64,000 nucleotides of DNA. Source: Tribonema minus (taxonomy: Eukaryota; Sar; Xanthophyceae; Tribonematales; Tribonemataceae). Positions 1 through 64,000 of this stretch are shown piece after piece. The notes below the pieces were generated by a model, which saw only the letters and a list, made by a program, of their open reading frames with translations, had not been told where the DNA came from and did not search any database. The position numbers and the translations under genes were made by a program. Numbering within the stretch: the stretch's first letter is position 1; the number at the start of each line of letters is the position of its first letter. The DNA is taken from contig JAFCMP010000434.1 in assembly GCA_017506865.1 (NCBI GenBank), positions 62,001-126,000 of the forward strand, read 5' to 3'.

Positions 1-713
1 AAGTGCGCAGTAGGGGCGTCACATGTTGCGGTACGAGTCTCGCCGCGCTCGAGCGTGCAGCCGCGAAGATCCACCTAGCAATGGCGGCGACGGAGCGTGC
101 AAGCGGGCGCAGCGGCTGTGCACGCGCGGTCAGCGATCGACACGGCCATTGCGCGACCACGCCACAGGGGCACAGGCATATGCAATAGAACGTGATGTTG
201 CCGATGCGGAGAGACTTGAGGCAAGCAGCGGCGAGTGCAGGTTCATGTGGCGGCGGCTACAGCGACAGCGTGCAGCACGGGTGTCACATGTTGAAGTACG
301 AAAGGCATGACCTCAGGGCATGGTCATGCGGATGGGGATGGGGCCCCCCCGTCCTCGCATGCGATGGGCTCGCTGCCCCTTGAAGGCACGCATGACAAAC
401 TTCAAGTTCAGCCGCGCACGGGCGGTGCAACCGCATTGCAACTGACCGCGGCGGCACAGCGCGCAGGCAGGCGCGATCAGCCGTCAGCGTCGGCGCCTGA
501 ACGACACGGCCGCTGCGCAGCCGGTCGTGTCACGTACGCCATAGAGAGAGCGGGCGTAGAATGTGCGCGGGGAGAGACGTGAGGTGGGCAGCAGCTTGCA
601 GCAGTTGACACAGGCCAACGACACTGGGCACGCAGCTGCCACAGAGCCCCAAGCAGGGTCGTCCATGCTTTGAGACATCTCCTGACCTCACTTAGCCACG
701 CATAAAAGCTTAC
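1..713. other. Intron or flank beyond the last visible kinase exon; no supported exon
   Basis: The last kinase exon I can place ends at 714 with a clear minus-strand donor (AAT|GTAAGC) in the middle of a PH domain, so at least one more exon must lie at lower coordinates or outside the window. I see no exon here that continues a PH fold. The reading frames present are short, overlap on both strands and resemble nothing known to me. Confidence 0.5.
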
Positions 714-3700
714 ATTTTCGATGTGGCCTCCGTCCTTGTAGGCAATGAGCTCGCCCCCCTTGAGCACGAACCAGCGCTTCTTCCAGTTCCTGAAGCCCAG
801 GCCCTGGTTCTTGACGTGCAGGTAGCCCATCTTGCTCGGGATGAAAGCCTGGCTGTTGTGCTGGCTGTCTGCGCGCGCGACAGCACCCGGAGGTTGGGGG
901 CCAAGAAGGGGGAAGGGGGGGGGGGGGGGTAGGTCAGCACGCTGCCGACTCCACAGGAGCTTTCTAGGGGGTGCAGAGCCCACGGCGGTGGACGCGCAAG
1001 TAGTTTTGGGCTCAGCAGTTGCGTTGGAAGCAGTGCAGATGTGCCGATTGCGCGGTGCGAGCGCTGCGTAAAGCGCGCAGTTGCACGGGAAGCGCATATG
1101 CTTAACCATAACCATGACCCTCACCCTCACCCTACACACAAACGCATGCAGGCAGCCTTTCCCTGGGCCTGGTTGCCAAGGAACTTCAGAGGTACTACCC
1201 TTCGACAGAGCTTCTCGCTCACCGTGCCCGAGGACTGGCGACAGGCCCTGCGCGCCCCTGTTGGCTTCAGGGCAGCAGCGGCTGCATCTCGGAGAGTTGA
1301 TAGGCTGGCGCTGACCCTAACCCTTCTCCTAACCCTCATATTTTAAAACCCTGTTACGCCAGGGCTGGCCCTAACTCAAACCCCCTTGACCCTCATCGTC
1401 ATCCTCATCTCAACCGTGCAAACAGCGCTCACCGTGCCCGAGGATTGGCGACAGGCCCTGCGCGCCCCTGTTGGACTGCGGCGGCAGCGGCGGCATCTCC
1501 GAGGGGTAGTCGGAGGCGTCGGTGGGGGTGGCGGCGGGGCGCTCCGGGGGGCGCGGCGCACGCCCTGACAGCGATGCCTGTGCCAGCGCCTGCTCGAGGG
1601 TCTCCTGCAAGGGGTAGGTAGGTATGGCATGTGTGAGGGGGGGGGGGGGGGGGGGAGGGGAGGGGGGGTGAGGGGGTATAGTCGCGTGCCCCGAGAGCGA
1701 CGCCTGCGCCAGCGCCTGCTCCAGGGTCTCCTGGTAAGGGTAGGCAGGTATGGCATGTGGGCGGGGGGGGGGGGGGGGGGGGGAGGGGGGTCAGGGGGTA
1801 TAGTCGCGCGACGCCTGCGCTAGCGCATGCTCCAGGGCCTCCTGGAAGGGGTGGGTAGGTATTGCATGTAAGGGGGGGGGGGGGGGGGGGGGTATGGTGT
1901 GGGTACGCTTCGTCTCGGGGTGTTCTGGAAGGGGTAGGTTTGGCATGTGTGTGGGAGGGAAAGGGGGGGGGGGGAGGGGGGGGATGGTGAGGGTAGGTTG
2001 GGTATGCTTCGTCTCAGGGTGTTCTGGAAGGGGTAGGTTTGGCATGTGTGTGGGGGGGGGGAGAGAGGGGGGGGGGTTGGTGAGAGCATAGATGGGGCAT
2101 GTGCAGAGGGTTTGGGGTATGCTAAAAAAAGTCTCGGGGTCTCGTGAGGGGGATAGCGCGTGGTCTTGGGTGGAGAGTGACTGTGAGAATGTATGGGCAT
2201 GTGTGGAGAGTTTTGTACGCTTTCGGGGTCCAGTGAGTGAGGAGTATGTGTGCACGGAGGGTGAGAGTGTGCGTGAGAGTGCTGTATACGCATACGGCAT
2301 GGAATGCACAAACGACGCGGTGCGGTTTCGCGGTCAAAATGGTGCGGTGCGGCGCTGTCACGGCGACCCTCGCCCTGACCACGAGTGCCAAACCTTGACC
2401 CTAGTGCGCATCTCAATCCAAAGGCACCTCGGATTGAAGCTGCTGCCATGCTCAATGTGCCCCACATAGGCGCAAACGACTCAGGCTGTGACTCCGACTC
2501 ACCTCCTCCTCAAGGCGTATCGCACTGTGTGCAGACGGCCGACTTGGACTCAAACGACTGACTCTGATTCATCTCCTCGTGACCCACCTCAAGTACATTT
2601 TCCGAGCGGGACACCGCCAGCAACGGCTTGTTCAATCTCCGACGGCCAAGACTCATCTGCAAATGACTCAGAATCTGACTCCTCTCCTCCTAATCGGCCT
2701 TGCGACGACTGCAGTGCATGCCAGCCTCCATAACTAAGACTCATTACATATGACTCAGACTGTGACTCACCTCCTCCTGATCGGCCTCGAGCATGCCCTC
2801 CACGACGGGCAGCGACGGCAGCGGCGCGGTGTCATCAGGAATTTCCGCCAGCAGGTCCTCCAGCCACGCGCGCGCGTCTTCGGCCGTCGGCCGCAGGTTT
2901 GCCTCGTACTCCAGGCTGCGGAGGGGCGCGGCGGAGGACCGTCACACGTGAAGATACATGCGCGCTGGGTTATGTATGCATCTAGGCTGCGGAGGGCACG
3001 GCGGCGGAGCGCCGCAAGTGAGGATGTATGCTCGGATACAAGCATGCGCGTTGGGTTATGTAGGTAAGGGTTGCCTCGTACTCCGCGCGCCGCAACGGAG
3101 CGTCCACGTGAGGACGCATACGCGTTGGGGTATGTAGGTAAGGTTCGCGTCGTACCCCAGGCCCCGAAGGGCGCCGCGGAGGAGCGTCACACGTGAGGAT
3201 ACATGACGGGGAGCTGAGCTACGCTGCACCGCGCGCGCATGCCAGTACCCTTGTACCATTAATACCAATACAGGCGCTGATGCAATGTGCAGATATCAAA
3301 CAAGCGCCGGCCATTCATCCCGATCCACGTGTGTGTGGCGGCCGTTCGCAAATTCGCATCAAACTTCAGGCGCAAGGCGGAGGGTGGGTTCTCTGCTTCT
3401 AAACACCCCCCGCGCGCCGCAATATCAAGTGTGACTCGCCACTGCAGCGTTTGCGTCACCAGACTGGGCGACGCGTCCGCAGGTACCTCTACTTCCACGT
3501 TTCAACACCTGAACTTCAAGTGTGACTCACCACCGCAGTGAGCGTCACCAGACGGGGGGGCGCGTCACTAGGAATCGGTTCTTCCACAGTTCAACACCAC
3601 ACCTTCAAGTGTGACTCACCACTGCAGCGTGAGCGTCACCAGACTGGGGGGCGCGTCCGCGGGTATTGCGGCGCGCACATCGGCCTCCTCCAGCGTGAAC

Positions 3701-6700
3701 AGATTCTTGGGGTGGCGCTGCGCAAAGCCGGGCTCGAGCTCCGCGCCCTCCCTGCGGTGGCACGCAGCGGACGGCAGTGCTCAGCAAATTAGCATCAGCA
3801 CTCGGCGGCTGCGGTTCAGCTCCGCGCCCTCCCCGCGATGGCGCGCAGCAGACAGCAGTGCTCAGTAAATCAACAGATCGTCAGGGCTCGAGCTCGCGCC
3901 CTCCCTGCGATGACGCGCAGCGGACAACAATGCTCAGCAGTTCATCAGATAGTCAGGGTTCTGGCTCTGCCTCCCTGTAATGGCGCGCAGCGGATAGCCG
4001 GAGTCAGCAGCTCAACGGATCTTCAGCGCTCGGCAGGCTACGCACAGCCGCGGTTCAGCTCCGTGCCGTCCCTGCGCGATGGCGCGCAGCAGACAGCGAT
4101 GCTCAGCGTCTTGCAGCGCGCACAAATTGCTGGTGGTCGTCCGCCAGTGTGGCGCTTCGTGGCGCAGCATAACAGTATTTGAAAGAGTGCGGGCGCTGAT
4201 TGCAACAGGTGCTCAGTTTTGGGCTGATTGCCACATGCTGCTGGTAGGCCTGCGCTCGCGCTTGCTGAAACACCTTCAACTAGCTGACACCTGCTGAAGT
4301 GCAAAGTTGAAGTACAGCCACGGATCTCGGCTGGCAGCGTGTCGCAAGGCCGCGCATGCAAACCGCAGACTACCAACATGGTGAGGGCGGCGAAATGCAC
4401 AACTTCAAAGTTGAAGTGCTGTGCTCACCTGTCCACCTTGCGCCCCTCGCCGATCTTGCGGCGCGTGATGAGCTCCAGCAGCACCATGCCGAACGAGTAC
4501 ATGTCGGCAGGGTGTGAAAAGTCCTCATCAAACAGCATCTCGGGAGCCATGTACTCGTCCTGTCGATTGAGCGGGGGTGGGGGTGGGGGGGGGGGGGGGG
4601 GAGTCCGTCGGTGGATGCTTTCAAATCGCACCACATGAGGAGAGAGAGCTGGAGTTGCTGCAATGGCTAGTGAGAGGAGAAGCACTGCACGTTGTGGCTA
4701 TGCAAGTGCAGCGGCGAATGGCGCCGCACGCGTAGGCGCAACAGCGAAGTTTGTCGAGCGCCGCGACTCGCACCACAAACCTTACTATAGACCTTACCCT
4801 ACGCGCCCTCGCGTACTTCGTGCTGTGCGCTGTATGAGAGAGGAGCTGCGTCGTGCAGCATGCCAGCAGGCGCAGCGTGTGCGCCTTTGTCAACGATGGG
4901 GCCACCGCTCAGCGGCCGCGACTTGCGCTCACCGTCCCGCAGATGGTCATCTTGCCGTCCTTGGCGACCTTGCGTGCCATGCCAACCTTCAACCTCAACT
5001 AATGACGCAGGCGATGCAGAGCAGCAGATTTCGTGCGCTATGCCAAACTTAAACTTAGACTTCAAGTAATGGCGCAAGGCAGCAGCAGCAGGGCTCACCG
5101 TGCCGCAGATGGTCATCTTGCCGTCCTTGGCGACCTCGCGCGCCATGCCGAAGTCGCTGAGCTTGCAGCGCCAGTCGGCATCGAGCAGGAAGTTGCTGGA
5201 CTTGATGTCGCGGTGGATGAGCTCCTGCGAGTGCAGGTACTCGAGGGCCTCGAGCCCCTCCTTGGCGACCCGTATGCGGAACTGCAAGGCAAAATCGAAG
5301 TGGAGGAGCGTGGGCGCGTGACGTGTGAGCGGTGTGAAGCTTGCGCAACGGACGGGAGTTATGGTTAGATTCAGGGTTAGGGCTAGGTTAGAATTGTCAG
5401 GCGCATGGATCCTGTAGCTTAGGGTTTACGAAGGGGGATCCTGCCCTGGGTTCTCAAAGAGCAGTCCCAACCCCCGCTTCCCAGAAGACATCATCCGGAC
5501 CCTATTCGTTGCTAAACATTGCTGCATAACCAACTGTTGTGTAGGTACTCCAGGGCCTCCTCGGCCACCCATATGAAGAACTGCGATTATGCACGTATGG
5601 TGGGATTTGGGTTTTGGCGCAAGTGGCAGCAGTCATGCGAGACAGGCGCCAAATACTCCCCCCGTGACCCCAACCCTGACCCTAACCCTAAAATATCACA
5701 TGACTCGACACACCTTTGTCGGTCCTCCGTGTGAAGATAAGCCCGAGTGAGCGGGTGCACACCGCGTTGCACGGTTGGTGCGCAGTTTATGCGACGAAGG
5801 GCCCGTCGGACGCGCGAAAGGCGCACATCGTTGCAAAGCGTGCGCGCGTGTGTGGCGCGAGGTGTGCGCGGTTGGCGCTGCGCAAATGGTGACGCCATGC
5901 CCCTCAGGCGCGTGAAAACACATTAATCATTGAAAAGCGTGCGCGCATGTCTCATGGGGGGGATCACCTTCAAGCCCAGCTCCTGGTACTTCCTCGGCAG
6001 CAGCTTGAGCAGACGCTCAACTGTTCTGCTGACAACTGCCAGAGACATCATTGTTGTGTGCTCGTACCTTCCAGCCCAGCTCCTGGTCCTTGCGCAGCAG
6101 CAGCTTGAGCAGGTCGCCCCCCGCGGCGTACTCCGTGATGATGTAGACGGCGTGCAGCTGCCCGCGCGACTTGGCAATGACGTTGTAGGCCCTGCGAATT
6201 TGCAACGGCCGTGCTTGAGCTCTTAACGTCGCTCAAAGTGCATTCAATCGACAGCAGGCTTCACGATTCCTTCGCAAATGAACTAATTGCCCTGCGCATA
6301 CAAGACGGCCGCGCGTGGAGGCGCCGCTTACAGTGCATTTAAAGCCAATCAACAGTGGGCTTCGTGATTAACTTTCAAAATGAATAGCGTGGTCTCCGGG
6401 CACGAAACGCAATCTCCTAAGCGCGCATGGTTGAGAGTGCAAGCTGCCAGTGTCATTCATCCTGCGCATTCGGGACGACCATGCGGGCTCGTTTGTTCAA
6501 AGTGCAGTGACAATCAGTGGCGGGGTGTGTGATTGCCCGTGGTCACGGGATCAGAAGCAACGGCCCTGACGAAGCAGGGCTCAGCACGAGGCTGGGTCTT
6601 TGGGGAGCACTGACGTGCCACCTAAGACAGGCTTCGCATCGTCTCCCTAGTTTACTTCTTTTTCTGTAGCAACACATGCCCCCGTGAGTCGGCTGCTTGG

Positions 6701-9700
6701 CTGTCCACCTCTGGCGCGGCGGTGGCGCTATGCGCTGTCAGGTTGTGGGCCTGGCGCGCTTCCTCTTCGATCTACACACACACGCAATCCTCGCCGACAG
6801 GGCAGGCGCGCATGGAGCCAGGGACAGCTGCTGCCAGAGAACGTGCATGATGGCCACCGCGGACGTAATTCCCATCGAAGGGCCCGAGGATGTAGTGCTG
6901 AAAATGAGCTCTCTGCAGAACGTGATAGGCCTGGGTGCAGCTGCGCCAGTCTTTGCGCAGCGCTCTGACGGGCGCGCGCGCCCGCATTCGCGCGCTGCTG
7001 CAGCAGCGAGATCAGCTGGTCGCGATTCAATCAAGCGCAGGGAGGCAGCTGCCGTTTGGGGTGTCTGTGCAAGTGGAATGCGGTGTCAAGCGTATCGCAA
7101 AGGAGAACGAGACGACCACCAAGACGTGCGCCAGGCGCCACCCTGGAAGGCGGCGACCCCCGTTGGGAGTGCGCCGTTGGATTTGAGGCCACTTTCACCG
7201 TTGTGGTGGTTCTCGTGTGTGTGAATGGATGAAGAACAAGAAGAGGTCACCATGGTGTGAGTGGTGGTTCTAGTGTCTGTAAATGGATTTTATTCTTTCA
7301 CGCGCGAGAACCACCATGGTGAGTGAACGCGGTCTCAAATTCATCGACGCACTCCCAGCAGAGGTCGCTGCCTTCCAGGCGGTGTGGCGCCTGGCGCGCT
7401 TCGCGGTGGTCACCCCCTTCCCCCCTGCGATGCGCTTCACAGCAGATCCCACTCGCTCAGACACCCCATTGGCAGCTTCATCCTTGCGCTTGATTGATCG
7501 CGACCAGCTGATCTCGCTGCTGGAGCAGCGCGCGAGTGCATGCGCACGTGCTGGCCAGGTCGCTGCGCGAAGTCTGGCGCAGCTGCATCAGGCCAATCAG
7601 GTTCCGGAGAGAGCCTGCTTGCAGCACTACATCCTGGAGCCCTTCGATGGGAATGGCGTCCGCAGTGGCCATCGTGCACGTTCTGCAGCAGCAGCTCTCC
7701 CTGGCTTTACGCGCGCCTGCCCTGGCGAGGGTTGTGTGTGTGTTCATCGAAGAGGAAGCGCGCCAGGCTCATAACCTGACAGCGCACAGCGCCTTGGCTG
7801 GTTGGTTGTCCACCTCTGGCACAGTGGCGGCGCTATGCGCTGTCAGACCCCTGTGAACACACCTCTGCGGGCGCGGACCAGGTTGTCAAAGACCTGTTGG
7901 CCGCCCACTCATCGGACCGGCGCAGCGGCGCACTTGTGACTTGCTGCTGTACGCTATGAGCCCTGCACGCTTGAGATGGCCAGAGGCCAAAGGAATACTG
8001 CAATGATGATTGTGCACGTGGTGGCTACTTCGCTGCCGAGAGCCTCGGTAGCCTGGCCGCGCGCACTGCGCGATGCGGCAGCGATGCATGTACAACAGAG
8101 CCGCCGCAAGCCTACATGACGAGCTACTCAGGCCTATGCCAGTCGAAATGAGAACAGCTTCCCAGGCCCTTGTGCCCTGCGCATCTACTCTCTGAAGCGC
8201 ATGCATAAACTTAAATACTTGAAGTTGATGAATGTCCACACTTGAAGGTTGTGATGTTCATCAGTTGAAGTTGATGACAGAATCAGCTTAACATTTAGTA
8301 TTTGTTCGGCGGTGCGCTCCTCACGTCCCGTCCGCGCACTCACCCGATGTACTCGAGCATGTTGGGGTGGCGGATGAACTTCAACACCTGAAGTTCGCGC
8401 AGCAGATACTTCTCCAGGTCCTTGCCCTTGCGCGTCTGCTTCTTCACCGCGACCGTGTCGCCAAAGTAGCGCCCCGCGTACACCGTGCTGAAGGCGCCCT
8501 CGCCGATGCTGGGGCCTAGCGTCACGCTGTCGGGGTTGACGTAGAAGTCGCTGTCCGCAAAGTCAGGCAGCTTGTTGCCTGCGCGGCATTTGAGAGGTGG
8601 CGGCGGTGCGTCACTTCAAGGCATACTTCAAGTGTGAGTGTATTCATGAACAACAACGTATTGGGTTGGCGTAGAAGTCGCTGTCCGCATAGTCCGGTTC
8701 GTTGCCTGCGCGGCGCCGTAGGGGGGGTGCCGATGCGTCACTTCAATGCATACTTCAAGTGTGAGGTACTCGTAAACAACAACGTATTGAGTTGACATAG
8801 AAGTCGCTGTCCGCAAAGTCCAGCAACTTATTGCCTGCGCAGCAGTCGTGCGGCACTGCGTCACTTCAAGGCATACTTCAACTATGAATTTGTTGACCAA
8901 ATGAAAAGTTGATCGTCGATCTGCCCACGTGCAGCTCGTTGCCTGCGGCGCAACGTAGCTGTTGCAAGTGGGGCATTGGGATTTGAAGATGTGCTTTAAG
9001 CGGCGGATCGCGAGCGCATTCAGTTCAGTGCCAACCTCAACTTCAAGTGCATGACAATTCCACAACGTTCGGCAGCGTGTTGCCCACGGTGCATGGTTGC
9101 ACAGTGACGCCGGCGCGTCACTTCAAGGCATGCTTCAACAAAATTGGCAATCAGTGACTCTAGTTGCCCAGTGCCAGGCAGATGGCATCACAGTCAGCTT
9201 GAGTCTCACAATAAATGTGGAATATATGGCGATGTTGCAAAGTTTGTTGCCTCCGGCGGACTGCGGCGCAGATGGCACCGTCGCAACTAGTTGAAGGCAC
9301 ACTTCAAGTACATGCGCACAGCATTGCCGTGAAGTGAAGCTGCTTGTAGCGCGCACGACAAGAGGTACACCGTTCTGGCGTGAAGCGGTTCAAGTAATAA
9401 TCGAAGGATAATTGGCACGCATCGGTTCCAGGTGTATGGGCAAATGGCTCCGTGAGAATGGAGCTGCTGGAAGCACATGATGAGATTTAGAGGTTCTGGC
9501 AGGAGGTTGAGGTACTTCAAGTAGCACTTGAAGTACCCAGGTGAGCGCCCCGCCGATGCTGTCCAGGCTCACATACAAGTCAACGTTCTCAAAGACCAGC
9601 TGCTCGCTGCCTGCCGCAGCAGAAAGACCGCCACTTCTGCCGCGGTTCGGAGGTGTCGTTGCCCCCAACGCTTTGACGATACCGCCTGCCGCCTGCCGGC

Positions 9701-11376
9701 GACGTGATCCCAATCTTAATAGTAACCGTAAACCTAACCCTGACGCTTATCCTAGCCCTAACCCTTGCGTAGCGAAGGCGAATCGTCTCTTCCAGCCGCA
9801 AATACAGCACAGATACCAAGGCCCTTCATCAGAGTATGGCTTCCACTGGGGCAGTGCGACAGCCAGCATCACCCTGGCCCTAACCCTACCCCTGAGGGGC
9901 CCGCGACCGCTGCCAACCCCAAAATCCCGCAAACCTGCACACGATGACTGTATTCTGTTTCCGTTGCGCGAGGCCTGCGCAATGGCAGCTACGCGTCGGC
10001 GCGCGCAGTGGCTAGGACTTGGCGCTTGCAAGTTCCCACTCTGCCGCCAGGCTGTGACAGGCGCCGGCGCCGGAATGCAACGCACTCAACAGGGGGCTGG
10101 AGGGCATTGATGGCGGCCGCGGTCGGATTGCCCTAGGTTTACGATGTAAACTTTACGTACTCTTCAGGGATAGTATGCTTGGATTTACGAGTGTGTACAT
10201 AATCTACTGGGAAGTATTGTCGTTTGCGTGTGTTGCAATGGGCTCCCGCTTGCCCTCCACGGCAGGGGGGTTTGCATCGCAGGTCACCGGCAACATGAAT
10301 GGAAGTCAGTGCTTTCTTGAAGAGTTCAAGTCGCCTGAGCGATAGCGTTGCTCGCGCACACCAGGACAGACACAGTGTCGCGCTCATCCACATCACGCGT
10401 GGGTGAACGCCCCCCAGCTTGCACCTCCGAGGTTGAAGTTGAAGTGGGAGGGCAGAGGATCGCTCGTGAGACGATCGCAACCGACACATCTGTTTCTGGT
10501 GACGCTACGAGCCTGTCGCGCGGGCGCAAGCGTCGACACTGCGCGCGAGCCGACGTCTGAGTTGAGCCGCTGTGAGCCTGCCACGCTGTTGGTGTCGCGA
10601 GAAATGCAGCGACGTACCGCAACGCGACCGCGCTTGCGCTCTGGCACCCTGCACTAGCCTGAGTCTTGCGCGCACAGCAGCGCATGCGCCGTTCCCACTA
10701 CTTAAGGTTGGCTTCCACTACTTGAAGGTAACTTCTGGAGGGGGGCAAGTATGCTGAAAATGATGCCTGCACTACTGTCGGGCACGAGTTTTGCGCCATC
10801 GCCGCGCAGATAGTGCGCGCTGCAGCAGCGACGGCGCGCGTCGTACACTTGAACCATATCGCGACGACGGCGGCGCAGGGAGTCCGCAATTCCATCCTGA
10901 AAACGCAATGCGCTAATGACTGGCAAGAATCGAACTGCGTAGACTAGAGTTTCAAGACCGTAGAGTAAGCGTGCTGTTGTCGCTTCAGACTGACATTTTG
11001 CTGCTGCTGCTCTGCAAGAAGCGCGGCTCTTTTCATGCTGTCAAGGATACTCAGTAAGGCCCCACTCGAGCATCATGGAGCTCGCTCAATCAGTCGCAGA
11101 CTCCCTTTCCAAGTGCAGACACTCACCTTCCCTGAAGCTGTCCTGCTGCGAGGTCTGGCTCCCCCTCCTAGGGCTGGGCGACTCCGAGTACTGCGGGCTT
11201 GCTCTGGAGCCTCCGCCCACCCCATCCAGGCTAGTTATGTCCGAGGTCTGAGCGAGCCCGGCGGCCAGCGTGGGAGCGCCAGAGAGACCCGAGGGATCAC
11301 CGCGCAGGGCCACAACATCGTCCGCCTCCCCTGCGTCCGCGGCGTCATCGCCAAGCCCCTCGTCTATCGCGTTCAT
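714..11376 (-). CDS. TKL-type protein kinase with C-terminal PH domain (3' end off window)
   Basis: Nine minus-strand exons: 11376-11127, 8578-8344, 6191-6068, 5281-5099, 4559-4429, 3751-3620, 2915-2771, 1604-1433, 868-714. All junctions are GT-AG, phases match at every join, and together they give 509 codons. Residues 1-83 are Ser/Gly/Asp-rich. The kinase domain shows the glycine loop GEGAFSTV (about 109-116), VAVKK with catalytic Lys about 129, HRDIKSSN (226-233), DFG (246-248), CGT then MAPE (262-271), Asp283 in HPADMYSFGMVLLEL, and the late Arg in LRPTA (about 360). All key catalytic residues are present, so it should be active as a Ser/Thr or Tyr kinase of the TKL group. A proline-rich linker (401-457) leads to a PH domain start (SKMGYLHV, RNWKKRWFVLKGGEL), cut by the window. 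Membrane recruitment through phosphoinositides is inferred. The start ATG is the first Met of the open first exon and is less certain than the rest. Every intron carries copies of flanking exon edges. Confidence 0.88.
1215..1275 (-). repeat. Copy of kinase exon 8 3' end plus donor inside intron 8
   Basis: On the minus strand this repeats the end of exon 8 (the part coding NRGAQGLSP and the Leu-Gly-His end) followed by the same CACG|GTGAGCG donor found at the real exon end (1433). Only a few bases differ over about 50. It is not needed for the reading frame and could act as a decoy or alternative 5' splice site. Confidence 0.75.
1620..2075 (-). repeat. Array of exon 8 acceptor-edge repeats with poly-C tracts (intron 7)
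   Basis: The minus-strand acceptor and first codons of exon 8 (CTTGCAG|GAGACCCTCGAGCAGGCGC) recur near 1740 and 1850 with only a few changes, and as shorter, more decayed versions near 1930 and 2035. Each unit carries its own long poly-C polypyrimidine tract (poly-G on the plus strand) and a CATGCCA-containing linker. The result is a staircase of candidate 3' splice sites upstream of the true one at 1604. Confidence 0.8.
2480..2770 (-). repeat. Repeats of kinase exon 7 3' edge and donor (intron 7)
   Basis: The plus-strand motif GACTCACCTCCTCCTGATCG, which spans the exon 7 end and its GAG|GTGAGTC donor on the minus strand, recurs in decayed form near 2497, 2565 and 2675 before the real junction at 2771. 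The copies are spaced about 70-110 bp apart and are progressively diverged. Confidence 0.7.
2916..3215 (-). repeat. Four repeats of kinase exon 7 acceptor edge (intron 6)
   Basis: Units of about 75-80 bp. Each contains the minus-strand acceptor region ending near CCGCAGCCTGGAGTACGAGG, and a linker reading CATACATAACCCAACGCG or close to it. The third and fourth units preserve the GTACGAGGCAA and GGTACGACGCGAA starts of the exon. Only the unit at 2915 leads into an open exon that fits the kinase C-lobe. Confidence 0.8.
3425..3619 (-). repeat. Repeats of kinase exon 6 3' edge and donor (intron 6)
   Basis: Two extra units of about 96 bp. Each encodes versions of PADAPPSLVTLTLQ on the minus strand followed by a TGGTGAGTCACA donor. 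One is at about 3430-3480 and one at about 3535-3585. The same intron therefore has edge repeats derived from both of its flanking exons. Confidence 0.8.
3755..4095 (-). repeat. Repeats of kinase exon 6 acceptor edge (intron 5)
   Basis: About four units of 75-90 bp repeat the minus-strand acceptor and exon 6 start (CGCAG|GGAGGGCGCGGAGC). They lie near 3830, 3903, 3980 and 4070, with a shared linker containing GCGCGCAGC and GTGCTCAG on the plus strand. Divergence increases irregularly, as expected for an old minisatellite. Confidence 0.75.
4560..4597 (-). repeat. Poly-G/C tract directly upstream of kinase exon 5 acceptor
   Basis: A G-rich run on the plus strand forms the polypyrimidine tract of the minus-strand acceptor ATCGACAG|GACGAG at 4559. 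Confidence 0.6.
4920..4985 (-). repeat. Copy of kinase exon 4 3' end and donor (intron 4)
   Basis: The minus strand repeats the end of exon 4 (coding AREVAKDGKMTICG in the real exon) and the following ACG|GTGAGC donor with few substitutions. The real junction is at 5099, about 150 bp away. Confidence 0.8.
5527..5590 (-). repeat. Copy of kinase exon 4 acceptor and 5' end (intron 3)
   Basis: The minus strand reads ATCGCAG|TTC then codons for a version of FRIRVAKEGLEALEYLH (as FFIWVAEEALEYL), duplicating the start of exon 4 at 5281. It then loses similarity. Confidence 0.7.
5962..6015 (-). repeat. Copy of kinase exon 3 3' end and donor (intron 3)
   Basis: The minus strand encodes a version of LLKLLLRKDQELGWK (as LLKLLPRKYQELGLK) followed by a GT dinucleotide at the donor position. 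This duplicates the true exon 3 end at 6068. Confidence 0.75.
6192..6540 (-). repeat. Tandem units carrying the kinase exon 3 acceptor (intron 2)
   Basis: Three units of about 110-150 bp begin with plus-strand GCCCTGCGAATTTGCAACGG or diverged forms (near 6189, 6291 and 6469) and share AAAGTGCATT and GGCTTCACGATT segments. CCCTGCG is the reverse complement of the exon 3 acceptor CGCAG|GG. Confidence 0.65.
6700..7845. mobile_element. Foldback-like inverted repeat (about 500 bp arms) in kinase intron 2
   Basis: The left arm (about 6728-7225, plus) and right arm (about 7290-7792, minus) are long inverted copies, diverged by roughly a fifth, with a 60 bp centre. Each arm has a partly open frame pointing inward that shares ATADxIPIEG, QDVVL and RALLQQRDQLVAI. 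A 45 bp segment outside the arms (GTCCACCTCTGGC to TATGCGCTGTCAG) is present at both ends in direct orientation (6700-6742, 7801-7845). I do not recognise the protein. A foldback transposon, or two copies of one element inserted head to head, would both fit. Confidence 0.6.
8579..9615 (-). repeat. Array of kinase exon 2 acceptor-edge repeats (intron 1)
   Basis: Units of about 100-125 bp contain the minus-strand acceptor and first codons of exon 2 (GCGCAG|GCAACAAG and on, coding NKLPDFADSDFYVN), a CACTTCAAGGCATACTTCAA linker and AACAACAACGTATTG. Clear copies lie near 8670-8710 and 8790-8830; weaker ones near 8935, 9070 and 9250. The farthest, at 9540-9610, keeps an open phase-compatible exon-like start (SEQLVFENVDLYVSLDSIGG) that aligns with exon 2 residues and could be spliced to exon 1. 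Confidence 0.75.
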
Positions 11377-12793
11377 GGACCGCGCCTAGCCGCCTAGACG
11401 AGGCTTTCCTGAAGCTCTCGCTGCTTTACTCTCGTGCTCAGCTCCCTGCGTCCTCAGGCCAATTACTTGCCGAAGTGGGCTCTGAGTTAAATGAACGCTG
11501 TTCCTTAGCAGCCTGATGGCTAGGAGACGCTCCGGCCCTGCTGTAGCAAGTGCTGCAACTACGTTGGCTTCCTGTCTGCCTGCGCTGTGAAGGCGCCGGT
11601 TGTAGTGTGATATGCCCCCAGAGCGCACTTGAGCAAGTTGCAGCTCAGCTAATTGGGGAGCAATGATACACTTGTATCCCACTCCTGCTAGCCAGCCAAT
11701 TCAGAGAAGCCTCCTTCCTGGCCAGCCTATATATATAGGCAAAATGCTACAGTTTCGGTGACCGATCATATCATACCTACATACCTTCATGAAAACTTGA
11801 AGTTTTTAGTTAATATACAGACGATGAAGCAGGCTACTCCATGGGAGCAAACAGGTTAAGTAGTACTAGGCATCAGCCTGCTGAGCCCATGTACAATCAT
11901 CGACTTCTACAACAGACAATCCGACTCTACGTTGCTGCAGCTGCATATGCCAGTGCAGGTGCATGCCATACAACAGAGCACTCGTGCAGGTACGAACCTC
12001 TGAGCTGCTTAGATTTACTAAGCGTATGGGTACAACAGTCAATCGTGAAGTTTTATACTTCAGGAAGCATGCGTTCAACAAGTTGGCATCGTGCGGCACT
12101 CAGTTTGCAGTGTAGCATGCACTGCAGAGGTGAGCACTGCATATGCGACACAGCGGGCATATGGCTAGCCAGCTGTTGGCCACCGTCTTCACAGTGACTC
12201 ATGAGTCTCTCAAACTATATTCATTTCAAGGTGCATCGGGGACTTCGGGTTACTGCTGTCATGAGTATTGGTTATTACTAATGAGTACGTAATACTATAC
12301 TGCTGCAGCCTGAGCCTGGCAGGTTTCAAAGGTAAGTTGACAGCACTCTCATGTAAGCAGGCTCACATGGGCAGGGGATGACGAATGTTTAGTGTATGTC
12401 ATGGCAGGAATATATCGTCACTCAGGAACTTGAGCAATTGCAGGGAGTCTCAATGAATCGTTGAAACAAAAGCCCTCAACAGTTCACTTGAAGGGAGCCA
12501 TGGCATTGTAAACAAAACATGCACGTCGTGTGAGGGGCGGTCGTGCGCTGCACCGAGAGGCGATGCGGCGGAACTTGATGCGTCAGTACATAGCGCATGC
12601 AACCCTCCGCCGGCAAATGCACCGTGTATAGCAGTGGCGTGAAACGAGCAGCGCTTGACGGTGAACTGGCTTTGCCAGCTTCCATTGCAGCGAAGCAATA
12701 AAGCACCTGCTGATAATAATCGCAGGCAATCACTATCACTCTGGCGCGCTCCTTCACCCCCGGCCATCACTATCGTCAACGGCTGGCGCCAGC
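11377..12793. promoter_or_regulatory. Divergent intergenic region between kinase and first PT-repeat gene
   Basis: About 1.4 kb between two oppositely directed start codons, so it should hold both promoters. Composition is less GC-rich than the genes. No open frame here resembles a protein. The only distinct element is the TATA-like palindrome listed separately. Confidence 0.5.
11725..11740. promoter_or_regulatory. Perfect 16 bp TATA-like palindrome
   Basis: GCCTATATATATAGGC is its own reverse complement. It lies about 350 bp upstream of the kinase start on the minus strand and about 1050 bp upstream of the PT-repeat gene start. A TATA-box role, more likely for the kinase, is inference only. 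Confidence 0.35.
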
Positions 12794-15700
12794 ATGAGGA
12801 CGCTAGGAGTGCTGCTTATTGCCGCAGCGGTTGTTGCCGTCGCCGCGGCCGAGGTGCCTGTCAGCGAGGTAAGTAAGCCCGAAGCCATTAGAGGCATAAA
12901 AGTCACTACTAACAACTATACGAGATGCAGCGCATGCCGCCTTCAAGTCAATCTCACAGCCTGTGGCAAGGTCGAGTGTATCTTAGGGGAGCACACAAAT
13001 ATCATGACCAACATCAAGGTGACACAGTTACTATATAGCAACAAGACGCAGGAATCGAACCGGAGCTTTGTACGCATTGTGCCGGGACCTGCATTTATAG
13101 GACGAGCAGCAACATAACATTGCCTCCAGATCAGGCTACTGCAGAGGGCTGCGCGCTGCTTGCTGCATGGTCAGGCCTCTACAAGTGCCACTTCAACCGC
13201 AAAGGGGATGTATACGGGAAGTTTTAGCGGCAAAAGCTAGGTGTAAGGTAGGTGTACAGCGAACCATAACTTGAACCAAATGCATGTCCAGGCATCGTTC
13301 TGGATACCGGACATCTCCATGCAGCATCTCAGCGCGCACGGAGCAATAGCTCAGTGCCGTAGCCGGAGGGTTTCAAAAGCACGGAGTGTGAAAGGCGCCA
13401 TGGGGTGTATCTAGTTGACATCTCAACAATGCGTTGATGCATTAGTTGGGTCACCTGTTGGTCAAGAGCATCAGGACCGCCGACAATCTAGTCGGACCGC
13501 CGACAATCTAGTCAATGACATACAGTCGCCGTGTGCCGCACGCAGCGCCCGCCGCAGAAACTTGAAGCACAGAGAGTCTGCAGTGGTTTTTTGACGTCGC
13601 ACTCCCCGACGCCATGGCAGTCACTTGTAGTACTCCAAGTCGCAGAGCCACTTTTTGAATCTACTGACACATCAGCAGCATGTGACGCCGTACAGGAATT
13701 GTCCTACGTCCTGACCCTTGAAGGATGAGAGCCCAACTTCAACTTCATCGTCCCGCGCTGTTCAGGCGATTTCATAACTTTCCACGGGTGCAAAATTAGG
13801 TGTCGTGTCATGATCCGGATGTGTGTGAGTATCATGTTATGGAATCCGGGCATTTCTATCACAGTATGATATTATTTGCAGTGCAGCAGAGCAACAGTCG
13901 CAGCAAGCCGGCAGCCTGAGTGCCGGAAAACATCTGCACAGCACTCGAAGGAGTCCCGGCGGTTGCTGGGTGCATTGCAGATGAGACGGCAGCGTGGCGC
14001 TGAGATGAGCTGACGTCTTGCAGCGTTGTAGTGCTGACTTAGTCATCTGTGTGCCAGTGGCCTAAACATTTTTAAAAGTTGTTTGATGCCTGTACAAACT
14101 TTAAGTCTACAGTCACCGTTCCACACCCGGTCCGCTGAACACGGCGTGCAGAGTCTCCTTCATGACGCCATCTGCCACCGCATTACCCAGCAGCACCACA
14201 TGCCAACCCCCATGTTAGATCTCATCTGTGCAGTGCCATGGTCTGTCGGATCTTCCGCTGGCACCAACTGTACTTCAAGTTGCACCTTTCGCGCCAGCAT
14301 CATGATAGCTTTACCTGCACGAGCACTTCTTCAGTGGCCTACTACTTCTGCGTGCAGAGCTTGCGACACTCTGTGCAGCAGTGGTACACGTGTGAAGCAC
14401 TAGGGCCAACCTCCACGAAACCAATAGGACCATGCAAACCTTTACAAATTTTAAACCCTCTGACACCTCCATTATTGTGATAATTTAATTCGGAAACCAT
14501 GAAACCAGCAGCACAACATCCGCCAAGCATGAAACTGGCTGACTGTGCTCTCAACTTAAAGTGTAGTCGCCACTCGATAGTGATCGTTCTGCAGCCCGGC
14601 ACTCTTCGGGCACTGCAAACCTTCTGAGTCACCAAAACAGGCTCGCCACAGCGCATGTCACTCAACATTGACAGCTCATCTTGGCTGATGCCGCACCCGC
14701 CGACCACAGCGCAGCATAGCATTCTTTTAGTGGCTCATAAGCTTCGATGCTTGGCCATATCATACGCTTGTCAAGCACATGAACAGCAAGGCAGGGCCAC
14801 GCACAACGGTTGTGGCTCACTATACACGTGCACCTCCGCTGCTGAGCGCTGGCAGGCAAACATGCAGGACGGCGAGCTTGCAGCTCGCAAGATTTGGGCA
14901 AGCGAACCAACTCCCTGCCCCAGCACTAAGAAGCCCACCCAGAAGCCGACCAGCAAGCCTACTACACGCAAGGTACTTGCATTGGCAGTCAGCGTCTCAT
15001 GATCGGCAAACATGGAAGGGGCAAGGCCATGGTCAGTCGCAATGTGCTTCGTGGCTTTGCCGAACATACCATACTGCGTGTGGTTTGCCAAGCATGCGTC
15101 TGCTATGTAAGGTTTGCGTTCTTGCTTTGCAACCATCAGTCTGAGCATTGAAAAATCTTTGATGCTGCCACATACATATGTCAGTGCCGTGCAGAACTGG
15201 CGTTGACTTGGTGCTATCTGTGATCCTGCAATCAATGAGGCGGACATATGTTTTGGATCCTGGCCTAGCAGCAAGCCGTGTGCAAATATGTTCTACATCA
15301 CCACAACGTCTTGAAGGCACTGAAGACACTGACCAGGGCAGGAAGTGCAGTCATCCCGCATCCCCCCCCATGCACCCCGGTTTGTGAGAGTCTCTTGTTG
15401 AAGTCATTACTGGCCAGCACGTCCCAGCTCATTGTGCCTTCTCAGTCATCACGACCATTGTTGCTGTGCTGCAGCCTTCTATCAGGAAGCTGAGGTCTCA
15501 GGTGCAGTCCGTTGGCGCTTGATCTCATTGGCGCTGACCCCTCCCCCCCCCCCCCCCCCCCCACAACCCCTGCCTTTGTGCTTCCCCTATGCTCCACGGC
15601 CGACCGCGCAGCCCACTTACGCAACGACGACGCGTAAACCTACTCAGAAGCCGACAACGAAGAAGGTGGGTGCACCCGTGCACTGCCCCTAAGCTGCGTC

Positions 15701-18700
15701 GCTGCTTCCTCGATCTACTGTAAAGTCATTCATTCACCTGCGTTTGAGGGGCGAAAACCCTATTACGCACATGTCGTATACAACACGTGTGCTCCCCTTG
15801 AGCTTGTTCGCGCCTTCTCTCTCAGCTGCTGGGAGCATATATGACGACCTTGTATAAACATGTATGTGCGGGCGGGACTCAAACGAGGTCTCCTCTGCCG
15901 CTGCCCCCAAGCAAGTACTGCGCAAGCATGTTACGTCAGAATCGCTGAATGATACTTTCGTACAACTCCAGTTTTCGGACTTGCAGCACAGCGGGTTTTG
16001 TTCAACGCTCCAAGACAGGCGAGGTGCGATTCAGGGGCGCCAAGACTTTGACAGTTACATGTGCCATGCCATCTTACACGGTCCGACCGCCACTGGTTGT
16101 TGTGGGCCAAACTGTACTGACGCGGATGGCAAGTGTGTGTTCAGCGTTGTGTGTTGACTTTTGATGCATGTGTACTTCTGCTCGATAGATGAACTCTCCA
16201 GAAGGTTACTTGAACGCACTTCTGAACGTCATTACCGATACTCACTCCGACCTCACTCCAAACCTTGAAGTAGGTACTTGTAATGCACTGTTGAACGCCG
16301 TTGCACACGGGGGGGAATACTCACTCCGACCTCACCCCCGACCTTGCCGCGCAATCCCCGCTTTGCAGCCGACCAGCAAACCCACATACGCCTCCACCTA
16401 CAAGCCCACCATGAAGCCCACCATGAAGCCCACCGCCTACCCTACGGCCTACCCTACGGCATGGCCCACATCCAAGGTAATAAACCCTGAGCCTCATACA
16501 GCCCACAAGTGAACGCCCAAAGCGAAAGTCCGGCACTGATTGATGTGGAGGTGCGCGTTCTGCACACTGGAAAAAGCTGTGGGGGAGAAATAGTATCGAT
16601 TTAAGCTTGTATGCCTGGCACTACACAGGGAGCATTGCCCAAGCAGTAGTGAGTCCGTGGATTTGTGCACCAAGGCACTGGAGGGGCAGCCATACTGCTT
16701 TGCCTTTCACAGATACACAGCAGCATCGAATGTTGCAGATACAAGCGACTGCATCGGCTCTGGCAGCAAGAGCATAAGAAACAAGAGATTGTACGTACCT
16801 CTGCAAACGGCCTGAAGCACTGTTGGATGTGACGGCAACACTGCAGTAGATTGCAGAGGCTCAGGCGGCAGCATTTCATACCATCCTAATGAACTTCATT
16901 GCAGTTATGGTGACGTTGCCGGAGCGTCTCAACTGGCGATGCAGTGCGAGGTCGAAGTACAATGACCAGCATGCTTGTCCTGTGCTATGTGTGCGTGATA
17001 TGAGCGTGTGCACATGGGTACCACCCGTGTGCGAAGTGCCGCATGCGGACTCGGATCTCATATTGGATTCAGTCGCACACCCTCACCCTTTTTCAACGCG
17101 CGCGCACTTGCAGCCTTCGGCCTACCCAACTTCGCACCCAACCGCGTACCCGACCTCCAACCCAACCGCGTACCCGACCTCCTACCCAACCGCATACCCG
17201 ACCTCCAACCCAACTGCCAAACCCACTGCCACGCCGACGGCCAAGCCCACTGCTGAGCCCACCTCCAAGCCCACTGCAGTGGTGAGAGACGGTACTGTCA
17301 GTGACGCTGTTGGCTGTCAGACATGGTACTAGCCCAAGGGTAGGGTTAGCTTGTTCAGGAACTTCAAGCTGTGACGTCCATTGCTATGCGGTCACAACAT
17401 AACATGCATGGTCAGCAACTCTCACGGCGAGAGGCGATGCCGGTTAGGATTAGCTCGCTGAGAAGAACTGCAATGTGCATGAACTCCCCTGCCAACTTTG
17501 TGCACGTATTTGTGCCACACGATGCTCAGCTTGCACTTGCAGCCACTGGCGTCTGGCACATGACCAGTGCGACTCCTACTACTTACAGTGTTCTCCAGAC
17601 AGCTGTAGGATGAGTCGGTCAGTTGGCGCAACAACAGGTGATTTGAACTAGCGTGGAACCATTTGCATGTGCTCACGCACACCCTGATTGTCCTCTTTTA
17701 CACCCTGCTACAGCCAACTGCCGTACCTACTGCGACACCAACCGCGCAACCCACAGCCAAGCCAACAGCAGAGCCTACTGCCAAGCCGACTTCTGAGCCC
17801 ACCGCTCAGCCAACAGCAGAGGTGAGCTACGGTCTTGCAAGCTGTTGCGATCACGTGCACTTTCAGCGTTGGTGCGCAGACTTTTGAAAAAGATTCCCTT
17901 CAAATACAAGTGCGCCATGTCCTCAGGTTGTAGTAAAAGCACAGGCGACGCACGGCATGCAGTCGATGCTGAACCTGCAGCAACCCTCCACGACGACTTG
18001 TGTGAAGCGGGTGCTGAGGACCATTGGTAGTCTGTGTGTTTGTGTTTCATTCTGAGCGTTGACTGGCATCATCACACTGAACCTTTGACTGTGACCAATG
18101 CATCCGCCAGTGCATCAGATGTGATGTGAGCTGCCACACTGCATCTTCAAATTGGAAGTTTAATGGCGCCCGCCGCGCTTCCGCCTGCTCTGGTCGTTGT
18201 CAGCGTGCTCCATGGTAGCTGTACAGCTGGTGTCCTCTTCTGGACTGCTAGTGTCCTCATCTGTACTGCTGGTTTCCACGTATGTACTGCTGTCAAAACT
18301 CACTGGTGCTACTGCAGCGCGGTAACAGGTGTGCGCATTCTGTGCTCACCCATTCATTTTCTGCTTTTTACACACTGTGCTGCAGCCTACCGCTAAGCCT
18401 ACTGCTAAGCCCACTGCTGAGCCCACTTCCAAGCCGACTGCAGAACCTACTGCTGAGCCCACGTCTGAGCCCACTTCCAAGCCTACTGCAGAACCCACTG
18501 CCAAGCCTACTGCAGAACCCACTGCCGAGCCCACAGCAGAGCCGACTGCAAAGGTGAGGCACAGCAGCGCAGCAGCCGTGTACTTGGACATGCATGTGGC
18601 GATGCATTTCACGCAGCTTGCACATGTGGGAGAGTCTTCGCTATGGATATTCATGAACACCATATAGAGCCATATTGCTTGCAGTACAAGCAGCTCAAGC

Positions 18701-21700
18701 ACCCGTTTAATTGCCCGTTTAATTGCTCTTGTGTGTGTGCAGTCACATCAGGTATGGTGACTGACTTATTTGACGTGCACATGCAAGTATCAGTAACAAA
18801 CCCCAAACGTTGACTAATGTTACTGCTAGGTCATCTCCACATTGTGGTAGGGTGGCAAGTCATGCCCAGGAGCTCAAATTTGTGAACCCTTGCTCTTGCC
18901 CTGCAGCCTACCGCCGAGCCTACGTCCGAGCCCACCGCCAAGCCGACTGCTGAACCTACGGCCGAACCGACTGCAGAACCCACCGCCAAGCCCACTGCAG
19001 AGCCAACTGCCGAGGTAAGTGTCAGTGAGCCCCTTAGGGTTGCAGCAGATTGTACGCATTTGGCAGCCCTTGGCATTCGCTCTGGCTGAACGCCAGGGCA
19101 CAGCAGCTGCAGGTGCAATGTCTAACGCTGGCGCTCAGGCAGACAAGTCTGAGAGTGAGAACCGAACGGAACCGTACCGGTAGCCGTAAGCGTGCGTGCG
19201 CAGCACCGCTGCGCATGACCAGAGTTGATTACAGTGCGCGCGTTACTCTGAAGCAGCACAGAGCTTCAAGGGACGTGGAGCGGTGCTGCCGGGCGCGAGC
19301 GCTGTGCAGCGCCTTCACACTGGCCAATGTAGGCAGGGTATTTTGTTGATGTGGACTTGAGCAGTGGGCAGCAGGCCCCGCGCAAGTGCGCGCGCGTGCA
19401 AGTTTGTCATATACGTGTACACGTGACAGTACTGCACGACTGACGCAATGCTCTATGCGCATCGCCCCCATGATGCAGCCCACTGCTGAGCCTACCTCAG
19501 AACCCACTGCCAAGCCAACTGCTGAGCCGACATCGGAGCCCACTGCCAAGCCGACTGCAGAGCCCACTGCCGAGCCTACGTCCGAGCCTACTGCCAAGCC
19601 CACTGCGGAGCCAACTGCTGAACCCACTGCCAAGCCGACTTCAGAACCTACGGCTGAGCCTACGTCTGAGCCCACTGCCAAGCCTACTGCGGAGCCAACT
19701 GCCGAGCCCACTGCCAAACCCACTGCCGAGCCGACTGCTGAGCCCACGTCTGAGCCCACTGCCAAGCCAACGTCTGAGCCCACTGCCAAGCCAACGTCTG
19801 AGCCCACTGCCCAGCCGACTGCTGAACCCACTGCTGAGGTATGTTGAATGTATGTTGAAATGGAATGCTCTTAACACCTGATATCATATGTGGGTAGTCA
19901 GTAAGCTACTTTCTTCAAGAAGCGACGTCAAGATTCAAGAGCAACTTGAAGTGCATTCCTCGCGCATTGCGACAATGTATCATGGCGCTAACATGTCTCC
20001 AAGCGTCGTGTGTGGCACCACAATGCCTTGTGATGTGGTGATATGCGGCGAGACAGCTTCCCGAACCTGCCTGATAACATGCACAATGCTCTTTCAACGT
20101 CCCTTGTTGCGCAGCCCACCGCCAAGCCCACGTCTGAGCCTACTGCCAAGCCGACTTCACAGCCCACCGCCACACCAACTTCACAGCCCACCGCCACGCC
20201 AACTTCACAGCCCACGACGCAACCCACTTTCCAGCCTACCGCGACGCCAACATCCCAGCCCACCTCTACGCCAACGGCTACTCCGACTGCGCAGGTATGT
20301 CGCGGATACATTGCAAGCTAGGATAAGAGTCGGGTCAGGATCATGTCACATTATGGCAGGGTGTTGATCAGTGGCGCCTCATTGATTTGAGGGTCAATTT
20401 GGGTTCTGGTTAGGCATACACAGTTTGTGTACTTTTTTTGTGAATCAATACTGCCTATGTGTTTTTAGTGTTGAGTCAGGTTTTGGGTAAAGATGCATCA
20501 GGTGACGCCTTGCCTGTTTGAAGGTTAATAGTAGGGTTGGGATTACAGCTCGTGTATTTGTGTTTGTCCCTGGAGTGATGTCTGCGCGTTGACAGGTGGT
20601 TTATACACACGTCAATTTGGCAGGTGACACTGCATGATTTCCTCTATCATGGAGCCACGTGTTGCGCACAGCTCAGTGTGCTGCTTGACTGATGCTTCAG
20701 CATGCACAACTGGCGCAGCGTTGCTTCGATCAATATTCTTATTACATACCCCCCCCCCCCCCCCCCCGCACGCCTCACACACACCTCGCCTCTCGCTGCA
20801 TGCCCGTGCTTGTCGTGACTGTCCAGAAACGTACTTGCTGAATCGCGCGTGCACATGGCAACAATGTGCTTCTCCCATCCGAACTCCTGGCACAGGCTCA
20901 CACATTCTTGTTCTGCTGTGATGAGAAACACTTGCTTGGCCTCAAACGCCGCCCCTCATGGTCCTTTCGTCTCAAAAAGCTGCTGCAGAATGCATGGTCA
21001 CTCGTTTTCGAGCTGCTTCTCCGAGAGACATGTTGACTTACCCCCCCCCCCTCCACACCACCCCCTTGCTCCACCTTGCCTGCTTGTGTACCCCTCATCA
21101 GCCACAGGGGAGCCCGACTGCGCAGCCGACAGCCGTCCCCACGGCTAAGCCCACCTGCCCGCCCGCTCAACCGGATGGATCGGTGAGTGCAAGAAATTCT
21201 TGGTTGAAGTTGAAGCTGAGCTGTCTGCATGGTTCAATGATCACGATGGCATCAGATGAAGAGCGCTACAGTTACGTGAAACTGCGAATGACCTACGCAG
21301 TAACCCGTTTGTTCAATGAACACGATAAGGATATGAGACTACGGTCAGAAGTGCATTTGCACAGGCTTTGTGGCAGGACCCTCAGCCAGGGTTCGCTGAC
21401 TGATTTGACCCCCACCCCCCCCTTCCCCCCCCCCCCCCCCCCGCATGGGTTCGCTCGCTGACCAACCCCCCCCCCCCCTCCCCCCCCCCCCCCCCCCAGG
21501 CGTGCACCGTCATGATATCCTCCACCACGTTCAGCGGGCTCTGCTACCCAGGCGGCACGACGACGCCCCCCATCACCAACTACGTCGACAGCGGCATGCC
21601 CGGCGGCTGCGGCGGCTGCGCGCAGAGCTGCTGGATCTCCAACACGGCGCCCGGCCTGTGCTCCTCCAATACGTGCAGCGCCAACAAGATCTGCCGCTGC

Positions 21701-21904
21701 TACCGCAAGGTCGCCGGCGCGACGGGCGCCAACTGCGCGGAGGGCGAGCTCATCGGCGTCGCCGTCCCCGGCAGCATCTCCAACGGCGGAGGCTGCTCCG
21801 AGAACCTGTGCAACGCCATCTCCGGCAACGGGCAGGCGGCGGCGTGCTGCCCGACGGCGTGCGCGCGGCGTGCGCTGCTGGCGGAGCTGCTGAACCCGCA
21901 GTGA
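12794..21904 (+). CDS. Secreted PT-repeat protein with C-terminal 15-Cys domain, long paralogue
   Basis: Twelve plus-strand exons, all phase 0: 12794-12868, 14856-14972, 15612-15665, 16369-16476, 17114-17281, 17714-17821, 18386-18553, 18907-19014, 19479-19838, 20115-20294, 21102-21182, 21500-21904, giving about 643 residues. Exon 1 is a signal peptide (MRTLGVLLIAAAVVAVAAA). Exon 2 has a module shared with the paralogue (ANMQDGEL, ARKIWASEPTPCP). Exons 4-10 encode about 100 PTxx tetrapeptides: Tyr-rich first (PTAY, PTSN), then alternating PTAK/PTAE/PTSE, then PTAT/PTSQ. The last exon is a Cys-rich domain: Cys at exon residues 2, 15, 37, 40, 44, 54, 59, 65, 67, 79, 99, 104, 116, 117, 121, with CRCYRKVAG and GGGCSENLCNA. 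The Thr-rich spacer is probably O-glycosylated, and cell-surface or matrix location is inferred. I do not recognise the Cys domain. Exon 3 and the 5' edge of exon 11 (21102 or 21108) are the least certain. Confidence 0.85.
15543..15562 (+). repeat. Poly-C tract upstream of exon 3 acceptor of the long PT-repeat gene
   Basis: A C homopolymer of about 20 lies some 50 bp before the acceptor at 15611, on the coding strand. It is one of several such tracts placed before 3' splice sites. Confidence 0.6.
15733..15815 (+). repeat. Intronic repeat with GAGGGGCGAAAACCCTAT core
   Basis: A segment of about 75-80 bp with the core GAGGGGCGAAAACCCTAT, then a GTATACAACACGTGTG-like stretch and a TTGAGC segment. 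Related copies lie at about 23397-23470, 27805-27825, 28995-29015 and 29548-29630. Copies in introns of both PT-repeat genes show that intron sequence was duplicated with the genes. Confidence 0.6.
21425..21497 (+). repeat. Two long poly-C tracts before the last exon of the long PT-repeat gene
   Basis: C runs of about 18 and 30 flank a short GGGTTCGCTCGCTGACCAAC spacer that itself repeats sequence just upstream of the first run (GGGTTCGCTGACTGATTTGA). The second run ends directly in the acceptor CCCAG|GCG at 21500. The tract and its spacer appear to have been tandemly duplicated. Confidence 0.7.
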
Positions 21905-24900
21905 GCGTCCCGCAGCGGCGGCGGCGGCGGCAGCAGCGGCGGCGGCAGCGGCAGCGGCAGCGGCGCGTGACGGCACTGCCGTGGGCGGGCTGCTGCCAGC
22001 GCTGCGCTCCTGCTAGGTGTGTGTGTACGTGATCGGCGGTGGCGGCGGCGGCGGCGGCGGCCGCGGCTGCAGCAGTGGCGTGGGTGTCGTAAGCTGCAGC
22101 TGCCGCCACTGCCACCTCCCCAGCACGCCGCAAATCCGTGCAGCACCCAAATTGTGGGGTATGTTCTACAGCTGCCCCTGGCCTCAAGTAGTACAGAGCT
22201 AGTGTAACCCCCCCTCCCCCCCCCCCACGCACACACACGCACACCACACCCGCCCCTTCCACAGAGGGTGCCCGCTGCCGGCGTCCGATGCCGGCTAGCG
22301 TGCAAAAGTGCTGCTGGTGTTGAGCACTGCTGCACCGGAGCTGTGCTTTTTTTTTTTTTTAAGTTCCCGTCTTAGCTGTGTGTCGGCCAGCTGTAGGGTC
22401 GCAGCAGTCGTCCTTCCGTACACCGTCACCACTGCCGCCTAGAAGGTGGATGCTTGTCTCTGGTCTGCCTCTTGATCTAATCAGGGGCGTACAATAATAG
22501 TAGTCAACAGGGACTGCGGCAAACTGCAAACGTGTAATGTCTCAGCTCTGCAAGTGCGGGACGCGTGCTACGCGTGCAGCTTCAGATTGAAGTCGAGCAC
22601 CCGCACTGTAAATCCCTCACCACGCACATGTGCAATACGCTCCTGTAACTGAACCATTCACCACCGGAGAACATGATGTTTTCTTGTCTGCCAATGCTGC
22701 GCGTGCTGTCCTCATGGCGTTGAGTGCACTCCGTCATTTCAGTGAGTACGCGCCTTGTCGCTGCATGTATGCTGCAAGCGCCGGCCTCGCTTAGGGGTCG
22801 GACAACCTCTTGCGTGCACATGGGTGATTCCTGGGCTTTGAACCAACTTTTCCTTTGAGACCGCAAAAATCCTGGATGATAACCATGGTTCGGTGCACTT
22901 TGTAAAAATAAGAAATATCCCACAATGAATGAATTTTAGATTTTAAAATATTGTATCAATCTTGATTTTATTTTTTCAAAATCAATAAAGATAATTACAT
23001 TGATTGAAATGGTAGTGCTTCGGCCCCCAAAACTTCTGGATGATCAAACAGCACATGTAAATACAAGGTGGCTCAACCGCAGCTGCACTGATTGCATGTC
23101 CTCTGCCCGGGGTACGCAAGTCCACTGGCATGGGTGCCGCTGGTGGAGAGCGCAGCACATGCGCCTGTGCTAGTCAGAGAAAAAAATATGCTTCAAACTT
23201 TAAAGTAGCTGACGTGATCACAGGCTGCCGGACGCATCGACACTGCCATTAGCAGCCCACGCCCAGTGTGGTAGTCCAGATTGATGGTGGAAGCGTGTGC
23301 TTTTTATTTATTCTCGCCCAGACGAATGGCATCTAAGCTTGCTGTACGAGATCTATATGTCTTTTGACAGTCTGAAAGTGAAGCGTGTGCTTTAGTAACT
23401 TCCGCGTGAGGGGCCGAAACCCTATGACCGAATGTCGTTTACAACATGTATGTCCCTATTGAGCCCCTGTACTTCCAGTTTTATCGTTGATGCTCACTCG
23501 TGAAAGCTGACGCGTGCACATTTGGCACACCTCAAGCTTCCTCGGCTTCTGGCGTCCTTGTAGGAAATACATGCTACTGGATGATGCCCTTCGCCTCTCA
23601 GTTTGGCACGGGCAAACGAGTGCAAATGAGAATGGTGCGACTATTGGCCATGCGCCTAAGTGTTATCAATACAATGCGTCGCAGCACCTATGAGACATGG
23701 AGTCCATGCTACCGTCACAGCGGCACTGTGGACTTGCAGCACCAGCGAGACAGTGTGAAGGACAGGCAATTCCTAATGCTAATCCTAAATGACCTGAAGA
23801 AACAGCATCTAAAACAATGGCATACTGTTAATCGCAGCCTTGACTGCACCTTGGTGACACCTCTGCAAGCTGCCACGCCCAGATCAACCGCAGGGTGGAC
23901 AGAGCTCCAAAAGAAGCTCAGCAACTGTGGGAATTGCTGACAGCTGGCACAGCTTTGCCACAGGTCAAGCAGGCTCCAATGTCAGTGTCCATGCAGGTTG
24001 AGCTGGAGCGTGTGTCCGTGTCGACGCAGGTGCAGTTGGACGAGGTGCTCGCTGCAGCAATGCCGGCCTTCATCGCTGCGCACCTGGCATGTGCTGAAGC
24101 AACTGCAGCTCAGCCGCGCTCTCAACGCCGACTGTTGCAGCGGCGACGCATCATGATCCATTCATGCCCGTATGCGGCGATGCGCCTGGCAGCAGCGGCG
24201 CAGCAGCAGCGCTCTCAGAGCTGACAGTGGCAGCGCTCTCAGGCTGCATCTGCGTGCGCTTGTAACAGCGAGGGGCGCGTGCGGCGGCGGCGCCAGCTCA
24301 GTCGCGCTGTCGACGCCAGCAGCGGCACGTCTCCCATATGGATGTCCATGTGCGCATTGACTCCCTCCTACCTCGTCCCGCCAATTGCCCGGCCTGTCAG
24401 CCTCAGGTGCCGCGAGAAAGGGCGTGCCCCCATGACTGCCACACTCACCCTCAGGCGGGTAGCCCAGTAGCACCATGGTTGGCAAAAAAGCGGCAGCAAG
24501 GCGCTCGCCGGCGGGCCAATAGCTCAGTGGTACAGGTGTCAAGTGATTAAGCATAAATAATCTGCTGTGGCAGAATACATATACTATATTTACGGCCGTA
24601 CGCCTCACAATATAACCATAATGGCATGAATCATGATAGATGTCTTCAGAAGCTGTTCTGGTTCGAGTTTTTTTGAGTTAATTTGATTTACTCTGAGGGG
24701 GGCACTGAGTCAGAGGATGCCGCAGTGGGGATTTCTGTACTGTAATAATGAAGGGACATGCATGCGTTCAGCCGCCGCGGCGTTAACATTTTTATCAAGC
24801 TCGGGGATTCTACTGCGTTGCAAATTGCCTCGCAATGCAACCCGACTTTCGGCGCTGCAAAAACGAATTCTTGTGGGGCTGCTTGCAGGCTACCATGTAC

Positions 24901-25412
24901 TACTAGTAGTACTGTAGTACGTGGCTGCATACGACGTGACTGTAAATCCAATCGGAGATCGCCATCGTGGTAACCGCGCTGCGTGCCAGCTCACAATTTG
25001 AAAGTGCACTTCGACTTCGGAACCTGCTCTTCGGGTGGAGGAAGTGCTCCAGAGCTCCTGGACCAGTCAGATTGAATTTGGGAGCCGAAGGTGTGTAGGT
25101 GTGGCCATGTATTTGAAGCGGCCGCCAGCATTTGGAGCAGTGCCACTCTGTCCAGTCGCCACGCTTCGACGCCGGTAAGCGCGCGGGAATTGCTTAAGCA
25201 CGTACTGCTAGGTAGAGTGGTTCTTGAAGCGGACACAAGCGCAAGATGCAATTCTCATTTTACGCCGGCTCCAAGTCACACATGACCACAGTGATCACCG
25301 CTAGTGGACGCCGGCCGCCTTGAGACCGTCACGATGTAAAAAGTTGACAAGTTGAACTTCAAGCATAGACGTCACCATACGTGACAGCTCATGTCCCTCC
25401 CGCCTCCGTCAG
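21905..25412. other. Intergenic region without a supported gene
   Basis: It begins with a GCG-rich 3' flank, C-rich tracts near 22205-22230 and a T14 run near 22345. An AT-rich island follows at about 22910-23010. A stray copy of the PT-gene intronic repeat sits at about 23397-23470. Open frames at 23500-23940 (146 codons) and 23895-24224 (109 codons) overlap out of frame and resemble nothing I know. There is a perfect palindrome GTACTACTAGTAGTAC at 24897-24912. Confidence 0.45.
22962..22985. other. AT-rich perfect hairpin
   Basis: TTGATTTT and AAAATCAA form an 8 bp perfect stem around an 8 nt loop inside a roughly 100 bp AT-rich island in otherwise GC-rich DNA. It could be a transposon end, a 3'-end processing signal or chance. 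Confidence 0.4.
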
Positions 25413-25808
25413 GCTCAGGGGGGCGCGCGCGATGTGCAGCGCGTGCTTAAATCGGCTTCGCAGGAAAAGATAGACACATACGTAGTCTCAGGGGCCCTGG
25501 ACCCCACTACACACACCCTATTTTCCGCAGCCTTTGACCACTTCGGCGCTATGTCACGCGACACCCAAGCGCTGCTACACGCACTCGCCGAGCAGAGCTC
25601 GCAGGGCAGCTACAATCTCGCGCAGCGCGTTGCCTTCTGGCGCCGCCGCGCCTCCCTCGCGCTACAGCGCGCGCTCACACGTGTCGTGATCGACAACTGG
25701 AACGCAGTCATTGCCCCTGATGGCGACGTCAGTGCTTACCGCCGCATCGCACTGTTGCAAGTGCCGCGGCCCTCGCCGGCCAGCGCCGAACCGCCGGCCC
25801 CTCCGTAG
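25413..25808 (+). CDS. Unrecognised open exon, possibly the tail of a mobile-element ORF
   Basis: A candidate acceptor (CTCCGTCAG|GCT) opens a 131-codon frame ending at TAG. Composition is coding-like and protein-like: ALDPTTHTLFSAAFDHFG, then TQALLHALAEQSSQGSYN, then RVAFWRRRASLALQRAL and VVIDNW. The basic amphipathic stretch FWRRRASLALQRALTRVV gives the impression of the C-terminal tail of a mobile-element protein, but I cannot name a family. No upstream exon was found. It lies between the two PT-repeat genes on the same strand. Confidence 0.3.
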   Translation, partial: AQGGARDVQRVLKSASQEKIDTYVVSGALDPTTHTLFSAAFDHFGAMSRDTQALLHALAEQSSQGSYNLAQRVAFWRRRASLALQRALTRVVIDNWNAVIAPDGDVSAYRRIALLQVPRPSPASAEPPAPP

Positions 25809-26420
25809 ATTTAGTTATCGCCCGATCATCGTGTGCTCAACCCCCATGCGGTCCAGGACATAATATACAACTTCAAGCTGAAAATGAAGCTTTAAGTCTT
25901 AGTAAGTTACAATTTTGAATGCGTTGACTCATGTGACACGATGCCTGTTTCTGACAAGGCAGCTCTGATTTTGATGTTCATGCTCCTGTGAGAAGCACGC
26001 TGCCACAGGAATCAATGTTTACATATGAGTGCATGACATTGTGTTCAATTGCACGGAAAGGGACAGGATAGATGCTGCCAGAGTGTGCTGGTTCAACTTG
26101 AAAACGGTTACACTCACTCTTGCGATGCCCTTGCCTGCCCATGAAGGTTTTGAGGCTGGTGCCACTGAGAAAAGGCATCTTTCAAATGAAGGGGTTGAAA
26201 TGTTTGCAACACATGTGGTTCAACATCAGAGCTAGTACTGACTCTTGGTCCCGACGGGCTCGATCTTCGCACACCTCGTCGCGGCTGTTTCGTGGCATGA
26301 CGACAGAAGGCTGGCTCGACGGCAAGTATCATTTCAGCGAGGCACAACAACAGAAAAGCAATCCAAGTCACATCTATCCACTCTCACAGCGGATAGCAGA
26401 CTCACGCACCGTCGCTCAAG
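25809..26420. promoter_or_regulatory. Upstream region of the short PT-repeat gene
   Basis: About 600 bp with no plausible exon. It should contain the promoter of the downstream gene. No clear TATA box or repeated motif was recognised. Confidence 0.35.
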
Positions 26421-29400
26421 ATGAAGATTCAGCTCGCCATCGTGCTGCTACTCCCGTTTATGGCGCTGGCCGGCGAGGCGCCCGAGGTTAGATGCTGTAC
26501 ATGTTCGCGCTATGACATGGATGAAAGTAGATATTGCATGCAGCATAAGAGGAGCAACGTATCAAACGCAGTAGAGCCTGGTGGCTTCCACTGCTTGAGT
26601 GCGCTGCACGAGCTGCCCATTGAATCGCCTGCAAATTGAATGCGCTCAAAAGCCATCGATCTGCAATTGTGCCGGTATCCAGTATCTTGTTGGCCCACGA
26701 AGCACAGCACCGGCACCAGCTGTAGCGACGCGCGTCTCGTGCTGTGTCAGGTGTGCTTGGTATTCATTCGCGCGGTGTCAAAACTCGGGCCCCCTCAAGT
26801 GCTACTTCAAGCTGCCGCTGTGTGATCCTGCGTGTAGTACAACTGCGCGGTGTGCTGCATATGACACTGCATTGTGTGGTATCGGCATCTCAGATTCTTA
26901 GATTCTCTCCTGGCTGATGCGACTCAGTGTCCACGCCGTACTGCGCCACGCTGATGGCATCCGATGATCATCAGCAGCTGCTGCTGCAGCAGCGGAATGC
27001 GGATCACACGTGAAAGCCGTGGCAATTTTAATGCGCCTCCGCTGCTGATCAGGCGAACATTCAGGACGGCGAGGTCGCTCCCCGCAAGCTTTGGGCCAGC
27101 GAGCCGACCCCTTGCCCCACCACCAAGAAGCCTACTCAAAAGCCCACGACTCGCAAGCCCACTAGCAAGCCCACAACGAAGAAGGTGAGTCACAGCTTCA
27201 CTGCCCTAACACTGAACCATTGGTCCACCTCTTGCGTAATAATATATCATTGGATGTGCAGCTGCTTAGCTGCTAATGCAGTCAACTTGAAACATCCTAC
27301 GATTTGAGCAACTAGTTCTCTTTTGAGGCAATGCTATCAGATGATATCTGTAGAGCACGTGACAACTTGAACTCTAACTTAGCAAGTCTAAGTGGAAGTT
27401 GACAGCCTGCCAGCTGAGCGCTGCTGCAGACTTTAAGTCGCAAGGCTCTTGATGAATCGTAGTCTTTCACTGGCAGTCAGTGCCGCGATTGGGGGGGCAC
27501 CACTGCCCCTCAGAGGCTCCTCTGTTCTCCGCAGCCGGCATGAGGGCCCATCGGCCACGTGAGTGCAGTTGCAAGGCCATCGCACCCCCGAAAAGGGCGG
27601 CGCGAATGAGCGCTAATATCCCAGGCCGTCAATCCTGTTAGTGCTGGCACCTTGCCCTATATAATTCTCATTGATCCTTTCCCTACCCTCAACCTTACCC
27701 TGTGCTGCACAGCCAACCTCAAAGCCCACTTACGCGCCGACGACACGCAAGCCCACCAGCAAGCCCACAACTCACAAGGTACTGGTGTTTCTTGTTGCAC
27801 GATCATGATGGGCGAAAAACCCTGTGTATGATATGGAGCATGCAGAGTAACATCATGTGCAGTAGGCAACCACTGGCTGTCAAATCGACACGTGCTGGCT
27901 TTTGTACGCATCGTCACAATCGTGGCTTGAACCCTGACGATGCATGATGGGCTACAGTTGCTGTAGTTGCAAAAAGACGGGTGCGCACGTCACACACGCA
28001 TTAAATCTCATGCAATGACGTCCAGTGCCACTTTCAAATGAGCATGAATACAATATTAAAATAATACAAGACATACTCTTGAAGTATTTTAATGACTGCA
28101 GTAGCAAGCTTGGCATCGTCACACGGTTAATCTGGCATTTTTGCCCTCTAAGCAAAAAAAGCAATGTACTGGACTGGGCAGCTGCAGGACATTCACAACC
28201 TTTACAGTGAGATTGAAGGGACCATGTTCTACTCTCCGCAGCCAACTTCAAAACCCATCACCCACGCCAATGAAGGAACAGCGCGGCCGCAGCAAGGCCG
28301 GTGCCCTGAAAGCCCCTGGGACATGAAGCACAGCGCAGACTTGTGATAAGTGCTTGATGCTATCGGCGCTGTCCCTTACCCCAGTACTTGACTCACTTCA
28401 GCTTGAGGGACGGATCATCATTGGATGTGCAGTGCATTCAACTTGAAACACCTTGCATGTTTATTCTTTTGAGCAACTAGTTCTCTTTGAGGCAATGCCA
28501 TCATATGACATCTGTCACAGTAGAGCCAGTGACAACTTTTGAACTCTGAGTACAACTTCAAGTTGACAGGTGAGCGCTGTTGCAAGCTTCAAGTACTTTG
28601 CAAGGCTCTAAGACTTGATACCCTCGTAGGCACTCACTGGCATCCAGCGAGCTTAGGGGGAATCACCGCCCCTGAGGCTGCTCCGTTCTCCGCACTGGCA
28701 GCCGGCATGAGAGCCCATGGGCACTCAGGCTGACCACGGGAGTGCAGTTGCAGGGCCATCGTACCCTCCATACGGGGGGCGCAAATGAGCGCTCCTATCC
28801 CAGGCCCTCAATCCTACTGGCGCTGGCACCTTGCCCTATGATATTCTCATTGATCCCTCCCCTATTCTCAACCTTACCCTGTGCTGCACAGCCGACCTCA
28901 AAGCCCACTTACGCGTCGACGACGCGCAAGCCCACCAGCAAGCCCACGACTTACAAGGTACTAACTTTGTTTAAACTCATGACTGTTGTTGCTTGAAAGG
29001 CAAAAAACCCTGTATGATAAAGTATTCATATAGTATGTACAGTGCAGTATCCACTGGCTGCTGAATCGCCATGTGCCGGCTCTTGTATGCGTCATCACAC
29101 TTTATTGTGACTCGAACCCTGACAGTGCATGGTGGGCTGCAGTTGCTTACAAGAGGAGATAGGTGCGCGCGTCACAAATGCATTCATGCAATGTGGTCCA
29201 GTGCTGATGTCAATGAGCATTGAGACACTTTGGTGCACGGCGTACTCCTGAAGTGTTTTAGGGACTGCGGTAGCAAGCTTGGTGTTTATCTGGCCTTTTT
29301 GGCGCTCCAAGCGAGAATCAGCATACTATACACACATTTGCAGGGACCATTGTCTATTCTCCGCAGCCAACTTCAAAACCGATCACCCACGTCAATGAAG

Positions 29401-32010
29401 GAAGACCCTGGTGCAGCAACCTGAAGGCCGGTGCTGCGAAAGCGCCCCCCTCCAAAAATGGGGGACATGATGCAGAGCGCAGACTTTTGATAATGCTCGA
29501 TCCTACTAGTATAAGCGCTGTCCCCTCCCCCTAGTCAATTATTCACTTCTGCTGCTTGAGGGGCGGAAACCCTGGTCTGCATCACACCGTATGCAACACG
29601 TACTTCTATGGTGCTGTTGAGCCTGTTTATGCTCTCTCTGCCAGGAGCATGCACACTCACTGACCACTGTCTCAAGGTTGTCTGCGAAAGGGTCTCCGTA
29701 GTGCACGCTGCTGACCGTGCTAACCCTGACCCTCCCTTGTGTGCTCTGCAGCCGACCTCAAAGCCGACGACGCGCAAGCCTACCACGCGCAAGCCCACCA
29801 CTCGCAAGCCGACCACCCGCAAGGTACGCCATAACAACAATTGATGTAATACCTCTGCAGCGCTGCTCAGGGCGTGTGCGCCTTTGTGATGGCCGCCGGA
29901 GGCACTGCAGTGCTAGCAGCTGCTGCTTGCCGCATACTTCTATGCGTCCATCGCCGTGATGTGCTCTGCCACGCATTGCCGGCGGCGCGAGAGCTTTGCA
30001 CTTTAGGCATCTGTATGTATGTATGCTTTCAACCTTGCACACTTCAAGTACGTGCATCTACTAAGGCTTGCAACATACATGGTGATGATGCCACGCATAC
30101 GACATTCCGACCATCGCTGGCAGCCAGAAAGTCAGGGCGACAGAGAGTGCCGCCTGGACATGTTGAGTACGGTGCAGCACGCTTCATGTCGCGCAATGTG
30201 GTGCCGCCCGCGACCTTTGTGTGCGGCGCAGCTCTGTGAGGAATTGAGAACTGTAAGTTTCTGCTTATATTAGGCGGCTCTGCTCGCCTAGCATGCGACC
30301 GCAGCCACCATGCATCGTGCTGGGCCGTTCACAAGACTTGATGTTGCTGGCAGTGCATGCCGCGGGCAAGTGGGCCGTTTGGCTGCGAAGCACGCGCGTG
30401 ACCACACCCGTACAGTGCTAATTGAAGCAGCTTCTAGCCAAGACGCCACTGACCCCCCATTGATGCGCTGCGTGTGCGCCTCTCGTTTCTTCCTACCTGG
30501 TGCCGCAGCCCACCGCCAACCCCACCACCGCCACCTGCACGAATGGAGTGGTGAGTGAGCGCTGTGTTGAAGTTCACCAGTGTCGTCAAATCGCGTGTTC
30601 TGCTTAGGTGCCTGCCTTGTCACCGAGCTTGCATCACTGGTTCATCTGCGCGCTGGGTCGCGGATTGCGGGGCCCTCTGCAGTCCGCGCCACCTGCTGAG
30701 CATGATGACTGTATCCCGCCACATTCGCGTTTTCTTGGCGCACTGTGCGCGCGCGCGCCAATGCCGGTGTTGATGGCTGACAGACTCATCAGGCTGGAAC
30801 AACGCCAGACTTTTTACTTTAAAGTTGAAGCAGAGCACACTTCTACACATCCCAACACAGGTATGCTCAGAAACAAACTGTCTGCAAGATTGCATGCCCC
30901 CGCCAATCCCCCCCCCAGACACCTAAATATTGTAATCACACCGGTCAGTCGGTCACTGCCCATTTGTGTAGTGCGCTCATAGGGTGCGCATGGCACCCAC
31001 GTCACACGCGCACCAGTGCCTTCCTTTGCTTGCAGCACACCTGCTGTCAGAACTGCTGTGTCCAGTTGCTGATGGAACAGCGCGTCATGTCAAATTTGGT
31101 CCTTGGGTGAGCACCTGATGTGCGGCCCCATACAGGTCGTGCAAAGTGTCACTGGTATGCGTCTCGTCCAGTCAAAGTTCAATCTGCCCCAAATTGTGTC
31201 TGCCTGCGCGTTTGCTCCGCCCCCCCCCCCCCCCCCCCTTCGGCACGGCGGCGGCGCTACGTGCTGCCAGCAGCATTCATGTGCACCACGTTGCGTGCGC
31301 CGCTAGTAAGGGGGGGAAAGTCAGCCCAATGCTCGCGTGCTTGCACCCCCTTGTCTGCCGCTTTGCTGCCATCTGTGAACCCTGCTGCTCAAGCACAATT
31401 GTTGAAGTTGAAGTAGAACTTACATGCCCCTGGGCTCGTTCGCATTGCACATCCACCCGGCGCCACCACAAACTCGAACGTGGCGAAACTGTACTCTCCG
31501 TGCGCTGCCGCCGCTGCGGTGAAGCGCGCTTTCACAACTGCTCCCGACGCGACGCCCCTCACACGCGTCTTTCTCGCTCTCGCTCCTGCCGCTGCCGCGC
31601 AGTCGTGCAAGGTCACCGTCGGCACCAGCGAGTACTCGGGCCTCTGCTACATCCCCGGCCAGGAGCCGGCGGACGGCAACCTCCTGCGCGCAGGCAACGG
31701 TGACTGCCCTCAGACCGCCTACTGCGCACAGGCGTGCTACATCAGCAACACGAGCGACGGCCTGTGCGCTTCCAGCGAGTGCAGCGGCGGCAACCGCTGC
31801 CGCTGCTACAAGAAGGTCGCGGGGCAGACGGGCGCCGACTGCAAGGCGGACGAGCTCGTGGGCGTCGCCCCCGGCGCCGTCATCGACACGGGCGGCGGCT
31901 GCAGCGAGAACAACTGCAACGCGCTGACTGATTCGTCGTCCGCCGCGGCGTGCTGCCCCACGAGTGACACGTCGTGCGCTGCGCTCGCGCTCGAGGACCT
32001 GCTGGACTAG
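26421..32010 (+). CDS. Secreted PT-repeat protein with C-terminal 15-Cys domain, short paralogue
   Basis: Seven plus-strand phase-0 exons: 26421-26486, 27053-27184, 27713-27778, 28892-28957, 29752-29823, 30509-30550, 31603-32010, giving about 283 residues. Exon 1 is a signal peptide (MKIQLAIVLLLPFMALAG). Exon 2 repeats the paralogue's module (ANIQDGEV, RKLWASEPTPCP) and continues into PT-rich sequence. Exons 3-5 encode PTSKPTYA and PTTRK repeats, so the spacer is short and strongly basic rather than alternating Lys/Glu. The last exon is the Cys-rich domain: Cys at exon residues 2, 15, 35, 41, 45, 55, 60, 66, 68, 80, 100, 105, 117, 118, 125, with SGLCY, YISNTSDGLC, CRCYKKVAG, GGGCSENNCNA and AAACCPT shared with the long paralogue. 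The first donor (GAG|GTTAGA) is weak. Two decayed PT exons at 28242 and 29367 have acceptors but no good donors and are left out. Tandem gene duplication with later divergence of the spacer is the simplest history. Confidence 0.82.
27220..29495 (+). repeat. Tandem duplication of about 1.1-1.2 kb inside the short PT-repeat gene
   Basis: Unit 1 (about 27220-28345) and unit 2 (about 28395-29495) align along their length. Both hold GAGCAACTAGTTCTCTTT, AGCCGGCATGAG, GGCGCTGGCACC or close forms, a PTSKPTYA exon (27713 and 28892) and a decayed second exon. The decayed exons at 28242 and 29367 share a CTCCGCAG acceptor, CCAACTTCAAAACC and an AATGAAGGA stretch. Exons 3 and 4 of the gene are therefore recent duplicates. 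Confidence 0.8.
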
Positions 32011-33434
32011 GGTATGTATGTCAAGCGCTTTGAGGGGGGGGGGCGGGGGGGGGGGGGGGGGGAGGGGGTTGGGTACGTTGTGAACCGCCTTGGGTCCGAG
32101 GGGCCTGGTGGCGTTGCTTTGGTTGCCTGCTGACTCAGATTCAGACTCCCGTTGGTGTCCCACCTGTGGATAGCCCTGCCCAGGTTCAGATGATAGCTTG
32201 TAGAGGGCCAGATGCCAAGCTGGCGGCCGCAGCGCTGCTGCAAGTGCGCAGGTCTGCGAGCCTGCGGAGCCAGCTGCATGACCGGCATTGAGCGTAGGCA
32301 CGCGTAGAGGGCGTAGACAGTAGAGGGCGTGGACATAGCGCCGTATAGTTTTCTTTTAACTTTGTTTTCTGCCTGCACAACGTTCAACGAGCCGAGCAGT
32401 GCTGCACAATGCGGCGTGACGAGTACTCTCGGGGCCGGAGGGGTGCACTGCAGTCGGGCACGCGTCTTCAATCCGTGCGGGCTGTGTGTACGCTGTGCCT
32501 GGAGGCTCTCTCTGCGCTGTGCGCCGCTTTACTTTTATGTCATTCGCGATGACCTGCCAATGCCAGTCGCGCGCTGTCTGTCGCGTCGCTGGCGAGGTGC
32601 CTGAGCACTGCTGATGTGCATCGTCTGCGCGCGCCGAGCGCTGCCGCGGTTGCGTCTGCGGCGCGACAGACGGCGCATGAAATCGTTTCATCACAATATC
32701 ACAGCTTACTTTTGGAATTGCTGCAGGCCTTTACCTGCTCTGCTGCTGCCATTGCTGCTGCTGCCGCCGCTGCTGCTGAGTGTGTGTGCCGTGTATCGAG
32801 CACGTGCTTGCAGACTGGTGCTAGCCTCGTGGTGACCTCTGCGGTGCACATAATGTGGCAGTGTTTAGGGAGCACTGATTCACAGCAGCGTCATGTCACA
32901 ATGCTTATCTCGGTACTAGTGGCCGCTGGTGCGCGCAATGTACTAGAAGCGCACCAGAGTTGGCTCACTGCTGCTTATCAATCTTGCTTGTAGTGTGCTG
33001 TGTGTCAGCCAGAACACATGTAATGACCCGCTGCAAGCCTGCCCACTGCCAGCCTCACCAAATGGCATCAGTAACGGTGTCGCGCCGTGGTTCCTTGTTG
33101 AGCTTGCGCACGTGTGTGCACCACCATGTTACACTATCTGGCCAAGTGGCCGGCGCTGCTGACAGCAGCTGCCAAGCGAGATCACACGTTGTGCGCACCA
33201 AATGAAGCACTGATGAAACTTGCAGCAGTAAAGCGCAATTGCTGGCGCACAGCGCAGAGGACCGTCAATCAAAAGTGGCGCGCACCACACAGGCAGCACA
33301 TGCCAGCACAGTCAACAGAACACCAAGGCTTTCAAAAGAAAATAAGAGACCAGCGGCATGCGCGTGCGCCGTCGGTGCCTATTACTGCGCAATTGCCGCC
33401 GCCCGTATCGCAGCGCTCAGCGCGACCCGCGCCG
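32011..33434. other. Intergenic region; possible fasciclin-like relic near its right end
   Basis: A G-rich tract with runs of about 10-20 lies at about 32034-32062 just after the PT gene stop. Open frames here are short. At 33123-33224 the plus strand reads MLHYLAKWPALLTAAAK then TLCAPNEALMKLAA, recalling the APTDEAFAKL motif of FAS1 domains. A related stretch sits at about 54243-54350 in the other duplicate. It is too short to call a gene. Confidence 0.35.
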
Positions 33435-34473
33435 CTACCAGTACGGCACCACGGCGTCCGCCATGTCGCCCGCGACCGCGCGCATCTCTGCCAGTATCTG
33501 CGCGACGTTCGGCACGGAGAGCGCGTCCGCGGGCAGCGCCGCCGCCGCCGCCGCAGCTGCCGCCGCGCCGCCGCCGCCCGCCGCCGCCGCCGCCGCGTAG
33601 CGCGCCGCCAGCGGCGCGAGCGGCGCCGGCAGGAACGCCGCGGGGCGCCACACGACGGCGACGCTGCTGCCCGCGAGCGCGTCCCGCAGGAAGAGCGCCA
33701 GGTGGCCGAAGCGGCGCCGCAGCTCGCGCACGAGCTGCGCGACGGGGTCGAGGCCGGCGTGTAGCGCCGCCGCGGCGCCGCCGCCGCCGCCGCCGAGCGC
33801 AACGTTGCGGTAGGCGCGCGCCGCGCGCCGCCGTGCGCGCCAGCAGCTCCTCGCCGCTCACGACGCCGCCGCCGCCGCCGCCGCCGCAGGCGCGCAGCGC
33901 CGCAACGGTACGGATGCGAGCGGCAAAGCCCGCGGCCTCGCCCGGCGCGAGCACAAAGAGCGCGTCGATGCTGCTGCCGCCGCTGCCGCCTGTGCGCAGC
34001 CAGCGCAGCATGGCGTCCGCGGACGCCGCGGCGAGCGCGCGGAGGCGGCCGAGGACGGGCGCCTCGGGTCTGTGCGCGTCCAGGTGGGCGTCCAGCCTGA
34101 GAGCGCTCGCGCGTGCGAGCGCGGGGCGTGGCGTGGTGTGCGTGAGTGTGAGAGTGCGGTTCACAAGCGGTTTTCTTGATGGGGTGCAGGTGGTGTGAAG
34201 CGGAGAGCAGCAGAGTATGGGCAGGGTGTGCGGGATGGCTACCTGGAACTGTTGTCGCCGCTGCCTGGCGAAGTGCGAGTTCAGCAGTGACATTAGGGGC
34301 GCACACATGAAACACCTGCCTGCTGCCCTAGGTACAGTCAGCTGCAATGAGCCATGTGCGTAGGGCAGCACCGCCTCGCGCCATCAGGTGTGCCTGGAGC
34401 ACTGACACCAGCTCTCCGCAAGACGACTGAGCACAGCAAGCTCAACAAGGAGGACTGCAGCACCGTGGATAAT

Positions 34474-34713
34474 GTGCTGGGCTGCCGGCTGGAGCTGGCC
34501 TACCGAACACGTGAGACCTTCAAATACTGAACACCCATGCCTCGAACGCTAAAAGCTTGCACACAAAAGTCATTTTGACTGGTGGATACGGTGGTATTGT
34601 TTGACTCGTGGCCAATTGCTGCAGCAGCGGCGACCACAGTTACTGGTGGAAGGCACTTGCGGCTAACCATCCCTTGTCACCTAGAGCTCTTTGATCTTTT
34701 GATTCGTTTTCAT
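34474..34713. repeat. Dispersed repeat, copy 1
   Basis: About 240 bp matching 50824-51083: TGGAGCTGGCCTACCGAACA, GGAAGGCACTTGCGGCTAAC and a GAGCTCT end. It lies within an insertion of about 330 bp that the other NOL6 copy lacks, so it arrived after the segmental duplication or was lost from the other copy. Confidence 0.7.
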
Positions 34714-35494
34714 AAAAGGGGGATGAGCACGCCCACGGCGTATATGCGTATGAGCTGCTACGACGCGCCACGCAGCAATGCACATGTCGCGGCGCCGCAG
34801 TCGCTGCCGCCGTTGCTTGCCGCTGGACAAGCGAAGCTGCCGCGACAGGCGCCGCCGCGTGACCACGGCAGCAGCTGATGCGGGACCACGCCGATTGACG
34901 TGTACCGAAGAGGGATCGAGGAGCGTCAGCGCGGCCGTAGCCGGCACCTGGATGACGCTTGCGAAAAAGATGACCGTCAGGGCAAGGGCAGCAGCAGCAG
35001 TGGGTGGGTAAGACTATGACGCCGCGCGCACGCACCTGCCGCCCTGTCGTACGGCGCCACGATGAACATGGCGCAGGGCAGCGCCGCCGCGGCGCCGGCG
35101 ACGGCACCGGGAGCGCTCACGCCGCCGCGCGCGCGTGCCGCGTCGCACGCCTCCGCCGCCGCCGCGTGATCCGCGGGCGCGAGCTCGCCGTGAAAGTCGA
35201 CGACCAGCGGCGCCGCGGCCCAGTCGTGGCGCGCCACCAGCAGCAGGAAACGCAGGAGGCCGGACAGCGCGGTCAACGGCGGCGGCAGCGGCGAGGCCTG
35301 CGCGGCGCGGCGGCGGCGGCGCGGCGGCGGCGGCGCGGCGGCGGTCAGTGCGGCTCAGCGGTGTGTGCGTGATGAGAAATTTTGACCCCACACATAGCCC
35401 CAACTCTACACATGCACCACTGAGCTACTTCGAAATGCATAAGTTGGGGTTAGCAGCTCGCGTTGGCATAGCGTTGAGGAGGTTACGACTAGGG

Positions 35495-35757
35495 CTACGT
35501 GTGGACTGCACCTACCTGCATCCACAGCGCCGCCGCGATGAGTTCCACCACCTGGACCGGCGCGTGGTCCGACAGCATGTGCGCGTGCACCCAGCCCTTA
35601 CCACACGCATGCGCTTGTGAACTATAAGGGTTAGGGCGAAGACCTAGCACTAGCATGAGGGTTAGTATGAAGACTAGGTCCAGGCTGCACCTACCTGCGT
35701 CCACAGTGCCGCAGTGATGAGCTCCAGTGCCTCCACCGGCACGGGGTCCGACCCAAC
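35495..35757 (-). repeat. Two extra copies of the NOL6 D5-exon 3' edge and donor (left copy)
   Basis: Copies at about 35505-35600 and 35685-35757 repeat the minus-strand end of the D5 exon (coding WVHAHMLSDHVPVEAVELI) with its ACGCAG|GTAGGTGCAG donor, beside the real exon end at 35819. The right gene copy has about seven such units at the same position. Confidence 0.8.
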
Positions 35758-36483
35758 CCTACCCCTACCGTAACCCTAGTCCTGAACAACTAGGGTTGAA
35801 GTTCGGCTGCGCGCCTACCTGCGTCCACAACGCCGCCGTGATGAGCTCCACCGCCTCCACCGGCACGTGGTCCGACAGCATGTGCGCGTGCACCCAGCGC
35901 TGCGCGGCGCGCGCCGTGGGTCCGAACGCGCGGTGCCGCGCGTGGAAACCCGCGACGAGGGCATGGTGCAGTGGCGCCGTCACGAGGTCACGCTCCAGGG
36001 CGTCAACTGACGCTGCCGCGTCAGTGTCCTGCACGAGAGAGAATCGACGGAAGGGGGGGGCAGGGGGGGGGGGGGTCAAGGGTGTCATCTGAGGTCGGTT
36101 TGTGGGTTGAGAGTTGAAGTTGCGGTGGCGCGCGTGGAACCCCGCCACGAGGGTGTGGTGCAGCGGTGCCGTCATGAGGTCGCGCTCGAGGGCATCCACC
36201 GCCGCCGCTGCGTCAGTGTCCTGGCGCAAGAAACGGGGGGGGCGGTGCCCATGGGCTTGGGGTAGGCATGTACTTCAAAAAGTATGTCGGTTTTTAGGGT
36301 TGGGTTAGGGGATTTGAGCGTCCGTTGAGCCCTGCGGCGGCGGCGCGGGCGCGCAGGCGTGCTTGTCGCCAGCGCAATCTTGCGCGCGACGGGGTGAGCA
36401 CGCAGCCATTGGGCGCTGCAAAGCTGTCTGAGGCAGCGTTAGCAACACGACGAAATGGTACAAACAGCTTCATCAACTCAGCA

Positions 36484-36600
36484 TCGCTTCTAGCCCTAAC
36501 CCTAAGTAGTCCTAACCCTGACCAAAAGCCACACAACAACAGGTACAGACAGCTTCAATTCATCCAGCATCGCTTCTAGCCCTAACCCTAACCCTAACCA
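36484..36600. repeat. Telomere-like CCCTAA cluster inside a NOL6 intron
   Basis: Three to four CCCTAA units in a row at 36579-36599 and a shorter run near 36492, embedded in two related segments with ACAACAGGTACAGACAGCTTC. Shorter CCCTAA/TTAGGG runs occur in many other introns of this window. Confidence 0.6.
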
Positions 36601-39600
36601 AAAGCCAAAAGGCATTCGCAGCGCTCAGGCCGTCGGCCCCAACAGCAATTGCCCCTGTAGCCTCCCCCCCACCCCCCCTCCATCGCGTCTCTGCCAAGCA
36701 GCCGCTCAAACACGATGCAAAGCACGGTGGTCACAGAGAGCCTCACCCCCACCCCCTGCCCCCCTTCCACCCCCTCACATACACACACACATGCATACGT
36801 ACCCCCTTGGCAGCTGCCTCCTTCAGCGCGATCGCCTCCACGTCGTTCCACACGCGCAGCCGGAAGCAGTACCCCCCCGTGAAAACGTCCAGCGCCACCC
36901 CCTCGCAGCTCCCCTCCCCCTCCCCCTCCCCCTCCCCCTGCGTCCCCCCCTGGGGCGTCACCACCCGCGACGGAACTTCGTGTTGCGCCTCCAGGCACTG
37001 CGACACGCGCAGCAGAAATGCGGCGATGGTGTGCTGCACCGCGCCCGCCTCTTTCGGCCACTTGGAGCTGCGCTCGAAGCGCACGACCAGCGGCAGCACC
37101 GGGACCTGGGAGGGGGGGGGGGGGGCGCACAGAGGAGGAAGGGGTACCATGCATCAGCAGCATGAAGCGCTTGCTTTCTTTGCCCGTTGCTGGCGGGGTA
37201 GCGCAAATGGTCGGCTGAGCGTGCACTCGTGACTCGCAAGTCAAGACTCACAGTCGGCTCAGGGCCGAGTCTCCGGCGCGGCGCGGGTAGCAGCACAGGG
37301 GCGTCAATTCAGCAGCGGGGCGGAAGAACGCTTCGAGTATTATGAAACGCTCCGCCGCAGATGATGGTGGTTTCGTGTGGTGAAATGACTTTGCAGCCTG
37401 TCCCTAGCCCGAAGAGCGCCTTGCAGTACACTCCCGTACTGCCTGTACTGCAATACACGGCGGGAGTGCAGGCGACGACGCATAACTTCACACCTACTCA
37501 TTCAAAACACTGCATCCGGACGGCGCTGGCCCGGCGCTCCGCAGCTACACTGCAGGTGCAGCGCGCGCGGCGGTAGCGCGACCACCCGCGCCAGCGGGCA
37601 GCGCGGCGATCGCGCCCTGCAGCACCACATGACAGGCGATATGACCGAAGCGAGCGCCAGCAGGCGATAGCGGAACGCTATGCAGTGCGGCGCCGGGCTA
37701 TGCAATGCGCCGACACCGCTGTCATCGCGCGTGGCAGAGCCTCGCTGCTCTTCCACATGCGGGCGGCAATGGCGGCGGCAGCGGCGCAGCGCCGGGCGCA
37801 AGCGCGAGCGCACAAACATCAGCCAAGCTGAGCCTGCAGCCGACAGGTGCAATGAGCGGGGCCCCACCTGGCTCGTAACGCGCTTGATGCCGCCGCCGCC
37901 GCCGCGCCGCCCGCGCGCGTCGCCGCCCCACAGCGGTACCTCCTCGCCCGCGCCCGCGGCCAGCGCGTGCGGCAGCGGCGGCAGCGCCGCCGTGAAGCGC
38001 AGCGCCGGCGCGGCGGCGGCGACGGCGTCCACGCGCAGCGGCAGGCCCTCCAGCGCGCGCAGCTTCACGGCGAGGGCGTCGTACGCGGCGACGGCGAGCC
38101 GTGTCAGCGCGTCGTCGGGGTCCGCCGCCGCCGCCGCCGGCAGCGCCGCGCCGACGGACGCGAGCGTCACCGCGCCGCTGCCGCCGCTGCCGCTGCTGCC
38201 ATCGCCGTTCTCGGCGCTGCCGCCGCCGCTGTCGCTGTAGCCAGAGGCAGCGATCAACCGGTGCACGTCGGCGTGGCCCGCGAACCGCACGCCGCTGCTG
38301 CCGCTGCCGCCGCCGCCGCCGCCGCAGCGCTCCGGCTCGTGGCGCGCGAGCGCGTGCCGCACAACCTCCTCGACGACGGCGTCCTCGCGCGGCCGCGCGC
38401 CGGCGCCGCCGCCGCCGCCCCACACAACCGCCTCCACGATGGCGCCGTCCTTGAAGCGCCGCAGCTCCGCGCGCGTGCCCCAGAACGCGCGGAACGCCGC
38501 CGCCGTCGCCGCGTCCTCCGCGGACGGGCCGCAGTCGACGGCGCGCGCCGCGCTCTCCGCGTTGAGCAGCAGCCCCACCACCAGCTCCTCCTGCGCCTCC
38601 GCCGCCGCCGCCGCCGCCGCCGCCGCACCAAGCTGAGCGCTGCTGCTCGTGGCCAGCAGGTCGCGCGACGCGGCGTGCGCGGTGCCGGGCGCGCCGGCAA
38701 AGTCCGCGGCGTCCTCCGCGGACGCGCCGCGCAGCGGGCGCGCGGCGGCGGTGCGGTCGCCGAGCGCGCGCCGCAGCAACGGCGCGGCGCGCGCCGCGAG
38801 CGCCCTCCTCGGCGTCCGCGCGTGCGGCGGCGGCGGCGGCGCTGTCTTCTGCCGCTGCGCCGCCGCCGCCGATGCGGGGGTGCACGGGGATGCGCACGAA
38901 GGCGTCATAGCGGCGCCAGAACGACGCGCGCGTGAGGAACAGCGCGCTGAAAGCGGCGGACCCGGTGCGCGCACTGGCGCCGCCGCCGCTGCCTGCTGCG
39001 CGCGCGCCGCTGCCGCCGCGCTGCAACAGGTCTAGGGTGTCGCGCGCGTCTGCTTCTAGCTCCGCCAGTGCCTCCGCGCTCACGCGCGCAAGGATGTTGA
39101 AGCCGAGGCCAGTGGTGACGAGCACTGCCGTATAGGCATGGCTTTTGTATTGTGGGGAGGGAGGGGGGGGGGGGGGGGGGGCAAGCAAGGGGGGGGGGGG
39201 ACGAGCCACGGGGAAGTGGGGGGGATGTAGAGAGCCATCAGCAGTGCATGCGGTAGATCAAGGGGGTTAGGGGGGTAGTGGCAGATGAGACATACTGACA
39301 ACAGTGCAGGCACGACATGCCGGTGCAACCTCTACTCTGAACATGATAGAAAACACTTGAAGCCTGCAGTACCGCAGTCGCATAATCAACTGAAAGCACC
39401 ATATTCCACAAATGATGGCTCTGTGGCATGAACAGTACTAATTTATGTTTGATGCAGATCCTGAGGTACTTGCACCATGAATGATAATGTGACTGATACG
39501 AGGCATATGATTCAACCTTGTCTTGAACTAATCCATGCCTGCACTGGGTTTCATGTCAGCAGCAACCAGAGCTGTGTGTTGAAGTCAGTGATTCATGACA

Positions 39601-39945
39601 CCTGCTGCAGATGCTGCCGAAGTTTTAGAGCGCACCTCCAGCCGTGACGCTTGTATGCGCACCTTCACTGCCCGCCTCCTACCCATAGCACACAGCTTCA
39701 ACAATGCTCAGTTGTGCCACAGGCGGAAACAGACAAGCCTTGATGTCGTGCCATGTGTACACTGACTGAACCCAAGCCCTAACTTCAAGGGCTAACTTCA
39801 AGGCCCCGGCACGCAACGTCTGGCCATGCACACGCACTGCTGCCCTAACTTCAATGGCAAGAAAGTGGCTGATAGATTCACATACTTCTAGCATCTGACA
39901 GTGATTCCATTCTGATTATACTTCGAAGTAGATGTATTTACGCGC

Positions 39946-41440
39946 TCACGCCGCCGCACGCGCGAGCCGCATCGCACGCCTCTGCCGCCGCCGCGTAATG
40001 CGCGGGCGCGAGCTCGCCGTGAAAGTCAACCACGAGCGGCGCCGCGGCCCAGTCATGGCGCGCCAGCAGCAGCACGAAGCGCAGAAGGCCGGAGAGCGCG
40101 GATGAAGCGGCGAGGCCTGCGCGGCAGCGGCGGCGGCGGCGGCGCGGCGGCGGCGGCGCGGCGGCGGCAGCGGCGGTCAGCGCGGCTCAGCAGTGTGTGT
40201 CTGTCTGCGCGTTGGATGCGCTCTGGCTGAGCGTATGCGGTCTTTCAGTCTTTCATGGAAGTATGGCGGAGGCAGCGGGTTAGGGTTAGTGTTGAGGGCA
40301 GGTTAGGGTTAAACTCAGGGGTGTCTGTCTGTCTGCATGTTGAGTGCGTTTTGGCTGAGTGTGCACGCGGGTGAATGCAGTGCTGGGAGGGCTGTCGAGG
40401 GTGCGAGTGCCAGTGGGTTGAGCGATGGTGCGGGCTGTTCGTGGAAGTGCAGCGGAGGCTGCTAATCCTAGCCCTGACCCTGACCCTGACTGTAAGGGCA
40501 GGGATGAGAGCCGCATAGGGTTGTCAATGGCGGCGGCAGCGGCAGCGGCGGCACCTGCGTGCCATTTCGCTGCTCCCATCGGGGTCTCAATCTATGACAG
40601 CTAGCACGCCCCGTGTATGTATGTGTATGCAGGTGAGCTCTCTGCGCTCGCTCTGAAGTGCGCGTGAAACAGCGCAGCGCCACCTGGGCACCGCCCGACG
40701 GCTGATGCACGCGTTTTTGACATGCTGGGGAGCTAGGACACGGAGCAGGCCGCGCACGGAACTACAAACCAGGGGCACGGCTAGGGTTAGGCTGCCGCGC
40801 ATGCACGTTCCTTCACAACGCTGGCGCGATGAGCCTAACGCCGCGCACGGCACGTGGTCCAACCAAACGCTGACCCCCGCTCCAAACCCGAACCAACGCA
40901 TGCACTTCTGGACTAATAGGGTTAGGGTTAGCAGCTAGCTTTAGCACAGGCTTGAGGGCTACAACTTGGGCTAGGTCTAGGCTGCACCTACTTGTGTGCA
41001 GAGCCCTGCCGCGACGAGCGTCACAGCCTCAGGCATGCGTGGTTTGACCCAGCCCTAATCCCAAACGCAGCCCTACATGCAGGCGTACACCTTCGAACAA
41101 CCACTTTGGAGTCGCCCACAAGTGGCAGCGTGGTGTGGGGGCGTGTTCAGAGCGCTGTGCAGGCGCAATCAAGGTAGGTATGTACATCGGTGGTGAAGTA
41201 GCATACATGGAAATTACGTCGTGTGGTACGAAGGCGCCGTCACGAGGTCGCGCTCTAGGTTGTCCACTGCTGCCGCCGCGTCTGCATTCCGTGCAAGAGG
41301 TGATTGACGGAAGGGGGGCGAGGTCGTCAATGATGGCATTTTGAGGTTGGTGTGGGTTAAGAGTTGGAGTTGGAGAGGTCGCGCTCGAGGGACATTAGGT
41401 TAGGGTTAGGGTCAGCATCCTGCGCAACAGAATCGAGGGA
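39946..41440 (-). pseudogene. Third, fragmentary NOL6 copy (D5-D6 region only)
   Basis: The D6 exon relic at 39946-40110 still encodes pieces of ARHDWAAAPLVVDFHGELAP, but its 5' part is about 10 bp shorter than in the other copies and is out of frame. It is followed by a diverged version of the D5-D6 intron with telomere-like motifs and two D5-edge units (about 40815-40860, 40975-41050). A D5 5'-edge copy at 41226-41300 matches 58668-58750. The body of the D5 exon is missing. It is plainly non-functional as NOL6. Confidence 0.75.
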
Positions 41441-44400
41441 CGATGCTTTGGGAATATCACTAGCATAATGGATGGAACAACTTCAATGTGGGTTATGACA
41501 GCCACTTTTTCCCACCAAAATGTGCGCAAAAGCGCTCTGCAAAAGCGACCCCACACCCGCTCCGTGGTGTATGTGTGTACACGCGCGTCGAATCAGGCTG
41601 ACTCGTGCTTTAGGCAAACGCGCCAGTGACGAGGCGCACAGCTGTGGCACTGCTTCAAGATCATTATTGTGAGGGGCAGGGTCAGGGCTAGAACAACAAT
41701 GATGTCAAGTAACAATGATGTGGATGCTCGCCTGTGGTCCGTCCGGGCAGTGGTACCAGCGGCAGGGTGAACTGCTGCAATGGCGTTGCGGCTCGCTGCC
41801 GCCTGCGTAGTCATACCCATCGCGTGGGGCGGTAGCGATGCCCGCTGTCAACCCCTGCAAGGCTGTTCGCACGTCCTTGGTCCTGCACAACCAGGCATAG
41901 CGCAAAGTGTCTTGGCGTGAAGCAATGACGCATACCGCAGAGCATTCAACACATTGTAGAGGTACAGTCACAAAACTGCTAAGCCCTGCCCCTAACTCAA
42001 TGCTAGCCGAAGGCCCTAACCCTAGCTGAGCCTTGCACTCACTCTTGCCAACCACAGCCCCAAATTACGACCTGCAGCTGCTCCAGCAGCTGCGGATTGC
42101 AATGGCCTGCCTGCGATGAGCGCTCTGAAAGCAACCGTGGCAAACATGAAGTTGTGGGCTGTGTGCCAAACCCCAACAAGCTCAAAATACGAGTTTAATG
42201 ACTACCAGGGTTCAAAGGCCTTCAAGAAGTTGAACTTGTGTACCTGCCTGTGACCTGGTGAGACAAAAAGTACAGTGCACGCCAATGCGCTGCACGTCAA
42301 CATTGCGCCGTCATTGGGGTGCACTCCATCAAACACGGCTTGATGCAAATGTTGAGCACATGTATGCACATACATTCATGCGACACCCAACAGGGCATTG
42401 CTGCCGCTTGCCAACTTGTGCTGCACGTTGTGCATGTCAAGCGAAGCGCAGTAGCAATAGCGCCTTGTTGGCGTTGCAGAGGCACAGTCAGACCTTAGAT
42501 AAAGAACCGGTAGGCTTCCGGTAAGCTTTCCACCATGCGCTGGCATGCAGTTGCTGTTGAGCGCACATTAGTTGCAGCGTCATGTGCGCCTGTGTCGTAT
42601 GCGCTGCCTGCGAAATCATCAGCTGGCATTTACGATTGGTACCATGTCTTCACAAAACGTGTTGCACGTAGATGCAGACAAACGTTGACGAATGCTTGTG
42701 AAGTGGTGATGTGAATGCATATACATATGCTAGAGGACTCAACACACGGTGAAAGTACACATACAGTGACGCTGCATGAGCTTGCACACCAGAGTTTTGG
42801 TCATGACCATAATTTTGGTCATAACCAAGTGCCGCACCTGGAAGCGTACCACAACGATCATTGAATGCTGCGCCTGCCTCCGGCCTTGAATGCTTTGTAA
42901 AAACAATCTTTCTGTGAGCAGGGCAGCTGCGCAAGGTCACGAAAGAGGGGACATGAGAGAGGGGGAGGACTGATCATAAGCACATCAACCAGGTGCAATT
43001 AATGATTTCGTGGCTGTAAAGCTACTTCCAGCTGCCTGCCAGCTCAGCAATGAATCAGCACAGAACAGCACTCGGGGGGCCGACACACTCTTTGCATGCT
43101 GACACAACCAGCGAGCTTGCAGCCAAGTTCAACAGCAGAGCAGCGTGACGGGCAATCTCGACAGCAGACAGCTGAGACAGCCTCTCAATGATGGTCTGTG
43201 ACCTCTCACTTGTCGTCGGCCTCTTTTCTGTGCCAACTTGTAATCCTCTTGTCCGCCGTTCGTCCGAAGCTTTGGATGCGCATTGCCATCAACTTGGTGT
43301 GCGTGCCCTGAAGAACACAGCGACGTCCTGCACGTGCTGCTGCGGACGCTCTCCCTGAATGAATGTTTCCTTCTAATTCTCGGTAGGTGTCGCAGCTGCA
43401 GCTGCATGCGTTGCCCTGTTTTCGTGAGGGCTCCAAGGATCTATGTACTTTCATTATATTCCACTTGTGGCTGTGGAAATGCCATGTTGTAGGTGTGTCG
43501 CCTTGTTTTCACTCTTGGGTGTAGCATGCAAAGCTTGCACGCCGCACCCCGCCCTCCACATCACCCCCAACAAAGCACCCGCAAGCGACTGTCCCCCACA
43601 TACTAGCAGGGATACTGAACAAAGCTACAAGACTCTCCCCCCACAGACAGACCCGTCTTAGGGCCACCCAGCTCCACGCAGACTCCATCTCAAAGTTTTC
43701 ATGCAGGCCAAGGTCACCATAATGGGCCCTGAACTGGAGATTGTGGCTATCTACGTGAACCCCGATATCATAAAGATAAGCAGAGGGAGTCACTGGATCT
43801 ATGTACTACGGACGATCGTTGATATGGATTTTTCATAAACGTTTGCCGGCTGGACCTGTCCCCAGGTGTGGCGCCATGCAGGCAGCACCGGTGGTAAATT
43901 CTCCTGACTGCTGCACAGCAGCTGCTCTGCTTCGCAAATTCGGAAGGTCGACTGCACTGCCGTCTCGCAAGTACTTCACCAAATTGTTGAAGTAGCGAAG
44001 AGCCTTGAAAAGAAGCAACACGGAAGGCGAAAGATGTCGCAGTAACAGCACATGTGTACAGCAGCAGGCGGAGCACGACACACAACACGCCGCACAAAGG
44101 CTCAAGTGAAGCAGCTGCACGCACAGCTTGGCTCGCTGCACGGGGGCACTGCACCGTCCGGTGCGCATGGTCGGATGATGTCATTGCCAGCGGTGGGTGC
44201 CCTAAAATTTCAACACATCTGTGTATGATGCATATCGGATTCTGCTCACTACAAAGGCAAAGGATGCACGGCAACTTTTGTGTGTAGTGTGTATCATAAT
44301 GCCTGTAATGCATAGGGGATGATGATGGGGGCTTACTTTTAAACCCCTCCATCGGCGTTTGCAGCACAACTTCTCCGGTCCGCTGTTCAGAAGTATTAAG

Positions 44401-47400
44401 TGGCTGTCGCAGAGACAGCTTCAGCATGCAGATGGCTTACTCAAGCGGCGTGATCACAGCACTTGTTCGATTGAGTCAAAGGTGCATGTGATCACCACTT
44501 CTGCCCTTTGTGTGCATACTTCTCATGCGCCAGCAGGCGACGGCTGCTGGATGATAAACTCAAGCTATGCAATGCACTCAATAGTACCCTCGCTCTATTT
44601 AGTATGTGCCAATCAAGCTCTAAGCACATGCTCCTGTAACTTCCCACTTGCAGTGTATGATGATGTAGCATAACTTCAAATCAGCGGTAGGCTTGCGTAT
44701 TTTTTGTTGCGTCACCAAGTTGCGAAAGAGTGATGAGTTAGCGGCTGTGTTGCAAGAAGCATGTCGAAGTGTGCTAATTCTGAATCACATTTGTTACAAT
44801 GATTTGTGTCAAAACCTTGCAGTCGCTGGTACATTCGTGATAGCTAGCTGCGGCTGACGCAGCATTATCATGCACAGCACCAGCGCCATGAGCCTGATCA
44901 GCAGCGATGACTGAAATGTTCGCGGGAGAAAATGATACCGACGCGCGACTAGCAAGCAGGGCACATGCTGGCCAAGCAAGAGGTCGTTGTTCAAGGTCAA
45001 CATCATGCTGATTGAATTGCCGTATATGGCAGCACGTCCTCAACAGGCCTTACAAAGTATTGTGATGCAGTACGTGAATACACGTGCCGCATACCGCTGC
45101 TGCATGTAGAGGGTACAAAATCACCAAGGGGCTCACATAACCTGCACGCCCTGATCGCTTTGGCAGGCCCGATATCCGCAAGAGTATTGACCAGAAGCGC
45201 AAACGCATGAACAGCTGGCGCGACCTTGCGGGGCGTCATAATCAGGTCCGCAAACCTGCACGAGGCATAGTCTGCATACAACTGGGGGTGCATCAACATG
45301 AGCACGTCAGGCACGGCCGCATCGAGCTGATGCAGCTATTGCGGCTCAAGTCCGGCATATGGCATCCAACAACTATGGCCTCCGTGCATCAAATGAGATT
45401 GGCACTGGTAGGACCAACAACACTACAAGCTGCTGCTGCCAGCCTAATGAAGCGATCATCTTGAGCTGCGAAATGGTGGGCACGTCTCACGCACGTGACG
45501 GTCATTGAGTACCAAAAGTTCAATTGCGCAAGACAGGAGGGCGCGCAATCTGCCTTCCGCCTACTACGTGAAGCCAAAGTGCGGGGGGGAGAGGGGGGGA
45601 GGGGGTTGTGAGACCACAATGCATACATATGCATATGCACTGCATGCCTTCAGGTGCAGGGAAGAGAGGGGGGGGGGGGGGGGGCTGCACATCGCCTCAT
45701 GCTCCACCGTGCAACCATGCGCCTCATCACTGCCAGTGCATGGGCAGCAGCCCCTGCCAATCCTAGGCACAGTGGCTGACTTCAGAAGCGCGATGAGAGA
45801 GTCGCGTGTAGGAGCTTGCGACTGTGGGGCAAGACGGAGGGCGCTTGAGGTGTATGCATTTGCATCTGTATCAATAGTTTGTCTGCGCCCGAATGTGGCA
45901 TTACACGCATCTCTGCTCCGCGCGACGCGCAGTCGTGTACACATGTATCACTGCCACCACGTCCCAACCAAAGCTTGTTGCATACACCGTGGACAGGATA
46001 GTGCTCAACGGGCACGAGATCTTTGTGCTGAACGAGCACTTCAGGGCTGACATTGTGACATCTACTACGGCACTTAGGGTACACGGTACCGTGTAGAGTG
46101 AATTGCGTGTGATTTCGTGACTGCTGGTTAGCGAGTGCAGTGCTGGCCGCTGCTGCAGAATGTTGATGTATCAGTTTCATAGTTGACGCGCACATTCACA
46201 AATCGTATCATTTATAAATAAGTAGATGATTGATACATATTCAGCACTGCTCAGCGCATTGCTTCAGCATCATCTACTTTTTTAAATCAAGCACCACATC
46301 AAGTTGAAGTTGTGCGCTTCAACTTCAAGGGTCAAACTTACTTCACCTCCCAGATGAAGTTTTTTAAAACTTTAAAAACTGTTTGCCACAGTGCTAAACC
46401 CACACCAACCCAGACCCCGCCCTGGCCCCACATCGAGGCTTACGGTAGTGCTACATCTAGGGCTACAGATGAGATCATTGCCTTGACTCATGATGACTTG
46501 TCTCTGCTAAGCTGCAGCATCAAATATGACCAGAGCATATTGATACTACGCCCCTCACGCTGCGGATTATGTGGAAAACACCTGGCAAGCCATACTGCGC
46601 ACGCACGCACATTGAGCAGGGCCGGCCCATAGCTCACATAACGGCAAGGGTAGGCGCGCCATCGACCTTATCCGAGTCGTCTCAGACTGTTGCCCTGTCA
46701 GAGGGTGCGCAATTCTACAAGGTGTGCATGTAGAGGCCTTCCAGCCCCTTCTGCAAGGCCTCAACCTTCTGCAGGGGCATGCAGCGTAAGGACGCACAGA
46801 CCTTTCACAGGGTGACACGGGCCTTCCCGCAGCATCAACTGCAGTGAAAATAGCCCCTGGAGGGACGTGGCCAGCGCATGCATGAGACTTGCGCATAAAA
46901 AGGGGGGGTGCATTCAGCGACAGTCTGCCGACAGACCTTGCCATACCCTGTCAAGTCTCCAGGAAGACCGTATATGGGCCCTGCAAGGCCTTGTACAAGG
47001 CCACCCCCCCTTGCACAACCCCCCTGCGACCCCCCCCCCCCCCCCCCCCCGTGCCCGCCTGTGCATATGCATATGCATGCATGTATACTGATGGATTCAA
47101 CACACGATGAAATGCGTCCCCTGTGCAACTTGCTAGTTGTGTGCGAGTTGCTAGGAGCCGGGGGGGGTTATATTGGTAGCTCGACAAGTGGGAGCGTCAC
47201 CTGTCGGGAATAATGATCACTCTGCAGTTGGTTGTGGGTGTCTCCTTATTGCTGGCCAATGGGCTCCTGTGGGCCGAAAGCCTTTGTGTTTTGACAAGAC
47301 ATTATGATGCCTTGGACGTCGTCTGCGACAGAGCACCAGGACAAACAGCAACCACGGCAACCCAACGACAACGACAGCATGCTGACAGACAGACACCATC

Positions 47401-50301
47401 GCAGCAGACACTATCGCGGCACATCGACTGCTGGTACCATTTTTGCTCCAGGCCTGGCGAGGGACAATGTGGTGACATCATGTGCGGTGCCTGATGATGC
47501 ACCATCCATTGTCAAGTGAGTAAAATTATTATCACCATCACCCCCCGGCTCCCTGTGCATCTCCGCATCAACGCAACTTGAGGTTCGGAATGTCGGAATG
47601 TCGGATAGATTACCGAGCTCATCTTTTTTAAACACAGACTTCAATCCATGGGATTTTGCGGAGGATGGAGAGCTCGTGCAGGACAAGGACACACAGGCAT
47701 GGTCGCGCGGTGGCAAGTTGCCTGTCTACCGGCTGGCGGCGTGAGCACGGCATGGTGAGCTAGCTGCCGAGAATCGGCAGCAGAGCAACGGACGCACGGC
47801 GCGGCGGGATGCATGCGCTGGCAACGGCGGCGGCGGCCATGGAATGCTGCGTGGAATAAATCAGTGCTAGGATGTGGCCTGCTACTGATCGGTGGTGGTC
47901 GAGTGACGGCCGCTTCATGCCGCCGGGCTGCTGAGAGGGGAGGTATTGACACGCTGCCATAGGGATCAGGAGGCTTGGAGGAGAGTGCAGGTGTGATTTA
48001 AACCACAGAACGTCTGCAGCCAACCACTTCAGAATGTAGGCTACCTGCCACGCTTAGCTAGCATATATCCCGTTCTCTCTCACGAAAACCTATTGTTTGA
48101 TGGGCATTCTCAGGTCAGCCAACATTGCGGGTTGTGCGACTGGGAAGGGCTCCAGATTTCTTATGTCAGAAGGATCAACTCCTGGCTCTCACCATACAAC
48201 GACGTCGCCGATGTGACATGTCATCATATTCATGAGCCGTTGTTGCGTGCGCCACAGTGCAGAAGCACACCGGCTGTCGCCAGGCGACTGAGCATCTGTA
48301 GTGTTCACTTACGTGAGGAAGTAGCTTCTTCACACTTGGTTGTGGTCAAGCTTCTCTGCATGTTGAGGTATTTTCTCGAATAGGCTACTCTGCAATGCTA
48401 ACTGGGGCATGTTCATTGTGCAGTTGACAGAATGATGAGTCATGTTCGTGGGAGTTGGAGCGCCGGGTTGGCAGGTCGTTGCACTTCAGTGGCGTACATT
48501 TTTCTTCATTGCTGCACAGAAATGGCGCGTCGCCTGCACACATAAAGCTGGTGCGTCGCATGACGCTGGCTTTCTTTGAAGATCAGTAGGATGGGTTGCT
48601 TTTACCTCAAAACAAATAGGTCATACCCTTGAGGCCATGCGGCCATGTGCCCCATCATGGAATCACTGGCAGCATATTTTGCAGCCATCAAAGCATCATG
48701 CCTTGAATAATTTCGATGTGGTGATTAATGGTGCTTCATGTCCAATGCTGCTTCACCTGGCTTCCCTTAGTGACCTTGCCCTCGTGGAGGAAGTAAACTC
48801 ACACGCGTTAATGGTGCCTCGCGCTACACCTAGTGTGTAATTTTCCAGTCTCGCCTGGGGCCACAAATGCCCAGGAATGTTTTGCTTTGCATTCTCATCT
48901 GGGGGACTGAAAGCACCTACACATACCATCCACTTACACCGCTCACGTTGCCCCATGCCACGTGCGGAACCATTGGTTGCATGCATTGGATCAACAAAGC
49001 ATTAAATGCTTTCCATGAGTGGTTCTCGTGCAATGCCCAATGCTGCTTCACTTGTCCTCCCCTGTGACCTTGCCCCCTTCATGAAATGAGGTGCAAGTAC
49101 ACCGACAATTTATGCCTCTGAGCACTACATTGGTCTTTAGAGTTCCGGACCTGTAATTCACTTGGTGGTGCCTTGTGGTACAGCTAGTCCGCGGTACAGC
49201 TAATGCGTGTTATCAAATGCTCGCTGGGAGCGCAAAACCCTAAATGTCACAAATGTCTTGGTCGGGGTGTGTGTGTGTGAACGCTGGCATACGTACACAT
49301 GTATGTGCGTACTCCCGCGCTCACATTGCGTATTCAACGTGCTTCTGCGAGACCCATGATGCGAAGCCAGCCGAATTACATTGCCATTCGCCTGAGCAGT
49401 ACCGATCACTCCACCTCGCAAACCCTTCATTCATCCACCCCACCAGCACAAAAAACCTACAGCTACAGTTCAAGATCGTTACTCAGTTCCCTGAACTATC
49501 TTCTAACACAGTCCCGTTCCTAGATGTTTTTTTAATGGAGCCACACTTGAACCCTGGCAATTAGCACCGTCGTCACACACTCGCCAACAACGCGCTGACA
49601 CCCACCAAGACGCGAGCGCAGTGATTCCTTTGTCCTACAGGAGCTACGCGTGGTTGAATCTCTTACGCCATGCTACGAAGTTCTGCAACTTGCTTCGGAA
49701 TACTGGTTCTCTCACGCTTGTTTTGTCATGATACGACGTACGCGACAGAGCGCTGGCGTGCACTGATGTGACGAGTGAACCCGTGTACCTCGTGCCTTCA
49801 ACGCTCCTCACGCTGATGTCACGCTTGTGCGGTGTTAGGGCACCACGAGAGCAACATCGAAGGTCGGCCCTGTCAAAGTGTTGGTACGCGTTTGCTCGCC
49901 GCCCCTGACGTTCATTGCGCAAGCAGGTGTACAGATGCCGACTCACCATACATTCCATGCCGTCGTTTTGTCGGAGGAGCGCAGCGCTCCTGAGTACGTG
50001 TGTGCTATGCTGACAATGGTTGGAACGGAACGTCGATCCAGCGATTTCGTCTGCTTCGCGTTGACGCTAGGACTCAACCTGCTGCTGTAACATTGAACTT
50101 TACCGTGTCCGACTTCCGCGTGTTGTGCTTTCCGGGACAGCGCGGTCTTGCGCTGATGCAGCATCCGCGTCACCAGGGACGGCTGGAAGTGCTGTGTGTG
50201 CTACTTGAAGAATTATTGATAACGACGCAGCCCCCTTTTTCGATGTGTTTCTCATCAACTGTCTGTAACTGTGCTCTCTGTGCAGCTAATCTTCACAGAG
50301 C
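41441..50301. other. Long stretch with no supported gene
   Basis: Lower GC than the NOL6 flanks and rich in short unrelated frames. Landmarks: poly-G tracts near 45585-45605 and 45668-45684, an AT-rich patch near 46200-46280, a poly-C tract at about 47031-47050, and a candidate minus exon at 45142-45326. A plus-strand frame ending at 46096 reads KLVAYTVDRIVLNGHEIF and FVLNEHFRADIV, which is coding-like but isolated and in the opposite orientation to the poly-G signal. No conserved domain was recognised. Confidence 0.4.
45142..45326 (-). CDS. Candidate internal exon of an unrecognised gene
   Basis: Between a minus-strand acceptor (GCATCAG|CTC) and a possible donor (TGCAG|GTTATG) lies an open 185 nt frame reading LDAAVPDVLMLMHPQLY, ADYASCRFADLIMTPRK, then VHAFALLVNTLADIGPAK. 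Composition is protein-like. I found no certain partner exons and no family resemblance. Confidence 0.25.
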
Positions 50302-52527
50302 ATGGGTCCCGTACTCAGCAAGTATGCAGAGATTGCCTCAATCGGTGGTTTCGTCATCACTCTTGGGCCTCTGCTGGTGCTGGCGATATCAGCTGCTTCT
50401 ACGTGGGCCTCGAGATGGTGGGCCCCAGGAGGCGCGGTTGGAGGAGCTCAGGATGCGCCCCCCGTGCTAGTGCTGGTGAGCGCTTTGAATGAGTATGGTT
50501 GCTTTCACAATTCAGCAACTATGCTACCAAAATTTTGTGTGGTTAGGTCAATTCTTGCAGGTTATTGTCACTTGCTGTTTGATATTATTTCAAAAGCACT
50601 GACAGCAGAGCTAGATACTAAAGTGATCATGGCACACTTGATTATTTGACAAACACTGATAGCAGAGCTAGATGGCTAAGTTGATCATGGTGAGCTTAAT
50701 GATCATCAACTTCAGGCTTCTTTTCCAGTTCAACAGGCGGTTTTGATGTCGCATATGTGCTTGCCACGAGCTGCAGGCAGAACCCAATGCACCGCGTTGT
50801 AAATAGTAGCTACTGAATCTTTTGTGTTGGGCTACCAGTTGGAGCTGGCCTATCAAACACGTGAGACCTTTCCATACTGAACACACATGCCTCATATGCT
50901 AAGAAGCTGCACACAGAAGTCTTTTGGCTGTTGTGGATATGATAGCACTGTTTGACCCGTGGCCAATGACTGCGGCAGCGGCCACCACGGACGGTTGTTA
51001 GTGGAAGGCACTTGCGGCTAACCACCAATTGTCACCTGGAATCGTAGACCTGGAGCTCTACGATTCTTTGCTTCGTTTCCATATTCCACCACTGCTGTGA
51101 CACCACCTTTTTATGCAAATAGAGCAATCTCGCACAGCTCACCATAGCTTTGCATATGCATACCATGTGATTGCACGACAGTCGACAGTCAACAGCAACG
51201 CAAATCAAGCACAACTGGTCGCACACTCTGGCAGCCACAGGGGCAACTGCAACTTTTTCACTGTCGTATTTTTTCTTCCTCGTGTAGCTTGTGCATCTTT
51301 TACCTGTCTTACCCTAAACTCGTGTAAAGGGAGACCTTAATTCTAAAGGGACACCTTGTGTCAACGGAGATTTGATCAAAGATCTTTTAGCTCGCACTGT
51401 TGATCCACCGCTGTAGCCTTTGCAGTTCCATGGGACTCTCTTCGTTGGCCAAGTTGATTGAGCCTGATGAACTTGCTGGTAATCCGGCTGCGCCTGCGTT
51501 GTCTGTTTTGGGCGAGGTAGGTGCATCTTTTTTCTTCTGAACATGCGGCATAGTCTACCATGTTGTGCTTATATATAATCTATTGTCAAAGTTCAACAAA
51601 GTATCCACACACTAGATCTGGGATCACGCAAAAAAAAAAAGCTTCACCAGACGACGCCATGCATGGAGAGGGCCTACAAGAACCCCAGTTAAGCACTCAA
51701 CGGCAACCGTATGATCGAAGAGGTGCAATTGTCGCGTGTGTCGTCAGTATATCTTTTGGAACAGTTGTCCTTCTGACAAAATTAATTTGTTGAAGCAAAC
51801 TTTGTAGCAGCGCCACCTCGTAATATATGGCTGCAAGTTTTCAAAGGAGGCCGGTGAGACCAAGCAGTTGCAGTCAAGATTAAAAATTTTATTATGTTAA
51901 AATGCTTCAAGTACACGACAGGGTAAGCACAGAACAGGGCTAGGCCACAATGAGGTTGACATCAAATGGGGCACCAGGCCTAAGTGATAAATGCCTAAGT
52001 GATAAACGCCAAACAAACAGCAGCTTGGCATACATATCGGACCTCTCAGCGCACTTTCTCACTCTTTCGGGGGTTTCACACTTAACTGTCTGAGATGTAC
52101 GATGATGACAATTTTGTCTAATGTGAGATTGTTTCATGCTCACTGTCGCCCTGCAGCCGGCCCTTGCCGACGAGGCAGCCAGTGCCCTGGAGATTGCAGT
52201 CGCGGTATGACTGTGACCTGTCACATGGAGCCGCAGCAAGTCATGCATGCAACATAACGGCGTTGCGATGATGATGCAGAGTGCTGCCTGGTACATCACA
52301 AGCATGCGTCGCCGTTAAATGTGTGGTGTGTATGTAGTGGGCTCAGCATTTCGCAGCTGTTTTGTTTTCTGCAGTTGCTGTTTGACATTCCCGCAAGGTT
52401 GAAACTGAAAGGAATTTTTGATAGGGGTAAACAAGGGACAAGATTGTTCCCCTTCAGGTGCATGGCGACATGGGCGAGGGTAATGGGTGGCATATTGGGG
52501 CTGACATGGCGCAGCATGAATGAATAG
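50302..52527 (+). CDS. Possible small multi-exon gene with one membrane segment
   Basis: Candidate exons: 50302-50475 (MGPVLSKYAEIASIGGFVIT and a hydrophobic run GPLLVLAISAASTW, donor CTG|GTGAGC); an exon ending 51516 (KLIEPDELAGNPAAPALSV, donor GAG|GTAGGT); 52157-52204 (PALADEAASALEIAVA, acceptor CCTGCAG, donor GTATGA); 52375-52527 (LLFDIPARLKLKGIFDRGKQ, acceptor TTTTCTGCAG, ending TAG). The last three junctions are phase-compatible. The second exon's 5' edge is unclear: the natural CAG acceptor at 51425 is out of phase with exon 1, while 51454 is in phase but has a poor AAG site, and an ATG at 51430 offers an independent start. No family recognised; about 145 residues if all are joined. Confidence 0.35.
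50824..51083. repeat. Dispersed repeat, copy 2
   Basis: Partner of 34474-34713 at roughly 75-80% identity by eye. Shared blocks include TGGAGCTGGCCTA, ACACGTGAGACCTT, GGAAGGCACTTGCGGCTAAC and GAGCTCT. Both copies sit in non-coding DNA. There is a trace of a shared frame (LFDxWPxxAAAATT) in the middle. Class unknown; a short non-autonomous element is possible. Confidence 0.65.
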
Positions 52528-54239
52528 GGCCAGGGGTGACTGTGATGTGGGAGCAAGATCACATCAGAATAAAACATGACAATATGATCGCAATGTGACC
52601 CATCTCACCCGCTAAACTGCTGCCATGGTTATTGTATTGCATTCACTGGTACTGTGAGCCTGGGGGGAAGATCCTCTTGTACGTGTTCAGCATCGGTAGC
52701 GGTGCTTCAAAGGGAATCTGGTGTGCATGCACAGAGCGTGCAATGTTGGTGCTCGCATTCTCCTGCACCGCTTGCCTCCACATCAGGCTGTGCTCATAGC
52801 TGCTGGCTTGCTACTGTAGTTGATTTTAAACGGAAGTCACAAGACCTTCACAGCCGGCAGTTGATGTTTCAATGTCGAATTGGAGGGAGCGCGTTGTGTT
52901 GCAACAAGTAAACGCACAGCCATTCAGCTTTTGTGCAAGTGCAGTTTGCTTCTTTGGAAACGTTTAGTGGCATCAAGTCCTTATGTCTGAAGGCTGCTAT
53001 GATCACATGTGCGTGGCCATACGTGTTTGCACTGGAAACTGGTGCGCACAGTCTTTCAAGACACAAGTAATTGGGTCATCAAGTGGCCCTTAAGGTGAAC
53101 ACAAACCATTCAGTCCATCATAATCTGCTGTAGCAAAGTACGGCATGACAAGAAGTCCACAAGTGTGGCAGCAAGCCATGCCGTAGTGGCGCAATATGCC
53201 TAGACCCGCCACCAGTTGAAGTGCTATACTTTGGCCACCAAACTGGCCATCTCAACCAAATGCACTATGGTAAAAACATCAAGTGTGTGAGTGACCTATT
53301 CGTCCACGAAAACGTGCACAAATGACGGGTTCAAAGTGCCCACATTGCTCAGCAACGCATTAGCTCAATGATTCATCTGGGCGCACCCAAGAGCTGCACC
53401 CTTTGTCCTCCTACCTGTGTGTCCAAGTCCCTCACCAACGGAACGAAAGTTGAGTTTGAGTCTACCCGTATACCATACTCAGGAGCCCCTTACAATCAAT
53501 TCCAGACTTCTTTCACTTGTATTACACTTACATACTGGTCACCTGCTTTGCCTTGATGGATGCCCTAAGCAATAACTGTCAGCACAGCAACACTTGTTCA
53601 ATGGTGTGCTGGCCGTGGACACCGTGCTCGTGTTGCTGGTCTCCACCGCGTCAACTGTCGGCATAGACTCTTTGCATACACTGTCTGCTGTGCTGCACTC
53701 GGCAGCATGCCATGTAACATCATGACGCTCTGGTGAAGGAGAGGTACAGGGTGTTGAAGATTGACATAGAACCCGAAAAACAAATCTTCAAAAATCTGGT
53801 TATAGGTGGATGTCTGCATAATCAAAGTCAATCTCTGTGGATCTGCCGGCCATACCTGGACGGATCCAGATATGCCTCAAGCCTCAAGCGCAGCCATCAC
53901 AAATACTTAACGATAATGTGACGCTGCCAGCACATCACATGAATGTATGCATGTGTCATCTCCGTTTGAGTGTAAGGCTGCAATCATTGCAAACACAGCT
54001 TGGTGGAATGTCACTGAACTCAATAGCAAATCCACAGGTACTGCTGGGCTGCACCGAAGGGGGGGGGGGGGGGGATCCTGAAGCATCCACTGCGTTCGAC
54101 TTGCATCAGCACAATTTCCTCTGCCTGCATATCAACAGTGCAACAGCAACAAGGCAGGTCGCACACGTCCGCGACCTGGCCTCCGCCAGCAGTACTTGAA
54201 GTACTTCGCCATCACCCCGCTGGCGATTCAACGAACACC
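52528..54239. other. Intergenic region, nothing recognised
   Basis: Balanced base composition, no long frame on either strand and no clear repeat apart from a G run of about 16 at 54059-54074. That run lies outside NOL6, downstream of its stop. Confidence 0.4.
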
Positions 54240-54653
54240 ACCGTCTTGCATCATCTGACCAAGTGGCCGGCGCTGCTGTCAGCAGCTGCCAAACAGGTCC
54301 TGAGAAGTACTCTCATCACACAACATGAACCCTTGATGAAACTTGCAGCATCGCGAACAGCTGTAACCTTCACCCTCGGCCTCCAAATGACAATACCATG
54401 CACATGGAACAGTTTAGATGGCTGTGATGGTCGCACATACATGCCTCTTGCTCTCAAAGGTGTACTCACGGAATTCAGCTAGTGGCATGCACCACACAGG
54501 CACCACATGCCAGCACAGTCAACAGAACGACAAGTCCTTCAAAAGAAGTAAAGAGAGCAGCGGCATACGCGTTCGCCGTCAATGCCTATTACTGCGCCAC
54601 TGCTGCCGCCGCCGCCGCCGCCCGCATCGCAGCACTCGGCGCGACCCGCGCCG

Positions 54654-55115
54654 CTACCAGTACGGCACCACGGCGTCAGCCATGTCACCCGCAACCGCGC
54701 GCATCTCCGCCAGTACCTGCGCGACGTTCGGCACGGCGAGCGCGTCCACGGGCAGTGCCGCCGCCGCCGCCGCTGCCGCCGCGCCGCCGCCGCCGCCGCC
54801 CGCCACCGCCGGCGCCGCGTAGCGGGCCGCCAGCGGCGCGAGCGGCGCCGGCAGGAACGCAGCGGGGCGCCACACGACGGCGACGCTGCCGCCGGCGAGC
54901 GCGTCGCGCAGGAAGAGCGCCAGGTGGCCGAAGCGGCGCCGCAGCTCGCGCACGAGCTGCGCGACCGGGTCGAGGCCGGCGTGCAGCGCCGCCGCGGCGC
55001 CGCTGCTGCCGCCGCCGCTGCCGAGCGCGACGTTGCGGTAGGCGCGCGGCGCGCGCAGCGCGCGCGCGCCGCGCGCCGCCGTGCGCGCCAGCAGCTCCTC
55101 GCCGCTCATGACGCT

Positions 55116-55147
<32 letters not shown>

Positions 55148-58100
55148 AGGGGCGCAGCGCCGCGGCGGTACGGATGCGCGCTGCGAAGCCCGCGGCCTCG
55201 CCGGGCGCGAGCGCGAACAGCGCGTCGATGCCGCCGTCGCCGCTGCCGCCGCCGCCTGTCCGCAGCCAGCGCAGCATGGCGTCCGCGGACGCCGCGGCGA
55301 GCGCGCGGAGGCGGCCGAGGACGGGCGCCTCGGGGTCGGCGCGCGTCCAAGTGGGTGTCCAGCCTGACAGCGCGTGCGCGTGTGTGCGTGAGTGGCGGGG
55401 CGTGGGAGTGTGTGTGTGCGTGAGAGTGTGGCTTACGAGCGGTTTTCTTGATGGGGTGCAGATGGTGTAAAGTGGAGAGCAGCAGAGTGTGGGCGGGGTG
55501 TGCGGGATGGCTGCCTGGGATTGCAGTGAAATGTGTGTTCCAGGAACTCCGGCTGCGCCGCCGCGCGCCGCCGCTGCTGCCTGGCGAAGCGCAAGTTCAA
55601 CACGTGCCTGGGAGGGTGTGTGCGTGAGAGTGCAATGCGCGAGTCGTCTCTGCGCGCTGCGAGAAGGATGGAGCGCGGACAGCGGCGGCGGTGTGCGGAC
55701 GCGCACGTGATGGCTGCCTGGGTTTAGGGTCAGGGATTAGGGTTAGGGGCACTGCAGCAACGCATATCTCTGAACATGCTTGTCACGCGCAACCGAGCAC
55801 CATTAACGCCGCCTGGCAAGTGCAAGTGCGACAGGACTCGTGTCAGGTCGGGAAGGGGAGGGCGGGGATGCCTCTGGGCGCTTGCAAACCGCCTGCCTGC
55901 TGCCCAACGATCAGCTGCAATGAGTCACGTGGCACAGGGCAGCACTGCCCGGCGGTATTACGAGAGCACGCCCACAATGCGTATGCCACGGGCACGCGGC
56001 GCCACGATGCTTCTATGTCTCTGTTGTGCTCTGCATCCACACCAATGACAATTGGAGTTGTCGGGCAGTCACTGCATTTTCCCCTGCGATACTGTGGTCT
56101 TACCACGAGCATTGTTCATCGAGTACTGGCGGTCATTGTTTTGTCACCAGCAAAAAAAGTTCGCATGAATATGCACATGTTGCAGCGCCGCAGCCGCTGC
56201 CGTTGTTGTTGGCCGCTGGAGAAGCGGTGCTGCCGCAACAGGCGCCGCCGTGTTACCGCCGCAGCAGCTGATGCGGGGACCACGCTGTTTGGCGCTTTGT
56301 GTCGGGGTTGAGGGGTAGAGGGGCGTCGTCGTGACCGCGGCTGACACGGTAGGCGCACCTGATGATAATGCTTACCAAAAATAATGACTGGTAGGGCCAG
56401 GGCAGCGGAGGACTAGGTAAACGTATATGACGCTGCGCGCGCAAACCTGCCGCCCTGTCGTACGGCGCCACAATAAACATGGCGCACGGCAGCGCCGCCG
56501 CGCCGCCGCCGCCCGGAGCGCTCACGCCGCCGCGCGCGCGCGCGCGCGTCGCACGCCTCCGCTGCCGCTGCGTGATCCGCAGGTGAGAGCTCGCCGTGAA
56601 AGTCTACGACGAGCGGCGCCGCGGCCCAGTCGTGGCGCGCCAGCAGCAGCAGGAAGCGCAGGAGGCCGGACAGCGCGGTCGACGGCGGCGGCAGCGGCGA
56701 GGCCTGTGTAGCGCAGCGCAGTGCGGCGGCGGTCAGCGCGGCTCGGCAGTGTGTGTCTGTCTGTCTGCGTGCTGAATGCATTGTGGCTGAGTGCATGCGG
56801 TCCTCCATGTAGGTATGGCGGAGGCAGTGGGCTAGGGTTAGCGCTGGGGTTAGGTCGAGGCCTGCGCGCGGCGGCGCGGCAGCAGCGGTCAGCGCGGCTC
56901 AGCAGTGCGTGTGTGTGATGAGTGCATTCTGGCTGAGTGTGCGCGCGGGTGAATGCGTTGCTGGGAGGGCTGTGGGGGGTGCGAGTGGGTTGAGGGGTGG
57001 TGCGGGCTGGTCGTGGAAGTGCGGTGGAGGCAGCGACGTTGCCTGCGCGCTGTTTCGCATGCTGGGATGCTCCTTTAGGTGAATGATTACGGTCCGTGTC
57101 TTGACCTCCACCTCGACCGCAACATGGCCCGACTGAACCCTAACCCTGACCCCACACTCCATGCTTACCCTTGAAGTTTGGGTGCGATGAGCTCTGCGGC
57201 CTCGACCGGCGCGTGGTCCGACTCTACCCTAACCTTACCCCTCAACAACTAGGGTTGAAGTTTGGCTGCACCTACCTGCGTCTAAAACGCGGCCGCGATG
57301 CCCTCCACCGCCTTGACCGGCACATGGTCCGACAGCATGTGCACGCGCACCCAGCCCTAACTACATGCGCGCGCTTATGAACTACGAGGGTCAGGGCGAA
57401 GAACAATAATTAGCACTAGAGTTGGGATGACAGCCAGGTCCAGGCTGCGCCTACCTGCGTCCAGAGCGACGCTGCGACGAGCTCCACCGGCCTCGACCGA
57501 CAGGTGGTCCGACCCTACCTACCTTGCCCCTGCCCTAAGTCTAGCCCTGAACAACTAGGGTTGAACTTTGGCTGCACCTACCTGCCGTCCACAACGCCGC
57601 CGCGATGAGCTCCACCGCCTCCACCGGCACGTGGTCCGACAGCATGTGCGCGTGCACCCAGCCCGACCTACACGCATGCACTTCCGAACTGCTAAAATTA
57701 GGGTCGAAAGCTAACGTTAGGATGTGATTCAGGGTTGCGACTAGGGTTGAGGTTAGGCTGCACCTGCGTCCAGAGCGCCGCCGCAATGAGCTCCATCGCC
57801 TCCACCGGCACGTGGTCCGACAGCATGTGCGCGTGCACCCAGCCTTAACTACACGCGTGCATTTCTGGACTACTAGGCTGAGAAGTGGAAGCTAGCATAA
57901 GCAGAGGATCGAGGGTTACGCCTAAGGCTAGGTCTAGGCTGCACCTACCTGCGTCCATAACGCCGCCGCGATGAGTTCCACTGGCCTCGACCGACACAGC
58001 GTCTGATCTAACCCTAACCCCGAATCCAGCACTGTACTTCTGAACAACCACTTTTCTTGTGGGTAGCGTTGGCGCTGGGGTTAGATTGCACCAGCGTACA

Positions 58101-60456
58101 GAGCGCCGCCCGATATAAGTTCTACCCTACCCTAACCCTGCCTGAACCCTAACCCTGCACAACTAGGGTTGAAGTTTGGCTGCACCTACCTGCGTCCACA
58201 GCGCCGCCGCGATGAGCTCCACCGCCTCCACCAGCACGTGGTCCGACAGCATGTGCGCGTGCACCCAGCGCTGCGCGGCGCGCGCCGTGGGTCCGAACGC
58301 GCGGTGCCGCGCGTGGAAACCCGCGACGAGGGCGTGGTGCAGCGGCGCCGTCACGAGGTCGCGCTCTAGTGCGTCTACTGCCGCCGCCGCGTCAGTGTCC
58401 TGTGCGAGAGAAGGGGGGGCAGGGGGGACAAGGGGGGGGGTCAGGGGTATCATTTGGTCGGTTGGGCGAGTTGAAGTTGGCGAGGTCATGCTCGAGGGCG
58501 TTGGGGTTTAGGGTTAGCGTCCTGCGCGACAGAGTCGAGGGAGGGTTGGGGGGGGGGGGGCGATCAGAGGTTCCATGTGGTGGCAGGGCGCATCGAGCGC
58601 TGCGCAGACACGATCAAGGTAGCACGTACGTCGGTGTTAAAGTGTTGTGCGTGAAGAAATAAGTCGTGTGGTGCAGCGGCGCCGTCATGAGGTCACGCTC
58701 CAGGGCATCCACCGCCGCCCCCGCGTCTGCGTCCTGTGCGAGAGAGTATCAACGGTAAGAGGAAGGGGAGGGGGGGGGCGTCAAGCGTGTCTTGGAGGTC
58801 AGTTGTGGGTTGAAGTTAAAGTCGGCGAGGTCGCGCTCGCCGGCGTTAGGGTTAGGGTCAGCCCTGCACAATGGATTCAAGGCAGCGGGGGGGCTCGATC
58901 AGATTTGATGTGGCGACGGGGGCGCGTCGAGCGTAAATGTCCTTCACAGCGGTCAGACCGTCGGTCCCAACAGCAGTCTCCCCCTGGTACCTCCAACCTC
59001 GCAGCTCTGCCAAGCACCAGCTCAAACGTTACGCAATGCACAGTGGTCACAGAGAGCCTCAGCCTACCCCTTTACCCCCTTCTACCCCCTCACACATGCA
59101 TACATACGTACCCCCTTGGCAGCTGCCTCCTTCAGCGCGATCGCCTCCACGTCGTTCCTCACGCGCAGCCGGAAGCAGTACCCCCCCGTGAAAACGTCCA
59201 GCGCCACCCCCTCGCACCCCCCGTCCCCCTCCCCCTCCCCCTCCCCCTCCCCCCGCGCCCCCCCCTGGGGCGTCACCACCCGCGACGGAACTTCGTGTTG
59301 CGCCTCCAGGCACTGCGACACGCGCAGCAGAAATGCGGCGATGGTGTGCTGCACCGCGCCCGCCTCCTTCGGCCACTTGGAGCTGCGCTCGAAGCGCACG
59401 ACCAGCGGCAGCACCGGGACCTGGGAGGGGGGGGGGGGGGGGTCGCACAGAGGAGGAAGGGGTACCATGCATCAGCAGCATGAAGCGCTTGCTTTCGTTG
59501 CCCATTGCTGGCGGGGTAGCGCAAATGGTCGGCCGAGCGTGCACTCGTGACTCGCAAGTCAAGACTCACAGACGGCTCAGGGCCAAGTCTCCGGCGCAGC
59601 GCTGGTAGCAGCACGCCTCCATTCAGCAGCGGGGCGGAAGAACACTTCGGTGTAATGAAGCGCTTTGCTGCAGGTGGTGGAGATTTTGTGTTGTAAAATG
59701 ATGCTGCAGCAAAAACAACCCTTGCCCTGAGCGACCAATCCCCGCAGTGGTACATGCCTGTGCTGCCTGTACTGCGATACACGGTGGAAGTGGGGGAGAC
59801 GGCGCATAACTTCAACCCTAATTCTTTGATGCATCCGGACGGCGCTGGCGTGGCGCTCCACAGCTGTGTTGCAGGTGCAGCGCGCGGCGGCAGCGCAGCG
59901 ATCACGCCTCGCAGCACCACATGACAGGCGATACGAATTAAGCAAACGCAAGCAGGCAGAAGTGGACGGCGATGCAGTGCGGCGCCGACGCCGCTGTCAT
60001 CGCGCATGGCAGAGCCTCGCTGCTCTTCCAAATGCGGGCGGCAATGGCGGCGGCGGCGGCGCAGCGCCGGGCGCAAGCGCGAGCGCACAAACATCAGCCA
60101 AGCTGAGCCTGCAGCCGACAGGTGCAGCGAGCGAGGCCCCACCTGACTCGTGACGCGCTTGATGCCGCCGCCACCGCCGCCGCCGCGCCGCCCGCGCGCG
60201 CTGCCGCCCCACAGCGGCACCTCCTCGCCCGCGCCCGCGGCGAGCGCGTGCGGCAGCGGCGGCAGCGCCGCCGTGAAGCGCAGCGCCGGCGCGGCGGCGG
60301 CGACGGCGTCCACGCGCAGCGGCAGGCCCTCGAGCGCGCGCAGCTTCGCGGCGAGGGCGTCGTACGCGGCGACGGCGAGCCGCGTCAGCGCGTCGTCGGG
60401 GTCCGCCGCCGCCGCCGCCGGCAGCGCCGCGCCGACGGACGCGAGCGTCACTGCGC

Positions 60457-60487
<31 letters not shown>

Positions 60488-63400
60488 GTCGCCGTTCTCG
60501 GCGCCGCCGCCGTCGCTGTAGCCGGAGGCAGCGATCAGCCGGTGCACATCGGCGTGGCCCGCGAACCGCACGCCGCCGCTGCCGCCGCCGCTGCTGCTGC
60601 CATTCTCGCTGCCGCTGCCGCCGCCGCCGCAGCGCTCTGGCTCGTGGCGCGCGAGCGCGTGCCGCACAACCTCCTCGACGACGGCGCCCTCGCGCGGCCG
60701 CGCGCCGCCGCCGCCGCCGCCGCCGCCGCCCCACACCACCGCCTCCACAATGGCGCCGTCCTTGAAGCGCCGCAGCTCCGCGCGCGCGCCCCAAAACGCG
60801 CGGAACGCCGCCGCCGCCGCCGCGTCCTCCGCGGACGGGCCGCGGTCTACGGCGCGCGCCGCGCTCTCCGCGTTGAGCAGCAGCCCCACCACCAGCTCCT
60901 CCTCCTGCGCCTCCGCCGCCGCCGCTGCTGCCGCCTGCGCGCTGCTGCTCGTGGCCAGCAGGTCGCGCGACGCGGCGTGCGCGGTGCCGGGCGCGCCGGC
61001 AAAGTCCGCGGCGTCCTCCGCGGACGCGCCGCGCAGCGGGCGCGCGGCGGCGGCGCGGTCGCCGAGCGCGCGCCGCAGCAGCGGCGCGGCGCGCGCCGCG
61101 AGCGCCGCGCGCGGCGGCGCGTCGCACAGCGCGTCCTCCTCGGCGTCCGCGCGCGCGGCGGCGGCGGCGGCGTCTTCCGCAGCTACGTTACCGCCGCCGC
61201 CGCCGCCGCGCGGGTGCACGGGGATGCGCACGAAGGCGTCGTAGCGGCGCCAGAAAGACGCACGCGTGAGGAACAGCGCGCTGAACGCGGCGGACCCGGT
61301 GCGCGCGCTGCCGCCGCCGCCGCTGCCCGCTGCGCGCGCGCCGCCGCCGCCGCCGCGCTGCAGCAGGTCGAGCGTGTCGCGCGCGTCTGCTTCTAGCTCC
61401 GCCAGCGCCTCCGCGCTTACGCGCGCGAGGATGTTGAAGCCGAGGCCGGTGTCGACGAGCACTGCTGTGTAGGCATGGCTTTTGTATTGTGGGGGGGGGG
61501 GGGGGGGGGGGGGGGCAAGCAAGGGGGGGGGGATGAGCCACGGGGAAGTGGGGAAGATGTAGAGAGCCATCAGGAGTGCATGCAGTAGATCAAGGGGGTT
61601 GGGGGGGCAGTGGCAGACGAAACATGCCAATAACAGTGCAGGCAAGACCTGCCACGCAGCCTTTACTCTGGCCATGACAGAAAACACTCAAATAATGCAG
61701 TACCGCAGTTGAATGGTTTCACGGAAGCCCTTTATTCCACAACTGATGGCTCTGTGGCATGAGAAATTTGGTTTTAAGGTGAAGAAGATCCTGAGGTACT
61801 TGAACCATGAACGATGATGTGCCTGATACGAGGCATACGATGCCACCACGTTTTAAACTAAGCCTGGCCTGCGCTCTTGTCAGCAGCAACCAAAGCTATG
61901 TGCTGAAACCGGCCATTCATGACACCTGCTGCAGATACTGCTGAAGTTCCAAACCGCGCCTCCCGCCGTCAGACTTGTGTGCGTACACTTCATTACCCGC
62001 CTCATGACCTAAGCACACAGCTTCAACAACGCTCGGCTTTGCGCCACAAGTGAGGACAAGCCTCGATGCCATGCCATGTGTACACTGAGGGACTGAACCC
62101 ACGCCTTTACTTCAAGGCTAACTTCAAGGCTCCGGGCCTCAACTTCTGGTTGTGCAGTGCCACAGAGCACTGCTGCCCTAAGTTCAACGGCAAGAAAGCA
62201 GCTGACAGCTTCACATACTTCTATCATCTGACATTGATACCATTCTTATTACAGTGGCATTTACGCGTTCAAGCACAGAGTTGCATATGGCCACGCTGCA
62301 CGCTGCTGACCGGTGTCATAAAGTGTGCATTCACAGGCGACTCATTGTCCACGTTTATGGTGCGCTGTCGTTCGTGATGGGCTATCTCTGATACCCCACT
62401 AACAGACACGTGGCCGATCAACGCGCATTGCCACTCGCGGCTCCACCACACCACTGCCTAAACCTCAAGTGGTGACGCGCCGCTCAAGTGCCAGCCAGCG
62501 GATACGCATGCACCTGTCACATTGAATGCAGTGTACCAGGTTGCTTTCTGATTGAACTGATGGGCCATTGTTGATGCAAAACGCCTGCGCTTTGTCTCGA
62601 AGACTTCAAGCAGATAGCAGCATGAACTCTAGCCGTATGGCTCCCACATTCCGCACTGTTGCCAGGTGAAGGTCGCATGGCAAGCGGTGCTGACAACTGG
62701 CGCTACAGCTTTGGCACAGTTGTAACTGAAAAACAGCGCCCAGACGCATTGCCGGCGGCAGACGCGCTGCCCGGTGGCTGCACACACGCCAAAGTATTTG
62801 CCCAGGTGTGTACGACAACGCGTTCAAGTCTGCATCGGCGTCAGACCCAGCAAGACCCAAACCCTAACCTCAGCCAAACACCAGTAAATTCAAAATGAAC
62901 ATTCTGAATTCATTGTCTATCGCCCCGCTCACCGGAACACCGCGTCCTGCTCCGGCGTCAGCTCCTCGGGGTCCTCCTCCGTGCAGCGCACGACGCGGCA
63001 CTTCTGCGCCCCCCCCTTCCCCCCCCACGCCCCCCCAGAGAGCCCCCCGCCCCCCAGGAACTTGATGAGCGCCTGGAACAGCTGCAGCGCGCCCATGCGC
63101 GCGCCCACAGCGCGCGTCTGCAGCAGGTGCAGCAGCACCATGCCCGCGCAGTAGCCGTCGAGCCCGTCGTCCGCCGTCCGGTGGCCGCGCTGCCCTAGCC
63201 ACACCTGCGCGCGCGTGGGGGGGAAGACAATGAGGCGCAGCGGCGGCGGCGGCGGCGTCAGCAGTCTGGCGGGTGATCGGTGCTGAGAGTACGCGCACAT
63301 GTAGCTCCGAGAACGCTTGGCAGGCTGCAAGCAATGCGGCAACAGCGCACGCGCTGCGGCGGCAGCTCCGCGGTCACCTGTGAGCGCACACCGCATCGCT

Positions 63401-64000
63401 GCGCGATGGCGCGCGTGTGCAGCACGCAACTGGACGCGCATACGCTCTGAACTTCAACAGGTGACGCCCGCCCTCACCTTGGCGAGCATGATGGCGTCGC
63501 GCAGCCCCGGCGACGCGGCGGAGGCGGCGTGCAGCGCCGCGAGGTGCCGCGCCATCGCCATGTCCTCCAGCACCGCCGCATTGTAACACGGTGTTGGCGG
63601 CGGCGGCGCGTCAGCGGCGCGCTCGCGGCGGCGCCGCACGTTGCTCCTGTGCGGCGCGAGTTTCACCGGCGCGATGACGTCGGTGCCGAGCGCTGGCAGC
63701 AGGCGGATGGTCATGGCGGCGGCGGCGCCGGTCACGAAGGGGCGCACGAGGATGCAGGGCTTGCGCGGATCACCCTTGAAGGGGCAGACACGGATGGAGG
63801 CTGCGGCGAGGGCGCCTGCGCGCGCGAGCGCCGTCAGCTGCTGAGCAATGTGGCCGACGTACAGGGCGCGCTTGTCAAAGTAGCGGTGGCTGACAAAGTC
63901 GCGCGGGTGCAGGCACGCGGGCGGCAGCGCCAGCGCGACGTCTATGTTGAGCGAGGGCTTGACGAGGGCCTGCAGCAGGTAGGAGCCGACGATATCCACG
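54654..64000 (-). CDS. NOL6: NOL6/Nrap (Utp22) nucleolar RNA-associated protein, 5' end off window
   Basis: Seven minus-strand exons: from the edge to 63478, 63204-62933, 61478-60143, 59420-59112, 58399-58190, 56703-56447, 55363-54654 (stop TAG at 54656-54654). The product is the Utp22/NOL6 component of the small-subunit processome, acting in nucleolar 18S rRNA maturation. Family landmarks in order: DIVGSYLLQALVKPSLNIDV and RYFDKRALYVGHIAQQL; VWLGQRGH; YTAVLVDTGLGFNILARVS; FRAFWGARAELRRFKDGAI followed by VEAVVW; GYCFRLRV; AAQRWVHAHMLSDH; LLRFLLLLARHDWAAAPLVV; MFIVAPYDR; RRRFGHLALFLRD, VVWRPAAFLPAP and VPNVAQVLAEM. Length (about 1200 residues visible) slightly exceeds animal NOL6 because of Gly, Ala and Ser runs. 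One oddity: the 56703-56447 exon is one base longer than both other copies in a CG-dinucleotide run near 56540, shifting frame between HGELSPADHA and PCAMFIVAP, and its donor (GTTTGC) is weak. This is an assembly slip or a real lesion. Exon 3's acceptor (CAAAAG|C) was chosen by phase. Confidence 0.88.
57180..58115 (-). repeat. Seven-unit array of the NOL6 D5-exon 3' edge plus donor
   Basis: Units near 57185, 57270, 57450, 57575, 57760, 57945 and 58080 repeat, on the minus strand, the last 60-80 bp of the D5 exon, the donor ACGCAG|GTAGGTGCAGCC and some 80 bp of intron with CCCTAA-like motifs. Several keep a usable donor and the exon coding frame (WVHAHMLSDHVPVEAVELIA). The true exon end is at 58190. 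Confidence 0.85.
58668..58750 (-). repeat. Copy of the NOL6 D5-exon 5' edge with acceptor
   Basis: The minus strand reads CGCACAG|GACGCAGACGC and codes a version of DTDAAAAVDALERDLVTAPL, duplicating the start of the exon at 58399. Homologous copies exist at about 36123-36229 (left copy) and 41226-41300 (third fragment), so this duplication predates the segmental one. Confidence 0.8.
59427..59442 (-). repeat. Poly-C polypyrimidine tract of a NOL6 acceptor
   Basis: A G16 run on the plus strand forms the pyrimidine tract of the minus-strand acceptor CTCCCAG|GTCCC at 59420. The left gene copy has about 14 G at the same place (37112-37125). Confidence 0.7.
61491..61515 (-). repeat. 25-base poly-C tract before the NOL6 D2-D3 exon
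   Basis: G25 on the plus strand, 13 bp before the acceptor at 61478. The equivalent tract in the left copy (39163-39181) is about 19 long. A second G run follows in both. Confidence 0.7.
62267..62932 (-). other. Intron between NOL6 exons 62933 and 61478 (unduplicated part)
   Basis: This part of the intron lies beyond the segmental duplication. No edge repeats of the kind seen elsewhere were recognised, and no exon is needed to join the flanking reading frames. Confidence 0.5.

Follow-up and report, generated by a model that had tools for sequence, protein, structure and literature searches.

Exon-edge repeats in introns of Tribonema minus as the probable footprint of intron growth across splice junctions

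The origin of intron length can seldom be read from sequence once the events that caused it have decayed. A 2007 work by Zhuo on human introns reportedly ties introns to tandem arrays, judging from its title. For fission yeast, the accessible part of the source describes introns made of tandem repeats that are similar to nearby exons (PMC3629103). In Drosophila, according to the accessible part of another source, seven introns were inferred to stem from regional tandem duplication at proto-splice sites, a footprint that might have been lost (PMC2891723). In the genome described here, growth steps can apparently still be traced in housekeeping genes such as those of the proteasome and the chaperonins.

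The 64-kb window (the whole stretch of 64,000 nucleotides that was analysed) carries eight exons of a kinase gene, three further exons of which are located to the left on the contig. All introns are of the GT-AG type and the joined exons form a single uninterrupted frame. The protein obtained by joining the window exons by hand matches Pkinase (E 2.1e-47) and PH (E 1.2e-6). Coordinates of all features are listed in Table 1.

Each exon edge of the kinase gene was represented by 50 exonic bases, devoid of intron bases, and was compared by Smith-Waterman alignment to its own intron. Controls were the reverse strand, 11 introns from other places, and a set of 100 dinucleotide shuffles. For the intron upstream of E1, of which the acceptor edge alone is known, 1100 bases were used. 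This alignment, which the earlier note had suggested, revealed that 17 of 22 edges match their own intron best (rank 1 of 12; z 5.8 to 34). The claim that every kinase intron holds edge copies was borne out for seven of the eight window introns (upstream/E1, E2/3, E3/4, E4/5, E5/6, E6/7, E7/8; z ≥5.8, each ranking first of 12). It fails for intron E1/E2, where neither edge has exon-edge copies (z 2.0 and 0.3). The test is also passed by the three kinase introns that follow, located at and beyond the left window end, and by the donor of E11. Arrays from both flanking exons, previously described for introns 2916-3619 and 1605-2770, were confirmed, and intron E2/E3 (5282-6067) is also both-sided.

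Table 1. Features of the kinase gene and of the Nrap paralogues (window coordinates)
Feature	Coordinates	Strand	Evidence
Exon E1, kinase N-lobe	8344..8578	-	gene model, Pkinase match
Exon E2	6068..6191	-	gene model
Exon E3	5099..5281	-	gene model
Exon E4	4429..4559	-	gene model
Exon E5	3620..3751	-	gene model
Exon E6	2771..2915	-	gene model
Exon E7	1433..1604	-	gene model
Exon E8, PH domain start	714..868	-	gene model, PH match
Acceptor-edge array of E1, in intron upstream of E1; offsets 123-507 bp	8533..9139	-	edge test, alignment, repeat families
Intron E1/E2, without exon-edge copies; holds inverted-repeat element	6192..8343	-	edge test, paralogue comparison
Copies of the own 3' end of intron E1/E2	6292-6384, 6461-6515	-	last ~60-90 intron bases including acceptor, at most 1 exon base
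Copy of E2 end and donor (89%)	5966..6012	-	edge test, alignment, repeat families
Copy of E3 start and acceptor CAG	5539..5584	-	edge test, alignment
Copy of E3 end and donor (95%)	4927..4983	-	edge test, alignment, repeat families
Acceptor-edge array of E5; offsets 70-322 bp	3717..4107	-	edge test, repeat families
Donor-edge array of E5; offsets 91, 180 bp	3425..3665	-	edge test, alignment, repeat families
Acceptor-edge array of E6; offsets 85-245 bp	2895..3205	-	edge test, repeat families
Donor-edge copy of E6; offset 87 bp	2648..2787	-	edge test, repeat families
Acceptor-edge array of E7; offsets 95-415 bp	1521..2101	-	edge test, repeat families
Donor-edge copy of E7; offset 209 bp, 71 exonic bases	1216..1503	-	edge test, alignment, repeat families
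Decayed copy of E8 end, limits approximate	335..390	-	edge test (z 9.4), alignment
Acceptor-edge array of E9, window part (E9 left of window)	1..301	-	edge test, repeat families
Nrap paralogue A: end of exon, with two copies of its donor edge in next intron	35516..35819	-	alignment, edge test
Nrap paralogue B: end of exon, with six copies of its donor edge (one partial) in same intron	57165..58190	-	alignment, edge test

The duplicated unit comprises exon edge, splice site, and intron sequence, arranged head to tail, with the nearest copies 70-209 bp away in the kinase gene. Four donor copies are the exception, ending near the splice site: for E2, E3, E7, and E10, clear homology is gone ~2-9 bases past it, the exon part being 89-95% identical. 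Such ends are not predicted by plain tandem duplication. Among kinase-gene copies scoring at least 38, divergence from the exon edge is 0-21% within the aligned stretch. When the E1 region was searched against the genome, one matching place only was found. This divergence, together with the single genomic place, argues against an assembly artefact, which the earlier note had named as a possible refutation. The copies are, furthermore, different in every gene and spread over many contigs. We consider the probability of an assembly or haplotype artefact to be negligible.

Fifteen of the 17 direct-repeat families of the kinase gene include an exon edge, compared to 6.84 ± 1.94 upon random shifts (maximum 14, n=2000); the two others are both in or at the ends of the inverted-repeat element of intron E1/E2. 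Splice junctions might be hot spots of duplication (e.g. due to R-loops or to repair templated by nascent RNA), with copies seeded from exon edges. The proportion in the kinase gene stays unusual even if exon-anchored pairs are detectable 1.56-fold longer (P 0.0016), and the copies which end shortly beyond the donor also fit this explanation. Outside the kinase gene, however, 32 of 46 families include an edge while 28.4 are expected with the 1.56-fold factor (P 0.17), and a smaller junction test that excluded the kinase gave 13 of 19 families compared to 10.1 ± 2.05 at random, which is no significant excess. A special attraction of junctions is clear in the kinase gene only; elsewhere, the excess could result from exon-anchored pairs staying detectable for longer. 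We thus regard hot spots as an unlikely explanation.

The earlier note described the feature for the kinase gene, a scope that proved too narrow: 45 of 72 modelled introns (about three in five), from 15 genes, pass the same kind of edge test. The comparison of own with mismatched introns, proposed earlier at the genome scale, was run on a sample of genes. Scores of at least 28 were obtained for 27 of 54 edges in the own intron but for only 12 of 1404 mismatched edge-intron pairs. Kinase paralogues were taken from the kinase search. Chaperonins came from one family search that identified about ten gene loci, nine of which were fetched and eight modelled; repeated profile matches were visible beforehand in three of the ten, and one of these three (C51) was not fetched. 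In the eight chaperonin genes, 26 of 45 introns pass, and one test round gave own-edge matches at 19 edges in 15 introns. At the proteasome and UPF0029 loci, repeats had already been seen before the genes were modelled, so that their 5 of 6 passing introns are not a blind sample. The 27 introns that fail include all four each of C3, CCT_L023, and CPN_L024. None of the four introns below 300 bp passes, compared to 8 of 9 above 1200 bp, and copy-bearing introns are longer (Mann-Whitney p 4.6e-5).

Not counted among the 72 are introns of L021, L023, L024, and L026 that are separated by exons lacking a model, all introns of L027 (incomplete model), the stretches before E1 and beyond E11, for each of which a single edge is known, and the Prp8 loci L019 and L020. 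Unguided predictions (66 introns), generated by a gene finder with realistic priors, were also kept out of this count; among them, 11 of 124 non-kinase edges have z >6, with many predictions being antisense or doubtful. An introner origin was rejected, as the 28 cross-gene matches among 59 introns are all at most 56 bp long.

As a side observation, light-harvesting proteins gave 92 exon matches in the genome, and no match above the cut-off was found for psbA in the genome search. One light-harvesting protein is closest to the 9vfj LHCI chains, followed by 7y5e and proteins named ACP or CAC. We take 7y5e to be from a red alga and ACP and CAC to be cryptophyte names. The light-harvesting matches fit a photosynthetic alga, perhaps one belonging to the red plastid line, whereas the best matches of the proteasome and Cpn60 proteins are not decisive for the lineage.

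Paralogues allow the same intron to be viewed at different array loads. The Cpn60 paralogues L024 and L028 have four usable intron positions in common, with the same phase; a fifth was omitted because the L024 model has no exon there. In L024, these introns are 479, 772, 302, and 524 bp long, with 0, 0, 80, and 116 bp of repeats and no significant edge copies. In L028, they are 897, 1131, 865, and 823 bp long, with 190, 772, 808, and 748 bp of repeats (at most 93% of an intron, 808 of 865 bases) and with edge copies in all four. The fact that only one paralogue has copies at common positions indicates that the visible copies record growth of existing introns. In the Nrap pair, the same intron is 521 bp long in paralogue A (two copies) and 1486 bp in paralogue B (six copies). 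Bases 9-334 of A fit best to 615-945 of B, so that the donor of Nrap A corresponds to a copy buried in B. Array copy number thus differs between related loci in both pairs, and the units are head-to-tail, as in an intronic minisatellite or variable tandem array.

In the kinase family, introns E2/3, E3/4, and E5/6, all with copies, are missing from both close paralogues, as is probably the one before E1; intron E8/9 is missing from paralogue C3. The E1/E2 position is within a few bases of an intron in both paralogues. The copy of the E3 end begins at most one base from an intron site of C3. Copies were found in 6 of 6 paralogue-specific introns vs. 1 of 7 shared ones (Fisher p 0.0047), in a comparison sorted by hand, with one of the six compared to C3 alone and one resting on open frames, and made without E4/E5, which has a paralogue intron at a distance of nine residues, and without the unaligned introns E6/E7, E7/E8, and E10/E11. 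As copy-bearing introns are missing from paralogues, a recent origin is possible for some introns. How such introns were born cannot be read from the visible copies.

This bias toward paralogue-specific introns would suit the AGGT model, in which duplication of an exonic segment yields two AGGT sites, the sequence between them becoming an intron. However, its hallmark, an intron 5' end resembling the downstream exon start and a 3' end resembling the upstream exon end, was found in none of the 72 introns (none of 59 scoring at least 20, the 13 others at most 16). Among the exon-exon joints of the kinase gene, AG|GT occurs in 0 of 10 and AG|G in 4 of 10, and at the common Cpn60 positions significant copies exist in one paralogue only. 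For the visible copies, birth by this route is already contradicted, and we judge the model very improbable. Of the junction-spanning tandem duplication proposed in the earlier note, duplication and growth are upheld by alignments and paralogue pairs, while AGGT intron birth is not, given the lack of its hallmark.

Splice dinucleotides are mostly retained in register (GT in 33 and GC in 4 of 41 donor copies; AG in 25 of 26 acceptor copies). Divergence between copy and exon is.077/.066/.153 by codon position, which would roughly fit a free copy beside a constrained exon. Over 1319 aligned codons, there are too many synonymous changes (171 vs. 129 ± 9 expected) and too few stops (1 vs. 5.7 ± 2.6, P 0.02); these expectations for a free copy assume 18% of the changes to be on the exon, and 30-35% would fit the synonymous count. 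Dinucleotide retention, synonymous excess, and scarcity of stops might indicate that selection keeps the copies as decoy or alternative splice sites or as exons. Yet copy offsets ignore the frame (16, 18, and 9 in classes 0, 1, and 2 modulo three), 10 of 12 indels are frame-breaking, and by our estimate divergence alone would give about the observed retention. Also, no complete exon copy with both splice sites and an open frame exists among the kinase repeat families (largest overlap 84 of 172 exon bases). Maintenance by selection is thus hardly probable. Within arrays, identity falls weakly with distance (rho -0.28, p 0.07).

We thus consider it likely that the repeats stem from intron growth by repeated local tandem duplication across the splice junction in many genes. 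As the alignments show, short tandem duplications that straddle the border between exon and intron copy the exon edge and its splice site. Exon definition pairs the acceptor of an exon with the nearest donor. This, and the working frame, suggest that splicing would stay with the site attached to the exon body, so that the extra copy would become intron. The buried copy would then drift under little constraint, and repetition of the process, at times with several units duplicated at once, would lead to arrays and a longer intron. Such growth would act on old and possibly young introns across many genes of the genome. Counted against growth are the synonymous excess with stop deficit, the four donor copies ending near the splice site, the 27 failing introns, the weak age gradient in arrays, and the few matches in unguided predictions. 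A bolder version, which we hold to be rather doubtful, is that intron length in the lineage is driven mainly by junction-spanning tandem duplication, which would also give rise to new introns. Exon edges would then be permanent seeds because selection protects one copy, and birth might occur if an additional bit of exon were retained or if a new pair of splice sites were captured within an array.

Two paralogues that share intron positions but differ in array load offer a before/after comparison, from which it becomes measurable how fast introns lengthen, by what unit size, and how far splicing tolerates it. Such pairs also permit a direct test of whether intron growth and birth have a common mutational source.

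As far as the accessible parts of the sources describe them, the known systems resemble ours in some respects. Introners (PMC9860276) also remodel introns at the genome scale but are copied between genes, while the 59 introns compared here are devoid of such a family. The Drosophila cases share local duplication tied to introns, but concern intron gain at proto-splice sites. In the AGGT model (PMC3443670), tandem duplication supplies splice sites, as here, but exon-to-exon homology across the intron is predicted, which is seen in 0 of 72 introns. In fission yeast, two introns with 24-nt units are involved, whereas junction-spanning units of ~70-200 bp occur here in most long introns tested. 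In the junction-spanning tandem duplication of the potato RdRp kind, the duplicated segment likewise crosses the intron-exon boundary with its splice signals; there, a single event resulted in a new intron, whereas here many events in many genes leave the extra exon piece inside the intron.

The exons of the kinase gene on the minus strand, eight of them in the window (C434:62001-126000; the assembly has 158,181,000 bases in 554 contigs) and three to the left on the contig, form one open frame with GT-AG splice sites. The hand-joined window exons match Pkinase and PH, and a segment assembled from exons still further to the left weakly matches a SAM domain (E 0.0013, below Pfam's cut-off). For each exon edge, 50 exonic bases were compared with 12 introns, with z computed from 100 shuffles. 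The resemblance of exon edges to their own introns, as claimed in the earlier note, was confirmed by alignment against own and other introns: the own intron was the best match among the 12 for 17 of the 22 kinase edges (z 5.8 to 34). The claim had been made for all eight window introns. It holds for seven, because only five kinase edges fail (both of E1/E2, the E3/E4 acceptor, the E4/E5 donor, and the E7/E8 acceptor), but E1/E2 fails on both edges. This intron is devoid of exon-edge copies, its sole repetition being that of its own 3' end; it carries a fold-back element (see the table).

Head-to-tail units that extend from exon into intron occur at the acceptors of E1, E5, and E7 and at the donors of E5, E6, and E9. 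In the donor copies of E2, E3, E7, and E10, the exon part is 89-95% identical and clear homology fades within some 2-9 bases beyond the splice site. The E3 donor copy starts at most 1 base from the site of an intron in the kinase paralogue C3, an intron which the kinase gene does not have; an intron of the paralogue C44 is found a few bases upstream of that site. The offset of the first kinase intron among three paralogues looks like intron sliding.

Coordinates of features in the window and at other loci
Sequence	Position	Feature
Window	4927-4983, with 5099-5149	E3 donor copy
Window	8344	First kinase intron, few bases apart in three paralogues
L016	1185 (gene strand)	First kinase intron, as above
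L017	1582, 2365	First kinase intron, as above
L017	2617	Intron of kinase paralogue C44 with GC-AG splice sites
Window	6724-7793	Kinase intron E1/E2: large, imperfect fold-back element (inverted repeat); paired segments 34-139 nt long with 78-92% complementarity, and a further one of 21 nt
Window	17.1-20.3 kb	Long PTAEPTSEPT-type coding repeats, 12- and 24-base
Window	27277-29567	Tandem duplication of ~1.15 kb, 70% identity
Window	33.3-39.9 kb; 54.5-62.3 kb	Pair of paralogues of Nrap (nucleolar protein 6), with ~84% identity across 3.4 kb
L005	5949-6164	Tandem repeat whose start lies a few bases short of the coding end of proteasome alpha-2

The signature is present in the kinase gene, as the earlier note held, but is not special to it. 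It was also found in C44, both Nrap genes of the window, and the genes for proteasome alpha-2 (10-20 kb left of the window) and UPF0029 (on a blindly sampled contig), the latter two chosen after repeats had been noticed there; in C3, none of four introns passed the edge test. With a z above 5 and a score above every intron of other genes required, 19 of 27 introns pass in these seven genes, and a score of at least 28 is reached in the own intron for 27/54 edges vs. 12/1404 mismatched pairs. Because selection of genes by choice was to be reduced, the chaperonins were taken from one family search (about 10 loci, nine taken, eight modelled); 16 of 32 introns pass in six genes and 10 of 13 in two more. 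Overall, 45 of 72 modelled introns in 15 genes pass. The rate varies by gene (0/4 in the chaperonin genes CCT_L023 and CPN_L024, 5/5 in CCT_L025, 6/6 in CPN_L028) and climbs with intron length (0/4, 1/9, 18/28, 18/22, and 8/9 in length bins, the lowest below 300 and the highest above 1200 bp), and exon-anchored repeats make up 0 to 65% of intron bases (13 genes). Unguided gene predictions, limited to sampled loci and with many models antisense or doubtful, gave a lower rate (z above 6 at 11 of 124 non-kinase edges). The exon-edge copies are real, statistically strong, and broader than the earlier note held. Since the repeat at proteasome alpha-2 starts before the coding end, the boundary between coding sequence and 3' UTR may be affected too.

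In the whole window and the sampled loci, AACTTCAA, ACTTCAAC, and AACCCTAA exceed base-composition expectation about 32, 19, and about 17 times, respectively. Introns contain ACTTCAA/TTGAAGT at about double the density of exons (37 in 24 kb vs. 4 in 5.8 kb, seven modelled genes).

An exon edge is present in 15 of 17 kinase repeat families (12.4 kb; random 6.84 ± 1.94, maximum 14 of 2000) and in 45 of 61 families from 13 genes (random 29.7 ± 3.64, maximum 41 of 400), or 32 of 46 with the kinase excluded (random 23.4 ± 3.14, maximum 31), as expected if the splice junction were a duplication hot spot. Exon-anchored pairs accumulate differences more slowly, since one member is under constraint. 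When such pairs are taken to be detectable 1.56-fold longer (our own estimate), the kinase excess survives (15/17 families, P 0.0016) but none is left outside the kinase (P 0.17), so that a junction hot spot is a possible but, in our view, rather improbable explanation.

The earlier note had read the copies as the footprint of introns that arise or grow by tandem duplication over a splice junction, under the AGGT model of intron gain. Gain was not borne out: the classical footprint is absent from all 59 introns scored (means: own 10.05 and 10.64, others 10.22 and 10.52), and no score above 16 is reached by 13 further introns. The Cpn60 paralogues L024 and L028, with 78% identity, have four usable intron positions in common, in the same phase. 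At these positions, L024 has no significant edge copies (0/4; repeats of 0-116 bp in introns of 302-772 bp); in L028 all four introns pass, with repeats covering 190/897, 772/1131, 808/865, and 748/823 bases. In one L028 array, the final 102 bases of the exon recur in four additional copies, 92-96% identical and spaced 161-166 bp. The same Nrap intron has different arrays in the two paralogues (A, 521 bp with two copies; B, 1486 bp with six, one partial); the best alignment of A is with the interior of B, so the counterpart of A's donor is a copy that now lies inside intron B. Within the kinase family, copies occur in 6/6 paralogue-specific vs. 1/7 shared introns (Fisher p 0.0047), as sorted by hand, with E8/E9 compared with C3 only and the absence of the intron before E1 resting on open frames. 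This result speaks against growth alone. The same process could make or favour young introns, or the kinase gene could simply be active; shared introns acquire copies too, as the Cpn60 pair shows.

In 81 copies (1319 aligned codons), there are 171 synonymous changes, 219 other changes, and one stop. Divergence by codon position (.077,.066,.153) is near that expected when the copy is free and the adjacent exon constrained. Synonymous changes are above expectation (171 vs. 129 ± 9) and stops below (P 0.02), which persists in part with a CpG control. The synonymous count would be matched if 30-35% of the changes had fallen on the exon, although stops would remain few (P 0.05-0.065). Among the first 43 copies, offsets modulo 3 are 16, 18, and 9 in classes 0, 1, and 2, and 2 of 12 gaps are divisible by three. 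From their sequences, the copies may be read as unused leftovers.

We think it likely that existing introns grow through successive tandem duplications that span splice junctions, a mechanism that differs from the AGGT model. Titles and abstract openings among the matches listed in the open-access literature (subscription papers are mostly outside it) hold no description of genome-wide exon-edge arrays. The closest case among those matches is a potato gene in which a duplication crossing a junction gave rise to one new intron.
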